Shown: one piece after another, positions 1-64,000 of the stretch
Position numbering within the stretch: the stretch's first letter is position 1
Layout: each line of letters begins with the position of its first letter
Origin: Mycobacterium kubicae
GTDB lineage: Bacteria > Actinomycetota > Actinomycetes > Mycobacteriales > Mycobacteriaceae
Reading direction: 5' to 3'
Assembly: GCF_015689175.1 (NCBI RefSeq)
Contig: NZ_CP065047.1
Location: 5,456,001-5,520,000, forward strand
DNA: 64,000 nt
The notes under the pieces: model-generated
Seen by the model: the letters and a program-made list of their open reading frames with translations, nothing else
What the model was told of the DNA's origin: nothing
Databases searched by the model: none
Position numbers and translations under genes: made by a program

Positions 1-973
1 CCTCGATGGCACCGTCGGCGACGAAGTCCTTGGCCTCCCCGCGACCACAAAATCCCAACTCTTCCAACTGAATCAGCGTGAACGGCGTGAAGTGGTCGTA
101 CAAGATGGCCGTCTGAATATCCGTCGGCTGCAGTCCCGACTGCTGCCACAACTGCCGGCCCACCAGACCCATCTCCGGCAGCCCGTCCAGCTCGGGCCGG
201 TAGTAGCTGACCATCGTGTACTGGTCGGGGCTCGACCCCTGCGACGCCGCCTCGATCACCGCCGGACGTTGCTTGAGGTCGCGGGCGCGCTCGACCGACG
301 TGACCACGATCGCCACCGCGCCGTCGGTCTCCTGGCAGCAGTCCAGCAATCGCAACGGCTCGGCGATCCACCGCGAATTCTGGTGATCCTCAATGGTTAT
401 CGGCTTCTCGTAGAAGTATGCCTTGGGGTTCTTGGCGGCGTGCTTGCGGTCGGCCACCGACACCGCGCCGAAGTCCCGACTGGTCGCACCCGACAGGTGC
501 ATGTACCGCCGCGCGATCATCGCCACCTGCGCGGCCGGCGTCGAAAGCCCGTGCGGGTAGGAGAACGAGTTGTCTACGCCGGTGGAGTCGGCGTTCTCGG
601 TGAGCCGGGTCTGCACCTGCCCGAACCGCATGCCCGAGCGCTCGTTGAAGGCCCGGTACGCCACCACCACATCGGCGATGCCGGTGGCAACGGCCATCGC
701 GGCATGTTGGACGGTCGCGCACGCCGCGCCGCCGCCATAGTGGATCTTCGAAAAGAACTTGAGCTCACCAATTCCCGCCGCACGCGCGACGGCGATCTCG
801 GTGTTGGTGTCCATGGTGAAGGTGGTCAGCCCGTCCACGTCGGACGGCGAAAGGCCCGCGTCGTCGAGCGCGTCCTGCACCGCCTCGGCCGCCAGCCGCA
901 GTTCGCTGCGGCCGGAGTTCTTGGAGAAGTCAGTGGCGCCGATACCGACAATCGCGGCCTTACCGGACAACAC
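1..973 (-). CDS. ltp2: Steroid side-chain retro-aldolase Ltp2, 3' end cut by window edge
   Basis: This is a thiolase-fold lipid-transfer-protein-like enzyme. The family member Rv3540c cleaves the 17-hydroxy C22 steroid acyl-CoA to androstenedione and propionyl-CoA, working with the DUF35 domain of ChsH2. The reading frame is open from a GTG at 973 to the left edge (324 codons; the family has about 386), so roughly 60 C-terminal residues are missing. The start reads V-L-S-G-K-A-A-I-V-G-I-G-A, as in Rv3540c. The start overlaps the chsH1 stop by one base (TAGTG), which implies translational coupling. It is the last gene of the cyp125-led operon. Identity is very secure from the continuous match. 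Confidence 0.95.
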   Translation of the reverse strand, partial: MLSGKAAIVGIGATDFSKNSGRSELRLAAEAVQDALDDAGLSPSDVDGLTTFTMDTNTEIAVARAAGIGELKFFSKIHYGGGAACATVQHAAMAVATGIADVVVAYRAFNERSGMRFGQVQTRLTENADSTGVDNSFSYPHGLSTPAAQVAMIARRYMHLSGATSRDFGAVSVADRKHAAKNPKAYFYEKPITIEDHQNSRWIAEPLRLLDCCQETDGAVAIVVTSVERARDLKQRPAVIEAASQGSSPDQYTMVSYYRPELDGLPEMGLVGRQLWQQSGLQPTDIQTAILYDHFTPFTLIQLEELGFCGRGEAKDFVADGAIE

Positions 974-1374
974 TAGGCGTCTCCCATCGTCAGCGTCACC
1001 GTGGCAATGACGTGGTCGCCAAGGCTGTTGCGGCCGAACACTTTCACCGTGATCAGGCCATTCTCGATCGCCGTCACCTCACCAGAAAACGTCACCGTGT
1101 CATAGGCGTACCACGGCACCCCCAGCCGCAACCCGATCGACTTGATCAGCGCCGACGGGCCGGCCCAGTCGGTGACGTAGCGCTGCACCAGCCCGGTATC
1201 GGTGAGGATGTTGACGAAGATGTCTTTCGAGCCTTTGGCGATCGCCTTGTCCCGGTCGTGATGCACATCCTGAAAGTCCCGGGTAGCCAACGCCGTTGAG
1301 ATGATGAACGTCGGATCTCCGTAGAGCTTCAGTTCCGGAAGCGTGGTGCCCACTGCCACGGCCGGCGCGCTCAT
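973..1374 (-). CDS. chsH1: ChsH1, MaoC-like hydratase small subunit (Rv3541c)
   Basis: This is a 133-residue single hot-dog (MaoC-like) protein. In M. tuberculosis it pairs with ChsH2 to hydrate the delta-17(20) bond of the pregnane-carboxyl-CoA intermediate before Ltp2 cleavage. The sequence contains TRDFQDVHHDRDKA near residue 30, which carries the hydratase-type Asp/His pair, and continues with TDTGLVQRYVTDWAGP, both very like Rv3541c. I chose the ATG at 1374 because it forms an ATGA overlap with the chsH2 stop; an in-frame start 30 bases upstream would add ten residues that lie inside chsH2. It sits between chsH2 and ltp2 in a tightly overlapping operon. Confidence 0.95.
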   Translation of the reverse strand: MSAPAVAVGTTLPELKLYGDPTFIISTALATRDFQDVHHDRDKAIAKGSKDIFVNILTDTGLVQRYVTDWAGPSALIKSIGLRLGVPWYAYDTVTFSGEVTAIENGLITVKVFGRNSLGDHVIATVTLTMGDA

Positions 1375-2327
1375 GCGTCCGGCTCCCAGGCGTACAGGCT
1401 CCACTCCGGTCCGGAGTCACCGGCCGGAAAGTCGATATAGGTTGCGTGGACGGGCATCCCGACCTCCACTTGGGCGTGGTCGACGTTGCGTAGCTCGCCG
1501 AGCATGCGTACGCCTTCCTCGAGTTCCACCAAGGCGATCACGAACGGCAGGGTGCGCCCAGGCACTTTCGGCGCGTGGTGCACCACGTAACTGAACACCG
1601 TGCCCTTGCCGCTGGAGACGACGTAGTCGATGGGCGCCGCCGGGTCCTGCCACACCGCCGGCACCGGTGGGTGTTGCAGGCTGCCGTCGCCGCGCTTCTG
1701 GATTCGCAGCTCGTGGGCTTTGACCCCTTCCCAAAAGAACGCGGTGTCCCGAGACGACGACGGACGCATCATTGCGTCCGGATCGAGGTCTTCGGGCACG
1801 GCCGCAGCCGATCCGGATTCCGACTCGCGCGGCTTGAACTTCAGGATGCGCCAATTCATTTCGGCGACGTCTTCGTCGCCGACGCGCCAGATGATGTGCT
1901 GGTTGACGAACCACCCTTCGCCCAGCGCGGTCTGCTTGGGCCCGATGACATCGCCCATCTCGGAGGTGATGCTGACCTGCTCGCCGGGCCGCAAATAGCG
2001 GTGATAGGTCTGCTCGCAGTTGGTGGCAACCACGCCGATGTATCCGGAGTCGTCGAACAGCTTCATGATCGGGCCCAGCGGATCATCGGTCGGACGCTGG
2101 CCGGCCAGGCCGAACATCGTCCACACTTGAATCATCGCCGGCGGAGCCACAATTCCCGGATGGCCGACGGCGCGGGCCGCAGCCTCGTCGACATAGATGG
2201 GGTTGCGATCACCGATTGCCTCGACCCAGTTGTTGATCATCGGCTGATTCACCGGGTCGCGCGCCGCGCGCGGCTTGGCCGCGCCGGCCGCCTTGATCTC
2301 GGCGACGGCCTCCTGAATGTCCGTCAT
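1371..2327 (-). CDS. chsH2: ChsH2, MaoC-like hydratase/DUF35 large subunit (Rv3542c)
   Basis: This 318-residue protein has an N-terminal hot-dog domain (about 1-170) and a C-terminal DUF35 OB-fold (about 190-318). The first domain complements ChsH1 to make the steroid enoyl-CoA hydratase; the second docks onto the Ltp2 aldolase, by knowledge of the family. The start at 2327 reads M-T-D-I-Q-E-A-V and makes an ATGA overlap with the fadE29 stop. A 38-residue extension possible upstream lies within fadE29 and is rejected. Operon position and overlap on both sides imply equimolar synthesis with ChsH1 and Ltp2. Confidence 0.95.
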   Translation of the reverse strand: MTDIQEAVAEIKAAGAAKPRAARDPVNQPMINNWVEAIGDRNPIYVDEAAARAVGHPGIVAPPAMIQVWTMFGLAGQRPTDDPLGPIMKLFDDSGYIGVVATNCEQTYHRYLRPGEQVSITSEMGDVIGPKQTALGEGWFVNQHIIWRVGDEDVAEMNWRILKFKPRESESGSAAAVPEDLDPDAMMRPSSSRDTAFFWEGVKAHELRIQKRGDGSLQHPPVPAVWQDPAAPIDYVVSSGKGTVFSYVVHHAPKVPGRTLPFVIALVELEEGVRMLGELRNVDHAQVEVGMPVHATYIDFPAGDSGPEWSLYAWEPDA

Positions 2328-3487
2328 CGAGGCACCCTGGGCACCTTGAGGCCCGCGGCGGCGATCATCTCCCGCATCACTTCGTTGACTCCTCCACCGA
2401 AGGTGATCACAAGATTGCGTTTGGTCTGCGAGTCGAGCCACTCGAGCAGCTCGGCGGTGTCCGGCTCGGCCGCGTTGCCGTACTTGCCGACGATTTCCTC
2501 GGCGAGCCGACCGACATACTGAACCCGCTCAGTACCAAAGACTTTCGTCGACGCGGCGTCGGCGACGTTGATGTCCTCACCCGCGGCGGCCACCTGCCAG
2601 TTGAGCAGCTCGTTGATCCGCCAAATAGCGTGGATCTCACCTAGTGCGCGTTTGACGTCGGCGTGGTCGATCGGCGTGACTCCGTCACCGCCGGGCTTGG
2701 ACGCCCAGGCGTGCACCCGGTCGTAGATGCTGGCGAACCGGCCCGCCGGGCCGAGCATCACCCGCTCGTTGTTGAGCTGGGTGGTGATCAACCGCCAGCC
2801 GGCGTTCTCCTCGCCGACCAACATGTCCACCGGCACCCGTACGTCGTTGTAATAGGTGGCGTTGGTGTGGTGCGCGCCGTCGGACAAGATGACCGGCGTC
2901 CACGAATAGCCGGGGTCCTTGGTGTCCACGATGAGAATCGAAATGCCCTTGTGCTTGACGGCGTCGGGGTCGGTGCGGCAGGCCAACCAGATGTAGTCGG
3001 CATCGTGTCCGCCGGTGGTCCACATCTTCTGACCGTTGACGATGTACTCGTCACCCTGACGTACGGCCGTGGTACGCAGCGAAGCGAGGTCGGTGCCGGC
3101 CTCCGGTTCGCTGTATCCGATTGCGAAGTGCACCTCACCGGCCAGGATGCCGGGCAGGAATTTCTTCTTCTGCATCTCGCTGCCGAACTGCTGCAGCGTG
3201 GGACCAACCGTCTGCAGCGTGACAGCGGGGAGTGGAACGTCGGCCCGGTGCGCCTCGTTGACGAAGATCTGCTGCTCGATCGGGCCAAATCCGTGGCCGC
3301 CGAACTCTTTTGGCCAGCCAACGCCGAGCATCCCGTCTTGACCCATACGGCGGATAACCGCGCGATAGGCCGCGCCGTGGCGGTCCTTCTCCATCTCCTT
3401 CATCTCGTCGGACGAGATGAGGTTCGAGAAGTACTGGCGGATCTGAGCTTGCAGTTGTCGCTGCTCCGGAGTCAGTTCGATGAACAT
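2324..3487 (-). CDS. fadE29: FadE29 (ChsE2), acyl-CoA dehydrogenase subunit
   Basis: This 387-residue acyl-CoA dehydrogenase has the flavin and substrate signatures AIGYSEPEAGTDLASLRT and KMWTTGGHDADYIW, plus the LNNERVMLGPAG helix that carries the catalytic glutamate in this family. Rv3543c forms an alpha2beta2 heterotetramer with FadE28 and desaturates the three-carbon steroid side chain. The start MFIELTPEQ at 3487 matches the family; the open frame runs 73 codons further but that is inside fadE28. It overlaps fadE28 by 16 bases and chsH2 by 4. It belongs to the igr operon needed for growth on cholesterol. Confidence 0.96.
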   Translation of the reverse strand: MFIELTPEQRQLQAQIRQYFSNLISSDEMKEMEKDRHGAAYRAVIRRMGQDGMLGVGWPKEFGGHGFGPIEQQIFVNEAHRADVPLPAVTLQTVGPTLQQFGSEMQKKKFLPGILAGEVHFAIGYSEPEAGTDLASLRTTAVRQGDEYIVNGQKMWTTGGHDADYIWLACRTDPDAVKHKGISILIVDTKDPGYSWTPVILSDGAHHTNATYYNDVRVPVDMLVGEENAGWRLITTQLNNERVMLGPAGRFASIYDRVHAWASKPGGDGVTPIDHADVKRALGEIHAIWRINELLNWQVAAAGEDINVADAASTKVFGTERVQYVGRLAEEIVGKYGNAAEPDTAELLEWLDSQTKRNLVITFGGGVNEVMREMIAAAGLKVPRVPR

Positions 3488-4491
3488 TGCACTCCCACCA
3501 GTTGAAGCCGATGCGAAGGGCCGCCCAGCAGGCGGGTCAGATCCTTGATCGTGGAGTAGTACCGGTGCATCGGATACGTGATATCCATGCCCATACCGCC
3601 GTGCAGGTGATGGCAGATCTGCATCACCGGGGGCGCTTGGGAGGAAACCCAATACCCCAGCACGTCCAGGTCGTCGTCGGCGTCCCGCCCTTCGGCCAGA
3701 CGCCATACCACCGACTTGGCAGCCAAATCAATTGTGCGCGAAGCGATGTAAACCTCAGCAAGCTGCGCGGCCACCGTTTGGAAGGTGGACAGCGGCTTGC
3801 CGAATTGCTGGCGGTTGGCTACGTAGTCAGCGGTCAACCGCAACGCGCCCGCGACCAACCCGTCGGCGTAAGCGCCGATCATGGACAACGCCAGCTGATT
3901 CACCCGGCGCGCGGTTGCGCTCGCGAGCACGTCGGACTCGGCAACCGCCACATCGCCGAACGTCACCGTGTACTCGTCGGAACCGTTCGATGTCGGAGTG
4001 CGAACCAGCCGCACACCCTCGGCTTTCGGCGACACCACCACGACCGCGTTGTCTGCGGTCACCAGTATCCAGTCCGCCTGCTCGGCATATGCCACACCGA
4101 CTTTGGTGCCCGACAGTCGGCCGTTGGCGAAACTGGTCGACGGTCGGTCGGGCAGCGCCGCACCGGGCTCATTGAGCGCCGCGGTGAGCACCGACCCTTT
4201 GGCGACCCCGGACAGGTAGCGGTCCTGCTGCTCATCGGAGGCCAAGTCGAGCAGCGGCACCACCCCGAAGCCCAGCGTCGCGAGCGCGGGTGTAATAGCT
4301 CCGTGGCGGCCGACTTCGGTGAGCACCGTCGCCACCTCGGGCAGCCCGACTCCGTCACCTTCGAGGCGTTCGGGGACGGGCAGCGCCGTCACGCCCCCTT
4401 CCGCCAGAGCGTTCCACGTCGAGTCGCGGTTCAGCACCGAGGTGACGACGTCGGCGACGGCTTGTTGTGTCGCAGTGAGATTGAAGTCCAT
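3472..4491 (-). CDS. fadE28: FadE28 (ChsE1), acyl-CoA dehydrogenase partner subunit
   Basis: This 339-residue acyl-CoA dehydrogenase fold protein is the partner of FadE29. It starts MDFNLTATQQAVADVV and ends in the ACAD C-terminal bundle with GGMGMDITYPMHRY. It is shorter than a full ACAD and its N-terminal half is divergent, consistent with the smaller subunit of the heterotetramer. The active site of such mycobacterial pairs is shared between subunits (family knowledge). It lies 16 bases downstream of cyp125 and overlaps fadE29, so it is in the same transcript. Confidence 0.95.
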   Translation of the reverse strand: MDFNLTATQQAVADVVTSVLNRDSTWNALAEGGVTALPVPERLEGDGVGLPEVATVLTEVGRHGAITPALATLGFGVVPLLDLASDEQQDRYLSGVAKGSVLTAALNEPGAALPDRPSTSFANGRLSGTKVGVAYAEQADWILVTADNAVVVVSPKAEGVRLVRTPTSNGSDEYTVTFGDVAVAESDVLASATARRVNQLALSMIGAYADGLVAGALRLTADYVANRQQFGKPLSTFQTVAAQLAEVYIASRTIDLAAKSVVWRLAEGRDADDDLDVLGYWVSSQAPPVMQICHHLHGGMGMDITYPMHRYYSTIKDLTRLLGGPSHRLQLVGVQCSSN

Positions 4492-4507
4492 CGTCAGTCG
4501 GAATCCG

Positions 4508-5761
4508 TCAGTGCGCGACCGGGCATTTGCCGGTGTAGTCGACCTGCCAGTGCTTGATCCCGTTGAGCCAGCCGGACCGCAGGCGCTCGGGCTTGGACAG
4601 CGGCTTGAGGTCGGGCATGTGGTCGGCGACGGCGTTGAAGATGAGGTTGATCGTCATCTTGGCCAGGTTGGCGCCGATGCAGTAGTGCGCCCCGGTGCCA
4701 CCGAATCCGACGTGCGGGTTGGGGTTTCGCAGAATGTTGAACTGGAACGGGTCCTCGAAGACCTCTTCGTCGAAGTTGGCCGAGCGGTAGAACATGATCA
4801 CCCGCTGGCCCTTCTTGATCTGGACACCGGACAGTTCGTAATCCTCGAGCGCGGTGCGCTGGAAGCAGGTGACCGGGGTGGCCCAGCGGACGATCTCGTC
4901 GGCGGCGGTCTCGGGCCGCTCCTTCTTGTAGAGCTCCCACTGGTCGGGGAAATCGGCGAAGGCCATCATCCCCTGGGTGATTGAGTTGCGCGTGGTCTCG
5001 TTGCCGGCCACCGCGAGCATCACCACGAAGAAGCCGAACTCGTCGTCGGTGAGCTTCTCGCCGTCGATGTCGGCCTGAATCAGCTGGGTCACGATGTCGT
5101 CGCCCGGGTTCTTGGCCCGCTCCTCGGCCATCTTCATCGCGTACATGATCAACTCGGCCGAGGACATCTTCGGGTCGACGTGCGCATACTCCGGGTCGTC
5201 GTTGCCCGTCATCTCGTTGGACCACTCGAACAGCTTGCCGCGGTCCTCTTGCGGTACGCCGAGCAGACCCGCGATCGCCTGCAACGGCAGCTCAGCCGAA
5301 ACCTGCTCGACGAAGTCACCGGTACCTGCGGCGGCGGCCTCCTGGGCGATCTTCTGCGCGCGCTCGTGCAGTTCGTCGTGCAGGCGACCGACGGCGCGGG
5401 GAGTGAACCCGCGGGAGATGATCTTGCGCAACCGGGTATGGTGCGGCGCGTCCATGTTGAGCATGACGAACCGCTGCACCTCGATGTCCTCGCGGGCGAT
5501 GTCGTTGTTGAACCGCGGGATGACGCCGTTTTCGTAGCTGGAGAAGACGTCGCTGCGCCGCGACACCTCCTTGACGTCGTTCAGTTTGGTGATTGCCCAG
5601 AAGCCGCCGTCGTGGAAGCCACCGCAGTTATTCGGGTCCTGTTCGTTCCACCAGATCGGGGCGGTCGCCCGCACCTCGGCAAACTCTTCGACGGGAATCC
5701 GCTCGGTGTAGATGTCGGGGTCGGTGAAGTCGAACCCGGGCGGAAGATTAGGGCTGGGCAC
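4508..5761 (-). CDS. cyp125: Cyp125, steroid C26(C27)-monooxygenase
   Basis: This cytochrome P450 oxidises the terminal carbon of cholesterol or cholestenone to start side-chain degradation. The I-helix reads AVAGNETTRNS, and the heme-binding loop FGGTGAHYCIG places the ligand Cys at residue 361 counted from this start. Two starts are possible. A GTG at 5788 gives 426 residues. The GTG at 5761 gives 417 residues and has an AGGAGA ribosome site at 5768-5773, six bases upstream, so I prefer it. The codons of that ribosome site would translate as the R-R-T seen upstream in longer annotations. It leads the igr operon and shares a 170-base divergent region with fadA5 that holds a KstR box. Confidence 0.95.
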   Translation of the reverse strand: MPSPNLPPGFDFTDPDIYTERIPVEEFAEVRATAPIWWNEQDPNNCGGFHDGGFWAITKLNDVKEVSRRSDVFSSYENGVIPRFNNDIAREDIEVQRFVMLNMDAPHHTRLRKIISRGFTPRAVGRLHDELHERAQKIAQEAAAAGTGDFVEQVSAELPLQAIAGLLGVPQEDRGKLFEWSNEMTGNDDPEYAHVDPKMSSAELIMYAMKMAEERAKNPGDDIVTQLIQADIDGEKLTDDEFGFFVVMLAVAGNETTRNSITQGMMAFADFPDQWELYKKERPETAADEIVRWATPVTCFQRTALEDYELSGVQIKKGQRVIMFYRSANFDEEVFEDPFQFNILRNPNPHVGFGGTGAHYCIGANLAKMTINLIFNAVADHMPDLKPLSKPERLRSGWLNGIKHWQVDYTGKCPVAH

Positions 5762-5813
5762 GCTAGTTCTCCTTACTACAGTCTTCACTGACTGGCTTAC
5801 GTGTCACGATCCC

Positions 5814-5834
5814 AGGACACTAGCTGTCCTAGTG
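5814..5834. repeat. Nested inverted repeats between cyp125 and fadA5
   Basis: Two perfect 6-bp inverted repeats overlap here: AGGACA/TGTCCT (5814-5819 and 5825-5830) and CACTAG/CTAGTG (5818-5823 and 5829-5834), each with a 5-base spacer. They are offset by four bases, so the site can pair in two registers. It lies about 53 bases upstream of the preferred cyp125 start and is distinct from the KstR box. It could be a second operator or a structured 5' leader; no known regulator motif is recognised. Confidence 0.5.
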
Positions 5835-5907
5835 ATGCTCTGCTGCCAGTAAAACATGCCTTCACCGCAGACAAAAGGCGACGAAGCATCCTCGCTTGTC
5901 AGAGTAA

Positions 5908-5921
5908 TGAAACGTGTTCTA
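5908..5921. promoter_or_regulatory. KstR operator between cyp125 and fadA5
   Basis: The sequence TGAAACGTGTTCTA fits the KstR consensus TNNAACNNGTTNNA at every fixed position. It lies 10 bases upstream of the fadA5 ATG and about 150 bases upstream of cyp125, so one box probably controls both divergent units. KstR is encoded in this window at 39270-39935 and is released by steroid acyl-CoA intermediates (family knowledge). The close spacing to the ATG suggests a very short fadA5 leader. Confidence 0.85.
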
Positions 5922-5922
5922 G

Positions 5923-7095
<1,173 letters not shown>

Positions 7096-7103
7096 CCGCT
7101 CGA

Positions 7104-7490
7104 ATGCTCGTTCCCGAGGGGAGTCGCATTGCGGCGGCGCAGGCCTACATCGATGCGCTGGTCAGCCATGACGGCGACGTGGTTCCGTTCGCGGCGGGCT
7201 GCACTCGGGTCGAGCTGGGTGTCAAGAACGGGTTCTCCGGAAAACACCTGCGGCGCAGCCTGAGTCGTGGACTTCAGTACCGCATCATCGTCGATGCGAC
7301 ACCACCGGACTACCGCATCGTCGGTGATGAGGTGCACGCGGCATACGACGTGCTGACCAAGGCGACCTTCGCCGGCCGGCGAGTGGTGGGACGGGTCAAT
7401 GAAACCTTCGTCATTCCCGCCGAAAGCCCCACCGGCAAGGCCGAAATCCATCACATCAAGGCTCGGTTCCGACCCTTCATCCAGCACTAG
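7104..7490 (+). CDS. Small NTF2-like-fold protein of unknown function
   Basis: This is a 128-residue protein that I do not recognise by name. It has the layout of NTF2/SnoaL-like or DUF8021-type proteins: an N-terminal helix AAAQAYIDALVSHD, followed by beta-rich sequence ending IHHIKARFRPFIQH. The frame is open from 7047, inside fadA5; I chose the ATG at 7104, 8 bases after the fadA5 stop, where reinitiation is likely because no clear ribosome site is visible. I recall no gene between fadA5 and ddn in H37Rv. A steroid-related isomerase or hydratase role is possible from location only. Confidence 0.75.
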   Translation: MLVPEGSRIAAAQAYIDALVSHDGDVVPFAAGCTRVELGVKNGFSGKHLRRSLSRGLQYRIIVDATPPDYRIVGDEVHAAYDVLTKATFAGRRVVGRVNETFVIPAESPTGKAEIHHIKARFRPFIQH

Positions 7491-7503
7491 CCCTAGACCC
7501 TAG

Positions 7504-10119
<2,616 letters not shown>

Positions 10120-10142
10120 ACCTACTGATCCTTTCTGGTTTC

Positions 10143-10922
10143 TTACTTGTTGGCGGCCGAGGCGGCCAGGTACGGCGGCGGCTCGCCACCGCCGTGCACC
10201 TCCAGCGTCGCGCCGGTGATGTAGGCCGCCACGTCGGATGCCAAAAACGCTGACGCCCAGCCGATGTCGGTGGGTTTGGCCAATCTGCCCAACGGCACGG
10301 TGGCGGCGACCCGGGCGATCGAATCCGCATCACCGTAAAACAGTTCTGACTGTTCGGTTTCCACCATCCCCACTACGACCGCGTTGACCCGGATCTTCGG
10401 CGCCCACTCGACCGCCAACGTAGTGGTGAGGTTTTCGAACCCCGCCTTGGCCACACCGTAGGCGGCCGTGCCCGGGGTGGGCCGTCGGCCGCTGACGCTG
10501 CAAATGTTGATGATCGAACCACCGTTGGGCTGATCTTGCATCAGCCGGTAGGCGTGCTGGGAAACAAGCAGCGGTGCAAGCACATTGAGCTCGACGATCT
10601 TACGGTGGAAATTGTGCGTCGCCTCGGCCGCTAACGCGTAGGGGGATCCCCCGGCGTTGTTCACCAACACGTCTAGACGACCGTGCTTCTCTTGGATGGC
10701 GCCGATCATCCGAGCCACCGAATCTTCGTCGCGAATGTCGCAGGCATGGAACTCATACGGCAAGCCCTCGACCACTCGTCGCGCACAGGTGATGACGGTG
10801 GCGCCCTGGTCGGCGAAAACCGCGCTGATACCGGCGCCTACCCCTCGAACGCCGCCGGTTATCAGCACGACCCGTCCAGCCAGCCCGAAGTTGATCGCGG
10901 GGGCTGATCCGGCGCTAGTCAC
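10143..10922 (-). CDS. Short-chain dehydrogenase (Rv3549c type)
   Basis: This is a 259-residue SDR with the cofactor motif TGGVRGVGAGI near 23, NNAGGSP near 90 and the catalytic YGVAK. It starts at a GTG (10922), 15 bases from a KstR2-type palindrome, and is the first gene of a two-SDR unit divergent from echA20. Its position among HIP-degradation genes suggests a role in C/D-ring acyl-CoA oxidation or reduction, but the precise substrate is not known to me. Confidence 0.92.
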   Translation of the reverse strand: MTSAGSAPAINFGLAGRVVLITGGVRGVGAGISAVFADQGATVITCARRVVEGLPYEFHACDIRDEDSVARMIGAIQEKHGRLDVLVNNAGGSPYALAAEATHNFHRKIVELNVLAPLLVSQHAYRLMQDQPNGGSIINICSVSGRRPTPGTAAYGVAKAGFENLTTTLAVEWAPKIRVNAVVVGMVETEQSELFYGDADSIARVAATVPLGRLAKPTDIGWASAFLASDVAAYITGATLEVHGGGEPPPYLAASAANK

Positions 10923-10937
10923 TGTGCTAGTGTACCA

Positions 10938-10951
10938 AGCAAGTGCTTGCT
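10938..10951. promoter_or_regulatory. KstR2 operator between Rv3549c-type SDR and echA20
   Basis: The sequence AGCAAGTGCTTGCT fits the KstR2 consensus ANCAAGNNCTTGNT and is a near-perfect palindrome. It sits 15 bases from the SDR start and 38 bases from the echA20 start, so it can control both directions. KstR2, encoded at 17718-18314, is known to repress the HIP genes and to be released by HIP-CoA. Confidence 0.88.
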
Positions 10952-10989
10952 TCGTTACTCGGCCAAGTCGTTGTCAAAGGAAGTGTCCA

Positions 10990-11748
10990 TTGACGATCAC
11001 GTCCACCACCCCGGAACCCGGCATAGTCGCCGTCACCGTCGACTACCCACCGGTCAACGCCATTCCGTCGCGCGGCTGGTTTGAACTGGCCGACGTCGTG
11101 ACGGCGGCCGGCGCCGATCCCGAAACCCACGCGGTGATCCTGCGCGCCGAAGGCCGCGGCTTCAACGCCGGCGTGGACATCAAGGAAATGCAGCGCACCG
11201 AAGGCTTCACCGCGTTGATCGACGCCAACCGTGGCTGCTTCGCCGCGTTCCGGGCGGTCTACGAGTGCGCGGTGCCGGTGATCACCGCGGTCAACGGCTT
11301 CTGCGTCGGCGGCGGCATCGGCTTGGTGGGCAACTCCGACGTCATCGTGGCTTCCGACGACGCGGTTTTCGGGTTGCCGGAGGTGGAGCGCGGCGCGCTG
11401 GGGGCCGCAACTCATCTGTCCCGGCTGGTGCCGCAACACATGATGCGGCGGCTGTTTTTCACCGCCGCCACCGTCGATGCGGCCACTTTGCACCACTTTG
11501 GATCCGTGCACGAGGTGGTGCCTCGCGCGGAGCTTGACGAGGCCGCCCTGCGGGTGGCCCGCGACATCGCCGCCAAGGACACCCGGGTCATCCGCGCCGC
11601 CAAAGAAGCGCTCAACCTCATCGACGTGCAGCGGGTCAACTCGAGTTACCGCATGGAGCAAGGCTTTACCTTCGAGCTCAACCTAGCCGGGGTGGCCGAC
11701 GAGCACCGGGACGCGTTCGCCGGTACGGCGAAGGGCAAGAAGGACTAG
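10990..11748 (+). CDS. echA20: EchA20, D-ring opening crotonase
   Basis: This crotonase-fold enzyme of 252 residues matches Rv3550, which hydrolytically opens steroid ring D in the HIP pathway to give the substrate of IpdAB. The oxyanion-hole segments GRGFNAGVDIKEM and NGFCVGGGIGLVGNS are present, with PEVERGALGAATHLSRL following. The frame is open far upstream, but the family N-terminus T-I-T-S-T-T-P-E-P-G sets the start at a TTG (10990), supported by AAAGGAAG 8-10 bases upstream. It leads the echA20-ipdA-ipdB-ipdC operon and follows a KstR2 box. Confidence 0.93.
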   Translation: MTITSTTPEPGIVAVTVDYPPVNAIPSRGWFELADVVTAAGADPETHAVILRAEGRGFNAGVDIKEMQRTEGFTALIDANRGCFAAFRAVYECAVPVITAVNGFCVGGGIGLVGNSDVIVASDDAVFGLPEVERGALGAATHLSRLVPQHMMRRLFFTAATVDAATLHHFGSVHEVVPRAELDEAALRVARDIAAKDTRVIRAAKEALNLIDVQRVNSSYRMEQGFTFELNLAGVADEHRDAFAGTAKGKKD

Positions 11749-11755
11749 CGAATAG

Positions 11756-12640
11756 ATGAGCGACAAGAGAACCACTCTCGACGAAGCCGTCTCGCAACTG
11801 CGCAGCGGCATGACCATCGGCATCGCGGGCTGGGGTTCACGACGCAAGCCGATGGCCTTCGTGCGGGCCCTGCTGCGCAGCGACATCACCGATTTGACCG
11901 TGGTCACCTATGGCGGACCCGACCTGGGTCTGCTGTGCTCGGCCGGCAAGGTCAAACGCGTCTACTACGGCTTCGTCTCGTTGGACTCCCCACCTTTCTA
12001 CGACCCATGGTTCGCCAAGGCCCGCACCAGCGGCGCCATCGAAGCGCGAGAGATGGACGAAGGCATGTTGCGCTGCGGATTACAAGCCGCCGCACAACGA
12101 TTGCCGTTTCTGCCCATTCGCGCCGGGCTGGGCAGCTCGGTCGTCGACTTCTGGGAGGGCGAGTTGGCCACGGTCACCAGCCCGTACCCGGCACCCGGTG
12201 GCGGACACGAGACACTGCTGGCCATGCCGGCGCTGCGCCTCGACGCCGCGTTCGCTCACCTGAATCTTGGTGACAGTCAAGGCAACGCGGCGTACACCGG
12301 CATCGACCCCTACTTCGACGATCTGTTCCTGATGGCCGCCGAGAAGCGGTTCCTGTCTGTGGAGCGCATCGTGTCGACCGAGGAGCTCGTCAAGGCGGTG
12401 CCGCCGCAGGCGCTGTTGATCAACCGCATGATGGTCGACGCGGTGGTGGAAGCTCCCGGCGGAGCCCATTTCACCACGGCCGCACCGGATTACGGCCGCG
12501 ACGAGAAGTTCCAGCGACACTACGCCGAAGCGGCGTCAACCGAAGAGGGCTGGCAGCAGTTCATGCAGACATATCTGTCCGGCACCGAAGACGATTATCA
12601 GGCCGCGGTGCGCGCATTCGGCGAGGAGGCCGCCAGATGA
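11756..12640 (+). CDS. ipdA: IpdA, COCHEA-CoA hydrolase alpha subunit
   Basis: This 294-residue protein is a class I CoA-transferase-fold subunit. With IpdB it opens the last steroid ring (ring C) hydrolytically, by knowledge of Rv3551/Rv3552, and is not a true CoA transferase. It contains the fold signatures MTIGIAGWGSRRKPMAFV near 22 and VTYGGPDLGLLCSAGKV near 52. It starts at ATG 11756, 7 bases after echA20, and its stop overlaps the ipdB start (ATGA). Equimolar production of the heterotetramer is expected. Confidence 0.95.
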   Translation: MSDKRTTLDEAVSQLRSGMTIGIAGWGSRRKPMAFVRALLRSDITDLTVVTYGGPDLGLLCSAGKVKRVYYGFVSLDSPPFYDPWFAKARTSGAIEAREMDEGMLRCGLQAAAQRLPFLPIRAGLGSSVVDFWEGELATVTSPYPAPGGGHETLLAMPALRLDAAFAHLNLGDSQGNAAYTGIDPYFDDLFLMAAEKRFLSVERIVSTEELVKAVPPQALLINRMMVDAVVEAPGGAHFTTAAPDYGRDEKFQRHYAEAASTEEGWQQFMQTYLSGTEDDYQAAVRAFGEEAAR

Positions 12641-13380
12641 CCACCCGCGCCGAGATCTGCGCCGTCGCCTGCGCCGAGTTGTTCCGGGACGCAGGGGAGA
12701 TCATGATCAGCCCGATGACCAATATGGCGTCGGTGGGGGCGAGGTTGGCCCGGCTGACCTTCTCCCCCGATATCTTGCTGACCGACGGTGAGGCACAACT
12801 GCTGGCCGACACGCCCGCGTTGGGCAGGTCGGGTCCGGTCGAGGGCTGGATGCCGTTTGGCCGCGTGTTCGAGACCCTGGCGTGGGGCCGGCGCCACGTC
12901 GTCATGGGCGCCAATCAGGTTGACCGCTACGGCAATCAGAACATTTCGGCATTCGGGCCACTGCAGAAACCAACTCGGCAGATGTTCGGCGTGCGCGGGT
13001 CGCCCGGCAACACCATCAACCACGCGACCAGCTACTGGGTCGGCAACCACAGCAAGCGGGTCTTCGTCGACACGGTCGACGTCGTCTCCGGGATCGGCTA
13101 CGACAAGGTGGATCCGGACAACCCGGCGTTCCGATTCGTCAACGTCTACCGGGTGGTGTCCAATCTCGGTGTCTTCGACTTCGGTGGACCGGAGCGCACC
13201 ATGCGGGCACTGAGCCTGCATCCGGGCGTGTCGCCCGATGACGTCCGCGAAGCCTCCTCGTTCGAGGTGCACGGCCTGGACGAGGCCGCCGAGACCCGGG
13301 AGCCCACCGACGACGAACTGCGGTTGATCCGCGAGGTCATCGATCCGAAGGCATTGCGCGACAGAGAGATACGTTCGTGA
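12637..13380 (+). CDS. ipdB: IpdB, COCHEA-CoA hydrolase beta subunit
   Basis: This 247-residue beta subunit has the CoA-transferase fold and pairs with IpdA. ISPMTNMASVGARLARLTFSPD near 23 and the central MGANQVDRYGNQN are typical of the Rv3552 family. The start ATG at 12637 overlaps the ipdA stop by four bases, and its own stop overlaps ipdC in the same way. Loss of this enzyme in M. tuberculosis causes accumulation of ring-opened CoA thioesters; the present copy looks intact. Confidence 0.95.
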   Translation: MTTRAEICAVACAELFRDAGEIMISPMTNMASVGARLARLTFSPDILLTDGEAQLLADTPALGRSGPVEGWMPFGRVFETLAWGRRHVVMGANQVDRYGNQNISAFGPLQKPTRQMFGVRGSPGNTINHATSYWVGNHSKRVFVDTVDVVSGIGYDKVDPDNPAFRFVNVYRVVSNLGVFDFGGPERTMRALSLHPGVSPDDVREASSFEVHGLDEAAETREPTDDELRLIREVIDPKALRDREIRS

Positions 13381-14444
13381 AGTTACGCACCCCGCTGACC
13401 GAGCTGGTCGGCGTCGAGCACCCGGTGGTGCAGACGGGAATGGGCTGGGTGGCCGGTGCCCGGTTGGTGTCGGCCACCGCCAACGCGGGCGGCCTGGGCA
13501 TCCTGGCGTCGGCCACCATGACGCTCGACGAGCTGGCGACGGCGATCAAGAAGGTCAAGGCCGCCACGGACAAGCCGTTCGGCGTCAACCTCCGCGCCGA
13601 TGCGGCCGATGCCGGTGATCGCGTCGAGTTGATGATTCGCGAGGGAGTCAAGGTTGCCTCGTTCGCCCTGGCGCCCAAGCAGGAACTGATAGCCAAGCTG
13701 AAAGACGCCGGGGCGGTGGTGATCCCGTCGATCGGCGCCGCCAAACACGCCCGCAAGGTGGCCGGCTGGGGTGCCGACGCGATGATCGTGCAGGGCGGCG
13801 AAGGTGGCGGACACACCGGCCCGGTCGCCACCACCCTGCTCCTGCCCTCGGTGCTGGACGCCGTTGCGGGCACTGGGATCCCGGTGATCGCCGCGGGCGG
13901 CTTCTTCGACGGACGTGGCCTGGCCGCGGCGTTGTCCTATGGGGCGGCCGGGGTGGCGATGGGAACTCGGTTCCTGTTGACCTCGGATTCGACGGTGCCC
14001 GACGCGGTCAAGCGGCGCTACCTGGAGGCGGCGTTGGACGGCACGGTGGTGACCACCCGCGTGGACGGCATGCCGCACCGGGTGCTGCGCACCGGTCTGG
14101 TGGAGAGGCTGGAAAGCGGCTCGCGGGCAAGGGGTTTCACCGCGGCGGTGCGCAACGCCGCCAAGTTCAAGAAGATGTCGCAGATGACCTGGCGCTCCAT
14201 GGTCACCGACGGTCTGGCGATGCGCCATGGCAAGGAGTTGACCTGGTCGCAGGTCGTCATGGCGGCTAATACCCCGATGCTGCTCAAGGCTGGACTGGTG
14301 GAAGGCAACACCGAGGCCGGGGTGCTGGCCTCAGGTCAGGTGGCGGGGATCCTCGACGACCTGCCGTCCTGTGCCGAACTGATCGAGTCGATAGTGGCCG
14401 ACGCGATCAAACATCTGCAGGCGGCGTCCGCGCTAGTGGAGTAG
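13377..14444 (+). CDS. ipdC: IpdC, flavin-dependent reductase/2-nitropropane dioxygenase family
   Basis: This 355-residue TIM-barrel protein of the nitronate monooxygenase superfamily corresponds to Rv3553. It acts in C/D-ring degradation on HIP-CoA-derived intermediates using FMN. Visible motifs are VQTGMGWVAGARLVSATANAG near the N-terminus, the phosphate-binding IVQGGEGGGHTGPV near 140, and AAGGFFDGRGLAAALSYGAAG near 175. The GTG start at 13377 overlaps the ipdB stop. In H37Rv I recall fdxB following it; here the next gene is a convergent PE_PGRS. Confidence 0.93.
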   Translation: MKLRTPLTELVGVEHPVVQTGMGWVAGARLVSATANAGGLGILASATMTLDELATAIKKVKAATDKPFGVNLRADAADAGDRVELMIREGVKVASFALAPKQELIAKLKDAGAVVIPSIGAAKHARKVAGWGADAMIVQGGEGGGHTGPVATTLLLPSVLDAVAGTGIPVIAAGGFFDGRGLAAALSYGAAGVAMGTRFLLTSDSTVPDAVKRRYLEAALDGTVVTTRVDGMPHRVLRTGLVERLESGSRARGFTAAVRNAAKFKKMSQMTWRSMVTDGLAMRHGKELTWSQVVMAANTPMLLKAGLVEGNTEAGVLASGQVAGILDDLPSCAELIESIVADAIKHLQAASALVE

Positions 14445-14468
14445 CCGACGCCAGCTGGCGCCATCCAC

Positions 14469-16343
14469 TCAGGGCAGTAGCCGGTCGAACACCGTTGTGC
14501 CGACACCGGAAGGACTGTACGAGGTATAGATCGGCATTAGCGTGTAGGGATAGTTTCCGGTGTTGAAGTGGCCACCGCTGCCTTCGGCAGCCGTCACCGT
14601 GGGCTCGTCGCCGGCGACCACCACCTGGTGGTACACCAATTCACCGCCGCGGGTCTCCACATAGATTTGCGTCCCCTGCGGGAGCGGCTGACCATCGGCA
14701 AGGTATTGCAGATCGGCTGGCAGGAGGTTGCGGGGTATCACGCCGTCGACCCCGCCGGTATCGACGAACGCGCCGGTGGCAGGTTGGAGATTTCCTGAGC
14801 CAATCTGCACGGACAGTCCATCGGTGGTCGGCGAGCCGGTGACCGAAGCCAAGGCGGGCAGTGGGTTGTCGCCGAATTGGAAATAATGTCCGGGCTGGTT
14901 GACGAGCACCCCGTGGGCCAGTTGGCCCGGCAACTGTTGTACGGCAGTGACGGGGAACCGAGTGTCGACCGTGTTGGCCCCGGTCCCCACCAGGGTTTCC
15001 GGGTCGATCTTGACTCCGTTGTGGAGTTCGGAGGTGATGACGCCGATGGTCGTCGGCTTGGTGGCAATCCCGTCCCCGAAGTTCACCGATGCCGTGTACT
15101 GGTCGTAGGTGACGACGGTCTCGTCACCGGGCACCCCGAACTCGTAGGTGACACCCGTCCTGGTGGGGATGCCCAGCGCATGCAGGTCGACGTCATCGGG
15201 CGCGAAGAGCAGTGCGCTGGATCCGGAGTCCACCGTTGCTGTGGCAAACGGTGCGCCGTTGACGGAGACTTGCAGCGTCGGGCGGGTGTTGTGCATCGTC
15301 AGCTCGACCTTGGCCGGGCCGCCGTTGTCACCGGTAGCCCCGGCGTGGCCCAGCAATTGGCCACTGACGCCCCCGGGGGCGCCCATTCCCGAAATGACGC
15401 CGCCGGTTCCGCCGTCGCCGCCGTTGCCGATCAGGTGACCGCCGTCGCCGCCGAGACCGCCGTTGGCAAACGCGCCACCCATGCCGCCTTCGCCACCGTC
15501 GCCGAACCATTGCGCGCTGCCGCCGGCACCACCGGGGGCATAGGGGCCACCGATACCGCCCGCACCACCGTTGCCCCACAGCAGGCCGCCGGTTCCTCCC
15601 GACCCCCCTGCTCCCCCGGCAACGGTCACCCCGGCGGCGTTGACCGTGAAGGTTCCGCCCTGTCCGCCCATACCGCCGTTACCGAAGAGTATGGCGTTGC
15701 CGCCGGCGCCGCCGATCCCAGTCCAGCCACCCGCGCCGCCGGTGCCGCCGTTGCCCCACAGCAACCCGCCCGCACCGCCGCGCCCGCCGGCCGCACCAGG
15801 TCCACCTATCCCGCCCGTGCCACCGGTTCCGATCAATCCGGCCGGACCGCCCGCACCGCCCTGCACGCCGTCGGCAAAGCTGGCACCGCCGTGACCGCCG
15901 TCGCCCCACAGAATGCCACCCGCTCCGCCGGCCGATCCGATTCCAGTTGCGCTGGTGGTTCCGTCGCTGCCATTGCCGATCAGCGGACGGCCCAGCAGCG
16001 ACTCGGTCGGCCCATTGATCAGGGCAAGCGCGTCATTCTGCAGAACCTGCAGCTGGGCCGCATTGGCCGCCTCGGCGGTCGAATACGCGCGTGCGGCCGC
16101 ATTGAGGACCTCGACGAACTGGTTGTGAAACGCCGCCGCCTGTGCACTCAGCGCCTGAAATGCGCGACCTTGTTGCGAGAACAGCGCTGCGATGGCCGCC
16201 GACACCTCGTCACCGGCGGCCGCGGCGATACCCGTCGTCGACGAGGCCGCCGCCGCTTGGGCGGAGTTGATCGTCGCGTTGAGATCTTTTAGACCTGCTG
16301 CGGCGTCGGCAACCACGTCGGGCACCGCGGTAACGAACGACAT
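14469..16343 (-). CDS. PE_PGRS protein with PecA-like aspartic protease domain
   Basis: This is a 624-residue protein with three parts. A PE domain occupies about 1-110 and carries the type VII export signal Tyr87-x-x-x-Glu91. A Gly-Gly-x repeat (PGRS) fills about 135-350. The C-terminal domain (about 350-624) has two aspartate loops, VDSGSS with Asp372 and FVDTGG with Asp528, as in retropepsin/pepsin-like proteases. This architecture matches the PE_PGRS aspartic proteases (PecA of M. marinum; PE_PGRS35 of M. tuberculosis) that cleave ESX-5 substrates at the cell surface. It lies convergent to ipdC, 24 bases away, where fdxB/Rv3555c would be in H37Rv. It looks full length; substrate unknown. 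Confidence 0.9.
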
Positions 16344-16543
16344 TCAAGCCTCCAGCAGGTTCGCGTACGTCAGGTGAGTCGCAGCCCGATTTGACGCGGA
16401 GTTTAGCCACAGGAACGCCGAGAAATCACCGGAATTGACAGAACCCCACCGCGCGACTGCCGGCCGGCAACATCCCGCACGCTGTCCTTCTTGTCCAGCC
16501 GGCCAGAGGTCGCGACGCCGCCCGATCGGCGATACGAAGAAGG

Positions 16544-17704
16544 TTAGAGCCGTTCGATGATGGTGACGTTGGCAGTGCCGCCGCCCTCGCACATCGTCTG
16601 CAGCCCGTAACGGCCGCCGATGCGCTCCAGCTCGTTGAGCATGGTGGTGAACAGCTTGGCACCGGTCGCGCCCAGCGGATGCCCGAGCGCGATTGCACCG
16701 CCATTGGGGTTGACCTTCTCCGGGTCGGCCTTGATCTCCTTGAGCCAGGCCAGCACAACGGGTGCGAACGCCTCGTTGATCTCCACGGTGTCGATGTCGT
16801 CTATGGACAGCCCGGTCTTTTCCAGCGCATAGCGGGTAGCCGGGATGGGGCCGGTCAGCATGAACACCGGGTCGGCGGCGCGGGCGCTGATGTGGTGGAT
16901 GCGCGCGCGGGGCGTCAGTCCGTGGTCCTTGACCGCCTGCTCGGAGGCCAACAGCACGGCGCTGGCCCCGTCGGAGATCTGGCTGGCCATGGCCGCGGTC
17001 AGCTTGCCTCCCTCGACGAGCGGCTTCAACCCGGCCATCTTCTCCAGCGACGACTCGCGAGGCCCTTCGTCCACCCGGAAGGGACCGGATTCGGTTTCGA
17101 CGGTGAGGATTTCGTTGTCGAAATGCCCACTGCGGATGGCGGCGAACGCGCGCTCGTGGCTGGTCAGTGCGTACTGCTCCATCTCTTCGCGCGACAGATT
17201 CCACTTCTCGGCGATCAACTCCGAACCGCGGAACTGCGAGATTTCCTGGTCGCCGTAGCGGTGCAACCACTGCTTGGACTCGTTGGTCGGCGAGGTGAAG
17301 CCGAACTGCTCACCGACGGTCATCGCCGACGAGATCGGGATCTGGCTCATGTTCTGCACGCCGCCGGCCACGATGACATCGGCGGTGCCGGACATGATCG
17401 CCTGTGCGCCAAACGAAATGGCTTGCTGACTGGAACCGCACTGCCGGTCGACGGTCACGCCGGGGACCTCTTCGGGGAATCCGGCAGCCAGCCAGGACAG
17501 TCGGGCGATGTTGCCGGCTTGCGCCCCGATCGCATCGACACAACCGGCGATGACGTCGTCGACGGCGGCGGGATCCAGATCAGTCCGGTCGAACAGCCCA
17601 CGCCACGCCAAAGCGCCCAGGTCGACGGGATGTACCCCGGCCAGTGCGCCATTGCGCTTGCCGACCGCGGTACGCACAGCCTCAACGATGTACGCCTCAG
17701 GCAT
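16544..17704 (-). CDS. fadA6: FadA6, HIP-pathway thiolase
   Basis: This 386-residue thiolase corresponds to Rv3556c, which thiolytically splits the ring-opened methyl-dioxo-decanedioyl-CoA late in HIP degradation. The nucleophile is Cys89 in DRQCGSSQQ; the His is in [13 protein letters not shown] and the second Cys in MCEGGGTAN. Start ATG at 17704 is 13 bases after the kstR2 stop, so fadA6 is co-transcribed with its repressor gene. About 200 bases with no gene separate its stop from the PE_PGRS start. Confidence 0.95.
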   Translation of the reverse strand: MPEAYIVEAVRTAVGKRNGALAGVHPVDLGALAWRGLFDRTDLDPAAVDDVIAGCVDAIGAQAGNIARLSWLAAGFPEEVPGVTVDRQCGSSQQAISFGAQAIMSGTADVIVAGGVQNMSQIPISSAMTVGEQFGFTSPTNESKQWLHRYGDQEISQFRGSELIAEKWNLSREEMEQYALTSHERAFAAIRSGHFDNEILTVETESGPFRVDEGPRESSLEKMAGLKPLVEGGKLTAAMASQISDGASAVLLASEQAVKDHGLTPRARIHHISARAADPVFMLTGPIPATRYALEKTGLSIDDIDTVEINEAFAPVVLAWLKEIKADPEKVNPNGGAIALGHPLGATGAKLFTTMLNELERIGGRYGLQTMCEGGGTANVTIIERL

Positions 17705-17717
17705 GATTCGACTCCTT

Positions 17718-18314
17718 CTACTTTTCGGCGGTGATCCCGCCCAGGACGATGGCGAGATATTGCCGACCTACTTGCTCGGCGGTGAGTGGTCCGCCGGGCT
17801 GATACCAGCGCACCGACACCCAGGTGGTGTCCCTAATGAAACGGTAGATCAGGTCGACGTCCAGGTCGGCACGGAAGTAGCCCTCGTCGATGCCTTGATG
17901 CAGGACGTCTATCCACATTTTCCGCTGCTGTTTGTTCAAGTCCTCGATGTAGGAGAACCGGGGCTGGCTGGAGAGTCGTTGCGCCTCGTCCTGGTAGATG
18001 ACGACTTGGGCGTGCCGGTGCTCGATCGCCTCGAAGGACGCCATGAACAAGCCTTTGAGCCGCTCCAGCGGGTTCGACTCATTGTCCAGGATCTCGCGAT
18101 ACCGGGCGAACAACCAGTCGAGGAAGCCGCGCAGCAGGTCGTCGACCATCTCCTCTTTGGAGGCGAAGTGGTGATACAGACTGCCGGACAGGATGCCGGC
18201 GCTATCGGCAATGTCACGAACGGTGGTGGCGCGCAGACCGCGTTCGGCGAACATGGTGGCGGCAAGCTCGAGTAGCTCGTCTCGCCGGCTGTTCGCCTGG
18301 GTCACTTTCTCCAC
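17718..18314 (-). CDS. kstR2: KstR2, TetR-family repressor of HIP genes
   Basis: This is a 198-residue TetR repressor. The DNA-binding HTH is at about 27-50 (TTVRDIADSAGILSGSLYHHFASKEEM). The C-terminal domain closely follows Rv3557c, including IEHRHAQVVIYQDEAQRL and WVSVRWYQPGGPLT. KstR2 represses the HIP regulon and is released by HIP-CoA, the product of FadD3. A KstR2-type palindrome 16 bases upstream of its start indicates autoregulation. It is followed by fadA6 in the same operon. Confidence 0.95.
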   Translation of the reverse strand: MEKVTQANSRRDELLELAATMFAERGLRATTVRDIADSAGILSGSLYHHFASKEEMVDDLLRGFLDWLFARYREILDNESNPLERLKGLFMASFEAIEHRHAQVVIYQDEAQRLSSQPRFSYIEDLNKQQRKMWIDVLHQGIDEGYFRADLDVDLIYRFIRDTTWVSVRWYQPGGPLTAEQVGRQYLAIVLGGITAEK

Positions 18315-18329
18315 CCGACCAGGGTATCA

Positions 18330-18343
18330 ACCAAGCGCTTGCT
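18330..18343. promoter_or_regulatory. KstR2 operator upstream of kstR2
   Basis: The sequence ACCAAGCGCTTGCT fits ANCAAGNNCTTGNT. It lies 16 bases upstream of the kstR2 start codon and just downstream of the convergent-orientation end of the next gene, so it can only serve kstR2-fadA6. This indicates autorepression. Confidence 0.87.
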
Positions 18344-18367
18344 CGGCCAATGAGCGACGCTCATCGG

Positions 18368-19513
18368 TCAACGCATCGAGACCACCGGCGGGCTCTGCGA
18401 AACATCCGCCTGCGCGCTGATGTAGGCGCGCACTTCACCGGTCTTCGTGCCACCGGACTTCGTTCGAGCGGTCAGCGGAAACGGAACCTCGTCAGATACC
18501 CGCGCCTCCAAGCGGTACTCGTCGAAGAAAGAGATCTTCAGGCCGCTCAGGTCGGGCTGACCCCACACCACAGTGCCGTCAACGATGTCCGGGTCCCGCG
18601 CGCGTTGCGGGCAATCGGGAGGCGCCAGCTGCTGAGATGACGTGCACGCAGTCAGAGCCGTCGATATCGCCGACATTATCGCCGACTCCCCGGCGGGGCT
18701 GAGGCTGAAATCCGCTTGGCTGTAATAACTGGTGCCAGATGAAAGTGCGTCAAGAAGTAGCGGTTTCTTCAGTTTGACGGCCAGGTTTGGGTTTGTACTC
18801 CCGATATCGATGAAGCCGGGGAATACGTACGCGGGCGACTTGCCGACCGAACTTCCGAAGAACGTCAGGGTGTCCAGCGATTTATTCTCGGTGGTACCTA
18901 GAGCGTCCACTTTTACCGTCGCGTGGTCGAGTTTCCAATCCCCTCCGGATTTCTTTACCGAAAGCGTGACATCAGAGATGTTTTCCCCGAATTTCGCCGA
19001 CACATGCACCTGCCCGAAGGAGTATGCCGCAGTGTCGCTGAGAATCTTGATGTCGGTAATCGGCCAACGCTCGATCTGCTTCTTCAGGGTTTCGTCGGTG
19101 AGGAAATCTTTCGACCCCGGCTGATCGCTGCTGTAGCTCAAGGCCGCCGTCGCGTCGCCGCGTGCGAGGGCATCGAGGTATCCCTTGACCGCGTCCGCAG
19201 CACTGCCCGACTTGCCGTCGCCGCCAGAGGAGACCACCGCGATGATGACCACGACCACGACCAGCACGACGGCCGCGAGGATGCTCAACGCAATGATGAG
19301 CGGCCTTCGGTTGGGCCGCCCCGGTGGCGGGCCAAAACGAGCTGCGGGCATCGGGGGACCGCCCGTCGGCCACGGCTGGTAGCTCTGGTGAGGCGCTGCG
19401 CCTGGCTGGGGCCATGCGGGTGCATGCGGCGCGGGCGGCAGTGGCCAGGCGGCCTGTGTGGCGCCGTCCGCCGGATTCGGGGGTTGGCCCCACGGATACG
19501 GCCCGTTGGTCAC
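18368..19513 (-). CDS. Proline-rich single-pass membrane protein, unknown function
   Basis: This is a 381-residue protein with a Pro/Gly/Gln-rich cytoplasmic N-terminus (about 1-65), one hydrophobic helix (about 71-95, rich in I, L, V and A), and a periplasmic C-terminal domain of about 280 residues. The first part outside, AADAVKGYLDALARGDATAALSY, looks like the DUF4878/NTF2-like extracellular domains common in mycobacterial anchored proteins. I chose the GTG at 19513 because GGGAGG lies 7 bases upstream; the frame is open 42 codons further without such a signal. I do not recognise a named homologue. PPE64 occupies this place in the H37Rv order I recall. Confidence 0.8.
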   Translation of the reverse strand: MTNGPYPWGQPPNPADGATQAAWPLPPAPHAPAWPQPGAAPHQSYQPWPTGGPPMPAARFGPPPGRPNRRPLIIALSILAAVVLVVVVVIIAVVSSGGDGKSGSAADAVKGYLDALARGDATAALSYSSDQPGSKDFLTDETLKKQIERWPITDIKILSDTAAYSFGQVHVSAKFGENISDVTLSVKKSGGDWKLDHATVKVDALGTTENKSLDTLTFFGSSVGKSPAYVFPGFIDIGSTNPNLAVKLKKPLLLDALSSGTSYYSQADFSLSPAGESAIMSAISTALTACTSSQQLAPPDCPQRARDPDIVDGTVVWGQPDLSGLKISFFDEYRLEARVSDEVPFPLTARTKSGGTKTGEVRAYISAQADVSQSPPVVSMR

Positions 19514-20010
19514 GAACAGCCTCCCACCAGTGTTTGTTACTTGAGCATCGAATCCCCCGTTGGAAAGCTGACGAGCGGCCGAGGCCCGCGCCGAAAGCTC
19601 ATTGCTGAGTTTACTTGTCCTGAGGCCCCAATTCGTCACCGATTCGGGGGCGCGGACGGCCCCGACGGAAAGTCGCGGGTCGGCGCGCGGCCGGTACTGT
19701 CAGCGACAGTGGCACCCGAATGTTCACGTCGGGTCAGCGAAACCGCTCATATTCACTGGCGCTCACGTGAGCTTGACGGCAATTCAGGCAGTGTCAATAC
19801 CGGCTCTAAAATTCGGGCAATTACAACACGGGGTTGGGTCGATCACCGATGTCGGTGGCGCTTTCACATCCGGCCGCACAACACCGGTAAATTCGTGTCC
19901 GACCTTCATCACCGCCTTGGCAGGACCCGGCTGATGCCTCCGAATTTTTCGAGCACGCCAGCACAGCCTCTAACCTGAACGGCGTCGTCTCGAGCTTCCT
20001 CAAGGCGCGC
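19514..20010. other. Gene-free stretch between membrane protein gene and ipdF
   Basis: No convincing gene is visible in these 497 bases. Open frames here are short, lack ribosome sites and resemble no known protein. The stretch is noticeably less GC-rich around 19740-19960 than its surroundings. It contains a perfect short hairpin ACTGTC-AGC-GACAGT at 19696-19710. The promoter of the membrane protein gene should lie at its left end. It may be the scar of a replaced gene. Confidence 0.5.
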
Positions 20011-20799
20011 TTACGGGTGCTGGCTGGAAACCGAGATCACTTCTCCGGTGAGGTAACTGGAGTAGTCGCTGGCTAAGAACGCGATCGTCGCCGCCACCTC
20101 CCACGGCTCTGCGGCGCGGCCGAACGCCTCGCGGGACGACAGCCGGTCGAGCAGCTCCGGCGAGCTGGTCTTGTCGAGGAACTTGTGCCGGGCGATGCTC
20201 GGCGAGACCGCGTTGATCCGCACGCCGTATTCGGCGGCTTCGATTGCGCTGCAACGGGTCAGGGCCATCACGCCCGCTTTGGCCGCGGCATAGTGCGCCT
20301 GTGAATGCTGAGCCCGCCAGCCCAGCACGCTGGCGTTGTTCACGATCACCCCACCGTGGGGCGCGTCGCGGAAATACCGCAGCACCGCCCGGGTGGCCCG
20401 GAACACCGACGTCAAGGACACGTCCAGCACCCGGTCCCACTCCTCGTCGGTCATGTCGGCCACCGGTGTTTGTCCGCCCAACCCGGCGTTGTTGACCAGC
20501 ACGTCGATCCGGCCCAGCCGCGCGGTGGTCGAGGCGAACAACGCGTCGACTTGTGCGGTGGAGGTGACGTCGCAGACCACGCTCTCCACCCGACCCAGAC
20601 CCAACTCCGACAACTCGGTCGCGGTTTCGGTGAGCCGGCGTTCGTGGTGATCGGAGATCATCACGTCGGCGCCCTCGAGCAGCGCGCGGCGCGCGGTGGC
20701 CGAACCGATGCCGGTGCCCGCCGCCGCGGTCACCACGACGACCTTGCCGTCCAACAGGCCATGGCCGGCAATCTCTTTCGGCGCGACAGACAGCGTCAC
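20011..20799 (-). CDS. ipdF: IpdF, HIP-pathway short-chain dehydrogenase
   Basis: This 262-residue SDR corresponds to Rv3559c (IpdF), an acyl-CoA hydroxyl dehydrogenase/reductase of HIP degradation. It has TAAAGTGIGSATARRAL near 25, NNAGLGGQTPV near 100, the catalytic Ser in NNASVLGW, and HYAAAKAG. The start is a GTG at 20799 (M-T-L-S-V-A-P-K-E) that overlaps the fadE30 stop (GTGA); an open extension of 38 codons lies within fadE30 and is rejected. It is the second gene of the fadE30-ipdF unit. Confidence 0.94.
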   Translation of the reverse strand: MTLSVAPKEIAGHGLLDGKVVVVTAAAGTGIGSATARRALLEGADVMISDHHERRLTETATELSELGLGRVESVVCDVTSTAQVDALFASTTARLGRIDVLVNNAGLGGQTPVADMTDEEWDRVLDVSLTSVFRATRAVLRYFRDAPHGGVIVNNASVLGWRAQHSQAHYAAAKAGVMALTRCSAIEAAEYGVRINAVSPSIARHKFLDKTSSPELLDRLSSREAFGRAAEPWEVAATIAFLASDYSSYLTGEVISVSSQHP

Positions 20800-21944
20800 C
20801 CCTTGACCTCCCTCGGCAAGCCGAGCACCCGCTCGGCGATGATATTGCGCTGGATCTCGTTGGAACCGCCGTAGATGGTGTCCGCGCGAGTGAACAGGTA
20901 AAGCCGCTGCCACTCGTTGAACTCGCCGTCGGTCATGGTCAACCCGGGCTTGCCGAGCACATCCATGGCCAACTCACCCAACGAACGATGCCAGTTGGCC
21001 CACAACAACTTCGACACGTTGTCCTGTCCCGGCTGCTCGACATCCATGGTGGCCAAGGCGTAGGAACGCATGGCCCGCAGTCCGGTCCACGCCCGGGTCA
21101 GCCGTTGCCGGATGAACGGGTCGTCGGCGGCGCCGTTGCGCTGCGCGAGCTCGGCGAGATTGGAAAGCTCACGCGCATAGACGATTTGCTGACCCAGGGT
21201 CGAGACACCGCGCTCGAAGGTGAGCGTGCCCATCGCGACGCGCCACCCGTCGCCAGGCTGGCCGACCACCAGCGAAGAGTCGGTGCGGGCGTCGTCGAAG
21301 AAGACCTCGTTGAACTCGGCCGTACCGGTGATCTGAACGATCGGCCGCACCTGCACTCCGGGCTGATCCAGCGGCACCAACAGATAAGACAACCCGGCGT
21401 GGCGCTTGGAGCCCTTCTGGGTGCGTGCCACCACGAAGCACCACTGGGACAGGTGGGCCAGAGACGTCCACACCTTCTGGCCGTTGATCACCCATTGATC
21501 CCCGTCGAGTTCGGCCGTGGTCGACACATTGGCCAGGTCGCTGCCGGCACCGGGCTCCGAGTACCCCTGGCACCACAGCTCCGTGACATCGAGAATGCGG
21601 GGCAGGAAGCGCTGTTGTTGCTCCGGGGTTCCGAACGCGATCAGGGTGGGGCCCAACAACTCCTCGCCGAAATGGTTGACCTTGTCGGGCGCGTTGGCGA
21701 GCGCGTACTCCTCGTAGAAGGCAACCCGATGCGCGGTCGACAGGCCACGCCCGCCGTGCTCGACCGGCCAGCCCAGGCAGGTCAGTCCCGCCGCCGCCAG
21801 GTGCTGGTTCCATGCCCGGCGTTCTTCGAACGCCTCATGCTCGCGTCCCGGGCCGCCGAGACCCTTGAGAGCTGCGAATTCGCCCACCAGATTGTCGGCG
21901 AGCCAATCGCGGACCTCCGCCCGGAACTCCTCGACGTCCTGCAT
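20796..21944 (-). CDS. fadE30: FadE30, HIP-CoA-pathway acyl-CoA dehydrogenase
   Basis: This full-length acyl-CoA dehydrogenase of 382 residues matches Rv3560c. It shows CQGYSEPGAGSDLANVST and KVWTSLAHLSQWCFVVART, and the C-terminal NEIQRNIIAERVLGLPRE. It dehydrogenates the propionyl-CoA side chain of the HIP derivative. The start ATG is 17 bases from a KstR2 palindrome that it shares with the divergent fadD3. It overlaps ipdF. Confidence 0.95.
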   Translation of the reverse strand: MQDVEEFRAEVRDWLADNLVGEFAALKGLGGPGREHEAFEERRAWNQHLAAAGLTCLGWPVEHGGRGLSTAHRVAFYEEYALANAPDKVNHFGEELLGPTLIAFGTPEQQQRFLPRILDVTELWCQGYSEPGAGSDLANVSTTAELDGDQWVINGQKVWTSLAHLSQWCFVVARTQKGSKRHAGLSYLLVPLDQPGVQVRPIVQITGTAEFNEVFFDDARTDSSLVVGQPGDGWRVAMGTLTFERGVSTLGQQIVYARELSNLAELAQRNGAADDPFIRQRLTRAWTGLRAMRSYALATMDVEQPGQDNVSKLLWANWHRSLGELAMDVLGKPGLTMTDGEFNEWQRLYLFTRADTIYGGSNEIQRNIIAERVLGLPREVKG

Positions 21945-21961
21945 GACCTGTAGGCTAACCT

Positions 21962-21975
21962 ACCAAGCACTTGCT
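21962..21975. promoter_or_regulatory. KstR2 operator between fadE30 and fadD3
   Basis: The sequence ACCAAGCACTTGCT fits ANCAAGNNCTTGNT. It is 17 bases from the fadE30 start and 38 bases from the fadD3 start, so it should control both divergent operons. It is the third such site in the window. Confidence 0.88.
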
Positions 21976-22013
21976 TTGTTAGCCCGGCTAGGACCGGTTG
22001 AGAATGGAGCGTC

Positions 22014-23534
22014 ATGACCAGCGATCCGCGCACCGTGCCCGCGGCGCTGGATCGTCTCGCGCGGCAGTTCCCCGACCACGACGCGCTCATCACCGAGGAT
22101 CGCAGCTTCACCTCGACGCAACTGCGCGCCGAGGTACATCGGGCCGCGGCCGCGCTCATCGCACTGGGTGTCCAGGCCGGTGATCGGGTGGCGATCTGGT
22201 CACCCAACACCTGGCATTGGGTGGTCGCTTGCCTGGCCATTCATCACGCCGGTGCGGCGATGGTGCCACTGAACACCCGCTACACCGCCGCGGAAGCCGC
22301 CGACATTCTGGCCCGCACCGAGGCGCCGGTGCTGTTCGCGATGGGACGCTTCCTGGGCACCGATCGGGCTGCCGGCCTCGACGGCGCCGCGCTGCCCGCG
22401 TTGCGGCATGTCGTGCGGGTGCCGATCGAAGAAGCAGACGGCACCTGGGACGAATTCATGGCCAACGGGACCGACGTCGAAGCGGCGCACGCCCGGGCCG
22501 GCGCGGTCGTTCCCGACGACGTCAGTGACATCCTGTTCACCTCGGGCACCACGGGCCGCAGCAAAGGTGTGCTGTGCGCGCACCGGCAATCGCTGTCGGC
22601 CTCGGCGTCCTGGGCGGCCAACGGGAAGATCACCAGCCACGACCGCTACCTGTGCATCAACCCGTTCTTTCACAACTTCGGTTACAAGGCCGGCATTTTG
22701 GCTTGCCTGCAGACCGGCGCCACGCTGATCCCCCACCTCACCTTCGATCCGCTGCGCGCCCTGCAGGCGATCGAGCAGCACCGCATCACCGTGTTGCCCG
22801 GACCGCCGACCATCTATCAGACCCTGCTCGATCACCCTGCCCGTCGCGAATACGACCTGAGCTCACTGCGATTCGCGGTGACCGGCGCGGCCACGGTGCC
22901 GGTGGTCCTGGTCGAGCGCATGCAATCCGAACTCGACATCGACATCGTGCTCACCGCTTACGGCCTGACCGAGGCCAACGGGATGGGCACGATGTGTCGG
23001 GCCGAGGATGACGCGGTGACGGTAGCCACCACGTGCGGCCGTCCCTTCGCCGAATTCGAGCTACGCATCGACGATTCCGGTGAAGTGCTGCTGCGCGGGC
23101 CGAATGTGATGCTGGGTTACCTCGATGACCCCGACGCGACGGCAGCCGCCATCGACGCGGACGGTTGGTTGCACACCGGCGACATCGGGACCATCGACGA
23201 TGCGGGCAACCTGCGCATCACCGACCGGCTCAAAGACATGTACATCTGCGGTGGGTTCAACGTCTACCCCGCCGAGGTCGAGCAGGCGCTGGCCCGGATG
23301 CCCGGCGTCGCCGACGTCGCGGTCATCGGGGTTCCCGATGACCGGCTGGGCGAGGTCGGGCGAGCATTCATCATCCCCCGACCCGACGCCGGTCTCGACG
23401 AAGCGTCCGTGATCGCCTACGCGCGTGAGCATTTGGCGAACTTCAAGGCGCCGCGGTCGGTGCGGTTCGTCGACGCGTTGCCGCGGAACGCCGGTGGCAA
23501 GGTGGTCAAACCACAACTGCGAGAGTTGGCCTAA
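22014..23534 (+). CDS. fadD3: FadD3, HIP-CoA synthetase
   Basis: This 506-residue ANL-family acyl-CoA ligase activates HIP (DOHNAA-derived propanoate) with ATP and CoA, the entry step to C/D-ring degradation; its product is the KstR2 effector. The P-loop-like motif LFTSGTTGRSKGV is near 170, the A5/A7 motifs YGLTEANG and GWLHTGDIG are visible, and the C-terminal catalytic Lys lies in NAGGKVVKPQL. It starts at ATG 22014, is the first gene of fadD3-fadE31-fadE32-fadE33-aspB, and its TAA abuts the fadE31 ATG. Confidence 0.96.
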   Translation: MTSDPRTVPAALDRLARQFPDHDALITEDRSFTSTQLRAEVHRAAAALIALGVQAGDRVAIWSPNTWHWVVACLAIHHAGAAMVPLNTRYTAAEAADILARTEAPVLFAMGRFLGTDRAAGLDGAALPALRHVVRVPIEEADGTWDEFMANGTDVEAAHARAGAVVPDDVSDILFTSGTTGRSKGVLCAHRQSLSASASWAANGKITSHDRYLCINPFFHNFGYKAGILACLQTGATLIPHLTFDPLRALQAIEQHRITVLPGPPTIYQTLLDHPARREYDLSSLRFAVTGAATVPVVLVERMQSELDIDIVLTAYGLTEANGMGTMCRAEDDAVTVATTCGRPFAEFELRIDDSGEVLLRGPNVMLGYLDDPDATAAAIDADGWLHTGDIGTIDDAGNLRITDRLKDMYICGGFNVYPAEVEQALARMPGVADVAVIGVPDDRLGEVGRAFIIPRPDAGLDEASVIAYAREHLANFKAPRSVRFVDALPRNAGGKVVKPQLRELA

Positions 23535-24668
23535 ATGGATCTTGATTTCGACGACGACACGCTGGCCTTCCAAGCCGAGGTGCGAGACTTCTTGGCGGCC
23601 AACGCCGACGAGATACCGACGAAGTCCTACGACAACGCCGAAGGCTTTGCCCAGCACCGACGTTGGGACCGGGTGCTATTCGACGCCGGCCTGTCGGTCA
23701 TCACCTGGCCGAAGAAGTACGGTGGCCGCGACGCCCCGCTGCTGCACTGGGTGGTGTACGAAGAGGAATACTTCCGCGCCGGAGCGCCCGGCCGGGCAAG
23801 CGCCAACGGCACCTCGATGCTGGCGCCGACGCTGTTCGCGCACGGCACCTCCGAACAACTCGACCGCATCTTGCCGAAAATGGCCAGTGGCGAACAAATC
23901 TGGGCGCAGGCCTGGTCGGAGCCCGAATCCGGTAGCGACCTGGCCTCACTGCGATCCACGGCCAGGAGAACCGACGGCGGCTGGCTGCTCAACGGTCAGA
24001 AGATCTGGAGCTCGCGAGCACCGTTCGCCGACATGGGCTTCGGGTTGTTCCGGTCTGACCCCGAAGCGCAACGGCATCACGGACTGACCTACTTCATGTT
24101 CGACCTCAAGGCCGACGGCGTCACCGTTCGCCCCATCGTCCAGTTGGGCGGTGACACCGGATTCGGAGAAATCTTCCTCGACGATGTCTTCGTCCCCGAC
24201 CAGGACGTGATCGGCAATCCCAACGAGGGCTGGCGCGCGGCCATGAGTACGTCGAGCAATGAGCGGGGCATGTCGTTGCGCAGCCCGGCGCGTTTCCTGG
24301 CGGCGGCCGAGCGGCTGGTGCAGCTGTGGAAAGACAACGGCTCACCGGAGCCCTTCGCCGACCGGGTGGCCGACGGGTGGATCAAGGCGCAGGCCTACCG
24401 GTTGCAGACCTTCGGCACAGTCACCAGGCTGGCCGCCGGCGGCGAGCTGGGAGCGGAATCATCGGTGACCAAGGTGTTCTGGTCAGACCTCGACGTCGAG
24501 ATCCACCAGACCGCGCTCGACATCCTGGGCGCCGACGCAGAACTGGCGAGCTCCTGGACCGAGGGCCTGCTGTTCGCGTTGGGGGGACCGATTTACGCCG
24601 GTACCAACGAGATTCAGCGCAACATCATCTCCGAACGACTACTCGGTCTGCCCCGGGAGAAGCGATAG
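23535..24668 (+). CDS. fadE31: FadE31, acyl-CoA dehydrogenase
   Basis: This 377-residue acyl-CoA dehydrogenase has QAWSEPESGSDLASLRST, KIWSSRAPFADMGFGLFR and a C-terminal NEIQRNIISERLLGLPRE. The Rv3562 product combines with FadE32 or FadE33 in heteromeric dehydrogenases of late HIP breakdown. It starts immediately after the fadD3 stop and ends with TAGTG shared with fadE32, a layout that implies coupled translation. Confidence 0.95.
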   Translation: MDLDFDDDTLAFQAEVRDFLAANADEIPTKSYDNAEGFAQHRRWDRVLFDAGLSVITWPKKYGGRDAPLLHWVVYEEEYFRAGAPGRASANGTSMLAPTLFAHGTSEQLDRILPKMASGEQIWAQAWSEPESGSDLASLRSTARRTDGGWLLNGQKIWSSRAPFADMGFGLFRSDPEAQRHHGLTYFMFDLKADGVTVRPIVQLGGDTGFGEIFLDDVFVPDQDVIGNPNEGWRAAMSTSSNERGMSLRSPARFLAAAERLVQLWKDNGSPEPFADRVADGWIKAQAYRLQTFGTVTRLAAGGELGAESSVTKVFWSDLDVEIHQTALDILGADAELASSWTEGLLFALGGPIYAGTNEIQRNIISERLLGLPREKR

Positions 24669-25603
24669 TGGAATTTGCACTCGACGCACAGCAGCGTGAC
24701 TTCGCCGCGAGCATCGATGCGGCGCTCGGTGCTGCCGACCTGCCGACTGTGGTGCGGGCGTGGTCGGCCGGTGACACCGCACCCGGCCGCAAGGTATGGG
24801 AGCAACTGGCCAACCTCGGCGTGACGGCCCTGATGGTCTCGGAGAAGTACGACGGCCTCGACGCTCATCCGGTGGATCTGGTGGTCGCCCTGGAGCGCCT
24901 CGGCCGTTGGTGTGTACCTGGACCGGTCACCGAATCCATCGCCGTGGCACCGGTTTTGCTTGCCGACGACGAGCGCAGCGCCGGGTTGGCCACCGGTGAG
25001 CTCATCGCCACCGTCGCGCTGCCCCCGCAGGTGCCGCGGGCGGTCGACGCCGACACCGCCGGGCTGGTGCTGCTGACCGGAGACAACGGTGTGTCCGAAG
25101 GCCAAGCCGGTGACCGACATGAGTCCGTCGACCCCAGCCGTCACCTCTTCGACGTGACCCCAAGCGGTGATTCCTGGAACGCCGATGTCGCGCGCGGGTA
25201 CGAATTCGGGGCATTGTCCACCGCGGCGCAATTGGTGGGCGCCGCAGAAGCTCTGCTGCACACGACCGTCGACTATGCCAAACAGCGCGCCCAATTCGGC
25301 CGGGTGATCGGCTCCTATCAGGCCATCAAGCACAAGCTCGCCGACGTCCTCATCGCGATCGAATTGGCCCGCCCTCTGGTCTACGGCGCGGCACTGACCT
25401 TGGCGCCGCGTGATGTCAGCGCGGCCAAAGTCGCGGCCGGCGAGGCCGGCTTGCTGGCGGCGCGTTCGGCGTTGCAGACCCACGGCGCCATCGGGTTCAC
25501 TCAGGAACACGACCTGTCGCATTGGCTGTTGCGGGTGCAGGCGTTGCGGTCGGCTTGGGGTACGCCGGAGGAACACCGGCGCCGAGTGCTGGAGGCGTTA
25601 TGA
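24668..25603 (+). CDS. fadE32: FadE32, acyl-CoA dehydrogenase-like subunit
   Basis: This is a 311-residue divergent ACAD subunit. The N-terminal and middle domains are degenerate, whereas the C-terminal helical domain is conserved (DYAKQRAQFGRVIGSYQAIKHKLAD near 205 and QTHGAIGFTQEHDLSHW near 275). The start is the GTG at 24668 that overlaps the fadE31 TAG by one base; the frame is open upstream but inside fadE31. Such short subunits work only as partners of FadE31 (family knowledge). Confidence 0.93.
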   Translation: MEFALDAQQRDFAASIDAALGAADLPTVVRAWSAGDTAPGRKVWEQLANLGVTALMVSEKYDGLDAHPVDLVVALERLGRWCVPGPVTESIAVAPVLLADDERSAGLATGELIATVALPPQVPRAVDADTAGLVLLTGDNGVSEGQAGDRHESVDPSRHLFDVTPSGDSWNADVARGYEFGALSTAAQLVGAAEALLHTTVDYAKQRAQFGRVIGSYQAIKHKLADVLIAIELARPLVYGAALTLAPRDVSAAKVAAGEAGLLAARSALQTHGAIGFTQEHDLSHWLLRVQALRSAWGTPEEHRRRVLEAL

Positions 25604-26556
25604 CGGTGAGCGAAGAACGGGAGATGCTGCGCGACACCGTCGCGGCGCTGGTTGCCAAGCACGCGAGCCCGGCGGCCGTGCGGGCGGCGATGGATTCCGA
25701 GCGCGGCTACGACGAGTCCCTGTGGCAGTTGCTGTGCGAACAGGTTGGCGCCGCGGCGCTGGTGTTGCCCGAGGAGTTGGGCGGCGCGGGCGGTGAATTG
25801 GCCGATGCGGCAACGGTGTTGCAGGAGTTGGGCCGGGCGCTGGTGCCCTCTCCCCTGCTGGGTACCACGCTGGCCGAGTTGGCGCTGCTTGCCGCAGCGG
25901 AGCCGGACGCCGAAACGCTGGGGTCGCTGGCCGAAGGCGGCTCGATCGGGGCTCTGGTCATCGACCCCGACTACGTGATCAACGGGGACGTCGCCGATGT
26001 CGTGGTCGGCGTCGCCGACGGTCAGCTCACTAGGTGGACGCGTTTCACTGCCCAACCCGTCGTCACAATGGACCCCACTCGCCGGCTGGCGAAGTTGCAA
26101 CCCGAGGAGACAGAGTCGCTCGGCGACGACCCCGGCATCGCCGACGCGGCGGCGATCCTGTTGGCGGCCGAGCAGATCGGTGCCGCCGAACGCTGCTTGG
26201 ACCTGACGGTCGAATACGCCAAGAATCGCGTGCAATTCGGTCGCCCGATCGGCAGCTTCCAGGCACTCAAGCACCGCATGGCCGATCTCTATGTGACGAT
26301 CGCCGCGGCCCGCGCCGTCGTCAACGACGCGTGTAGCGAACCCTCGCCCACCAGCGCCGCCACCGCACGGCTGGCCGCTACCGAGGCATTGAATATCGTT
26401 GCTGCGGAAGGCATTCAGTTGCACGGTGGTATAGCGATCACCTGGGAACACGACATGCACCTGTATTTCAAGCGGGCTCATGGCAGCGCTCACCTACTCG
26501 ACTCACCCTCGGCTCTGCTCAGCAGACTCGAGCCCCAGGTTCTGCCAGCGCCGTGA
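25600..26556 (+). CDS. fadE33: FadE33, acyl-CoA dehydrogenase-like subunit
   Basis: This 318-residue ACAD-like subunit is similar in plan to FadE32: LPEELGGAGGELADAATVL near 55, EYAKNRVQFGRPIGSFQALKHRMAD near 205 and GIQLHGGIAITWEHDMHLYFKRAH near the end. The ATG at 25600 forms an ATGA overlap with the fadE32 stop; its own stop overlaps the aspB GTG. It is expected to partner FadE31. Confidence 0.93.
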   Translation: MTVSEEREMLRDTVAALVAKHASPAAVRAAMDSERGYDESLWQLLCEQVGAAALVLPEELGGAGGELADAATVLQELGRALVPSPLLGTTLAELALLAAAEPDAETLGSLAEGGSIGALVIDPDYVINGDVADVVVGVADGQLTRWTRFTAQPVVTMDPTRRLAKLQPEETESLGDDPGIADAAAILLAAEQIGAAERCLDLTVEYAKNRVQFGRPIGSFQALKHRMADLYVTIAAARAVVNDACSEPSPTSAATARLAATEALNIVAAEGIQLHGGIAITWEHDMHLYFKRAHGSAHLLDSPSALLSRLEPQVLPAP

Positions 26557-27719
26557 CGGATCGAGTGGCCCTGCGCGCCGGCATCCCACCGTTTTACGTG
26601 ATGGATGTGTGGCTCGCGGCCGCCGAGCGCCAACGCACCCACGGTGACTTGGTGAACCTTTCGGCGGGCCAGCCCAGTGTGGGCGCCCCGGAGCCGGTCC
26701 GCGCCGCAGCGGCCTCAGCGCTGCATCTCAATCAGTTGGGATACACGGTGGCGCTGGGCATTCCGGAGCTGCGGTCGGCTATCGCGGCCGACTACCAACG
26801 TCAACACGGCATCATCGTGGAACCGGATGCGGTGGTGGTCACCACCGGTTCGTCCGGAGGTTTCCTACTCGCCTTCTTGGCGTGCTTCGACGTGGGTGAT
26901 CGGGTGGCGATGGCCAGCCCCGGCTACCCGTGTTATCGAAACATCCTGTCGGCGTTGGGATGCGAAGTCGTGGAGATCGCTTGCGGCCCGCAGACCCGGT
27001 TCCAGCCGACCGCACAGCTGCTTGCCGAGCTCGATCCGCCGGTGCAGGGCGTCATCGTCGCGAGCCCGGCCAATCCGACTGGGACGGTGATACCGCCCGA
27101 GGAGCTCGCGGCCATCGCCTCCTGGTGTGACGCGTCCGGAGTGCGGCTGATCAGCGACGAGGTCTACCACGGCCTGGTCTACCCGGGCGCGCCGCCAACC
27201 AGTTGCGCATGGCAGACGTCGCGTAGCGCGGTGATAGTCAACAGCTTCTCCAAGTACTACGCCATGACGGGGTGGCGCCTGGGCTGGCTGGTGGTGCCGA
27301 CTGAGCTGCGTCGTGCCGTGGACTGCTTGACCGGCAATTTCACCATCTGCCCACCGGTGCTGTCCCAACTCGCCGCAGTGTCGGCGTTCACCCCCGAATC
27401 CGCCGCCGAGGCCGACGCCAACCTGGCGCATTACAGCGTCAACCGCGCACTGCTGCTCGACGGTCTGCGCCAGATCGGCATCGACCGGTTGGCACCGACC
27501 GACGGCGCGTTCTACGTCTACGCCGACGTCTCCGATTTCACCGACGACTCGTTGTCGTTTTGCTCGAGATTGCTGGCCGACACCGGCGTTGCCATCGCGC
27601 CGGGCGTCGACTTCGACACCGTGCGCGGCAATCTCTTCGTCCGGCTGTCGTTCGCCGGACCGAGAAGCGACATCGAGGAAGCCCTGCGGCGCGTCGGTCC
27701 CTGGTTGCGGCGCCGCTAA
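26553..27719 (+). CDS. aspB: AspB, class I PLP-dependent aminotransferase
   Basis: This 388-residue fold-type I aminotransferase is annotated aspB in H37Rv (Rv3565). PLP-binding residues are visible in SSGGFLLAFLACF, in SPANPTGTVIPPEE, and at the Schiff-base Lys in VNSFSKYYAMTGWRLGW (about residue 234). It starts at a GTG (26553) overlapping fadE33. Its place in a steroid operon is conserved, but its substrate there is not established. The stop overlaps the convergent nat stop by 4 bases. Confidence 0.93.
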   Translation: MTDRVALRAGIPPFYVMDVWLAAAERQRTHGDLVNLSAGQPSVGAPEPVRAAAASALHLNQLGYTVALGIPELRSAIAADYQRQHGIIVEPDAVVVTTGSSGGFLLAFLACFDVGDRVAMASPGYPCYRNILSALGCEVVEIACGPQTRFQPTAQLLAELDPPVQGVIVASPANPTGTVIPPEELAAIASWCDASGVRLISDEVYHGLVYPGAPPTSCAWQTSRSAVIVNSFSKYYAMTGWRLGWLVVPTELRRAVDCLTGNFTICPPVLSQLAAVSAFTPESAAEADANLAHYSVNRALLLDGLRQIGIDRLAPTDGAFYVYADVSDFTDDSLSFCSRLLADTGVAIAPGVDFDTVRGNLFVRLSFAGPRSDIEEALRRVGPWLRRR

Positions 27720-28540
27720 CTGGTCTGGGCGATCCGCCCTTCCAGCGCGCTGCGGTCGCCGACGTCTGCCACATTGATGCCGAACCGCTCGGACAAGGTG
27801 TCCACCACCGCGGCGGCATCGTCCAAAACGATCTTCTCCGACCCGTCGGCGCGATGAATGGCCAGGCTGCGACCCGCCAGATTCAACCGGGCATCGTCGG
27901 TCACCACGGCCGCGGTCAGGCCGGTGACAAAGTGCGATGCCGGGCACGTCGAGACGTACCAACTGCCCACGGTCAGGTCGATCTGCGGCCGCGCCTGCGT
28001 GGTGAATCGATAGAGCGTCTGCCATTGATCGCGGACCTTGGCCGAAAGCACCAGCCCGTCTTCGTGATCGTCAAGTCGGTACGGTTCGTGCGTCGTCTGC
28101 TGCTCGCCGCCGGTTTCCAAGCGCAGCGGTGAGGTGGGGGTCTGGCCCCCGAAACCGACGTCGACGAGATAGGACCCTGCCGAGCCCGGGAAGGTGACGC
28201 CGAGAACGGTGTGCGTCTGTGCCGGCAGGGGCGCGTCGGGGGCCAGCATCCACACCACCCGGCCGGCGAATCGGCGCACCTGGTATCCGAGTTCCGCCAA
28301 CACGTAGCCCATCAAGCCGTTCTGCTCGTAGCAGTAGCCGCCGCGGCGTCGGTGCACCAGTTTGTCGAGCAGCGCTTGCGGACCGAGGTCACCGACCGGC
28401 ACACCCAGCAGCGGGTCGAGGTTCTCGAAGGGGATAGCGCGCGTGTGCGCGGTGACCAGATTCTGCAATACCTCGAGGGTTGGCTCGGTGGCGCCGCGGT
28501 AGTTGATGCGCTCGAAGTATGCGGTCAGGTCGAATGCCAT
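27716..28540 (-). CDS. nat: Arylamine N-acetyltransferase
   Basis: This 274-residue NAT has the Cys-His-Asp triad at Cys70 (RRRGGYCYEQN), His110 (QTHTVLG) and Asp127 (YLVDVGFGG), exactly as in the mycobacterial family. It acetylates arylamines such as isoniazid and can use propionyl-CoA, linking it to cholesterol-derived CoA esters. Start ATG at 28540 was chosen by the family N-terminus MAFDLTAYFERI; a 25-residue extension is rejected. In H37Rv nat is the last gene of the hsa operon. Here a plus-strand gene separates it from hsaB, so it needs its own promoter. Confidence 0.95.
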   Translation of the reverse strand: MAFDLTAYFERINYRGATEPTLEVLQNLVTAHTRAIPFENLDPLLGVPVGDLGPQALLDKLVHRRRGGYCYEQNGLMGYVLAELGYQVRRFAGRVVWMLAPDAPLPAQTHTVLGVTFPGSAGSYLVDVGFGGQTPTSPLRLETGGEQQTTHEPYRLDDHEDGLVLSAKVRDQWQTLYRFTTQARPQIDLTVGSWYVSTCPASHFVTGLTAAVVTDDARLNLAGRSLAIHRADGSEKIVLDDAAAVVDTLSERFGINVADVGDRSALEGRIAQTS

Positions 28541-28707
28541 GGGTCCATTGTGGACGGCCGGCAATCGGGGGTCGATGCCGCTGTTGACTCCCCAACAGCA
28601 GACTTGTTTGCTCACCCGAGACGGTTTGTTTTATCTCTGCCCAATATGGGGACTCGGTTAGGACGGTCGCAGTACAACCGCACACCGATCGATCAATGGA
28701 GCTCATC

Positions 28708-29208
28708 ATGAGTACCAGAAATATCGTCCTGATCGTGATCGCCGCAGTGGTGGCAATTGTGGTTATTGCCCTACTGGCCGCCATGGCAACGAGGGCCAAG
28801 CGTCGTCGTCAGCTACAGCAGGCCGAACAGATCCGCGAGCAGGCACGCATCGAACAAACCAAGGTGCAGCGGCGGGAAGCACTCGCCGAGGAAACCGCGG
28901 CCAAGGCGCGGGCGGCGCAAGCCGAGGCAGAAGCCAAGGCTGCCGAGGCCGCCAGGCTGCATGAGCGAGCGGCCACGCACCAGAGTGAAGTGACCGCGTC
29001 GCGCGAACAACTGGAAGAACAATGGCAACGCGCGGACAGCATCGACCCGACGGTCCGCCGCGACAAGGACCGCGACAAGGATGTCGAATCGGCTGAGACG
29101 GACGACCTCTCACGGGTGAATCGCGAAGACCAGGCGTACAGCCAGGAGTCACCCGCCGCGACGACCACCAATTTGCGCGAGTCGCAGAACCACCGCGGTC
29201 CCAATTAA
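28708..29208 (+). CDS. Membrane-anchored coiled-coil protein, unknown function
   Basis: This is a 166-residue protein. After MSTRN comes one membrane helix (about 6-28, I/V/A-rich), then RAKRRRQ, then a long charged helix (about 35-120) very rich in Ala, Glu, Lys, Gln and Arg with heptad-like spacing, typical of a coiled coil. The last 45 residues are polar and probably disordered. The ATG at 28708 has GGAG 7 bases upstream; another ATG 12 bases earlier is less well placed. It is the only plus-strand gene between nat and hsaB. The positive residues after the helix predict a cytoplasmic coiled coil. No homologue is recognised. Confidence 0.8.
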   Translation: MSTRNIVLIVIAAVVAIVVIALLAAMATRAKRRRQLQQAEQIREQARIEQTKVQRREALAEETAAKARAAQAEAEAKAAEAARLHERAATHQSEVTASREQLEEQWQRADSIDPTVRRDKDRDKDVESAETDDLSRVNREDQAYSQESPAATTTNLRESQNHRGPN

Positions 29209-29221
29209 CTGCCCGTAACGC

Positions 29222-29788
29222 TTACAGCCAGGTGTCCTGGGTGGTGGTGGTGAGGAACGCTTCCAGGTCGTCACGCCATTGCGCCGGCGTGGTCTTGTCC
29301 GGTTCGATGCCGGTGTACTCCCCGCGATAGAACAACAGCGGCCGCGGCTTGATCTTGGGCACCTCGGAGAGGCATTGCACGGCGCCGAACACGACGAAGT
29401 GGTCTCCACCGTCGTGCACCGAGGCCACCGTGCAGTCGATATAAGCCAGCGACCCGTCGATGATCGGCGAACCGAGATCGGAGACGTGCCAATCGATTCC
29501 GGCAAATTTGTCGGGCTCTTTGGACCCGAACCGGGCCGAAACATGTTTCTGCTTTTCGGTCAGCACGTTCACACAGAAACGGCCGCTGGCCTCGATGGCC
29601 TGCCAGGACCGCGACACCTTCGTCGGGCAGAACAGCACCAGCGGCGGGTCGAGTGACAGCGCCGCAAACGACTGGCACGCGAATCCGATCGGCACGTCGT
29701 CGTGCACGGTGGTGATGATCGTGATTCCGGTGCAGAACTGGCCCAGCACACTACGGAACGTGCGCGGGTCGATCGGCGCGTCAGGCAT
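29222..29788 (-). CDS. hsaB: HsaB, flavin reductase of 3-HSA hydroxylase
   Basis: This 188-residue flavin reductase (HpaC/DIM6 family) supplies reduced flavin to HsaA. The conserved core GQFCTGITIITTVHDDVPIGFACQSF and FCPTKVSRSWQAIEASGRFCVNV is present. Two starts are possible: a TTG directly after the hsaC stop (29806) or the ATG at 29788. I chose the ATG, which gives a length matching the family. It is the last gene of the hsaA-hsaD-hsaC-hsaB unit. Confidence 0.95.
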   Translation of the reverse strand: MPDAPIDPRTFRSVLGQFCTGITIITTVHDDVPIGFACQSFAALSLDPPLVLFCPTKVSRSWQAIEASGRFCVNVLTEKQKHVSARFGSKEPDKFAGIDWHVSDLGSPIIDGSLAYIDCTVASVHDGGDHFVVFGAVQCLSEVPKIKPRPLLFYRGEYTGIEPDKTTPAQWRDDLEAFLTTTTQDTWL

Positions 29789-29806
29789 TACCGGCTGGCC
29801 CTGCAA

Positions 29807-31584
<1,778 letters not shown>

Positions 31585-32769
31585 TCAGACCATGGTGTCG
31601 CCGGGCGGCAACCCGAACTCGTGGTTTCCGAAGATCACGTAGGCGCGTTCGGGGTCGTTCGCGGCATGCACCCGGCCGGCGTGCGCATCGCGCCAGAACC
31701 GTTGAATGGGAGCGTCATTGGCCAACGCGGTGGCGCCGGAGGCCTCGAAGAGCCGGTCAATGGAGGCGATCGAGCGTCCGGTCGCACGCACCTGGTCGCG
31801 GCGCGCCCGGGCGCGCAGGTCGAACGGAATCTCCTTGCCCGCCGACAGCAACGCGTACTCGTCGGCGACATTGCCACTCAACTGTCGCCACGCGGCGTCG
31901 ATGTCACTGGCCGCCTCGGCGATGCGGACCTTGGCGAACGGGTCGTCTTTGGCCTTCTCACCGGCGAACGCCGCGCGCACCCGCTTGCCCTGGTGCTCCA
32001 CGTGCGCCTGGTAGGCGCCATAGGCCATGCCCACGATGGGCGCCGAGATGGTGGTGGGATGCATTGTGCCCCAAGGCATTTTGTAGACCGGGGCGGTATT
32101 GGTCTGGTAGCCGCCCGCGGTGCCGTCGTTCATCGCCTTGTAGGACAGGAAGCGGTGGCGGGGCACGAAGACGTCCTTGACGACAACGGTGTTGCTGCCG
32201 GTGCCGCGCAGCCCGACGACATGCCAGACGTCGTCGATGCGGTATTCCGACCGGGGAATCAGGAAGCTGCCGAAGTCGACCGGCCGACCGTCCTTGATGA
32301 CCGGCCCCCCGAGGAAGGCCCAGGTCGCGTGGTCACAACCGGATGACCAGTTCCACGAGCCGTTGACCAGATAGCCACCGTCGGTCACCACGCCGGCGCC
32401 CATGGGGGCGTAGGACGACGAGATACGCGTTTTGGTGTCCTCGCCCCAGACTTCTTCTTGAGCCTGCTGGTCGAACAGCGCCAAGTGCCAGTTGTGCACG
32501 CCGATGATCGAGCTCACCCAACCGGTCGAACCGCAGGCGCTGGCCAGCCGCCGGGTCGCCTCGTAGAACAGCGTGGGATCGCATTGCAGGCCGCCCCACT
32601 GTTCGGGCTGCAGCAGCGTGAAAAAGCCGGCCTCTTCGAGCTCGTCGACGGTTTCCTGGGGCAGCCGCCGCAGATCCTCCGTCGCTTGCGCGCGCTCCCG
32701 AATCTTGGGAAGCAAATCATCGATGGCAGCCAACACCGCCTGCGCATCACGCTGTTGAATGGACGTCAC
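31585..32769 (-). CDS. hsaA: HsaA, 3-HSA hydroxylase oxygenase
   Basis: This 394-residue flavin-dependent monooxygenase of the acyl-CoA-dehydrogenase fold (class D) hydroxylates 3-HSA to the catechol 3,4-DHSA using reduced flavin from HsaB. Motifs include FFTLLQPEQWGGLQCDP near 50, VSSIIGVHNWHLALFD near 85 and GSWNWSSGCDHATWAF near 135. It is the first gene of the hsaADCB unit, with a KstR-like box about 73 bases upstream. The divergent neighbour is kshB. Confidence 0.96.
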   Translation of the reverse strand: MTSIQQRDAQAVLAAIDDLLPKIRERAQATEDLRRLPQETVDELEEAGFFTLLQPEQWGGLQCDPTLFYEATRRLASACGSTGWVSSIIGVHNWHLALFDQQAQEEVWGEDTKTRISSSYAPMGAGVVTDGGYLVNGSWNWSSGCDHATWAFLGGPVIKDGRPVDFGSFLIPRSEYRIDDVWHVVGLRGTGSNTVVVKDVFVPRHRFLSYKAMNDGTAGGYQTNTAPVYKMPWGTMHPTTISAPIVGMAYGAYQAHVEHQGKRVRAAFAGEKAKDDPFAKVRIAEAASDIDAAWRQLSGNVADEYALLSAGKEIPFDLRARARRDQVRATGRSIASIDRLFEASGATALANDAPIQRFWRDAHAGRVHAANDPERAYVIFGNHEFGLPPGDTMV

Positions 32770-32841
32770 TTAGGTTTGCCTCCTGCGAAGTGGCGGACTG
32801 TGCTCACACCGACACGGACAGATTTGGACTTAGACAAAGAC

Positions 32842-32855
32842 TAGAACACGTTCCG
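32842..32855. promoter_or_regulatory. KstR-like operator upstream of hsaA
   Basis: The sequence TAGAACACGTTCCG fits TNNAACNNGTTNNA except for the last base. It lies 73 bases upstream of the hsaA start. With the second box at 32910 it forms a two-site divergent control region, one site near each gene. Confidence 0.75.
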
Positions 32856-32909
32856 ATTTGTGTCGAGCAGGGTATTCCTGCGGCTGGTAGCGATACGAAT
32901 CCGGTTTTC

Positions 32910-32923
32910 TATAACATGTTCTA
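32910..32923. promoter_or_regulatory. KstR operator upstream of kshB
   Basis: The sequence TATAACATGTTCTA fits TNNAACNNGTTNNA at all fixed positions. It ends 23 bases before the kshB start, in a region AT-richer than its surroundings, as expected for a promoter overlapped by its operator. Confidence 0.85.
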
Positions 32924-32946
32924 GTTATGACGGAAGGAAGGCGGCC

Positions 32947-34023
32947 TTGACCGAGGGTATCCCCGACGAGCCGCTCGGCGACCACGTCTTGGAGCTGCAG
33001 ATCGCCGAGGTCGTCGCCGAGACCGACGACGCGCGGTCGCTGATCTTCTCGGTGCCGGATGGTCCGGGCGACCCCGCCATCTCGCCGGAGCGGCTGCGGT
33101 ACGCCCCCGGCCAGTTTTTGACGCTGCGCATCCCCAGTGAGCGCACCGGGTCGGTGGCGCGCTGCTATTCGCTGTGCAGTTCGCCGTTCACCGACGACGC
33201 GCTGGCGGTGACGGTCAAGCGGACGGCCGACGGATACGCGTCCAACTGGCTGTGCGAGAACGCGCACCCGGGCATGCGGATTCACGTGCTGGCGCCGTCG
33301 GGCACCTTCGTGCCCAAGACGCTCGACGACGACTTCCTGCTCCTGGCGGCGGGCAGCGGCATCACCCCGATCATGGCGATCTGCAAGTCGGCGCTGTCCG
33401 AAGGCAGCGGACAGGTGACCTTGGTGTACGCCAACCGCGACGAGAACTCGGTGATCTTCCGCGACGCGCTGCGCGAGCTTGCGGTCAAGTATCCGCACCG
33501 GCTCATGGTGGTGCACTGGCTGGAGTCGGTGCAGGGGCTGCCGACCGCGCCCGCACTGGCCAAGCTGGCCGCTCCCTTCACCGACCGGCCGGCCTACATC
33601 TGCGGTCCCGGTCCATTCATGGAGGCGGCGCGCACCGCGTTGGAAACGTTGAACGTCCCGGCACAGCAAGTGCACATCGAGGTGTTCAAGTCACTGGAGT
33701 CCGACCCGTTCGCGTCGGTGAAGGTCGAGGAGACGGGCGACCAGCCGCCCGCCACCGCCGTCGTCGAGCTGGACGGCGAGACGCACACGGTGTCGTGGCC
33801 GCGCACCGCCAAGCTGCTCGACGTGCTGCTCGCCAAGGGGCTCGACGCGCCGTTCTCCTGCCGCGAGGGCCACTGCGGGGCCTGTGCCTGCACGCTGCGC
33901 AACGGCAAAGTCAGCATGGAAGTCAACGACGTGCTGGAACAGGAAGACCTCGACGACGGGCTAATTCTGGCCTGTCAATCTCACCCCGAATCTGATTCGG
34001 TAGAAGTGACCTACGACGAGTAG
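32947..34023 (+). CDS. kshB: KshB, reductase of 3-ketosteroid 9-alpha-hydroxylase
   Basis: This 358-residue three-domain reductase transfers electrons from NADH to the Rieske oxygenase KshA, which opens ring B. It has an FAD-binding barrel (RCYSLCSSP near 80), an NAD domain (LLLAAGSGITPIMAI near 132; YICGPGPFM near 218), and a C-terminal plant-type 2Fe-2S domain with Cys305, Cys310, Cys313 and Cys343. The TTG at 32947 gives the family length and has GGAAGGAAGG upstream; earlier frame extension has no support. kshA itself is not in this window. Confidence 0.95.
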   Translation: MTEGIPDEPLGDHVLELQIAEVVAETDDARSLIFSVPDGPGDPAISPERLRYAPGQFLTLRIPSERTGSVARCYSLCSSPFTDDALAVTVKRTADGYASNWLCENAHPGMRIHVLAPSGTFVPKTLDDDFLLLAAGSGITPIMAICKSALSEGSGQVTLVYANRDENSVIFRDALRELAVKYPHRLMVVHWLESVQGLPTAPALAKLAAPFTDRPAYICGPGPFMEAARTALETLNVPAQQVHIEVFKSLESDPFASVKVEETGDQPPATAVVELDGETHTVSWPRTAKLLDVLLAKGLDAPFSCREGHCGACACTLRNGKVSMEVNDVLEQEDLDDGLILACQSHPESDSVEVTYDE

Positions 34024-34050
34024 GGGTAGCAAACCGGGAAGGGGAGCGCG

Positions 34051-34575
34051 ATGAGGCGACTTGGTTTCGCGGTGGTGGGCCTGGTGGTGGCGTTGTCGGC
34101 TACTCCCGTGGCGGCGGCGGGCACCAATACCGCGACCACGCTGTTCCCCGTCGATGAGGCCAACCAGTTGGAGACTCGCGCCGTCGTCAACTGTCACGGC
34201 AACGGCAGCTGTGACTTCCTCGCCGGGACCAACCTGCGCACCCCCGAGGGTCCGGCTGGGTTTCCGTCGGACTTGTGGGCGCGGCAGACCACAGAGATTC
34301 GCTCGACGAATCGGTTGGCCTACCTGGACGCACATGCCACCGGCCAGTTCGAGCGGGTGTTCAAAGAGGGCGGGAACGACGTGATCACGACGGTCTATTT
34401 CGGTGAGGGCCCGCCGGACAAGTACCAGACCACCGGGGTGATCGACTCGACGAGTTGGTCGACGGGTCAACCGATGACCAACGTCAACGTGATCGTCTGC
34501 ACCCACACGCAGGTGGTCTATTCCGGGGTCAACCTGACCACGCCGAGCACCTGCGCGCAGACCAACTTCTCCTAG
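34051..34575 (+). CDS. Secreted protein of unknown function (Rv3572 type)
   Basis: This 174-residue protein has a clear Sec signal peptide (MRRLGFAVVGLVVALSATPVAAAG, cleavage likely after Ala-Ala-Ala near 23). The mature part has three or four Cys residues (CHGNGSC, VCTHTQ, STCAQ) that could form disulfides. It corresponds in length and place to Rv3572. It has a ribosome site GGGGAG just before the ATG and is 27 bases behind kshB, so it may be co-transcribed. Function unknown. Confidence 0.88.
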   Translation: MRRLGFAVVGLVVALSATPVAAAGTNTATTLFPVDEANQLETRAVVNCHGNGSCDFLAGTNLRTPEGPAGFPSDLWARQTTEIRSTNRLAYLDAHATGQFERVFKEGGNDVITTVYFGEGPPDKYQTTGVIDSTSWSTGQPMTNVNVIVCTHTQVVYSGVNLTTPSTCAQTNFS

Positions 34576-34611
34576 GGCGGGCGCGGCGCTCGTTCGCCGA
34601 GATCAGCGAAG

Positions 34612-35517
34612 TCAGCCGGCCAACGTGATGATCGGCGCCTGGCCGGGGCGCCACCCTCTGCTCAGCAACGCCTTCCGGACGCGTTCGATGACCTCCTTGG
34701 GTTGGTCTTCGGCGATGACCCGGACCACGATCCAGCCCAACTCCGCAAGCTTGCGTGAACGCCACTGGTCCTTCGCGTATTGCCGACGGTCGCTGCGATG
34801 CTGGTCGCCGTCGTACTCGACGGCCACGCCGAACTCCGGCCAACCCATGTCCAGCATGGCCACTGCCCGATAGTTTTCGCCGACAGGTATCTGCGTGGTG
34901 AGAGCCGGCAAACCCGCGTCCAACATCAAGAGCCGCAGCCAAGACTCCTTGGGAGAGGCACAACCACCGTCGACCAGTCGTAGCGCCGACTGCAGTCGGC
35001 GCGTTCCGCGGGCACCGGGGTATCGCTGGGTCAGCGCCAACACCGCGTCCACGTGAAACGGTGTTGCGCGCATCAACGCGTCCAGGCGAGCCACCGCCTG
35101 AGTGCGGGGCAGCTGACGACCCAGGTCGTAGGCCGTCCGCGCCAGCGTGGTGACGGGCAAGCCGGCAACGCGGGTGATCTCGTCGTTGCCTAACGTCTGC
35201 TCGCGTGCGACGACTCCTGATGGCGGCCGGGTATTCGAAAAGATCAACTCGATAGGGGTATTGGCGTCAACCCACCGGGCGCCGTGCAAAGCCGAGGCCG
35301 CGACACCAGCAATGACCCCTCGACGCCGCGACCACAACCACGCGGCTTCGGTCCGGTGCCGTAGGGAAAGCTCCTGTCCCTTGGGGGCATACACCCCCGG
35401 AAGGATCGGTCGATACCAGCGTTGCAACTCGTGCCGCGTCAACTCACCGCGTGCTACGGCTTCGCTGCCCCGGAACACCACCTGCATGCCAGGCATGGTG
35501 GCATCGAGGCCCGACAT
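34612..35517 (-). CDS. DUF559 nuclease-like protein with AbiEi-like N-terminus
   Basis: This is a 301-residue protein with two parts. The N-terminal 90 residues (TRHELQRWYRPILPGVYAPKG and IAGVAASALHGARW) resemble the winged-helix AbiEi-type antitoxin domain. The C-terminal part (about 205-285) is a DUF559 domain of the Vsr/PD-(D/E)XK endonuclease fold, with FGVAVEYDGDQHRSD and RKLAELGWIVVRV. Possible starts are the ATGs at 35517, 35496 and 35487; none has a strong ribosome site, so the longest is given. The IS30-type element begins about 40 bases upstream and may have displaced its promoter. Its biological role is not established. Confidence 0.82.
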   Translation of the reverse strand: MSGLDATMPGMQVVFRGSEAVARGELTRHELQRWYRPILPGVYAPKGQELSLRHRTEAAWLWSRRRGVIAGVAASALHGARWVDANTPIELIFSNTRPPSGVVAREQTLGNDEITRVAGLPVTTLARTAYDLGRQLPRTQAVARLDALMRATPFHVDAVLALTQRYPGARGTRRLQSALRLVDGGCASPKESWLRLLMLDAGLPALTTQIPVGENYRAVAMLDMGWPEFGVAVEYDGDQHRSDRRQYAKDQWRSRKLAELGWIVVRVIAEDQPKEVIERVRKALLSRGWRPGQAPIITLAG

Positions 35518-35556
35518 GACGCCGAGGCTGAAAAATTGCAGGGAAAGTGCGACTTG

Positions 35557-36862
35557 GGTTCAGGGGGTAATTGCAACACTTCGTAGTAAGGAGTGTTCGG
35601 TGACGCGCCAATGGCAGGGGTTATCGGCTCGGCGTCGGTTCTGGGAGTTGATCGCTGCGGGATGGTCTTCAGAGGATGCCGGTGTTGCTGTCGGCGTGTC
35701 TGGAAGCTGCGGCTGGAGATGGTTTTGCAGATTTGGTGGCGTGAATCCACAACTGCAAGCGCCACAGGGGCGCAAGCGTCCGCGGCTGTCGCCTGAGGAG
35801 CGCGAACAGATCATGATCGGCACCTCACGAGGTGAGTCGATTCGCTTGATCGCTCATCGATTGAAGCGGGCGCCGTCAACGGTCATGCGCGAGATTGACC
35901 GAAACGGCGCTGCTCGCGGTCTGACCGGTCGCTATCGGGCTAAGTATCGGTTCGGGGCCCGCCAGTGCGGGTGGGATGCCACGTCGGGGTATTCGGCGCG
36001 GATCGCTCAACGCCGGAGCGAGGAACGGGCGCGCCGCCCGAAGGCCGGCAAGCTGACCCGCTGCCCGCAGTTGGCCGGCAAGGTGCAGGCATTGTTGACT
36101 AAGAAATACAGCCCGGAGCAGATCGCCGGCGAGCTAGCCAAGACCTATCCCGACAGCCCGGAGATGCACGTGTCCCACGAGACCATCTACCGAGCGCTTT
36201 ACGTGCAAGGACGCGGTGAGTTACGCCGCGATCTGGTCACCTGCCTGCGCACCGGGCGCGCGCTGCGTCGACCCCGTAAGAGAGCTCGCGCAGGAGATGG
36301 TCGCAGCCGCATTCCGGGCATGGTCAACATCAGCGAGCGCCCCGCCGAGGCCGCCGACCGCGCCGTACCTGGGCATTGGGAGGGAGACCTCATCATCGGC
36401 AAGAACCAGGCCTCTCAGATAGGCACCCTAGTCGAGCGCTCCACTGGATTCGTGCAGCTGCTGCACCTACCCGCTAGCCGCCAGGCCGATGTGGTCGCCG
36501 AGGCCATGATCGCCAAAATCCAAGTCCTGCCACGAGATCTGTGGAAGACCCTAACCTGGGATCAAGGCCACGAAATGGCCGCTCACGGCCGTATCAGCCT
36601 TGCCGCTGACCTCGACATCTACTTCTGCGACCCACATTCACCCTGGCAACGCGGCAGCAACGAAAACACCAACGGCCTCTTGCGCCAATACTTTCCGAAG
36701 GGCACCGACTTATCAATCCACTCAGCTGCCTACCTCGACGAGGTTGCTGCCGAACTCAACAACCGGCCACGAAAGCGATTCGACTGGGACAGCCCCGCCA
36801 AGATGCTCGATCGGCTACTGTCGAGCGCGTCAACAGCCACTGTTGCAAGCAAACCTTGAATC
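35557..36862 (+). mobile_element. IS30-family insertion sequence, about 1.3 kb
   Basis: The element contains one transposase gene and imperfect terminal inverted repeats. The left end near 35557-35579 has TTCAGGGG followed by TTGCAACA; the reverse complement of 36841-36862 has TTCAAGG and TTGCAACA at the same spacing (about 15 of 23 positions match). Exact ends and target duplication are uncertain; no clear 2-3 bp direct repeat was identified. It lies between the DUF559 gene and fadE34, breaking no recognisable gene. Confidence 0.8.
35600..36859 (+). CDS. IS30-family transposase
   Basis: This is a 419-residue transposase. N-terminal HTH segments lie at about 10-40 (RRRFWELIAAGWSSEDAGVAVGVS) and about 75-100 (IRLIAHRLKRAPSTVMREI), the second being the typical IS30 HTH. 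The DDE catalytic core is visible: Asp in PGHWEGDLIIG, Asp in LTWDQGHEM and Glu in QRGSNENTNGLLR. The GTG at 35600 has AAGGAG 6 bases upstream. The frame is open further left but that sequence is outside the element. It appears intact, so the element could be active. Confidence 0.93.
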   Translation: MTRQWQGLSARRRFWELIAAGWSSEDAGVAVGVSGSCGWRWFCRFGGVNPQLQAPQGRKRPRLSPEEREQIMIGTSRGESIRLIAHRLKRAPSTVMREIDRNGAARGLTGRYRAKYRFGARQCGWDATSGYSARIAQRRSEERARRPKAGKLTRCPQLAGKVQALLTKKYSPEQIAGELAKTYPDSPEMHVSHETIYRALYVQGRGELRRDLVTCLRTGRALRRPRKRARAGDGRSRIPGMVNISERPAEAADRAVPGHWEGDLIIGKNQASQIGTLVERSTGFVQLLHLPASRQADVVAEAMIAKIQVLPRDLWKTLTWDQGHEMAAHGRISLAADLDIYFCDPHSPWQRGSNENTNGLLRQYFPKGTDLSIHSAAYLDEVAAELNNRPRKRFDWDSPAKMLDRLLSSASTATVASKP

Positions 36863-36944
36863 CGCCCGAGTGGGGGCCTGCAGAATTACAGGCTCGGCGA
36901 AAGGCGACGCTCGAGTGCACGCGGAAAGGTGCGCGGGGGCGACT

Positions 36945-39062
36945 TCAGCGGGGCAGGCCGAGCAACCGCTCGGCGGCTACCGTGAGCAGAATCTGCTCAG
37001 TGCCGCCGGCAATGGTGAGGCAGCGGGTGTTCAGGAAGTCATGCACCGCAGCGTTTTCCACCAGGCCGCCGCCCTCGGAGACGTCCATCATGTACTCGGC
37101 CAGCGCTTGGCGGTAACGCACCCCGATCAGCTTGCGCACGCTCGATTGCGCACCCGGGTCCTGCCCGCCGACGGCCAGTTGGGCGATGCGCTGATCGAGC
37201 AGCGCCCCCGCTTGCGCGTCGAGGATCAACATCGCTAGCCGATCCTGTTGTGCCACATCGATGTTCAGCTCAGCCAACACCTTGAGCAACTCCTCCATCG
37301 GGTTGCCCAGCGCGGTGCCGGTGGCCATGGCGACGCGCTCGTTGGCCAGCGTGGTCCGCGCCAGCCGCCAGCCGTCGTTCACGGCGCCGACCACCATCTC
37401 GTCGGGAACGAACACGTTGTCCAGGAACACTTCGTTGAACAGCGAGTCACCGGTGATCTCGCGCAGCGGGCGGATCTCGATGCCCGGCGACTTCATGTCG
37501 ACCAGGAAGTAGGTGATCCCCTTGTGCTTGGGCGCGTCGGGATCGGTGCGCGCCAGGCATACCCCCCAGCGCGCCTTCTGCGCGGCCGATGTCCACACCT
37601 TCTGCCCGGTCAGCAGCCAACCGCCGTCACCGCGCACCGCCTTGGTCCGCAACGACGCCAGGTCCGATCCTGCCCCCGGCTCGGAAAACAGTTGGCACCA
37701 GAGGAATTCGCCACGCAGGGTGGCCGGCACGAACTGCTCGATCTGTTCGGGCGTGCCGTGCTCGAGGATGGTCGGCGCCGCCCACCAGCCGATGACCAAG
37801 TCGGGCCGGATCACGCCGGCGGCCGCCATCTCTTGGTCGATGAGCAACTGCTCGGCCGGCAGCGCGCCGCGGCCGTACGGTGCCGGCCAGTGCGGCGCCA
37901 GCAGCCCGGCCTCGGCCAGGGCGACCTGCCGTTTCTCCTCGGGCAGACTCGCCACGTCGGCGATGGCCGCCGCGATCTCGGGTCGGCGGTCGGAGACCTC
38001 GGAGAGATCCAGGCCGAGGCGGCGTCGGACACCGTCCTGGGTCAAGGTGGCGACCCGACGCAGCCAGTATTCGGCACCGCCGAGGAAACGGCCGTTGGCG
38101 TAGGCCCGGCGCAGGTACAGGTGGGCGTCGTGTTCCCAGGTGCAGCCGATGCCGCCGAGCACCTGGATGCAGTCTTTGACGTTGGCTTTGGCGGCGGTGA
38201 TGCCGATGCTGGCGGCCAGCGCCGCCGCGATGGCCAATTGCGCGTCATCGGTATCGGCGGCGGCCCGAGCGGCGTCGGCGGCGGCCACCTCGGCCTGCTC
38301 GGCCCGACACAGCATCTCCGCGCAGATGTGCTTGACGGCTTGGAAGCTGCCGATGGGCTTGCCGAACTGCTCCCGGACCTTGGCGTAGGCGACGGCGGTG
38401 TCCAGTGCCCACCGCGTCACACCGGCGGCCTCGGCGGCCAGCACGGTCGCGGCCAAATCCCGCACTCGCTCCGTCGACACCGCGACGGCTGTCGCCGGCG
38501 CCGAGGTGAGCACCACCCGCGCCAGGGGTCGCGAGAAGTCGGTGGCGCGCAACGCTTCCACCTGCACGCCGTCGCCGGCGGCGTCGACCAGCAGCCAGGA
38601 ATCACCACCCGGGACCAGCAGCAAGCCGTCTGCGGTGGCACCTAGAACCAGCGGCAATTCACCCGATGCCTGCTCGCCGTCGAACGAAACGCTGCCATCC
38701 AGGGCCATGCCGGCGAAGCGCTCGCCCGAGGCCAGGGCACCCAACGCCTCGGTGTCGGAGACGACCAGTGTGGCCAGCGCTGTCGTCGCGACCGGTCCGG
38801 GCACCAGCGCCTTGGCCGCCTCTTCGACCATCGCGCACAGGTCTTCGATGCTGCCGCCGGCCCCGCCTCGCTCCTCCGGGACGGCGACTCCGAACAAGCC
38901 GAGGTCGGCCAGGCCCGCGAACACCGGCCGCCACGCGTCGGTGTCGCCTTGTTCCACTTCGCGCACCGCCGCGGTGGCGGCCGATCCTGAGGCCGAAGTG
39001 CGGGCCCAGTCGCGCACCAGCTCGCGCGCCGCGAACTGTTCGTCGGTGACGGTGGCTACCAC
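36945..39062 (-). CDS. fadE34: FadE34 (ChsE3), two-domain acyl-CoA dehydrogenase
   Basis: This 705-residue fused protein consists of a degenerate ACAD half (about 1-350, with YAKVREQFGKPIGSFQAVKH near 228) joined to a complete ACAD half (about 370-705, with QLFSEPGAGSDLASLRTKAV, KVWTSAAQKARWGVCLART and GGTEQILLTVAAERLLGLPR). In M. tuberculosis it dehydrogenates the C24 steroid side chain. The fusion replaces the two-gene arrangement seen in FadE28/29. ATG at 39062; a KstR box lies 52 bases upstream and is shared with kstR. Confidence 0.95.
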   Translation of the reverse strand: MVATVTDEQFAARELVRDWARTSASGSAATAAVREVEQGDTDAWRPVFAGLADLGLFGVAVPEERGGAGGSIEDLCAMVEEAAKALVPGPVATTALATLVVSDTEALGALASGERFAGMALDGSVSFDGEQASGELPLVLGATADGLLLVPGGDSWLLVDAAGDGVQVEALRATDFSRPLARVVLTSAPATAVAVSTERVRDLAATVLAAEAAGVTRWALDTAVAYAKVREQFGKPIGSFQAVKHICAEMLCRAEQAEVAAADAARAAADTDDAQLAIAAALAASIGITAAKANVKDCIQVLGGIGCTWEHDAHLYLRRAYANGRFLGGAEYWLRRVATLTQDGVRRRLGLDLSEVSDRRPEIAAAIADVASLPEEKRQVALAEAGLLAPHWPAPYGRGALPAEQLLIDQEMAAAGVIRPDLVIGWWAAPTILEHGTPEQIEQFVPATLRGEFLWCQLFSEPGAGSDLASLRTKAVRGDGGWLLTGQKVWTSAAQKARWGVCLARTDPDAPKHKGITYFLVDMKSPGIEIRPLREITGDSLFNEVFLDNVFVPDEMVVGAVNDGWRLARTTLANERVAMATGTALGNPMEELLKVLAELNIDVAQQDRLAMLILDAQAGALLDQRIAQLAVGGQDPGAQSSVRKLIGVRYRQALAEYMMDVSEGGGLVENAAVHDFLNTRCLTIAGGTEQILLTVAAERLLGLPR

Positions 39063-39113
39063 TGCAGACCTCCGGGTCGGTATTTCACATGGTTAGGAAC
39101 AATTCAACCCCAC

Positions 39114-39127
39114 TAGAACGTGTTCTA
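39114..39127. promoter_or_regulatory. KstR operator between fadE34 and kstR
   Basis: The sequence TAGAACGTGTTCTA fits TNNAACNNGTTNNA and is a nearly perfect palindrome. It is 52 bases upstream of fadE34 and 143 bases upstream of kstR, indicating autoregulation of the repressor and control of fadE34. Confidence 0.9.
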
Positions 39128-39269
39128 ATAGTGCAGATGACCAACCGTCAAATCGATGGGTATAACACCAGTACATCTTGGTTGGTCCAGTAGCGGGGAG
39201 GTGGGAGATTTTCGTTCAACGTGCGTATCGTTTGGGAACGAACCGCCCAGCGAAGGAGTTGCCCGCTAC

Positions 39270-39935
39270 ATGTCACCAGCGAACGCAAACGCGGGCCGTG
39301 GTTCCGACGCGCAGCCTCGCGAGGTCATGAACGTGGCGGTACTTGCTGAGTCGGAACTCGGTTCGGAGGCGCAGCGCGAGCGCCGCAAGCGCATCTTGGA
39401 CGCCACCATGGCCATCGCCTCCAAAGGCGGCTACGAGGCCGTGCAGATGCGCGCCGTAGCCGACCGCGCCGATGTCGCCGTCGGCACGCTCTACCGCTAC
39501 TTCCCCTCCAAGGTGCACCTGTTGGTCTCGGCGCTGGGCCGGGAGTTCAGCCGCATCGACGCCAAGACCGACCGCTCGTCCATGACGGGGGGCACACCGT
39601 TTCAGCGGCTCAACTTCATGGTCGGCAAGCTCAACCGGGCCATGCAACGCAACCCGCTGCTGACCGAGGCGATGACACGGGCCTACGTGTTCGCCGACGC
39701 CTCGGCCGCCAGCGAGGTCGACCAGGTCGAGAAGCTGATCGACAGCATGTTCGCCCGCGCAATGGCCGATGGTGAGCCGACCGAGGACCAGTACCACATC
39801 GCCCGGGTGATCTCGGACGTGTGGCTGTCGAACCTGCTGGCCTGGCTGACCCGCCGCGCCTCGGCCACCGATGTCAGCAAGCGGCTCGATCTGGCCGTAC
39901 GCCTGCTGATCGGCGATCAAGACACCAGCAGCTAG
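39270..39935 (+). CDS. kstR: KstR, TetR-family master repressor of cholesterol genes
   Basis: This is a 221-residue TetR regulator. The HTH is at about 50-75 (YEAVQMRAVADRADVAVGTLYRYFPSKVHLL). The remainder is nearly identical to Rv3574. I chose ATG 39270 (MSPANANAGRG) because AAGGAG precedes it and a similar N-terminal tail is known in M. tuberculosis; starts at 39327 (ATG) or 39333 (GTG) remain possible and would remove the flexible tail. It represses the KstR boxes listed in this window until bound by a steroid acyl-CoA. Its stop overlaps the convergent lacI-type gene by 4 bases. Confidence 0.96.
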   Translation: MSPANANAGRGSDAQPREVMNVAVLAESELGSEAQRERRKRILDATMAIASKGGYEAVQMRAVADRADVAVGTLYRYFPSKVHLLVSALGREFSRIDAKTDRSSMTGGTPFQRLNFMVGKLNRAMQRNPLLTEAMTRAYVFADASAASEVDQVEKLIDSMFARAMADGEPTEDQYHIARVISDVWLSNLLAWLTRRASATDVSKRLDLAVRLLIGDQDTSS

Positions 39936-41011
39936 GCGGGCGGCCCCGCGGTGCGGCCGCGGATCAACTCGGTATCCAGCATCTCGACCACCGGCAGACC
40001 CGAACGCGGGGGGTTCTGCAATAACTCCCCGGCCCGCCGGCCCTTCTGCAGGCTGGGTTGGGCCACGGTGGTCAGCCCACGGCTGATCGCGTCCGGGACG
40101 CCGTCGAACCCGGTGACCGTCATCTGTCCCGGAACGTAAATGCCATGGGCGCGAAGGTAATCCATCGCCGAGAGAGCCAAGATATCGGCCGTGCACATCA
40201 ACGCGGTGATTCGCGGGTTGGCCTCCAGCGCCACTTTGGCCGCGTCGCCGCCGGAGGTGGGCAGGTGCTCGTAACTTTCCACCACGGTCAGCGAATCCGG
40301 ATCGACCCCGGCCGCCTTCATCGCCTCCCACACCCCGATGATGCGTTCGCGCTGCACGTCGAACGCCGGCGACCTGAGCCGCTCGGCGTCCACCAGGCCT
40401 TGGCGCCGATCACTGCCCAGCCGCATGGTCAGCAACCCGATTTCGCGGTGCCCCAGCCCCAGCACATAGTCGGCGATCTTGCGCATCGCCGCGCGGTCGT
40501 CGATGCCCACCCGGGACACCCCGCTGATGTCCTTGGGTTGGTCGACGATCACCACCGGCAACCGGCGTTGCAACACCGTCTGCAGGTAGGGATCGTCATC
40601 GCACACCGAGTAGACGACGAAACCGTCCACGCCGGCACCCAGCACCGCGGCCGTGCCGTCGTCCCGGTTGCGAGTGGCCCCCACGGCGACCAGCAGCAGC
40701 CCCTGGCCCCCCTCCTCGCATGACTGCGCCACTCCGGCAACGAAATCCCGCGCCGCCGGGTCACTGAAGAAGTAGGTCAACGGTTCGGCCATCACCAAAC
40801 CGACGGCGCCGGCCTTGCGGGTGCGCAACGAGCGCGCGACGGGATCCGGTCCCGCGTACCCCATCCGCTTCGCCGTGGCCAGCACCCGCTCCCGGAGGTC
40901 GGCGGAGAGCTGATCCGGGCGGTTGAACGCATTGGAGATGGTGGTGCGTGACACCTTGAGCTCGGCCGCCAACGACGCCAGAGTCGCCCGCGCGCGCGGT
41001 GTGGGACTCAC
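39932..41011 (-). CDS. LacI-family transcriptional regulator (Rv3575c type)
   Basis: This 359-residue LacI/GalR regulator has an N-terminal HTH (TLASLAAELKVSRTTISNAFNRP) with a hinge helix (PVARSLRTRKAG near 60), then a periplasmic-binding-like effector domain. The start is a GTG at 41011, giving the family length; the open frame continues 26 codons upstream without support. The ligand is unknown. It is divergent from the zinc-type ABC transporter genes, separated by 119 bases that contain a Zur-like palindrome. Confidence 0.92.
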   Translation of the reverse strand: MSPTPRARATLASLAAELKVSRTTISNAFNRPDQLSADLRERVLATAKRMGYAGPDPVARSLRTRKAGAVGLVMAEPLTYFFSDPAARDFVAGVAQSCEEGGQGLLLVAVGATRNRDDGTAAVLGAGVDGFVVYSVCDDDPYLQTVLQRRLPVVIVDQPKDISGVSRVGIDDRAAMRKIADYVLGLGHREIGLLTMRLGSDRRQGLVDAERLRSPAFDVQRERIIGVWEAMKAAGVDPDSLTVVESYEHLPTSGGDAAKVALEANPRITALMCTADILALSAMDYLRAHGIYVPGQMTVTGFDGVPDAISRGLTTVAQPSLQKGRRAGELLQNPPRSGLPVVEMLDTELIRGRTAGPPA

Positions 41012-41071
41012 GATCGGTGAGGCTACAGCGGCCGGCGCGGTCAAGTGTGCGGGACGCCACCTCGCGTTTTC

Positions 41072-41091
41072 TAATGGAAACGATTTCATTA
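41072..41091. promoter_or_regulatory. Zur-like palindromic operator upstream of znuA-like gene
   Basis: The sequence TAATGGAAACGATTTCATTA is a 20-bp imperfect palindrome in an otherwise GC-rich region. It resembles mycobacterial Zur (FurB) boxes of the form AATGAAAA-NN-TTTTCATT. It ends 39 bases upstream of the znuA-like GTG and is 60 bases from the lacI-type start. Assignment to Zur is inferred from the motif together with the transporter type. Confidence 0.78.
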
Positions 41092-41130
41092 GTATTATGT
41101 CCGCCTGTCGGCCGGCGAAGGGATGTAAAC

Positions 41131-42027
41131 GTGCGATTGGCGTTTACGGCCGCGCTGTTCGGCCTGATCGCTTGCGGCATTGTCGCGGGTTGCGGCAGCG
41201 AGGGTCCGGCTCATCCGGGCGCGGTGGCAGTGGTGGCCTCCACCGACGTCTGGGGCAGCGTCGCGCGTGCGGTTGCCGGCGGCCATCTGCCCGTCAAATC
41301 CGTCCTGACCGGCGCCGACGCGGACCCGCACTCGTACGAGGCCACCGCGGCAGACGCCGCGGCCATCGCCGACGCCGATCTGGTGGTCTACAACGGCGGC
41401 GGCTACGACCCTTGGGTGGACCGGGTGCTTGCCGCCCATCCAGACATTCCGGCGATCGACGCCTACTCGTTGCTGGGCACGGTTCCCGCCGGACAGGCCC
41501 CAGACGAGCACGTCTTCTACAACCTGAGCGTCGCCAAGTCCGTCGCCGTCACGATCGCCGACCGCCTGGCCACCATCGACCCGCCGCATGCGGCCGACTA
41601 CCGGGCCAATGCAGCCGAATTCGCCCGTGGCGCAGACGCCATCGCCAATTCCGAACACGCCATCGCCGCCACATATCCGGCCACCGGGGTGATCGCAACG
41701 GAGCCCGTCGTCAACTATCTGCTGGCCGCCGCCGGGCTGATCAATCGCACCCCGGCCGCTTTCACCATGGCCAACGAGAACGACAACGATCCATCCCCGG
41801 CCGACGTCGCATCCGTGTTGGACATGATCGACCATCGCGAAGTCAAGGCCGTGCTGATCAACCCGCAAACCTCCTCCGCGGTGACCAACGACCTGCAAGC
41901 GGCCGCCCGCCGCGCCGGGGTGCCGGTGACCGAGGTGACCGAGACCCTGCCCCGGGGCACCGATTACCTGACCTGGCAGCGCAATACCGTCAACCAGCTG
42001 ACTGCCGCACTGCGGTCCGGCCGCTGA
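41131..42027 (+). CDS. znuA: Zinc/manganese ABC transporter substrate-binding lipoprotein
   Basis: This 298-residue lipoprotein has a signal peptide ending in the lipobox V-A-G-C (Cys about residue 20). It is a cluster A-I (TroA/ZnuA) solute-binding protein with DADPHSYEATAADAAAIADADLVVYNGGGYDPW and DEHVFYNLSVAKSVA, which supply typical metal-ligand histidines. The GTG at 41131 has GAAGGG upstream; an extension to 40999 would run into the lacI-type control region. It leads a three-gene transporter operon with no counterpart at this place in the H37Rv order I recall. Zinc versus manganese specificity is not decided by sequence. Confidence 0.88.
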   Translation: MRLAFTAALFGLIACGIVAGCGSEGPAHPGAVAVVASTDVWGSVARAVAGGHLPVKSVLTGADADPHSYEATAADAAAIADADLVVYNGGGYDPWVDRVLAAHPDIPAIDAYSLLGTVPAGQAPDEHVFYNLSVAKSVAVTIADRLATIDPPHAADYRANAAEFARGADAIANSEHAIAATYPATGVIATEPVVNYLLAAAGLINRTPAAFTMANENDNDPSPADVASVLDMIDHREVKAVLINPQTSSAVTNDLQAAARRAGVPVTEVTETLPRGTDYLTWQRNTVNQLTAALRSGR

Positions 42028-42037
42028 GTGCGCCGAA

Positions 42038-42838
42038 GTGAGTCATGATGCAGTCGCGCTCAGCGGCGCCCGGTTGGCCTTCGGTGACCGCGTGTTATGG
42101 GACCACCTCGATCTGTCCGTCACACCCGGTGAGTTCATTGCGGTGCTGGGTCCCAACGGCACCGGTAAGACGTCGTTGCTGAAGGTGCTGCTAGGGCAGC
42201 TGGCGCTCAGTGCCGGCAGTGCGGAGGTGGACGGGCAACGCGTGACGCCGGGCCGCAGCCGCAGTCCTCGCATCGGGTATGTGCCGCAACATCATCCGAT
42301 CGACCCTGAGGTGATGTTGCGTGGCAGTGACCTGGTTCGACTGGGTATCGACGGGCGCCGGTGGGGCGCCTTGCCGCTGCGATCCGCCGATCGCGCCGCG
42401 CGACGTCACGCCGTCGAGCGGGCGCTGGAGCAAGTCAACGGCGAGCGGTTGGCCGGGGTGCGAGTGGGCCTGATGTCCGGTGGCGAGTTGCAGCGGGTTC
42501 GAGTAGCCCAAGCACTGGCCGGTGACCCCACGCTGCTGCTGTGTGACGAACCGCTGCTGACGCTGGATCCGGCCAACGCCAAGCTGATCTCCGGCCTCAT
42601 CGACCGGCGCCGCCGGGACGCCGGCACCACCGTCATCGTCGTGACCCACGAGGTGAACAACATCCTGCCGTATGTGGACCGGGTGCTCTACCTGGTCAAC
42701 GGACGCTTCGAAATCGGCACCGTCGAGCAGGTGATGACCACGCAGACGTTGTCCGCGCTGTACCGGGCGGACATCGAAGTCGTGAAGGTGAAGGACCGCT
42801 ACGTGGTGGTGGGCGCACCGGACGGACACGCACCATGA
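42038..42838 (+). CDS. znuC: Zinc/manganese ABC transporter ATP-binding protein
   Basis: This is a 266-residue ABC ATPase. Walker A is GPNGTGKTS near 40, the Q-loop is GYVPQHHPIDP near 80, the signature is MSGGELQRV near 146, Walker B is LLLCDEP near 168, followed by the switch His in THEVNN. It starts at a GTG 10 bases behind znuA and its end overlaps znuB by four bases. It energises import by the ZnuB-type permease. Confidence 0.92.
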   Translation: MSHDAVALSGARLAFGDRVLWDHLDLSVTPGEFIAVLGPNGTGKTSLLKVLLGQLALSAGSAEVDGQRVTPGRSRSPRIGYVPQHHPIDPEVMLRGSDLVRLGIDGRRWGALPLRSADRAARRHAVERALEQVNGERLAGVRVGLMSGGELQRVRVAQALAGDPTLLLCDEPLLTLDPANAKLISGLIDRRRRDAGTTVIVVTHEVNNILPYVDRVLYLVNGRFEIGTVEQVMTTQTLSALYRADIEVVKVKDRYVVVGAPDGHAP

Positions 42839-43689
42839 ACGAGCGACTGGCCGATCTACTGCACCACCTGTTCGCGTTCGACCTGACCGCCCATCTGCTC
42901 CGCCACGACTTCGTTCAGCAGGCGCTGCTGGCGGCAGGGTTGCTCGGCCTGGTCGCCGGGCTGATCGGCCCGTTCATCGTCATGCGCCAGATGTCGTTCG
43001 CAGTGCACGGATCCAGCGAATTGTCTTTGACCGGAGCGGCTTTCGCGCTGCTCACCGGGATGCACGTGGGTGTTGGAGCGTTGCTCGGCAGCGCGTTGGC
43101 GGCGGCGTTGTTCGGCGTACTGGGTCAGCGCAACCGGGAGCGGGACTCGGTGATCGGCGTGGTACTGGCGTTCGGGCTGGGCCTGGCGGTGTTGTTCATC
43201 CACCTCTATCCCGGCCGCACCGGGACCGCCTTCGCCTTGTTGACCGGCCAGATCGTGGGCGTCGGGTACTCCGGTCTGGCCATGTTGGCGGTGGTGTGCG
43301 CGCTGGTCGTCGTGGTCCTGACGATCTGCTATCGGCCGTTGTTGTTCGCGACCGTTGATCCCGACGTCGCCGCGGCCGCCGGGGTGCCGGTGCGTGCGCT
43401 GGGCATCGTGTTCGCCGCGCTGGTCGGCGTGGTGGCCGCGCAGGCCGTCCAGATCGTCGGGGCACTGCTGGTGATGTCGTTGCTCATCACACCCGCCGCC
43501 GCGGCCGCCCGCCTGGTCGCGGCCCCTGCCGCGGCGATAGTGACGTCGGTGGTGTTCGCCGAAGTGGCAGCGGTCGGCGGCATCGTGTTGTCACTGGCAC
43601 CTGGCGTCCCGGTGTCGGTATTCGTGGCCACCATCTCGTTCCTCATCTACCTGATTTGCTGGTTGCTCGGGCGACGCCGGTCCGGCTGA
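42835..43689 (+). CDS. znuB: Zinc/manganese ABC transporter permease
   Basis: This is a 284-residue ABC-3 family permease with about 8 hydrophobic helices. Typical features are GLIGPFIVMRQMSFAVHGSSELSLTGAAFALL near 48 and repeated V/A/L-rich segments to the C-terminus. It starts at ATG 42835 overlapping znuC and completes the transporter. lppH begins 38 bases later with its own strong ribosome site. Confidence 0.92.
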   Translation: MNERLADLLHHLFAFDLTAHLLRHDFVQQALLAAGLLGLVAGLIGPFIVMRQMSFAVHGSSELSLTGAAFALLTGMHVGVGALLGSALAAALFGVLGQRNRERDSVIGVVLAFGLGLAVLFIHLYPGRTGTAFALLTGQIVGVGYSGLAMLAVVCALVVVVLTICYRPLLFATVDPDVAAAAGVPVRALGIVFAALVGVVAAQAVQIVGALLVMSLLITPAAAAARLVAAPAAAIVTSVVFAEVAAVGGIVLSLAPGVPVSVFVATISFLIYLICWLLGRRRSG

Positions 43690-43727
43690 GATTAAGCTGG
43701 AACAACCGTTCGCCGGGGGGAGGAAAC

Positions 43728-44441
43728 GTGCGCCAGCAAAGGGTCGTGGTCGCCGTGTTGGCTGGTGTGTGCATGCTTGCCGTCGGGTGCACCAAGGTCG
43801 TCGACGGCAGCGCCGTCGCCGCCGACACGTCCGGGCCGTTGCATCAGGCCCCGATAGCGGTGGCCGCGCTGGAAGGCTTGATGCTGGACTCCAGCCAGAT
43901 CAACAGGGAGTTGAGCGCCACCTCGATGAAGGTGTGGTTCAACGCCAAAGTCATGTGGGACTGGAGCAAGAACGTCTCGGACAAAGATTGCCTCGCCGTG
44001 GACGGGCCCGCGCAGGACAAGGTCTATGCCGGCACCGGATGGACCGCAATGCGCGGGCAGCGGCTCGACGACAGCGTCAACGACTCCAAGAAGCGCCAGC
44101 ACTACGCCATTCAGGCCGTCGTCGCCTTCTCGAACGCGCAGGACGCCAACAACTTCTACACCAATCAGGTGCAGAGCTGGAAGAACTGCTCCAACCGGCG
44201 ATTCTCCGACGTCGCACCTAACCAACCGGACACCGTGTGGACGGTGGCCGGTGTCGTGACCGAGAACGGGACACTGAGCACTTCACAGGTTCAGGAAGGC
44301 GGTGACGGGTGGACCTGCCAGCGCGCGTTGACCGTCCGCAACAACATCGCAATCGACATCGTGACGTGCGCCTACAACCAGACCGGTTCGGTAGCAACAG
44401 ATATCGCGCTCCAAATCGCCGCCAAAGCCGCCAAGCAGTAA
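43728..44441 (+). CDS. lppH: LppH, lipoprotein with PknH-like extracellular domain
   Basis: This 237-residue lipoprotein equals Rv3576 in length. The signal peptide carries the lipobox L-A-V-G-C (Cys about 20). The remaining domain resembles the extracytoplasmic sensor of the kinase PknH, with paired Cys residues (DKDCLAVDG, SWKNCSNRRF, DGWTCQRAL, DIVTCAYNQ) likely disulfide-bonded. The GTG at 43728 has GGGGAGGAAAC directly upstream. It lies behind the znu-like genes and may be partly co-transcribed. Its ligand is unknown. Confidence 0.92.
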   Translation: MRQQRVVVAVLAGVCMLAVGCTKVVDGSAVAADTSGPLHQAPIAVAALEGLMLDSSQINRELSATSMKVWFNAKVMWDWSKNVSDKDCLAVDGPAQDKVYAGTGWTAMRGQRLDDSVNDSKKRQHYAIQAVVAFSNAQDANNFYTNQVQSWKNCSNRRFSDVAPNQPDTVWTVAGVVTENGTLSTSQVQEGGDGWTCQRALTVRNNIAIDIVTCAYNQTGSVATDIALQIAAKAAKQ

Positions 44442-44503
44442 GCGCCGGCGGGTTGCCTCTGTTCCGCCAGCCGATCACCAGGATCGGGCAATAGGCTAGT
44501 CAG

Positions 44504-45262
44504 ATGCCCGCTATCGACCTGAACGCCGACCTGGGTGAAGGCTTCGGCGTGTGGCGCCTCGGTGACGACGACGCCATGCTCGGGATCGTCAGCAGCGCCA
44601 ACGTGGCGTGCGGCTTCCATGCCGGCGACCCGGCCGGACTGTTGCGGGTCTGCCGGTCGGCTGCCGAGCGGGGAGTTCGCATCGGCGCCCAAGTGAGCTA
44701 TCGCGATCTGGCCGGCTTCGGCAGACGTTTCATCGACGCCACCGCCGAAGACCTGCTGGCCGACATCGTGTACCAGATCGGTGCGCTGCAGGCCATCGCG
44801 CACGTGGCGGGTTCGACGGTGTCATACGTGAAACCTCATGGGGCGCTGTACAACACGATCGTCTCCTACCGCGAGCAAGCAGCGGCGGTCGCCGATGCGG
44901 TAGCTGCGGTCGATGTGACACTGCCGGTGCTCGGGCTGGCGGGTTCGGTGTTCTTCGAGGAGGCCCGCCGCGTCGGGCTGCGCACGGTGGCGGAGGCGTT
45001 CGCCGACCGCGCTTACACCCCGCAAGGCCGGTTGGTGTCCCGACGACAGCCGGGGGCGGTGTTGGAAGATCCGGCCTTCATCGCGAACCGGGTGGTGGCG
45101 ATGGTGACCTCGGGGGAGGTAGAAGCGGTGGACGGCAGCACGGTGGCTGTCACCGTGGAATCTGTTTGTGTGCACGGTGATTCGCCCGGTGCAGTGCAGA
45201 TCGCCACCGCGGTACGCGATCGGCTGAACAGCGCCGGGATCGACGTCAGGGCGTTCTGCTGA
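44504..45262 (+). CDS. pxpA: LamB/YcsF family protein, 5-oxoprolinase subunit A
   Basis: This 252-residue LamB/YcsF protein starts [26 protein letters not shown] and contains [12 protein letters not shown] and [10 protein letters not shown], hallmark motifs of PxpA. In bacteria PxpA works with PxpB and PxpC in ATP-dependent 5-oxoproline cleavage. No pxpB or pxpC genes are next to it here. Its last base overlaps the following ATG at 45262, so it is translationally coupled to the metallo-hydrolase gene. Confidence 0.92.
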
Positions 45263-46182
45263 TGCGGCTGAGACTGGGTCGTCCGGATTTGCGCCGCTAC
45301 ACCGACCGGTTCAACGTGCCGCCCGCCGAAGCGGGTGCGGCGCTGTCGGTGACGTGGCTGGGCGTGGCCACGCTGCTACTCGATGACGGGTCGTCGGCGC
45401 TGATGACCGACGGCTATTTCTCCCGCCCGAGTTTGGCGCAGGTTGGCGTCGGCAAGGTGGCGCCGTCACCGCCGCTGGTGGACGGCTGCCTGGCCCGGGC
45501 CAAGGTATCTCGGCTGGCTGCGGTTATCCCGGTACACACCCACATCGACCATGCCCTGGATTCCGCATTGGTCGCCGACCGCACCGGCGCCCAGTTGGTC
45601 GGAGGCGAGTCCGCGGCGAACGTGGGTCGCGGTTACGGCTTGGCCGAGGAGCGTCTGGTCGTCGCGGTCCCGGGTGAGCAAATTACATTGGGCGCGTACG
45701 AGTTAACGCTGGTGCGGTCCCACCACTGCCCGCCGGACCGGTTCCCGGGTCAGATCAGTGAGCCACTGGTGCCGCCGGTGCGGGCGTCGGCGTTTCGGTG
45801 TGGTGAGGCGTGGTCGACGCTGATCGAGCATCGGCCGTCGGGGCGGCGGTTGCTGATTCAGGGCAGTGCGGGCTATGTGCCGGGTGCGCTGGACGGTTAT
45901 CAAGCCGACGTGGTGTATCTCAGCGTCGGCCAGCTGGGTCTGCAGCCCCGCACGTATCTGGACGATTATTGGGCGCAGGTGGTGCGCGCGGTCGGTGCCC
46001 GGCGCGTGATCCTGATCCACTGGGACGACTTCTTCAGTCCGCTGTCGAAGCCGTTGCGCGCCTTACCTTACGCCGGCGACGACTTGGACGTCTCGATCCG
46101 CATTCTCGACGAGTTGGCGGCAGCCGACGGGGTCGAGGTGCAGATGCCCACGGTGTGGCAGCGCGAAGATCCGTGGGCGTGA
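45262..46182 (+). CDS. Metallo-beta-lactamase-fold hydrolase (Rv3577 type)
   Basis: This 306-residue protein has a UlaG-like metallo-beta-lactamase fold. VTWLGVATLLLDDGSSALMTDGYFSRP opens the fold, PVHTHIDHALDS carries the metal-binding H-x-H-x-D-H pattern near residue 96, and the later LIHWDDFFSP may supply the last ligand. It follows pxpA with a one-base overlap. The substrate is unknown; an N-acyl phosphatidylethanolamine-hydrolase or lactonase type role is possible. Confidence 0.88.
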   Translation: MRLRLGRPDLRRYTDRFNVPPAEAGAALSVTWLGVATLLLDDGSSALMTDGYFSRPSLAQVGVGKVAPSPPLVDGCLARAKVSRLAAVIPVHTHIDHALDSALVADRTGAQLVGGESAANVGRGYGLAEERLVVAVPGEQITLGAYELTLVRSHHCPPDRFPGQISEPLVPPVRASAFRCGEAWSTLIEHRPSGRRLLIQGSAGYVPGALDGYQADVVYLSVGQLGLQPRTYLDDYWAQVVRAVGARRVILIHWDDFFSPLSKPLRALPYAGDDLDVSIRILDELAAADGVEVQMPTVWQREDPWA

Positions 46183-46207
46183 CGGGTTCGAGGCGCTGAA
46201 TCCGGAT

Positions 46208-47449
46208 ATGGCGCTGACAATTTCGCTGCTGTTGCTTGCGGTGGTTCTCGGATTCGCGGTGGCCCGACCGCGGGGTTGGCCCGAAGCGCTGGCGGCGCTA
46301 CCGGCGGCGGCGGTGGTGATCGCTATCGGGGCCATCTCGGTTCGCCAGGCGCTGAACGAAGTGGTCGGGTTGTCGGCGGTAGTGGCTTTCTTGGGCGCGG
46401 TGCTGGTCTTGGCCAAGTTGTGTGACGACGAGGGATTGTTCGAGGCCGCCGGCGCGGCTATCGCCCGCGCGCGGGTCGGGTCGGCCGGTTTGTTGGGGCA
46501 GGTGTTCGTCATCGCCGCAAGCATCACCGCGGTGCTCAGCCTCGACGCAACGGTGGTGCTGCTGACGCCGGTGGTGTTGGCCGCCGTACACCGGTTGCGT
46601 ACTCCGGTGCGGCCGTATGCCTATGCCACCGCTCACCTGGCGAACGGGGCGTCATTGTTGCTTCCGGTGTCGAACCTGACCAACTTGCTGGCATTTCATC
46701 TGGCCAAGATCTCGTTCAGCAAGTTCACTTTGGTGATGGCCTTGCCGTGGCTGGCCACGGTGGCGACGGTGTACGTGGTGTTTCGGTTCTTCTTTGTCAA
46801 AGACCTGCGCCTGCCGCCGGAACCGGACGAATCCGGTCCGCCGCCGCGGCCGCCGGTGTTCGTTCTTGTGGTGGTCGGGCTGACGCTGATCGGCTTCGCG
46901 ATCGGTCAATCGGTGGGTGTGGCGCCGGCCTGGGTGGCGCTGGCCGGTGCCTCGGTGTTGGCGGTGCGGAGCTTGAGCCGTCGGCATACCTCGGTGACCG
47001 AGATCGCGCGTTCGGCCAATGTGTCGTTTCTGGTCTTCGTGCTGGCGCTGGGCGTTGTGGTGCAAGCCGTCATGGTCAACGGTATGGATGAGGCGATGTC
47101 GGCTGTGCTGCCGTCCGGTACGGCATTACCCGCACTGCTGGCGATTGCCGCCGTCGCAGCGATATTGGCCAACGTGGTCAACAACTTGCCTGCAACGCTG
47201 GTGTTGTTGCCGTTGGTGGCGCCAAGCGGTCCGGTTGCCGTCCTGGCGGTGTTGATCGGCGTGAACATCGGCCCGAACCTGACCTACGTGGGGTCACTGT
47301 CGAACCTGTTGTGGCGGCGGGTCCTGCGCGAGCGCGACATCGAGGCGGGCGTCGGGGAATACACCCGCCTCGGGCTGTGCACCGTTCCCGTGACGTTGGT
47401 GGTGGCGGTGGTGGCATTGTGGGCGAGCGTCAAATTGATTGGCGCATAA
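46208..47449 (+). CDS. arsB2: ArsB/NhaD-type anion permease (Rv3578 type)
   Basis: This 413-residue integral membrane protein has about 11 predicted hydrophobic helices. It belongs to the ArsB/ion-transporter superfamily, with LDATVVLLTPVVLAAV near 115 and the repeat NVVNNLPATLVLLPLVA near 320, both Asn/Asp-containing half-helix motifs typical of the fold. The length equals that annotated for arsB2 in H37Rv. Arsenite export is the name-based guess; no arsR or arsC gene is adjacent, so the real anion is uncertain. Confidence 0.88.
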   Translation: MALTISLLLLAVVLGFAVARPRGWPEALAALPAAAVVIAIGAISVRQALNEVVGLSAVVAFLGAVLVLAKLCDDEGLFEAAGAAIARARVGSAGLLGQVFVIAASITAVLSLDATVVLLTPVVLAAVHRLRTPVRPYAYATAHLANGASLLLPVSNLTNLLAFHLAKISFSKFTLVMALPWLATVATVYVVFRFFFVKDLRLPPEPDESGPPPRPPVFVLVVVGLTLIGFAIGQSVGVAPAWVALAGASVLAVRSLSRRHTSVTEIARSANVSFLVFVLALGVVVQAVMVNGMDEAMSAVLPSGTALPALLAIAAVAAILANVVNNLPATLVLLPLVAPSGPVAVLAVLIGVNIGPNLTYVGSLSNLLWRRVLRERDIEAGVGEYTRLGLCTVPVTLVVAVVALWASVKLIGA

Positions 47450-47455
47450 GCACCG

Positions 47456-47920
47456 CTAGAAGTCGGTCAGCACTTGCCAGCGACCTGGGACAGCGGTGGC
47501 GCCAATGCCCAATACCCAGCCGCGCGTACCACCGCCGCCGTCCGCACCGCTGCCGACCGACGGGTGCCGCAGCGACAAGTCGGTCGGTGTATCGCTGACC
47601 TCGAGTCTCTCCCGCTTGAAGGCAGGCAACGGTGAGCCGTTGCCTGCCTCGGCCGCCGGGTGAGAGCCGGCAGCCGCAGCCAAGGTCTGCGCAAAATGGT
47701 GCTGGAATGCAACCGCTTGGGCGCGGATTGCCTGGCAGCTTCGACCGTGCGCGTTCAACAGCGCGGCGACGGCGATCGACACCTCGTCCGCCGCCGGGGG
47801 CAACACCCCAGTGGTGGCGGCGGCGGCCGCCGCGCTGGCCGCGCTGATCGCCGTACCGAGGGCATCCGCCTCGCCGGCGACTGCGCTCAAGATGGTAGGG
47901 GTCACGAGTAGATAGGACAT
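47456..47920 (-). CDS. Short PE-family protein with altered export motif
   Basis: This 154-residue protein begins with a PE domain (about 1-95: MSYLLVTPTILSAVAGEADALG) followed by about 60 residues without PGRS repeats, ending RWQVLTDF. The position of the conserved Tyr of the type VII export motif Y-x-x-x-D/E is His87 here (H-P-A-A-E), whereas the PE_PGRS in this window keeps Tyr at 87. No PPE partner gene is adjacent. A 19-bp inverted-repeat element lies 80 bases upstream. It is convergent with the arsB2-like gene. Confidence 0.85.
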   Translation of the reverse strand: MSYLLVTPTILSAVAGEADALGTAISAASAAAAAATTGVLPPAADEVSIAVAALLNAHGRSCQAIRAQAVAFQHHFAQTLAAAAGSHPAAEAGNGSPLPAFKRERLEVSDTPTDLSLRHPSVGSGADGGGGTRGWVLGIGATAVPGRWQVLTDF

Positions 47921-47999
47921 TGGGCGCCTTTCTCAAGCCACGAGCCGGTGACCGCCGGCCCACTCACCCAATGCTTGGCCGCGAGTTAGCCCTGCGCAC

Positions 48000-48018
48000 G
48001 CGTAGTCGACTACTCGAC
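48000..48018. promoter_or_regulatory. 19-bp inverted-repeat copy A (upstream of PE gene)
   Basis: GCGTAGTCGACTACTCGAC at this place is the exact reverse complement of 50762-50780. It includes the 12-bp perfect palindrome GTAGTCGACTAC. It lies directly after the regulator stop and 80 bases upstream of the PE start, a natural operator position for the PE gene. Confidence 0.7.
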
Positions 48019-50670
48019 CTACTTGCGAGCTACCCCAAAACGAGATGCGCTGCCGGGTCCGGATCGCATGATCGACGCCAACTCGTCGCGTGATTGTGCG
48101 CCCACCCGTTGGCAAGCCCGGTAGACGTGGCCCTCGACCGTGCGCACGGACATCACCAGCTTCTCGGCGATCTGGCGGTTGGACAGGCCGGCCACCACCA
48201 GTTCAATGACGTCGCGCTGACGGCCCGACAGCTTAAGACCTGCCGGAGTTCGCAGCGCCGGCGTGCACAGGCCACCACATTCGTTGGCCAATTCGCTGGC
48301 CAACGCTGCCGCATACAGCCCGCGTTTATGCTGCTGGCTCTTTTCGAACGCGACGGCAGCCTGCGCCGCCGCGTCGGCGGCCGCGGCGGCATCACCGATC
48401 TGCCGGTATTGTGTGGATGCCGCCAACAAGCCGGTGCCGTCGCCGCTGTCCAGCGACTCGGCGTGCAGGGCAACGGCATTCGCCAGCGGCAGGGACAGCG
48501 CCTGGGCCAGCTCGCGTGCCCGCGGCGCGAGCGTGGCATCACCCCACTGGGCCGCAGCCTGTATGGCGGCTAGTTCATGGGTAAGCTGGCCGCGCTCGCG
48601 AGCGAGGAGTGCCGCATCATGCGCACTCGCCACGGCCTCGCGCAACCGACCGTTGGCCGCAAGTGCCCAACCTTCGGCCAAGGACAAGCCGGTATGCATG
48701 AACACAAAGTCCGCGGGCACGTACGAGCGCGCTTCGGCCACCGCGTCGTTCGCTGCCTCCGCTTGTCCCAACTTCGCGTGCGCCTCGGCCAACGCAAAAT
48801 AGCTCGCGGGCCGCAAACCCGTTGTCACAGAATGCCGATGCACCCCTGCCAACGCTTCATGCCCCAACCGGGCCGCTTCGGCGACGGCGCCCCGGACGAG
48901 CGCGGCATGGCTCAAAAGAAAGGCTAGATTGGCATACGCCAAACCGGGAACCTCGCGGGCCGTGTCCGCCAGTCGCCTTGCTGTACGGACGAATTCGTCG
49001 ATACGTCCGGTCAGTCGACAAGCGCGGCCGTACACCGCACCGAACCAGAACCGCATATGGGACGCCTGAAACGACGTCGTCGCCCGTCGCAACGCCTGCG
49101 CAGCCACGTCCGCTAGGTCGTCGACCTCGCCCAGCGCTCCCATGGCCATGATCAAGGCGAGCGAAGCCATCATCGCGTGAAAGTCCGGCAAGTCATCCGA
49201 ATCCAAAGCAGTTCGGGCCTTCTCGGCCGCCGATTGGCACCGCGCCGACACCGCATCGAGGCACGCTTGCACGGCCAATCGTTCGGCCACCTGCGCCGGG
49301 GTCTCCCGGCCCGGTGAATTCAGGCAGGCGAGGCGATCGAGAATCACCGCCGCGTCAGTTGGCTTGCCGAGCATCCACACCAAATTGGCCGCCCGCACGG
49401 TCGCCCAATAGTGGCCGTCGGGCAGGTTGGCGTCGGCCAAATCGCGCAGCGCCGCCTCGGCCTGCTCGCCGCGACCGAGCAGCACGAGGTTCATCGCCCG
49501 TACCCCTGCCGCGCCCGGGGCTCCTGCACGAGCGGCGGCGGTGGCGAACCGGTCGGCAAGGTCAAGATCGAGCAGGGTCATCGCGTGCCGGGCCGATTCC
49601 AGGTACAGCCCCGCATCTGGAGCGAGATCCGACTCGAGGTGCAGTAGCCCGCGGCGCACGATGGCCTGCAGGTCTTGTTCACTGTCTTGGGCCAGGCGGG
49701 TGGCCAGCTTGCCCCGGATCGTCGAAAGATACATCTCGCCGGCGTTGGCGCGGCGCAGCTCACCGAAGAGCGGGTGAGCGAGCCTGGCCGCCAGCGTGTC
49801 CCCGGTACGTTCGACAATTACCAGGCCCATTTCCTCCGCGACCTTCAGGTCGCGGCGGCGCACCAGGCCGCAGAGCACATCAACGGCCAGCGGCTCACAT
49901 TGCGAGAGCGTGTCGATAACCACGGCCACCCGCGGGCTCAGCCGGCCCATCTGGGAGGCCACCGAGTCGGAGAGAGTCGCCGACACCGCGACGTCGCCGT
50001 CCCACATCCACACGCCGGCCACGTTGCGCATCCGACCCGCCGAAAGCTGATCGGTCAGCAGCTGATGAAGGAACAGTGTGTTCCCGTTGGTCAGCCTCTG
50101 GAACCGGGCCGCGCTGCGCGCATCGACCGGACCGCCCAGCCTGCTCTCGATCACCTCGCGCGTCGCGGCGGCGGAAAGCGGTTCGAGGTCGAGCCGGGTC
50201 AGCAGCCCGTCTTTCCACAATGCCGTCACCGCGTCGGGCTGCTCATACCCGGCGCGCACGGTGACAACCAGCCTGGCCCCGCCCGACTGCGCCAGCTGAT
50301 GGATGACGAACGCCGATAGCCCGTCCAACTGGTGCGCGTCATCTACGCCCACCACCACACGACCCTGGTGCTGTTGCGTCACAAAGGAATTGACGACTCG
50401 CCGCACGCTCGTCAACGGATCTGACATCGCATCACCGAGCAAGCCGATGAATGCCCCGAGTGGCAGCGCTCGTGCTGACTCGGTGCCAACGACCCACTTC
50501 GTGCGCTCACCCGATGCCGCGGCGCGTCGCAGCGCCTCGCGGGCCAACCATGTCTTGCCGACGCCGGGCGCTCCGGCGATGACCACACCACAATGGCCGC
50601 CGCCACTCAAGGCTCGGCGGATGACCTCCAATTCACTGTCGCGCCCGGTCAGCGGCTCGGCGCCGATCAC
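48019..50670 (-). CDS. Large LuxR-family ATPase transcriptional regulator (LAL type)
   Basis: This is an 883-residue LAL regulator. The N-terminal AAA-like ATPase has Walker A GAPGVGKTWL near 30 and Walker B RVVVGVDDAHQL near 110. The middle (about 330-790) is helical and TPR-like. The C-terminal LuxR/FixJ HTH (LKLSGRQRDVIELVVAGLSNRQIAEKLVMSVRTVEGHVYRACQRVG) is near 815-860. The GTG at 50670 gives M-I-G-A-E-P-L-T-G-R; a longer frame to 50793 would cover the upstream 19-bp repeat and is thought untranslated, though the ribosome site is weak. Likely partners are the flanking PE gene and the divergent oxidoreductase gene. Its signal is unknown. Confidence 0.88.
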   Translation of the reverse strand: MIGAEPLTGRDSELEVIRRALSGGGHCGVVIAGAPGVGKTWLAREALRRAAASGERTKWVVGTESARALPLGAFIGLLGDAMSDPLTSVRRVVNSFVTQQHQGRVVVGVDDAHQLDGLSAFVIHQLAQSGGARLVVTVRAGYEQPDAVTALWKDGLLTRLDLEPLSAAATREVIESRLGGPVDARSAARFQRLTNGNTLFLHQLLTDQLSAGRMRNVAGVWMWDGDVAVSATLSDSVASQMGRLSPRVAVVIDTLSQCEPLAVDVLCGLVRRRDLKVAEEMGLVIVERTGDTLAARLAHPLFGELRRANAGEMYLSTIRGKLATRLAQDSEQDLQAIVRRGLLHLESDLAPDAGLYLESARHAMTLLDLDLADRFATAAARAGAPGAAGVRAMNLVLLGRGEQAEAALRDLADANLPDGHYWATVRAANLVWMLGKPTDAAVILDRLACLNSPGRETPAQVAERLAVQACLDAVSARCQSAAEKARTALDSDDLPDFHAMMASLALIMAMGALGEVDDLADVAAQALRRATTSFQASHMRFWFGAVYGRACRLTGRIDEFVRTARRLADTAREVPGLAYANLAFLLSHAALVRGAVAEAARLGHEALAGVHRHSVTTGLRPASYFALAEAHAKLGQAEAANDAVAEARSYVPADFVFMHTGLSLAEGWALAANGRLREAVASAHDAALLARERGQLTHELAAIQAAAQWGDATLAPRARELAQALSLPLANAVALHAESLDSGDGTGLLAASTQYRQIGDAAAAADAAAQAAVAFEKSQQHKRGLYAAALASELANECGGLCTPALRTPAGLKLSGRQRDVIELVVAGLSNRQIAEKLVMSVRTVEGHVYRACQRVGAQSRDELASIMRSGPGSASRFGVARK

Positions 50671-50761
50671 TGGGCGACTATAACTTCGCCCGGGCCTGCG
50701 GTGGGCCGAAGCGTGCTCATTGGGGGAGCATTTCGGGGGCTGGTTCAGTCCGCACGCAGAA

Positions 50762-50780
50762 GTCGAGTAGTCGACTACGC
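50762..50780. promoter_or_regulatory. 19-bp inverted-repeat copy B (between regulator and oxidoreductase genes)
   Basis: GTCGAGTAGTCGACTACGC is the exact reverse complement of 48000-48018. It lies 92 bases upstream of the preferred regulator start and 68 bases upstream of the oxidoreductase start, in the divergent promoter region. The match stops exactly at 19 bp on both sides, as expected for a binding site rather than a duplicated segment. Confidence 0.7.
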
Positions 50781-50847
50781 TATCGCCGCCCACGCCGGGC
50801 TTTGAGCATGGCTTTCGTCAGCGAACGACGGGCGAAGGTGGTGTGCT

Positions 50848-52275
50848 ATGCACAAGGTCGGCAGTCACGCGGTGGTGTTAGGTGCGAGCATGGCTGGTCT
50901 GCTGGCCGCCCGGTCGCTGGCAGACTTCTACGACACCGTGACGGTGATAGAACGCGACAGGTTGCCCGAGGTTCTAGATAATGCCACTGCCCGCCGCGGT
51001 GTGCCGCAGGGCCGGCATCTGCACGGGTTGCTCGCCCGCGGCGCCCAGATAATCGAGGAGCTGTTCCCCGGCATCCTCGACGAATTGGTCCAAGACGGCG
51101 CGCACTACTTCGACGGCCGTGATCTCTCGAAGTTGTATTACAACGTCGGCGGCCATCTCATGGTCCGCACCGGCGGCGCCGCCTCGTTCAACGCCTATCT
51201 GGCGACCCGGCCCTTCCTTGAGGCTCACGTCCGCGAGCGGGTGCGCGGCATTCCCAGCGTCACACTGCTCGACGAGCATGACGTCGTGACGCTGACCGCG
51301 ACCCCCGATCGCCAGTGCATCACGGGCACGCGGATAGTCAATCGTCGTACCGGAGATGAAGCCGTGCTGGCGGCCGACCTGGTGGTCGATGCCACCGGGC
51401 GCGCCGCCCGCACACCGTGCTGGCTGGAGGACCTGGGCTACGGCCGCCCGGTCGAAGACCAGGTGGTGGTCCATCTGACCTACACAACACATCTGCTGCG
51501 GATGGCACCGGATAGCCTGCATGAACTCGGAGTCCTCGTCGGGATTGTGCCGGGTCGGCCCCACGGGGTGGGCCTGATGCATTGCGAGAACGACACCTGG
51601 GTTTTTACGGTGATGGGCATAGCAGGTCACGAGCCGCCCTCTGACCTTTCAGCAATGTGCGAATTCGTCGCGGACTACGTACCTGCGCACATGCTGGCCG
51701 CGGTGCGAGCCGCCGAACCCGTCGGAAAGCCCACACGGCACCGTCAACCGTGCAGCCAATGGCGCCGTTACGACAAGATGCGGCGATTCCCGGCAGGCCT
51801 GCTGGTCGTCGGTGACGCGATCTGCAGCTTCAACCCGGTGTACGGACAAGGCATGACCGTGGCGGCGCTGGAGATGTCGGCGTTGCGCGACTGCTTGTCC
51901 AGGGGCACCCGGGATCTGGCGAAACGATTCTTCCGCGCCGCGGCCGTGCCGATCCGCCAAGCCTGGTCACTGTCAGCGAGTCCCGATCTTTCCCTCCCCG
52001 AAATCGACGGCACTGCGCCGGCTTTGACGCGACTGCTCAATGCTTACGTCGACCGGGTGCTCACCGCGGCCGAATATGACCCTGTCGTCCTGGAGCAGTT
52101 CACCAGGGTGACCTCACTGCTCGACCCTGCCGGCCGGTTGCTGCGGCCCGCAATCGTGTGGCGAGCGGCCCGCGCCCGCGCTCGTCAACCCCAAGACGGC
52201 ACTCACGGACGAGAAAAAGCGCGGGGCAGAGCCATGCCCAGTGAGGCCAGTACGCCGCGCAGCCTCGTCGGGTAG
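50848..52275 (+). CDS. FAD-dependent oxidoreductase (monooxygenase-like)
   Basis: This is a 475-residue flavoprotein of the PHBH/halogenase-like fold. The FAD dinucleotide motif VVLGASMAGLLAARSLAD is at about 9-26, followed by VTVIERDRLP. A second FAD motif, GLLVVGDAICSFNPVYGQGMTVAALE, is near 320. Many similar mycobacterial proteins have no known substrate. The last 24 codons overlap the convergent phosphodiesterase gene, and this tail (rich in Arg, Gly and Ser) may be of low constraint. It shares a divergent promoter region with the LuxR-type regulator gene, which probably controls it. Confidence 0.88.
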   Translation: MHKVGSHAVVLGASMAGLLAARSLADFYDTVTVIERDRLPEVLDNATARRGVPQGRHLHGLLARGAQIIEELFPGILDELVQDGAHYFDGRDLSKLYYNVGGHLMVRTGGAASFNAYLATRPFLEAHVRERVRGIPSVTLLDEHDVVTLTATPDRQCITGTRIVNRRTGDEAVLAADLVVDATGRAARTPCWLEDLGYGRPVEDQVVVHLTYTTHLLRMAPDSLHELGVLVGIVPGRPHGVGLMHCENDTWVFTVMGIAGHEPPSDLSAMCEFVADYVPAHMLAAVRAAEPVGKPTRHRQPCSQWRRYDKMRRFPAGLLVVGDAICSFNPVYGQGMTVAALEMSALRDCLSRGTRDLAKRFFRAAAVPIRQAWSLSASPDLSLPEIDGTAPALTRLLNAYVDRVLTAAEYDPVVLEQFTRVTSLLDPAGRLLRPAIVWRAARARARQPQDGTHGREKARGRAMPSEASTPRSLVG

Positions 52276-53177
52276 TCGGTGATGATTCCGTCTACGTCGT
52301 AGCCGATCTGTATGCGCATGGCGTCGGTGTCATTGACGGTCCACGGAATGACCTTGAGGCCCAATCCGTGTGCCCGCGCGGTGAACGACTTCCCGGTGAC
52401 CTGTTGGTAGTTGGGCGACAATATGGTGGCCCCCACCATGGTCGCGCCGACGATCGGATCGCCGACTACCGCCGGATCGATGCCCGCCAGCCATGGTGAT
52501 CCCGGCGTCCAGCTTTGCTCAGTCCACAAGGCGACCAGGGGGATCGACGGCTCGGCTTGGCGCACCAACGGTAACGTGCGCCAGTCGAAGCTCTGAATCT
52601 CCACCCGGTCGACCTTGGCGGCGGCACGTACCGCGGCCAATATGACGTCGACGAACTCCTGCGGACCGGCGCTGGAGTCTGGATGGTCGGCCGGTACCTT
52701 CGTTTCGATGTTGTAGCGCACGTCTGCTCGATAGGAGTCGGTCACCGTGAATACTTCGGGCAGTATCGCAATCTTGTTGCCCCGCACCACCTCTGCGGCC
52801 GGGAACTCGGCACTGGGTTTGCCGCAGTCCAGTGTGCGGATCTGCGCGAGGGTGAGGTCGTGCACCGACTTGCCGACGTAGGGAAAGTCCGGGTCGCCGT
52901 CGAATGCGGGGCCGGTGTCGCTGCACGCGGTGGCCGCAATGTTCAGATCGTGCCACACCAGCGGTTGACTGTCCTTGGTAACAACGATGTCCAATTCCAG
53001 TGTGGTTACGCCGATTTCGACTGACTTCGCGAACGCGGGCAGCGATTCACCGGTAGTTTCGCCGCGCCCTCCGGCATGCGACTGCAGGTCGAAGCCGGCC
53101 GATTGGCCGGACACCGGGCCCGGCGCAATGAGGGCGATGGCCAGCGTCAGCAGGACTGCCAGCGGCCGCGCGCTCAC
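52203..53177 (-). CDS. Secreted glycerophosphodiester phosphodiesterase
   Basis: This 324-residue GlpQ/GDPD family enzyme hydrolyses glycerophosphodiesters outside the membrane. Residues 1-25 form a signal peptide (MSARPLAVLLTLAIALIAPGPVSG). Catalytic segments are HAGGRGETTGESLPAF near 35, LELDIVVTKDSQPLVWHD near 60 with the metal-binding Glu/Asp and His, and VNDTDAMRIQIGYDVDGIITDYP near 290. The GTG at 53177 directly follows the rlmB stop, so it is likely the last gene of the cysS1-rlmB unit. It overlaps the oxidoreductase gene by 73 bases. Confidence 0.9.
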   Translation of the reverse strand: MSARPLAVLLTLAIALIAPGPVSGQSAGFDLQSHAGGRGETTGESLPAFAKSVEIGVTTLELDIVVTKDSQPLVWHDLNIAATACSDTGPAFDGDPDFPYVGKSVHDLTLAQIRTLDCGKPSAEFPAAEVVRGNKIAILPEVFTVTDSYRADVRYNIETKVPADHPDSSAGPQEFVDVILAAVRAAAKVDRVEIQSFDWRTLPLVRQAEPSIPLVALWTEQSWTPGSPWLAGIDPAVVGDPIVGATMVGATILSPNYQQVTGKSFTARAHGLGLKVIPWTVNDTDAMRIQIGYDVDGIITDYPTRLRGVLASLGMALPRAFSRP

Positions 53178-54107
53178 TTAGCTTCTGCGCTGACGGGCGA
53201 TTTCGGCCAACACCACCCCGGCGGCCACCGACGCGTTCAGCGACTCGGTCTCCCCGGCCATCGGGATGGACACCACCTCGTCACAGTTCTGCCGCACCAG
53301 GCGGGACAAGCCTTTGCCCTCGGAACCGACGACCAGCACCAGCGGATCGCCGCCGTCCAGGTCATCGAGCGTGGTCTCGCCGCCGGCGTCCAAGCCGACC
53401 ACCCGCAGTCCTCGACCGGCCCAATCCTTGAGTGTGCGAGTGAGATTCGTGGCACGCGCCACCGGGATCCGGGCCGCCGCGCCGGCGCTGGTCCGCCACG
53501 CCACCGCGGTCACCGACGCCGAACGGCGCTGCGGAATCAATACGCCGTGTCCACCGAATGCGGCCACCGATCGCACGATGGCGCCGAGGTTGCGCGGGTC
53601 GGAGATGTTGTCCAGCGCCACCAGCAATGCCGGCGGCGCGGCCAGCGCAGCGGTCAGCAGGTCATCGGGGTGGGTGTACTGGTACGGCGGCACCTGCAGG
53701 GCGATGCCTTGATGTAGGTGGTTGGCCGTCATGCGGTCCAGATCTGTGCGCGGGACCTCCAAGATGGCGATTCCGGAATCTGCTGCGCGAGCGACGGATT
53801 CGGTCACCCGTTCGTCGGCTTCGGTGCCCAGCGCAACGTAGAGCGCGGTGGCCGGAACGCCCGCGCGCAGGCACTCCAGCACCGGGTTGCGACCCAGCAC
53901 GGTTTCGGTCTCGTCGGTGCGCTTGGCGGGCCGGCGCGGCTGCGCATTGGCGCGCTTGGCGGCCGGATGGTTGGGACGCAGGTGCGCCGGCGGAGTGGGA
54001 CCGCGCCCTTCCAGCCCGCGCCGGCGCTGACCACCGGAACCGACGGTAGGGCCTTTCTTGGATCCGGCTTTGCGTATCGCGCCTCGGCGCTGCGAATTGC
54101 CGGGCAC
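53178..54107 (-). CDS. rlmB: 23S rRNA 2'-O-methyltransferase (RlmB/TrmH family, Rv3579c type)
   Basis: This 309-residue SpoU-family methyltransferase has a basic N-terminal tail (about 1-65, many Arg/Lys/Pro), a substrate-binding domain starting [17 protein letters not shown] near 70, and the knotted SPOUT domain with [38 protein letters not shown] and [19 protein letters not shown]. The ATG at 54107 overlaps the cysS1 stop by one base. The tail is typical of mycobacterial members. Modification of the 23S rRNA guanosine is inferred from the family. Confidence 0.93.
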
Positions 54108-55513
54108 TACTTACTGTCCCCGCCCAGCGTCCATTGCGGGCCGTCGGCGGTGTCGGTGACCTCGATGCCGGCCTGCTTGAGCCGATCCCGGATCTCGTCG
54201 GCGAGCGCCCAATTGCGTTGCTCGCGGGCCTTCTCCCGGTTCTGCAACTCTGCCTGCACCAACACGTCGACGGCGCACAGCGCGGCAGACGTCTCGTCCT
54301 TGGATTCCCACCGCTCGTCCAGCGGGTCGCAGCCCAGGATGGCCATCATGGCGCGGATCGAGCGCGCGCTGGCCAATGCCCCTTCGTGGTCGCCGGCGTC
54401 CAGAGCCCGGTTGCCTTCAGCGCGGGTCTGGTGGATCTCGGCCAGCGCAATGGGAACCGATAGATCGTCGTCGAGCGCGGCGGCGAACCGCTGGGTCCAC
54501 TCGCCGGCGATGACGGCACCCACCCGACTCCGCACGCGGTGCAGGAAATCCTCAACGCCGACATAGGCTTTCACCGCGTCCTGCAGAGCCGTCTCGGAGA
54601 ATTCGAGCATCGAGCGGTAGTGCGCGCTGCCCAGGTAGTAGCGCAGCTCGGCGGGGCGCACCCGTTGCAGCATCGCCGGGATGGACAACACGTTGCCCAG
54701 CGACTTGCTCATCTTCTCCCCGCCCATGGTCACCCAGCCGTTGTGCAGCCAGTAGCGGGCGAAGCCGTCCCCGGCGGCGCGGCTTTGCGCGATCTCATTC
54801 TCGTGGTGCGGGAAAATGAGATCCATACCGCCGCAGTGGATGTCGAAGTCCGGCCCCAGGTAGTTGCGGGCCATCGCCGAGCACTCCAGATGCCAACCCG
54901 GGCGCCCGCGCCCCCACGGGGTCGGCCACGATGGCTCCCCCGGCTTGGCGCCCTTCCACAAAGTGAAGTCCCGCTGGTCGCGTTTACCGGTCGCCACGCC
55001 CTCGCCTTGATGCACGTCGTCGATCTTGTGCCCGGACAGCTGGCCGTACTCGGGGTAGCTGAGCACGTCGAAGTACACGTCGCCGCCACCGGCGTAGGCG
55101 TGCCCGGTTTCGATCAGGCGTTGCATTAACTCGACCATCTGCGTGATGTGCCCGGTGGCCCGCGGTTCAGCCGACGGCGGCAATACGTCCAGGGCGTCGT
55201 AGGCCGCGGTGAACGCGCGCTCGTGGGTGGCCGCCCACTCCCACCACGGCCGCCCAGCGGTGGCCGCCTTGTTGAGGATCTTGTCGTCGATGTCGGTGAC
55301 GTTGCGGATGAAGGCGACGTCGTAGCCGCGGGCGATGAGCCACCGGCGCAGCAGGTCAAAGGCCACGCCGCTACGGATATGGCCGATGTGCGGCAGGCCC
55401 TGCACGGTGGCACCGCACAGATAGATGGAGACGTGGCCGGGCCGCAGCGGCACGAAGTCACGCACGACGCCCGACGCCGTGTCATGAAGCCGCAGGCGGG
55501 CATGATTGGTCAC
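54107..55513 (-). CDS. cysS1: Cysteinyl-tRNA synthetase CysS1
   Basis: This 468-residue class I synthetase charges tRNA-Cys. The HIGH motif is in [12 protein letters not shown] near 40, the KMSKS loop in [11 protein letters not shown] near 267, and the zinc-binding Cys/His set includes LECSAM and [13 protein letters not shown]. The GTG at 55513 gives the family length. It is followed by overlapping rlmB and lies downstream of ispF after a 69-base gap, so it may belong to the carD-ispD-ispF transcript. Confidence 0.95.
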
Positions 55514-55582
55514 GACGTGCCAGCTTACTGCCTGATCGGCGGGCCGAGGTCGGCCAGCGTCAGCTCAGCGCCGCGCGGGCCG

Positions 55583-56074
55583 CTACGAGTGCGGATAACG
55601 CAGGGAAACGACCAGCGCGGTGGCGATCGCGGCCAGCCCCTCACCGCGCCCGGTCAGGCCCAGCCCGTCGGTGGTGGTGGCCGACACCGATACCGGGGCG
55701 TTGAGCAGCCGGGACAGCACCGCCTGCGCCTCGATGCGGCGCCAGCCGATCTTGGGCCGGTTGCCGATCACCTGCACCGAGGCGTTGCCGACGCGGTAGC
55801 CGTGGCCGTTGATCAGCTCGACGACATGGCGCAGCATGTTGGCGCCACTGACGCCTTCCCAGCGCGGATCGTCGACGCCGAACACATCACCGATGTCGCC
55901 CAATCCGACCGCCGAGAGCACCGCGTCGCACAGCGCGTGGATGGCAACGTCGCCGTCGGAATGCCCGGCGCAGCCATCGGCGCTGGGGAACAGCAGCCCC
56001 ACCAGCCAGCACGGCCGTCCCGGCTCGATCGGGTGGACGTCGACGCCGAGCCCGACGCGAGGCAGTTCGTTCAC
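55583..56074 (-). CDS. ispF: IspF, 2-C-methyl-D-erythritol 2,4-cyclodiphosphate synthase
   Basis: This 163-residue enzyme of the non-mevalonate isoprenoid pathway cyclises the IspE product. The metal site DVHPIEPG (Asp and His near 10-12) and [15 protein letters not shown] with its second His are present, as is [15 protein letters not shown] chose the GTG at 56074 (M-N-E-L-P-R-V-G), overlapping the ispD stop as GTGA; a GTG two codons earlier (56080) is also possible. The gene order ispD-ispF is usual. Confidence 0.94.
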
Positions 56075-56763
56075 CGGCACACGATCGCTTTGGCCAGCAT
56101 CAGATCCAGCTGGTTGGTGATTTTGAAGGCCAACGGATCACCATCGACCACGTGGACCTGGCCGCCGACATGCTCCACCAGGGACGCGTCGTCGGTGAAA
56201 ACCGCGGAGCCAGCGTGCTGGTAGGCCCGCAGCAGCAATTCGGTGGCGAAGCCCTGGGGCGTCTGCACCGCCCGCAGGCCGGCCCGTTCCGGCGTGCCCA
56301 GGACCAACCCGTTGGCGTCCACGGCTTTGATGGTGTCAGACACCGGCAGGGCGGGCACCACGCCATCGCGCCCGGACCGCAGGGCCTCGACCACCCGGGC
56401 GATCAACGCCGGCGGCGTCAGGGCGCGGGCTGCGTCATGAACCAACACGAAGTCCGGGGCCGCCGTATCCGGTGTTGCCCGCAGCGAGGCCAAGGCCCGG
56501 CTGACCGTGTCGGTACGGCTGGACCCACCTGGGACGACGGTCGCGTTGCGCCCGAGGATCAGTTTGGCCTCGTCGGTGCGATCCGGCGGGACCGCGACTA
56601 CCACGGTATCGACGCCGCCGGAGTCGAGCAGGCCGGTGACGGCCCGCTCGACCAGGCTGTGCCCTTCGAGTTGGTAGAACGCTTTAGGAACACCGGCGGC
56701 TAGCCGCTGCCCCGAACCTGCGGCCGGGACGATTGCAACTACGGTGCCTTGTCCCCCGGCCAC
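56071..56763 (-). CDS. ispD: IspD, MEP cytidylyltransferase
   Basis: This 230-residue nucleotidyltransferase makes CDP-methylerythritol from MEP and CTP. The CTP-binding loop [21 protein letters not shown] is at 9-29, followed by [28 protein letters not shown] and [13 protein letters not shown]. It starts at a GTG (56763), 17 bases behind carD, and overlaps ispF. The MEP pathway is essential in mycobacteria. Confidence 0.95.
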
Positions 56764-56780
56764 TCAGCGCCCTCGGGGAG

Positions 56781-57575
<795 letters not shown>

Positions 57576-58145
57576 GTGAACCGCTTCAACATCGGCCTGC
57601 CGATCCGATTGGCCAAGCTGGGCGCCTGGCTGGCGATCGTCGGTATGGCGGCGGTCGCGCTGAGCGGTTGCGGGGCCGGTCAGGTCTCCCAGACGGCCAT
57701 GCAGGAGCCGGCCGTCAACGGCAACAAGGTCACGATCAACAATCTGGCGCTGCGCGACATCCGCATGCAAGGGGCTCAGCAGGGCGACTTCATCCAGCCC
57801 GGTCGCACGGTGGACCTGGTAATGGTCGTGGTCAACCAGTCGCCGAATGTCGAGGACCGCTTGACCAGCGTCACGACCGACATCGGCACCGTCACGATCA
57901 GCGGTGACGCGCGCGTGCCGGCAAGCGGGATGCTTTTCGTCGGCACCCCAGGCGGCCAGAACGCGGCGCCCGGACCGCCGCAGTCCAGTGGCGCAGCCCG
58001 AGCCACCATCACCTTGAGCAAGCCCATCAGTAACGGTCTCACCTACAACTTCACCTTCAATTTCGAGAAGGCAGGCCAGGGCAACGTGCTGGTCCCGATC
58101 TCGTCCGGCCAGGGTCCTGCGCCGGAGCCCGTGTCGCACCACTGA
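57576..58145 (+). CDS. lpqE: LpqE, lipoprotein
   Basis: This is a 189-residue lipoprotein with a signal peptide whose lipobox reads L-S-G-C (Cys about residue 29). The mature domain resembles the copper chaperone PCuAC/LpqE group: [34 protein letters not shown] and [16 protein letters not shown], an immunoglobulin-like beta-sandwich. The GTG at 57576 has AGGAGG 6 bases upstream. Role at the cell surface unknown. It is divergent from carD and precedes radA by 40 bases. Confidence 0.92.
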
Positions 58146-58185
58146 TTGCGGGCCAGTTGTCAGATCCTGCCGTTACGGTCACTTC

Positions 58186-60698
<2,513 letters not shown>

Positions 60699-60701
60699 GG
60701 G

Positions 60702-61523
60702 CTAGCCGCTTTGGCCGGGTGAGGCCGGCGGCGCCTCGGGCGGCGGGGCCAGCGCCGGCCCGGGAGCGGGGACCGGCCCCGGCGGCTGAGGCGGCTGGTT
60801 GAGCACGAACGGAACCGGCTGGGAACGCAGATTGCCCAACTGCACAACCAGGTTGTAGGTGCCCGGCCCGATCGCCGGACGCGGCAACGGGCAGCGCGGC
60901 GCCGAGCCCATCCCGGTCCAGGTGACCGCCGTGGTCACCTGCTCGCCTGGGGTGAAGGTCTTGACCAGCGTCTCGTTGGACGGCGCGCAATCCAGGTTCG
61001 ACCACAGCCGCTTGTTGTCCAGTGAGTACACGTAGGCCGCCAACACCGCCGCACCCACGTCGCGCTTGCACGACACCAGGCCGATGTTGGTGACGACCAT
61101 CGTGAATTTCGGCTGGTCACCGATGTAGTACTGCGGCGAGTTGGTCAGACCCTTGACGGCCAGCGTCGAATCGGGGCAATCGTCGCCGTCCTTGAGCACC
61201 GGTGGCGGTTGCACCGCCGCGGTAGGAGTGGGCGATTCGGGGTTGGCCACCTGTGGCGGCGCTCCCGGGGTATTGCCTTCGGTTTGGCCGGCGGGCTGTG
61301 GTGTCTGCGGCGCCTGCGGCGCGTTCGAGCCCGGATGGCCCTGCGCCGAGGCCGGCTTGTCGGCGCCGGCGGGTTTCGCCCCGGCGCTACTGCTCACGAA
61401 TGCGATGACCGTGGCAACCGCGATACCGATGACGACGACCGCGATACCCAGGGCAAGTCCCCTGCGCCGCCAGTAGATCTCAGTCGGAAGCGGGCCACGC
61501 GGTTCCAGATCCAGCACATTCAC
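60702..61523 (-). CDS. Proline-rich membrane-anchored protein (Rv3587c type)
   Basis: This 273-residue protein has a short cytoplasmic start, one membrane helix (about 22-45), a Pro/Ala/Gln-rich linker to about 105, a folded domain with four Cys residues (DDCPDSTL, VSCKRDVG, DCAPSNE, PRCPLPRP), and a Pro-rich tail. Rv3587c matches in size and place. The start at 61523 is a GTG (M-N-V-L-D-L-E-P). It is convergent with disA, 3 bases apart. Cell-envelope role, function unknown. Confidence 0.88.
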   Translation of the reverse strand: MNVLDLEPRGPLPTEIYWRRRGLALGIAVVVIGIAVATVIAFVSSSAGAKPAGADKPASAQGHPGSNAPQAPQTPQPAGQTEGNTPGAPPQVANPESPTPTAAVQPPPVLKDGDDCPDSTLAVKGLTNSPQYYIGDQPKFTMVVTNIGLVSCKRDVGAAVLAAYVYSLDNKRLWSNLDCAPSNETLVKTFTPGEQVTTAVTWTGMGSAPRCPLPRPAIGPGTYNLVVQLGNLRSQPVPFVLNQPPQPPGPVPAPGPALAPPPEAPPASPGQSG

Positions 61524-61614
61524 ACCGTAGGGCCAGGTCAGGCCTGTTCGGTTGACCCGACTCGGCGTGTCGCGCAGTTAGCTGGCCAACCGCCGTGTAT
61601 TGCGATGGCAGAAG

Positions 61615-62238
61615 TCAGACCGTTTCGGCGACTTTGCCGGCCCGCTCGACCGGCGCCGCCCGCCCGTCGGCCAGGTGATAGACCGCGCCCACGATGCCCA
61701 GCGTTCCCTGGGTGACCCGCTCGGAGATGATGGTCGAACGCGCCACCAACTGCGCGACCGTCTCGCTCACGTGCCGATCCTCGAACTCCTCGGCACTGCT
61801 CAGGCCGTCCTTGCGGCCCACCAGGATGGACGGCATCACCCGCTCCACAACGTCGCGGATGAAACCGGCCGGAACCGAACCGTCCTCGACCGCTCCGACC
61901 GTCGCCTTGACGGCCCCGCAGCTGCGGTGACCAAGTACCACCAGCAGAGGCACATTGAGGACCGCCACCGCGTACTCGAGTGAGCCCAACACGGCGCCAT
62001 CGATCGCCTGCCCGGCGGTGCGAACCACGAAGATGTCACCGAGACCCTGGTCGAAGACCAGTTCGGCCGGCACCCGGCTGTCCGAACATCCGAACACCGC
62101 CGCGATCGGTTGCTGACCCGAGGTGAGACTCTGCCGGCGATCGACATCCTGGTCGGGATGTTCGGGCTTGCCGGCGACGAATCGCTCGTTACCCTCGTTG
62201 AGTGCTTTCCATGCGGTGGCCGGAGTCATGTTGGGCAT
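61615..62238 (-). CDS. canB: Beta-carbonic anhydrase
   Basis: This 207-residue beta-class carbonic anhydrase equals Rv3588c in length. Zinc ligands are visible in FGCSDSRVPAE (Cys about 51, with the Asp/Arg dyad) and GHRSCGAVKA (His about 104, Cys about 107). It interconverts CO2 and bicarbonate. The ATG at 62238 was chosen by family length; the frame is open 89 codons further but lies opposite mutY. Its start codon overlaps the mutY start codon in the shared sequence CATG. Confidence 0.94.
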   Translation of the reverse strand: MPNMTPATAWKALNEGNERFVAGKPEHPDQDVDRRQSLTSGQQPIAAVFGCSDSRVPAELVFDQGLGDIFVVRTAGQAIDGAVLGSLEYAVAVLNVPLLVVLGHRSCGAVKATVGAVEDGSVPAGFIRDVVERVMPSILVGRKDGLSSAEEFEDRHVSETVAQLVARSTIISERVTQGTLGIVGAVYHLADGRAAPVERAGKVAETV

Positions 62239-63148
62239 GGCACACATTGTGCCGGACCGGCCGGTGACGGGTGCGGGAAACATACCAGTCACCAATCTTC
62301 TTGCCTGGTATGAGCAATCGAGTCGCGATCTGCCGTGGCGGGCGCCCGGTGTCAGCGCCTGGCAGATCCTGGTCAGCGAGTTCATGCTGCAGCAGACGCC
62401 GGTATCTCGGGTGCTGCCGATCTGGTCGCAGTGGGTGCGGCGGTGGCCGACCCCGTCGGCCACCGCCGCGGCCAGTGCCGCAGACGTGCTGCGAGCTTGG
62501 GGCAAACTCGGCTATCCGAGACGGGCCAAGCGACTGCACGAGTGCGCCACCGTCATTGCCCGCGACCATGACGATCGCGTTCCCGACGACGTGGACACCT
62601 TGTTGACCCTGCCCGGTGTCGGCAGTTACACCGCACGGGCGGTGGCATGCTTCGCTTACCGCCAGCGGGTGCCGGTGGTGGACACCAATGTGCGCCGCGT
62701 GGTGGCTCGCGCCGTGCACGGCCGCGCCGACGCCGGCTCACCCTCGGCCACCCGTGACCACGCCGACGTCTCGGCGCTGTTGCCCGACGGTGATGCCGCG
62801 CCGGTGTTCTCGGTGGCACTGATGGAGTTGGGCGCCCTGGTCTGCACCGCTCGGGCGCCGCGGTGCGGCTCGTGCCCACTGGATGCGTGCGCGTGGCGGA
62901 GGGCGGGCTCCCCTCCCGCCTCAGGTCCGCCGCGCCGGGTTCAGCGCTACGCCGGTACCGACCGTCAGGTACGCGGTCGACTGCTGGATGTGTTGCGTGC
63001 CAACGATTGTGCGGTCACGCGCGCCGAGCTCGACGTTGCCTGGCGCAGCGATACCGCGCAGCGCGACCGGGCGCTGTATTCGTTGTTGGCCGATGGCCTG
63101 GTCACCCAGACCGCCGATGGCCGTTTCGCCCTGGCCGGCGAGGAGTAG
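62237..63148 (+). CDS. mutY: MutY, A/G-specific adenine glycosylase
   Basis: This 303-residue glycosylase removes A opposite 8-oxoG. The HhH motif LLTLPGVGSYTARAVACFAY and catalytic Asp in VPVVDTNVRRVVARAVHG are present, as is the active-site EFMLQQTPVSRV near 50. The 4Fe-4S Cys set lies in CTARAPRCGSCPLDACAW. The ATG at 62237 gives the family length, though a GTG further in is possible. The C-terminal MutT-like domain of E. coli MutY is absent, as usual in mycobacteria. Confidence 0.93.
   Translation: MAHIVPDRPVTGAGNIPVTNLLAWYEQSSRDLPWRAPGVSAWQILVSEFMLQQTPVSRVLPIWSQWVRRWPTPSATAAASAADVLRAWGKLGYPRRAKRLHECATVIARDHDDRVPDDVDTLLTLPGVGSYTARAVACFAYRQRVPVVDTNVRRVVARAVHGRADAGSPSATRDHADVSALLPDGDAAPVFSVALMELGALVCTARAPRCGSCPLDACAWRRAGSPPASGPPRRVQRYAGTDRQVRGRLLDVLRANDCAVTRAELDVAWRSDTAQRDRALYSLLADGLVTQTADGRFALAGEE
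62281..62312. repeat. 8-bp inverted repeat upstream of canB, inside mutY
   Basis: CATACCAG (62281-62288) and CTGGTATG (62305-62312) are perfect inverted arms with a 16-base spacer. They lie 43 bases upstream of the canB start and in the first codons of mutY. The arrangement fits an operator for the canB promoter, but no known regulator motif is recognised. Confidence 0.5.
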
Positions 63149-63155
63149 CGCGGGA

Positions 63156-63920
63156 TCACGCTTCGAGGAACTCTTCGACCGCCCGTCGGTAGACATCAGG
63201 TGCTTCGTCGTGCACCAGGTGACCGGCGTCGTAGATCCGCAGATACCCTCTGACGCAGTCAGTTTCGGACATCTTGCGCATCTGGCCGGTTGGGGTGACG
63301 GAGTTGCCGGCCTCGATCAGCAGCGTGGGCGCGCGCACCGCGCGCCACTGCGTCCAGTAATCACGGGTGCCCCACTGCGCGGCGATCTCGATCCATCGCG
63401 AGGTGTGGCCGTGTAACCGCCACCCGGTGTCGGTCCGGTCGAATGCTTCCAGGAAATATTGACCCGCGACGGGCCCGAATTCGGCGTAAACCTGTTCGGC
63501 AGAACCGAATTCGACTGGCAAGGCGTGCAACCATGGTTCCCATGGGCCGGTGGTGCGGCCCCGGAAATCCGGCGCCATGTCTTCGACCACCAGGGCGGTC
63601 ACCAAGTCCGGACGCCGGGCGGCCAGACACCACGAGTGCAGGGCACCCATGGAGTGCCCCACCAACCTGGCCGGCACCCCCAACCCGCTGACCGCGTCCT
63701 CGAGATCGGCGACGAAGCGTTCGGTGCTGATGGGGTGTGGGTCTTCGACGTCACGCCCCCGGTGCCACGGCGCGTCATAGGTGTACACGCTGCCCAGCTC
63801 GGTCAGCCAAGGAAGCTGCCGCGACCAGGTGGTGCCCCGCCCCATCAATCCGTGCACCAGGACCACCGGCTCGCCCCTCCCACCGCGATGGGTCAGCAGA
63901 TCGCTGGACATGCCCGGCAC
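63156..63920 (-). CDS. Alpha/beta hydrolase (Rv3591c type)
   Basis: This 254-residue alpha/beta hydrolase has the oxyanion segment VVLVHGLMGRGTTWSRQL near 20, the nucleophile elbow VGHSMGALHSW (Ser about 90), and a C-terminal His in DAGHLVHDEAP. The lid is short. Substrate unknown. It is convergent with mutY (7 bases apart) and divergent from mhuD with only 14 bases between start codons, so the promoters must overlap or lie inside the genes. PE_PGRS58, found here in the H37Rv order I recall, is absent. Confidence 0.88.
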   Translation of the reverse strand: MPGMSSDLLTHRGGRGEPVVLVHGLMGRGTTWSRQLPWLTELGSVYTYDAPWHRGRDVEDPHPISTERFVADLEDAVSGLGVPARLVGHSMGALHSWCLAARRPDLVTALVVEDMAPDFRGRTTGPWEPWLHALPVEFGSAEQVYAEFGPVAGQYFLEAFDRTDTGWRLHGHTSRWIEIAAQWGTRDYWTQWRAVRAPTLLIEAGNSVTPTGQMRKMSETDCVRGYLRIYDAGHLVHDEAPDVYRRAVEEFLEA

Positions 63921-63934
63921 GGTAACCTAGCGGC

Positions 63935-64000
63935 ATGCCAGTGGTGAAGATAAACGCAATCGAGGTGCCCGCCGACGCTGGCCCTGAGCTGGAAAAGCGC
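63935..64000 (+). CDS. mhuD: MhuD heme-degrading monooxygenase, first 22 codons
   Basis: The window ends inside this gene. The 22 visible residues start MPVVKINAIEVPADAG and follow the N-terminus of Rv3592 (MhuD), the enzyme that opens heme to mycobilin and releases iron. The ATG at 63935 lies 14 bases from the divergent hydrolase start. The rest of the gene cannot be judged. Confidence 0.85.
   Translation, partial: MPVVKINAIEVPADAGPELEKR

Follow-up and report, generated by a model that had tools for sequence, protein, structure and literature searches.

A candidate operator shared among Mycobacteriaceae on both sides of a LAL-type regulator gene in Mycobacterium kubicae

The locus and its inverted repeat

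The locus described here lies in a stretch of 64,000 nucleotides from Mycobacterium kubicae (contig NZ_CP065047.1, positions 5,456,001 to 5,520,000), the whole of which is called the window. Its genes and features follow each other in the order TrmH (presumably the identity of the gene beyond GDPD), GDPD, FAD oxidoreductase, copy 1 of the repeat, LAL regulator, copy 2, PE and ArsB-like transporter (Table 1), and the layout of a PE gene, an 883-residue LAL gene and a divergent FAD oxidoreductase gene is the one that an earlier note on this DNA had given. The regulator belongs to the LAL family as a large protein with an N-terminal AAA_16 NTPase and a C-terminal LuxR/GerE HTH domain. It scored 39.4 bits against the NCBIfam equivalog model of IniR (NF038181, cut-off 750) and 221.8 bits against that of AbsR2 (NF050132, cut-off 850). 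Matches to it of at least 59% identity were counted by hand, some of them partial, in 74 of the 198 genomes of the genus, its own included, and the named records with close relatives are Mycobacterium and Mycolicibacterium. The FAD oxidoreductase falls by sequence homology into the class of the Lsd18/MonCI-type monooxygenases. Lsd18/LasC and MonCI are flavin epoxidases of polyether pathways; the window protein is homologous to them over most of its sequence, and no polyether cluster was seen among the open reading frames of the 44-56 kb region.

Table 1. Positions of the genes and putative regulatory elements in the window
Feature	Position	Strand	Remarks
PE protein, 154 aa	47456..47920	-	Pfam PE 6.5e-26; lineage-specific occupant of the target-2 slot
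-10-like AAGCAT of the PE gene	47971..47976	-	begins at base 32 from the operator centre; not TANNNT
Operator copy 2	48000..48018	-	reads GTCGA-GTAGTCGACTAC-GC towards the PE gene; matrix score 32.2
LAL regulator, 883 aa	48019..50670	-	Pfam AAA_16 4.6e-8 (residues 7-132), GerE 4e-12 (residues 814-867)
Putative -10 TATAGT of the LAL gene	50677..50682	-	six bases before the GTG start
Operator copy 1	50762..50780	+	reads GTCGA-GTAGTCGACTAC-GC towards the FAD monooxygenase gene; matrix score 40.3, the best of the window
-10-like GAGCAT of the FAD gene	50804..50809	+	begins at base 32 from the operator centre; putative function
Lsd18/MonCI-like FAD monooxygenase, likely target 1	50848..52275	+	phmmer against PDB: Lsd18/LasC E 4.1e-55, MonCI 1.8e-47

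The earlier note had reported an exact 19-bp inverted repeat without a further copy, and this was borne out. Copy 2 reads GCGTAGTCGACTACTCGAC on the forward strand and copy 1 is its exact inversion; no third copy is present in the window at up to three mismatches (0.01 expected), and the 16-mer TAGTCGACTACTCGAC, by which the 19-mer was sought through the whole genome (6,016,837 bases, 6.02 Mb), occurs at exactly two places, both of them the repeat copies, so that none is scattered elsewhere in the genome. Looser matches over the genome, with up to three mismatches to GAGTAGTCGACTACTC, did not exceed background: 19 on the forward search, where the reversed control gave 23. The perfect 12-bp palindrome claimed for each copy (GTAGTCGACTAC) is likewise there, and the identity between the copies stops abruptly at 19 bp on both flanks. 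Copy 2 touches the stop codon of the LAL gene (48019-48021), and the ATG of the PE gene lies about 80 bp downstream of it.

The operator among mycobacterial genomes

The earlier note had pointed to related mycobacteria as a place to look for the motif, and there TCGAGTAGYCGACTACKC, at up to one mismatch, was found in 86 of the 198 Mycobacterium genomes, with 229 forward and reverse matches against 5 for the reversed control (near-palindromes may count twice in these numbers). When families were compared, with the positive genomes counted by eye, the motif was present in 15 of 35 genomes of the genus and in 6 of 20 from other genera of the family, and in other families its 8 positive genomes among 243 did not rise above background, the reversed control giving 6.

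Outside the LAL locus 86 loci (80 + 6) with 93 sites were chosen by hand among the matches listed. Although genes cover 84% of the DNA by our own gene calls, just three of these hand-picked sites lie inside a called gene, and a called gene starts 15-350 bp away from 83 of the 93; where genes start on both sides of a site, either may be the target. The 117 proteins encoded near the sites form 73 clusters, one of which consists of homologues of the FAD monooxygenase (present at 7 of the 86 loci); 60 clusters were scanned by Pfam and 19 of these had no family. Oxygenase and redox genes are represented by P450, haem peroxidase, tyrosinase, AurF-like, luciferase-like and acyl-CoA dehydrogenase families, hydrolase-type genes by PLD, patatin and Tle1-like phospholipases and by M4, astacin and subtilase proteases, and further proteins near the sites carry emfourin, CHAT and caspase domains. 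At L262 two operators stand 43 bp apart (around 3072 and 3115) between divergent genes for an animal haem peroxidase and a subtilase, and L263 is similar. At L271, L276, L132 and L133 the operators precede an M4 thermolysin-like protease gene with a divergent tyrosinase gene, or the gene of an emfourin-domain protein, emfourin being an inhibitor of M4 proteases.

The sites of the relatives share an asymmetry in the direction of the target: in 47 of 55 distinct sites the palindrome is followed by G, and the position after that is C in all 55. The repeat of the window is best read as two copies of a conserved operator, which in the direction of the gene is AGTCGA-GTAGTCGACTAC-GC. The FAD and the PE genes are transcribed outwards, so that two copies with the same orientation towards their targets are inverted relative to each other, and recombination is not needed to explain the arrangement.

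To our knowledge, few mycobacterial regulators of the large LAL type have a defined operator or regulon. An operator with 93 sites, named targets and natural cases of presence and absence offers a handle on what the LAL regulators control, and it predicts that oxygenases and hydrolases without any other apparent connection are co-regulated. The interest of the locus lies in this family-wide operator, of which no description was found in the literature searched, a literature that leaves most subscription papers outside; the same search gave no paper on TAGTCGACTA in Mycobacterium or on GTAGTCGACTAC, and PMC3282765 holds no words beginning with "palindrom" or "inverted".

Genes and promoter elements beside the operator copies

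The LAL was searched in the 198 genomes of the genus, and its loci were compared together with 71 named loci, which gave 113 distinct LAL loci of at least 50% identity when identical DNA present in both collections was counted once. Sites were scored with a weight matrix built from the LAL loci. An operator facing the FAD gene within 650 bp was found in all 36 loci with an adjacent divergent FAD gene against 1 of the 77 without; the positives scored 18.9-40.3 and all negatives but one stayed below 16, in a comparison that flatters the positives, many of which had served to train the matrix. In the alignment of 16 FAD-LAL intergenic regions the conserved elements are the operator, TATAGT before the LAL start and GANCAT on the FAD side.

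The upstream copy thus follows the FAD gene, and the proposal of the earlier note that the regulator controls itself is left unsupported by it. When sites in either orientation are admitted up to a distance of 800 bp, five of the 77 FAD-less loci have one upstream of the LAL gene (-167 to -692), and these may leave room for self-control elsewhere. At these five loci, L071, L072, L081, L092 and L163, the upstream sites all face in the direction of the LAL gene. A separate observation concerns M. lepraemurium (L203), where the operator is degraded, with the lowest score of the 36 FAD-adjacent loci (18.9), and the best piece of the LAL alignment extends over only about 1 kb; such a decayed locus is in line with the genome decay of this species.

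On the other side, 109 loci had enough DNA 3' of the LAL gene. The longest open reading frame after copy 2 is an unreliable guide in DNA of high GC content, and the genes of this slot were therefore assigned by tblastn, with Pfam names for the occupants. The operator was present in 13 of 14 loci where the next gene is P450a, in 2 of 2 with P450b, in 6 of 6 with DUF3303 and in the single one with PE; where ArsB follows the LAL directly it was found in 1 of 20 and absent in 19, and where the next gene is another or an unidentified one, in 4 of 66. The one P450 locus counted without a site, L075, has one scoring 24.4 in the separate scoring of that locus, and was probably missed through a misplaced LAL end. 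At L152 an operator scoring 30.8 is kept 3' of the LAL gene although ArsB is the next gene, possibly as a relic of gene loss.

PE occupies the slot in the window alone among the loci compared. No orthologue of the PE protein was found among the candidates scored, at most 19 per genome, in the 197 other genomes of the genus, the top-scoring match being 47% identical over residues 1-133 and the listed matches reaching 51% in the PE domain only, and none was seen by DNA comparison among three matches per genome. In the nearest relative found, G010, a LAL gene 86-89% identical (in two contig pieces) is followed directly by ArsB, and both PE and copy 2 are missing; together with the slot counts this indicates that the operator comes and goes with the gene behind it. 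PE is accordingly rejected as a conserved partner or defining member of the module, the role in which the earlier note had cast it. As far as the compared loci go, the downstream copy is to be regarded as the companion of a replaceable gene, namely P450, DUF3303 or PE.

Both copies keep a constant distance to a -10-like element. At 34 of 36 FAD promoters [GA]AN[CT]AT stands at offset 32-33 from the operator centre, and of the 27 downstream promoters 20 have a TANNNT that begins at 32 or 33, the PE promoter being among the other seven. The same spacing emerges from the sites of the whole genus, where, over 186 site-directions and with the operator centre defined one base off, TANNNT peaks with 21 matches at two adjacent offsets, the mean for a single offset being 0.6. 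If transcription started 6-7 bp past the -10 element, the operator would be centred near -43, a class II position. Conserved, intergenic and fixed in their spacing to -10-like elements, the copies have properties expected of class II operators, and the earlier note's view of them as regulatory sites holds to this extent. The LAL gene itself has TATAGT-N6-start in 15 of the 16 aligned intergenic regions (counted by eye), which suggests a leaderless mRNA.

The geometry resembles that of the lux box, a palindrome of about 20 bp which in class II promoters is centred near -42 and overlaps the -35 region. The present operator, likewise a palindrome of about 20 bp, would also be centred near -42 and overlap -35, but it differs from the lux box in its sequence, in having as its likely binder a LAL and not an autoinducer receptor, and in its many unrelated targets.

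Proposed mechanism and alternative explanations

The conservation of the operator, its target-ward orientation, the 32-33 bp spacing and the co-occurrence with target genes, all of them properties of sequence, form the basis of the following reading, to which we assign a probability of about 0.6. A LuxR-type HTH protein, dimeric and most likely identical with the LAL whose gene lies between the two copies, would bind the palindrome of this Mycobacteriaceae-wide operator over the -35 region and would activate the genes that point outwards: the Lsd18-like flavin monooxygenase gene on one side, and on the other a replaceable gene, which may be P450, DUF3303 or, here, PE. A palindromic site fits the C-terminal GerE HTH domain of the LAL, and we infer that the ATPase and middle domains would sense a signal. 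We further consider, as a tentative extension that we hold somewhat less probable than its opposite, that accessory enzyme genes repeatedly came under one Mycobacteriaceae operator read by LALs of overlapping specificity. The recruits would then include flavin and P450 monooxygenases, a haem peroxidase, a tyrosinase, an AurF-like oxygenase, phospholipases, M4, astacin and subtilisin proteases and caspase- or CHAT-like proteins, with PE as a recent one; if true, newly acquired genes would join an already existing regulon for the response to stress or chemicals.

The identity of the binding protein is the point where the main rival has to be weighed, according to which some other conserved regulator, either of another HTH family or a global LAL paralogue, acts at the operator, while the window LAL is just a neighbour or a target. 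Sites are more frequent in genomes with the LAL (55 of 74) than in those without it (31 of 124; Fisher p 1e-11 with kinship ignored, the site counts including the LAL-locus sites and LAL-positive status having been assigned by hand), and this holds when the nine genomes with LAL-locus sites only are counted as having none (about 46 of 74, p 4e-7, kinship again ignored). In 19 of the 74 genomes with the LAL no site was present at up to one mismatch, and a LAL-like stretch lies near the sites in 6 of the 86 loci outside the LAL locus (L251, L255, L261, L309, L310 and L312). Among FAD homologues that do not adjoin a LAL gene, a site (matrix score of at least 16 within 350 bp) was present at 11 of 20 promoters in LAL-positive genomes against 12 of 19 in LAL-negative ones, or at 9 of 18 against 9 of 16 when the sites known beforehand (two LAL-positive, three LAL-negative) are set aside; outside that count, the LAL-positive L396 has a site, known beforehand, and the LAL-negative L353-L355 have none. 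At G116, finally, the FAD gene stands directly beside ArsB without a close LAL (best match 35%), and the operator is intact.

The operator is therefore not private to the window LAL, and in the LAL-less genomes its binder must be either a paralogue of the LAL or some other protein. The retention of the operator in these genomes and at the G116 locus, and the fact that the upstream site follows the FAD gene and not the LAL, speak for a different regulator. Against it stand the position of the only two strong sites of the window genome, both flanking the LAL gene, the distance of the second-best long LAL match in that genome (31% identical), the higher frequency of sites in genomes with the window-type LAL, and the small number of regulators near the sites: those scanned comprise a LAL (L309), two related AAA/BTAD proteins (L312, with a homologue in L129), a cyclase-AAA protein (L248) and an ECF sigma factor (L321). 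In the part of the loci compared, LALs with adjacent sites hardly differ in their recognition helix from those lacking them, so that the helix does not separate the two groups. Mycobacteria are rich in LuxR-type HTH regulators, with 7 to 40 matches to the HTH domain of the LAL per genome in 28 genomes. The recognition helices of the LAL paralogues are much alike, and the operator is probably shared genus-wide by several of these paralogues, an explanation we prefer to a different protein, which we regard as rather unlikely though the strongest competitor; the window LAL would be the likely binder at its own locus.

Activation by the bound LAL also has to be set against repression, in which a protein sitting over -35 would block RNA polymerase until a ligand releases it. 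A repressor, too, would be compatible with a palindrome that overlaps -35, and so would it be with the TANNNT -10 element of most downstream promoters (20 of the 27), but the -10 elements of the FAD promoters are weak, mostly GANCAT instead of TANNNT, which suits activation, and the spacing is constant within a base, as it is with activators that touch the polymerase. The two LAL proteins compared here, IniR and TpdR, are, moreover, activators. IniR (Rv0339c/MMAR_0612), a mycobacterial AAA+ ATPase induced by trehalose, activates iniBAC by binding directly upstream of the operon (PMC5760070), and TpdR of Rhodococcus jostii is a LAL activator of the catabolic tpdABC genes whose repeat box overlaps -35 (PMC6099782). 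The window LAL resembles IniR as an AAA ATPase regulator with a matching C-terminal part, but remains far under the NCBIfam cut-off of that family, and the main text of the IniR paper contains neither "palindrom-" words nor "inverted repeat" (PMC5760070); the site proposed for TpdR is, unlike the palindrome of the window, a 15-nt direct repeat (PMC6099782). On these grounds repression appears unlikely and activation is retained.

Still less probable is that copy 2 is a functionless leftover or chance copy at the PE gene. The lineage specificity of PE, its poor -10 element and the lone site of L152, which has no target gene, would agree with this, but copy 2 occupies the place of the P450/DUF3303 operator of the relatives together with its flanks (TCGA before, GCGTGC after), and the PE start lies at a normal distance from it.

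The second possibility raised in the earlier note, that the copies are recombination sites which flip the 2.74-kb LAL segment, is suggested by exact inverted repeats on either side of the segment but has practically no remaining likelihood, for among 64 loci of at least 70% identity (records present in both collections count twice) the segment has one orientation relative to ArsB in 55 of 55 and to GDPD in 49 of 49 with no inverted case, copies elsewhere stand before unrelated genes and are mostly single, and no recombinase was recognized by eye among the translations of 44-56 kb. Terminal repeats of a mobile element were also considered and rejected, given the two genomic copies only and the unrelated genes that the copies precede elsewhere.

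The earlier note is in sum partly supported: its observation stands and it is right in that the copies look like operators, whereas its readings of PE, self-control and inversion are wrong or unsupported. Two minor features of the outward genes can be added. The FAD monooxygenase gene (50848-52275) and the convergent GDPD gene (52203-53177) overlap by 73 bp. In most PE proteins the secretion motif is YxxxD/E, and in the PE protein of the window (47456-47920) GSHPAAE is found at its place, with the tyrosine replaced.
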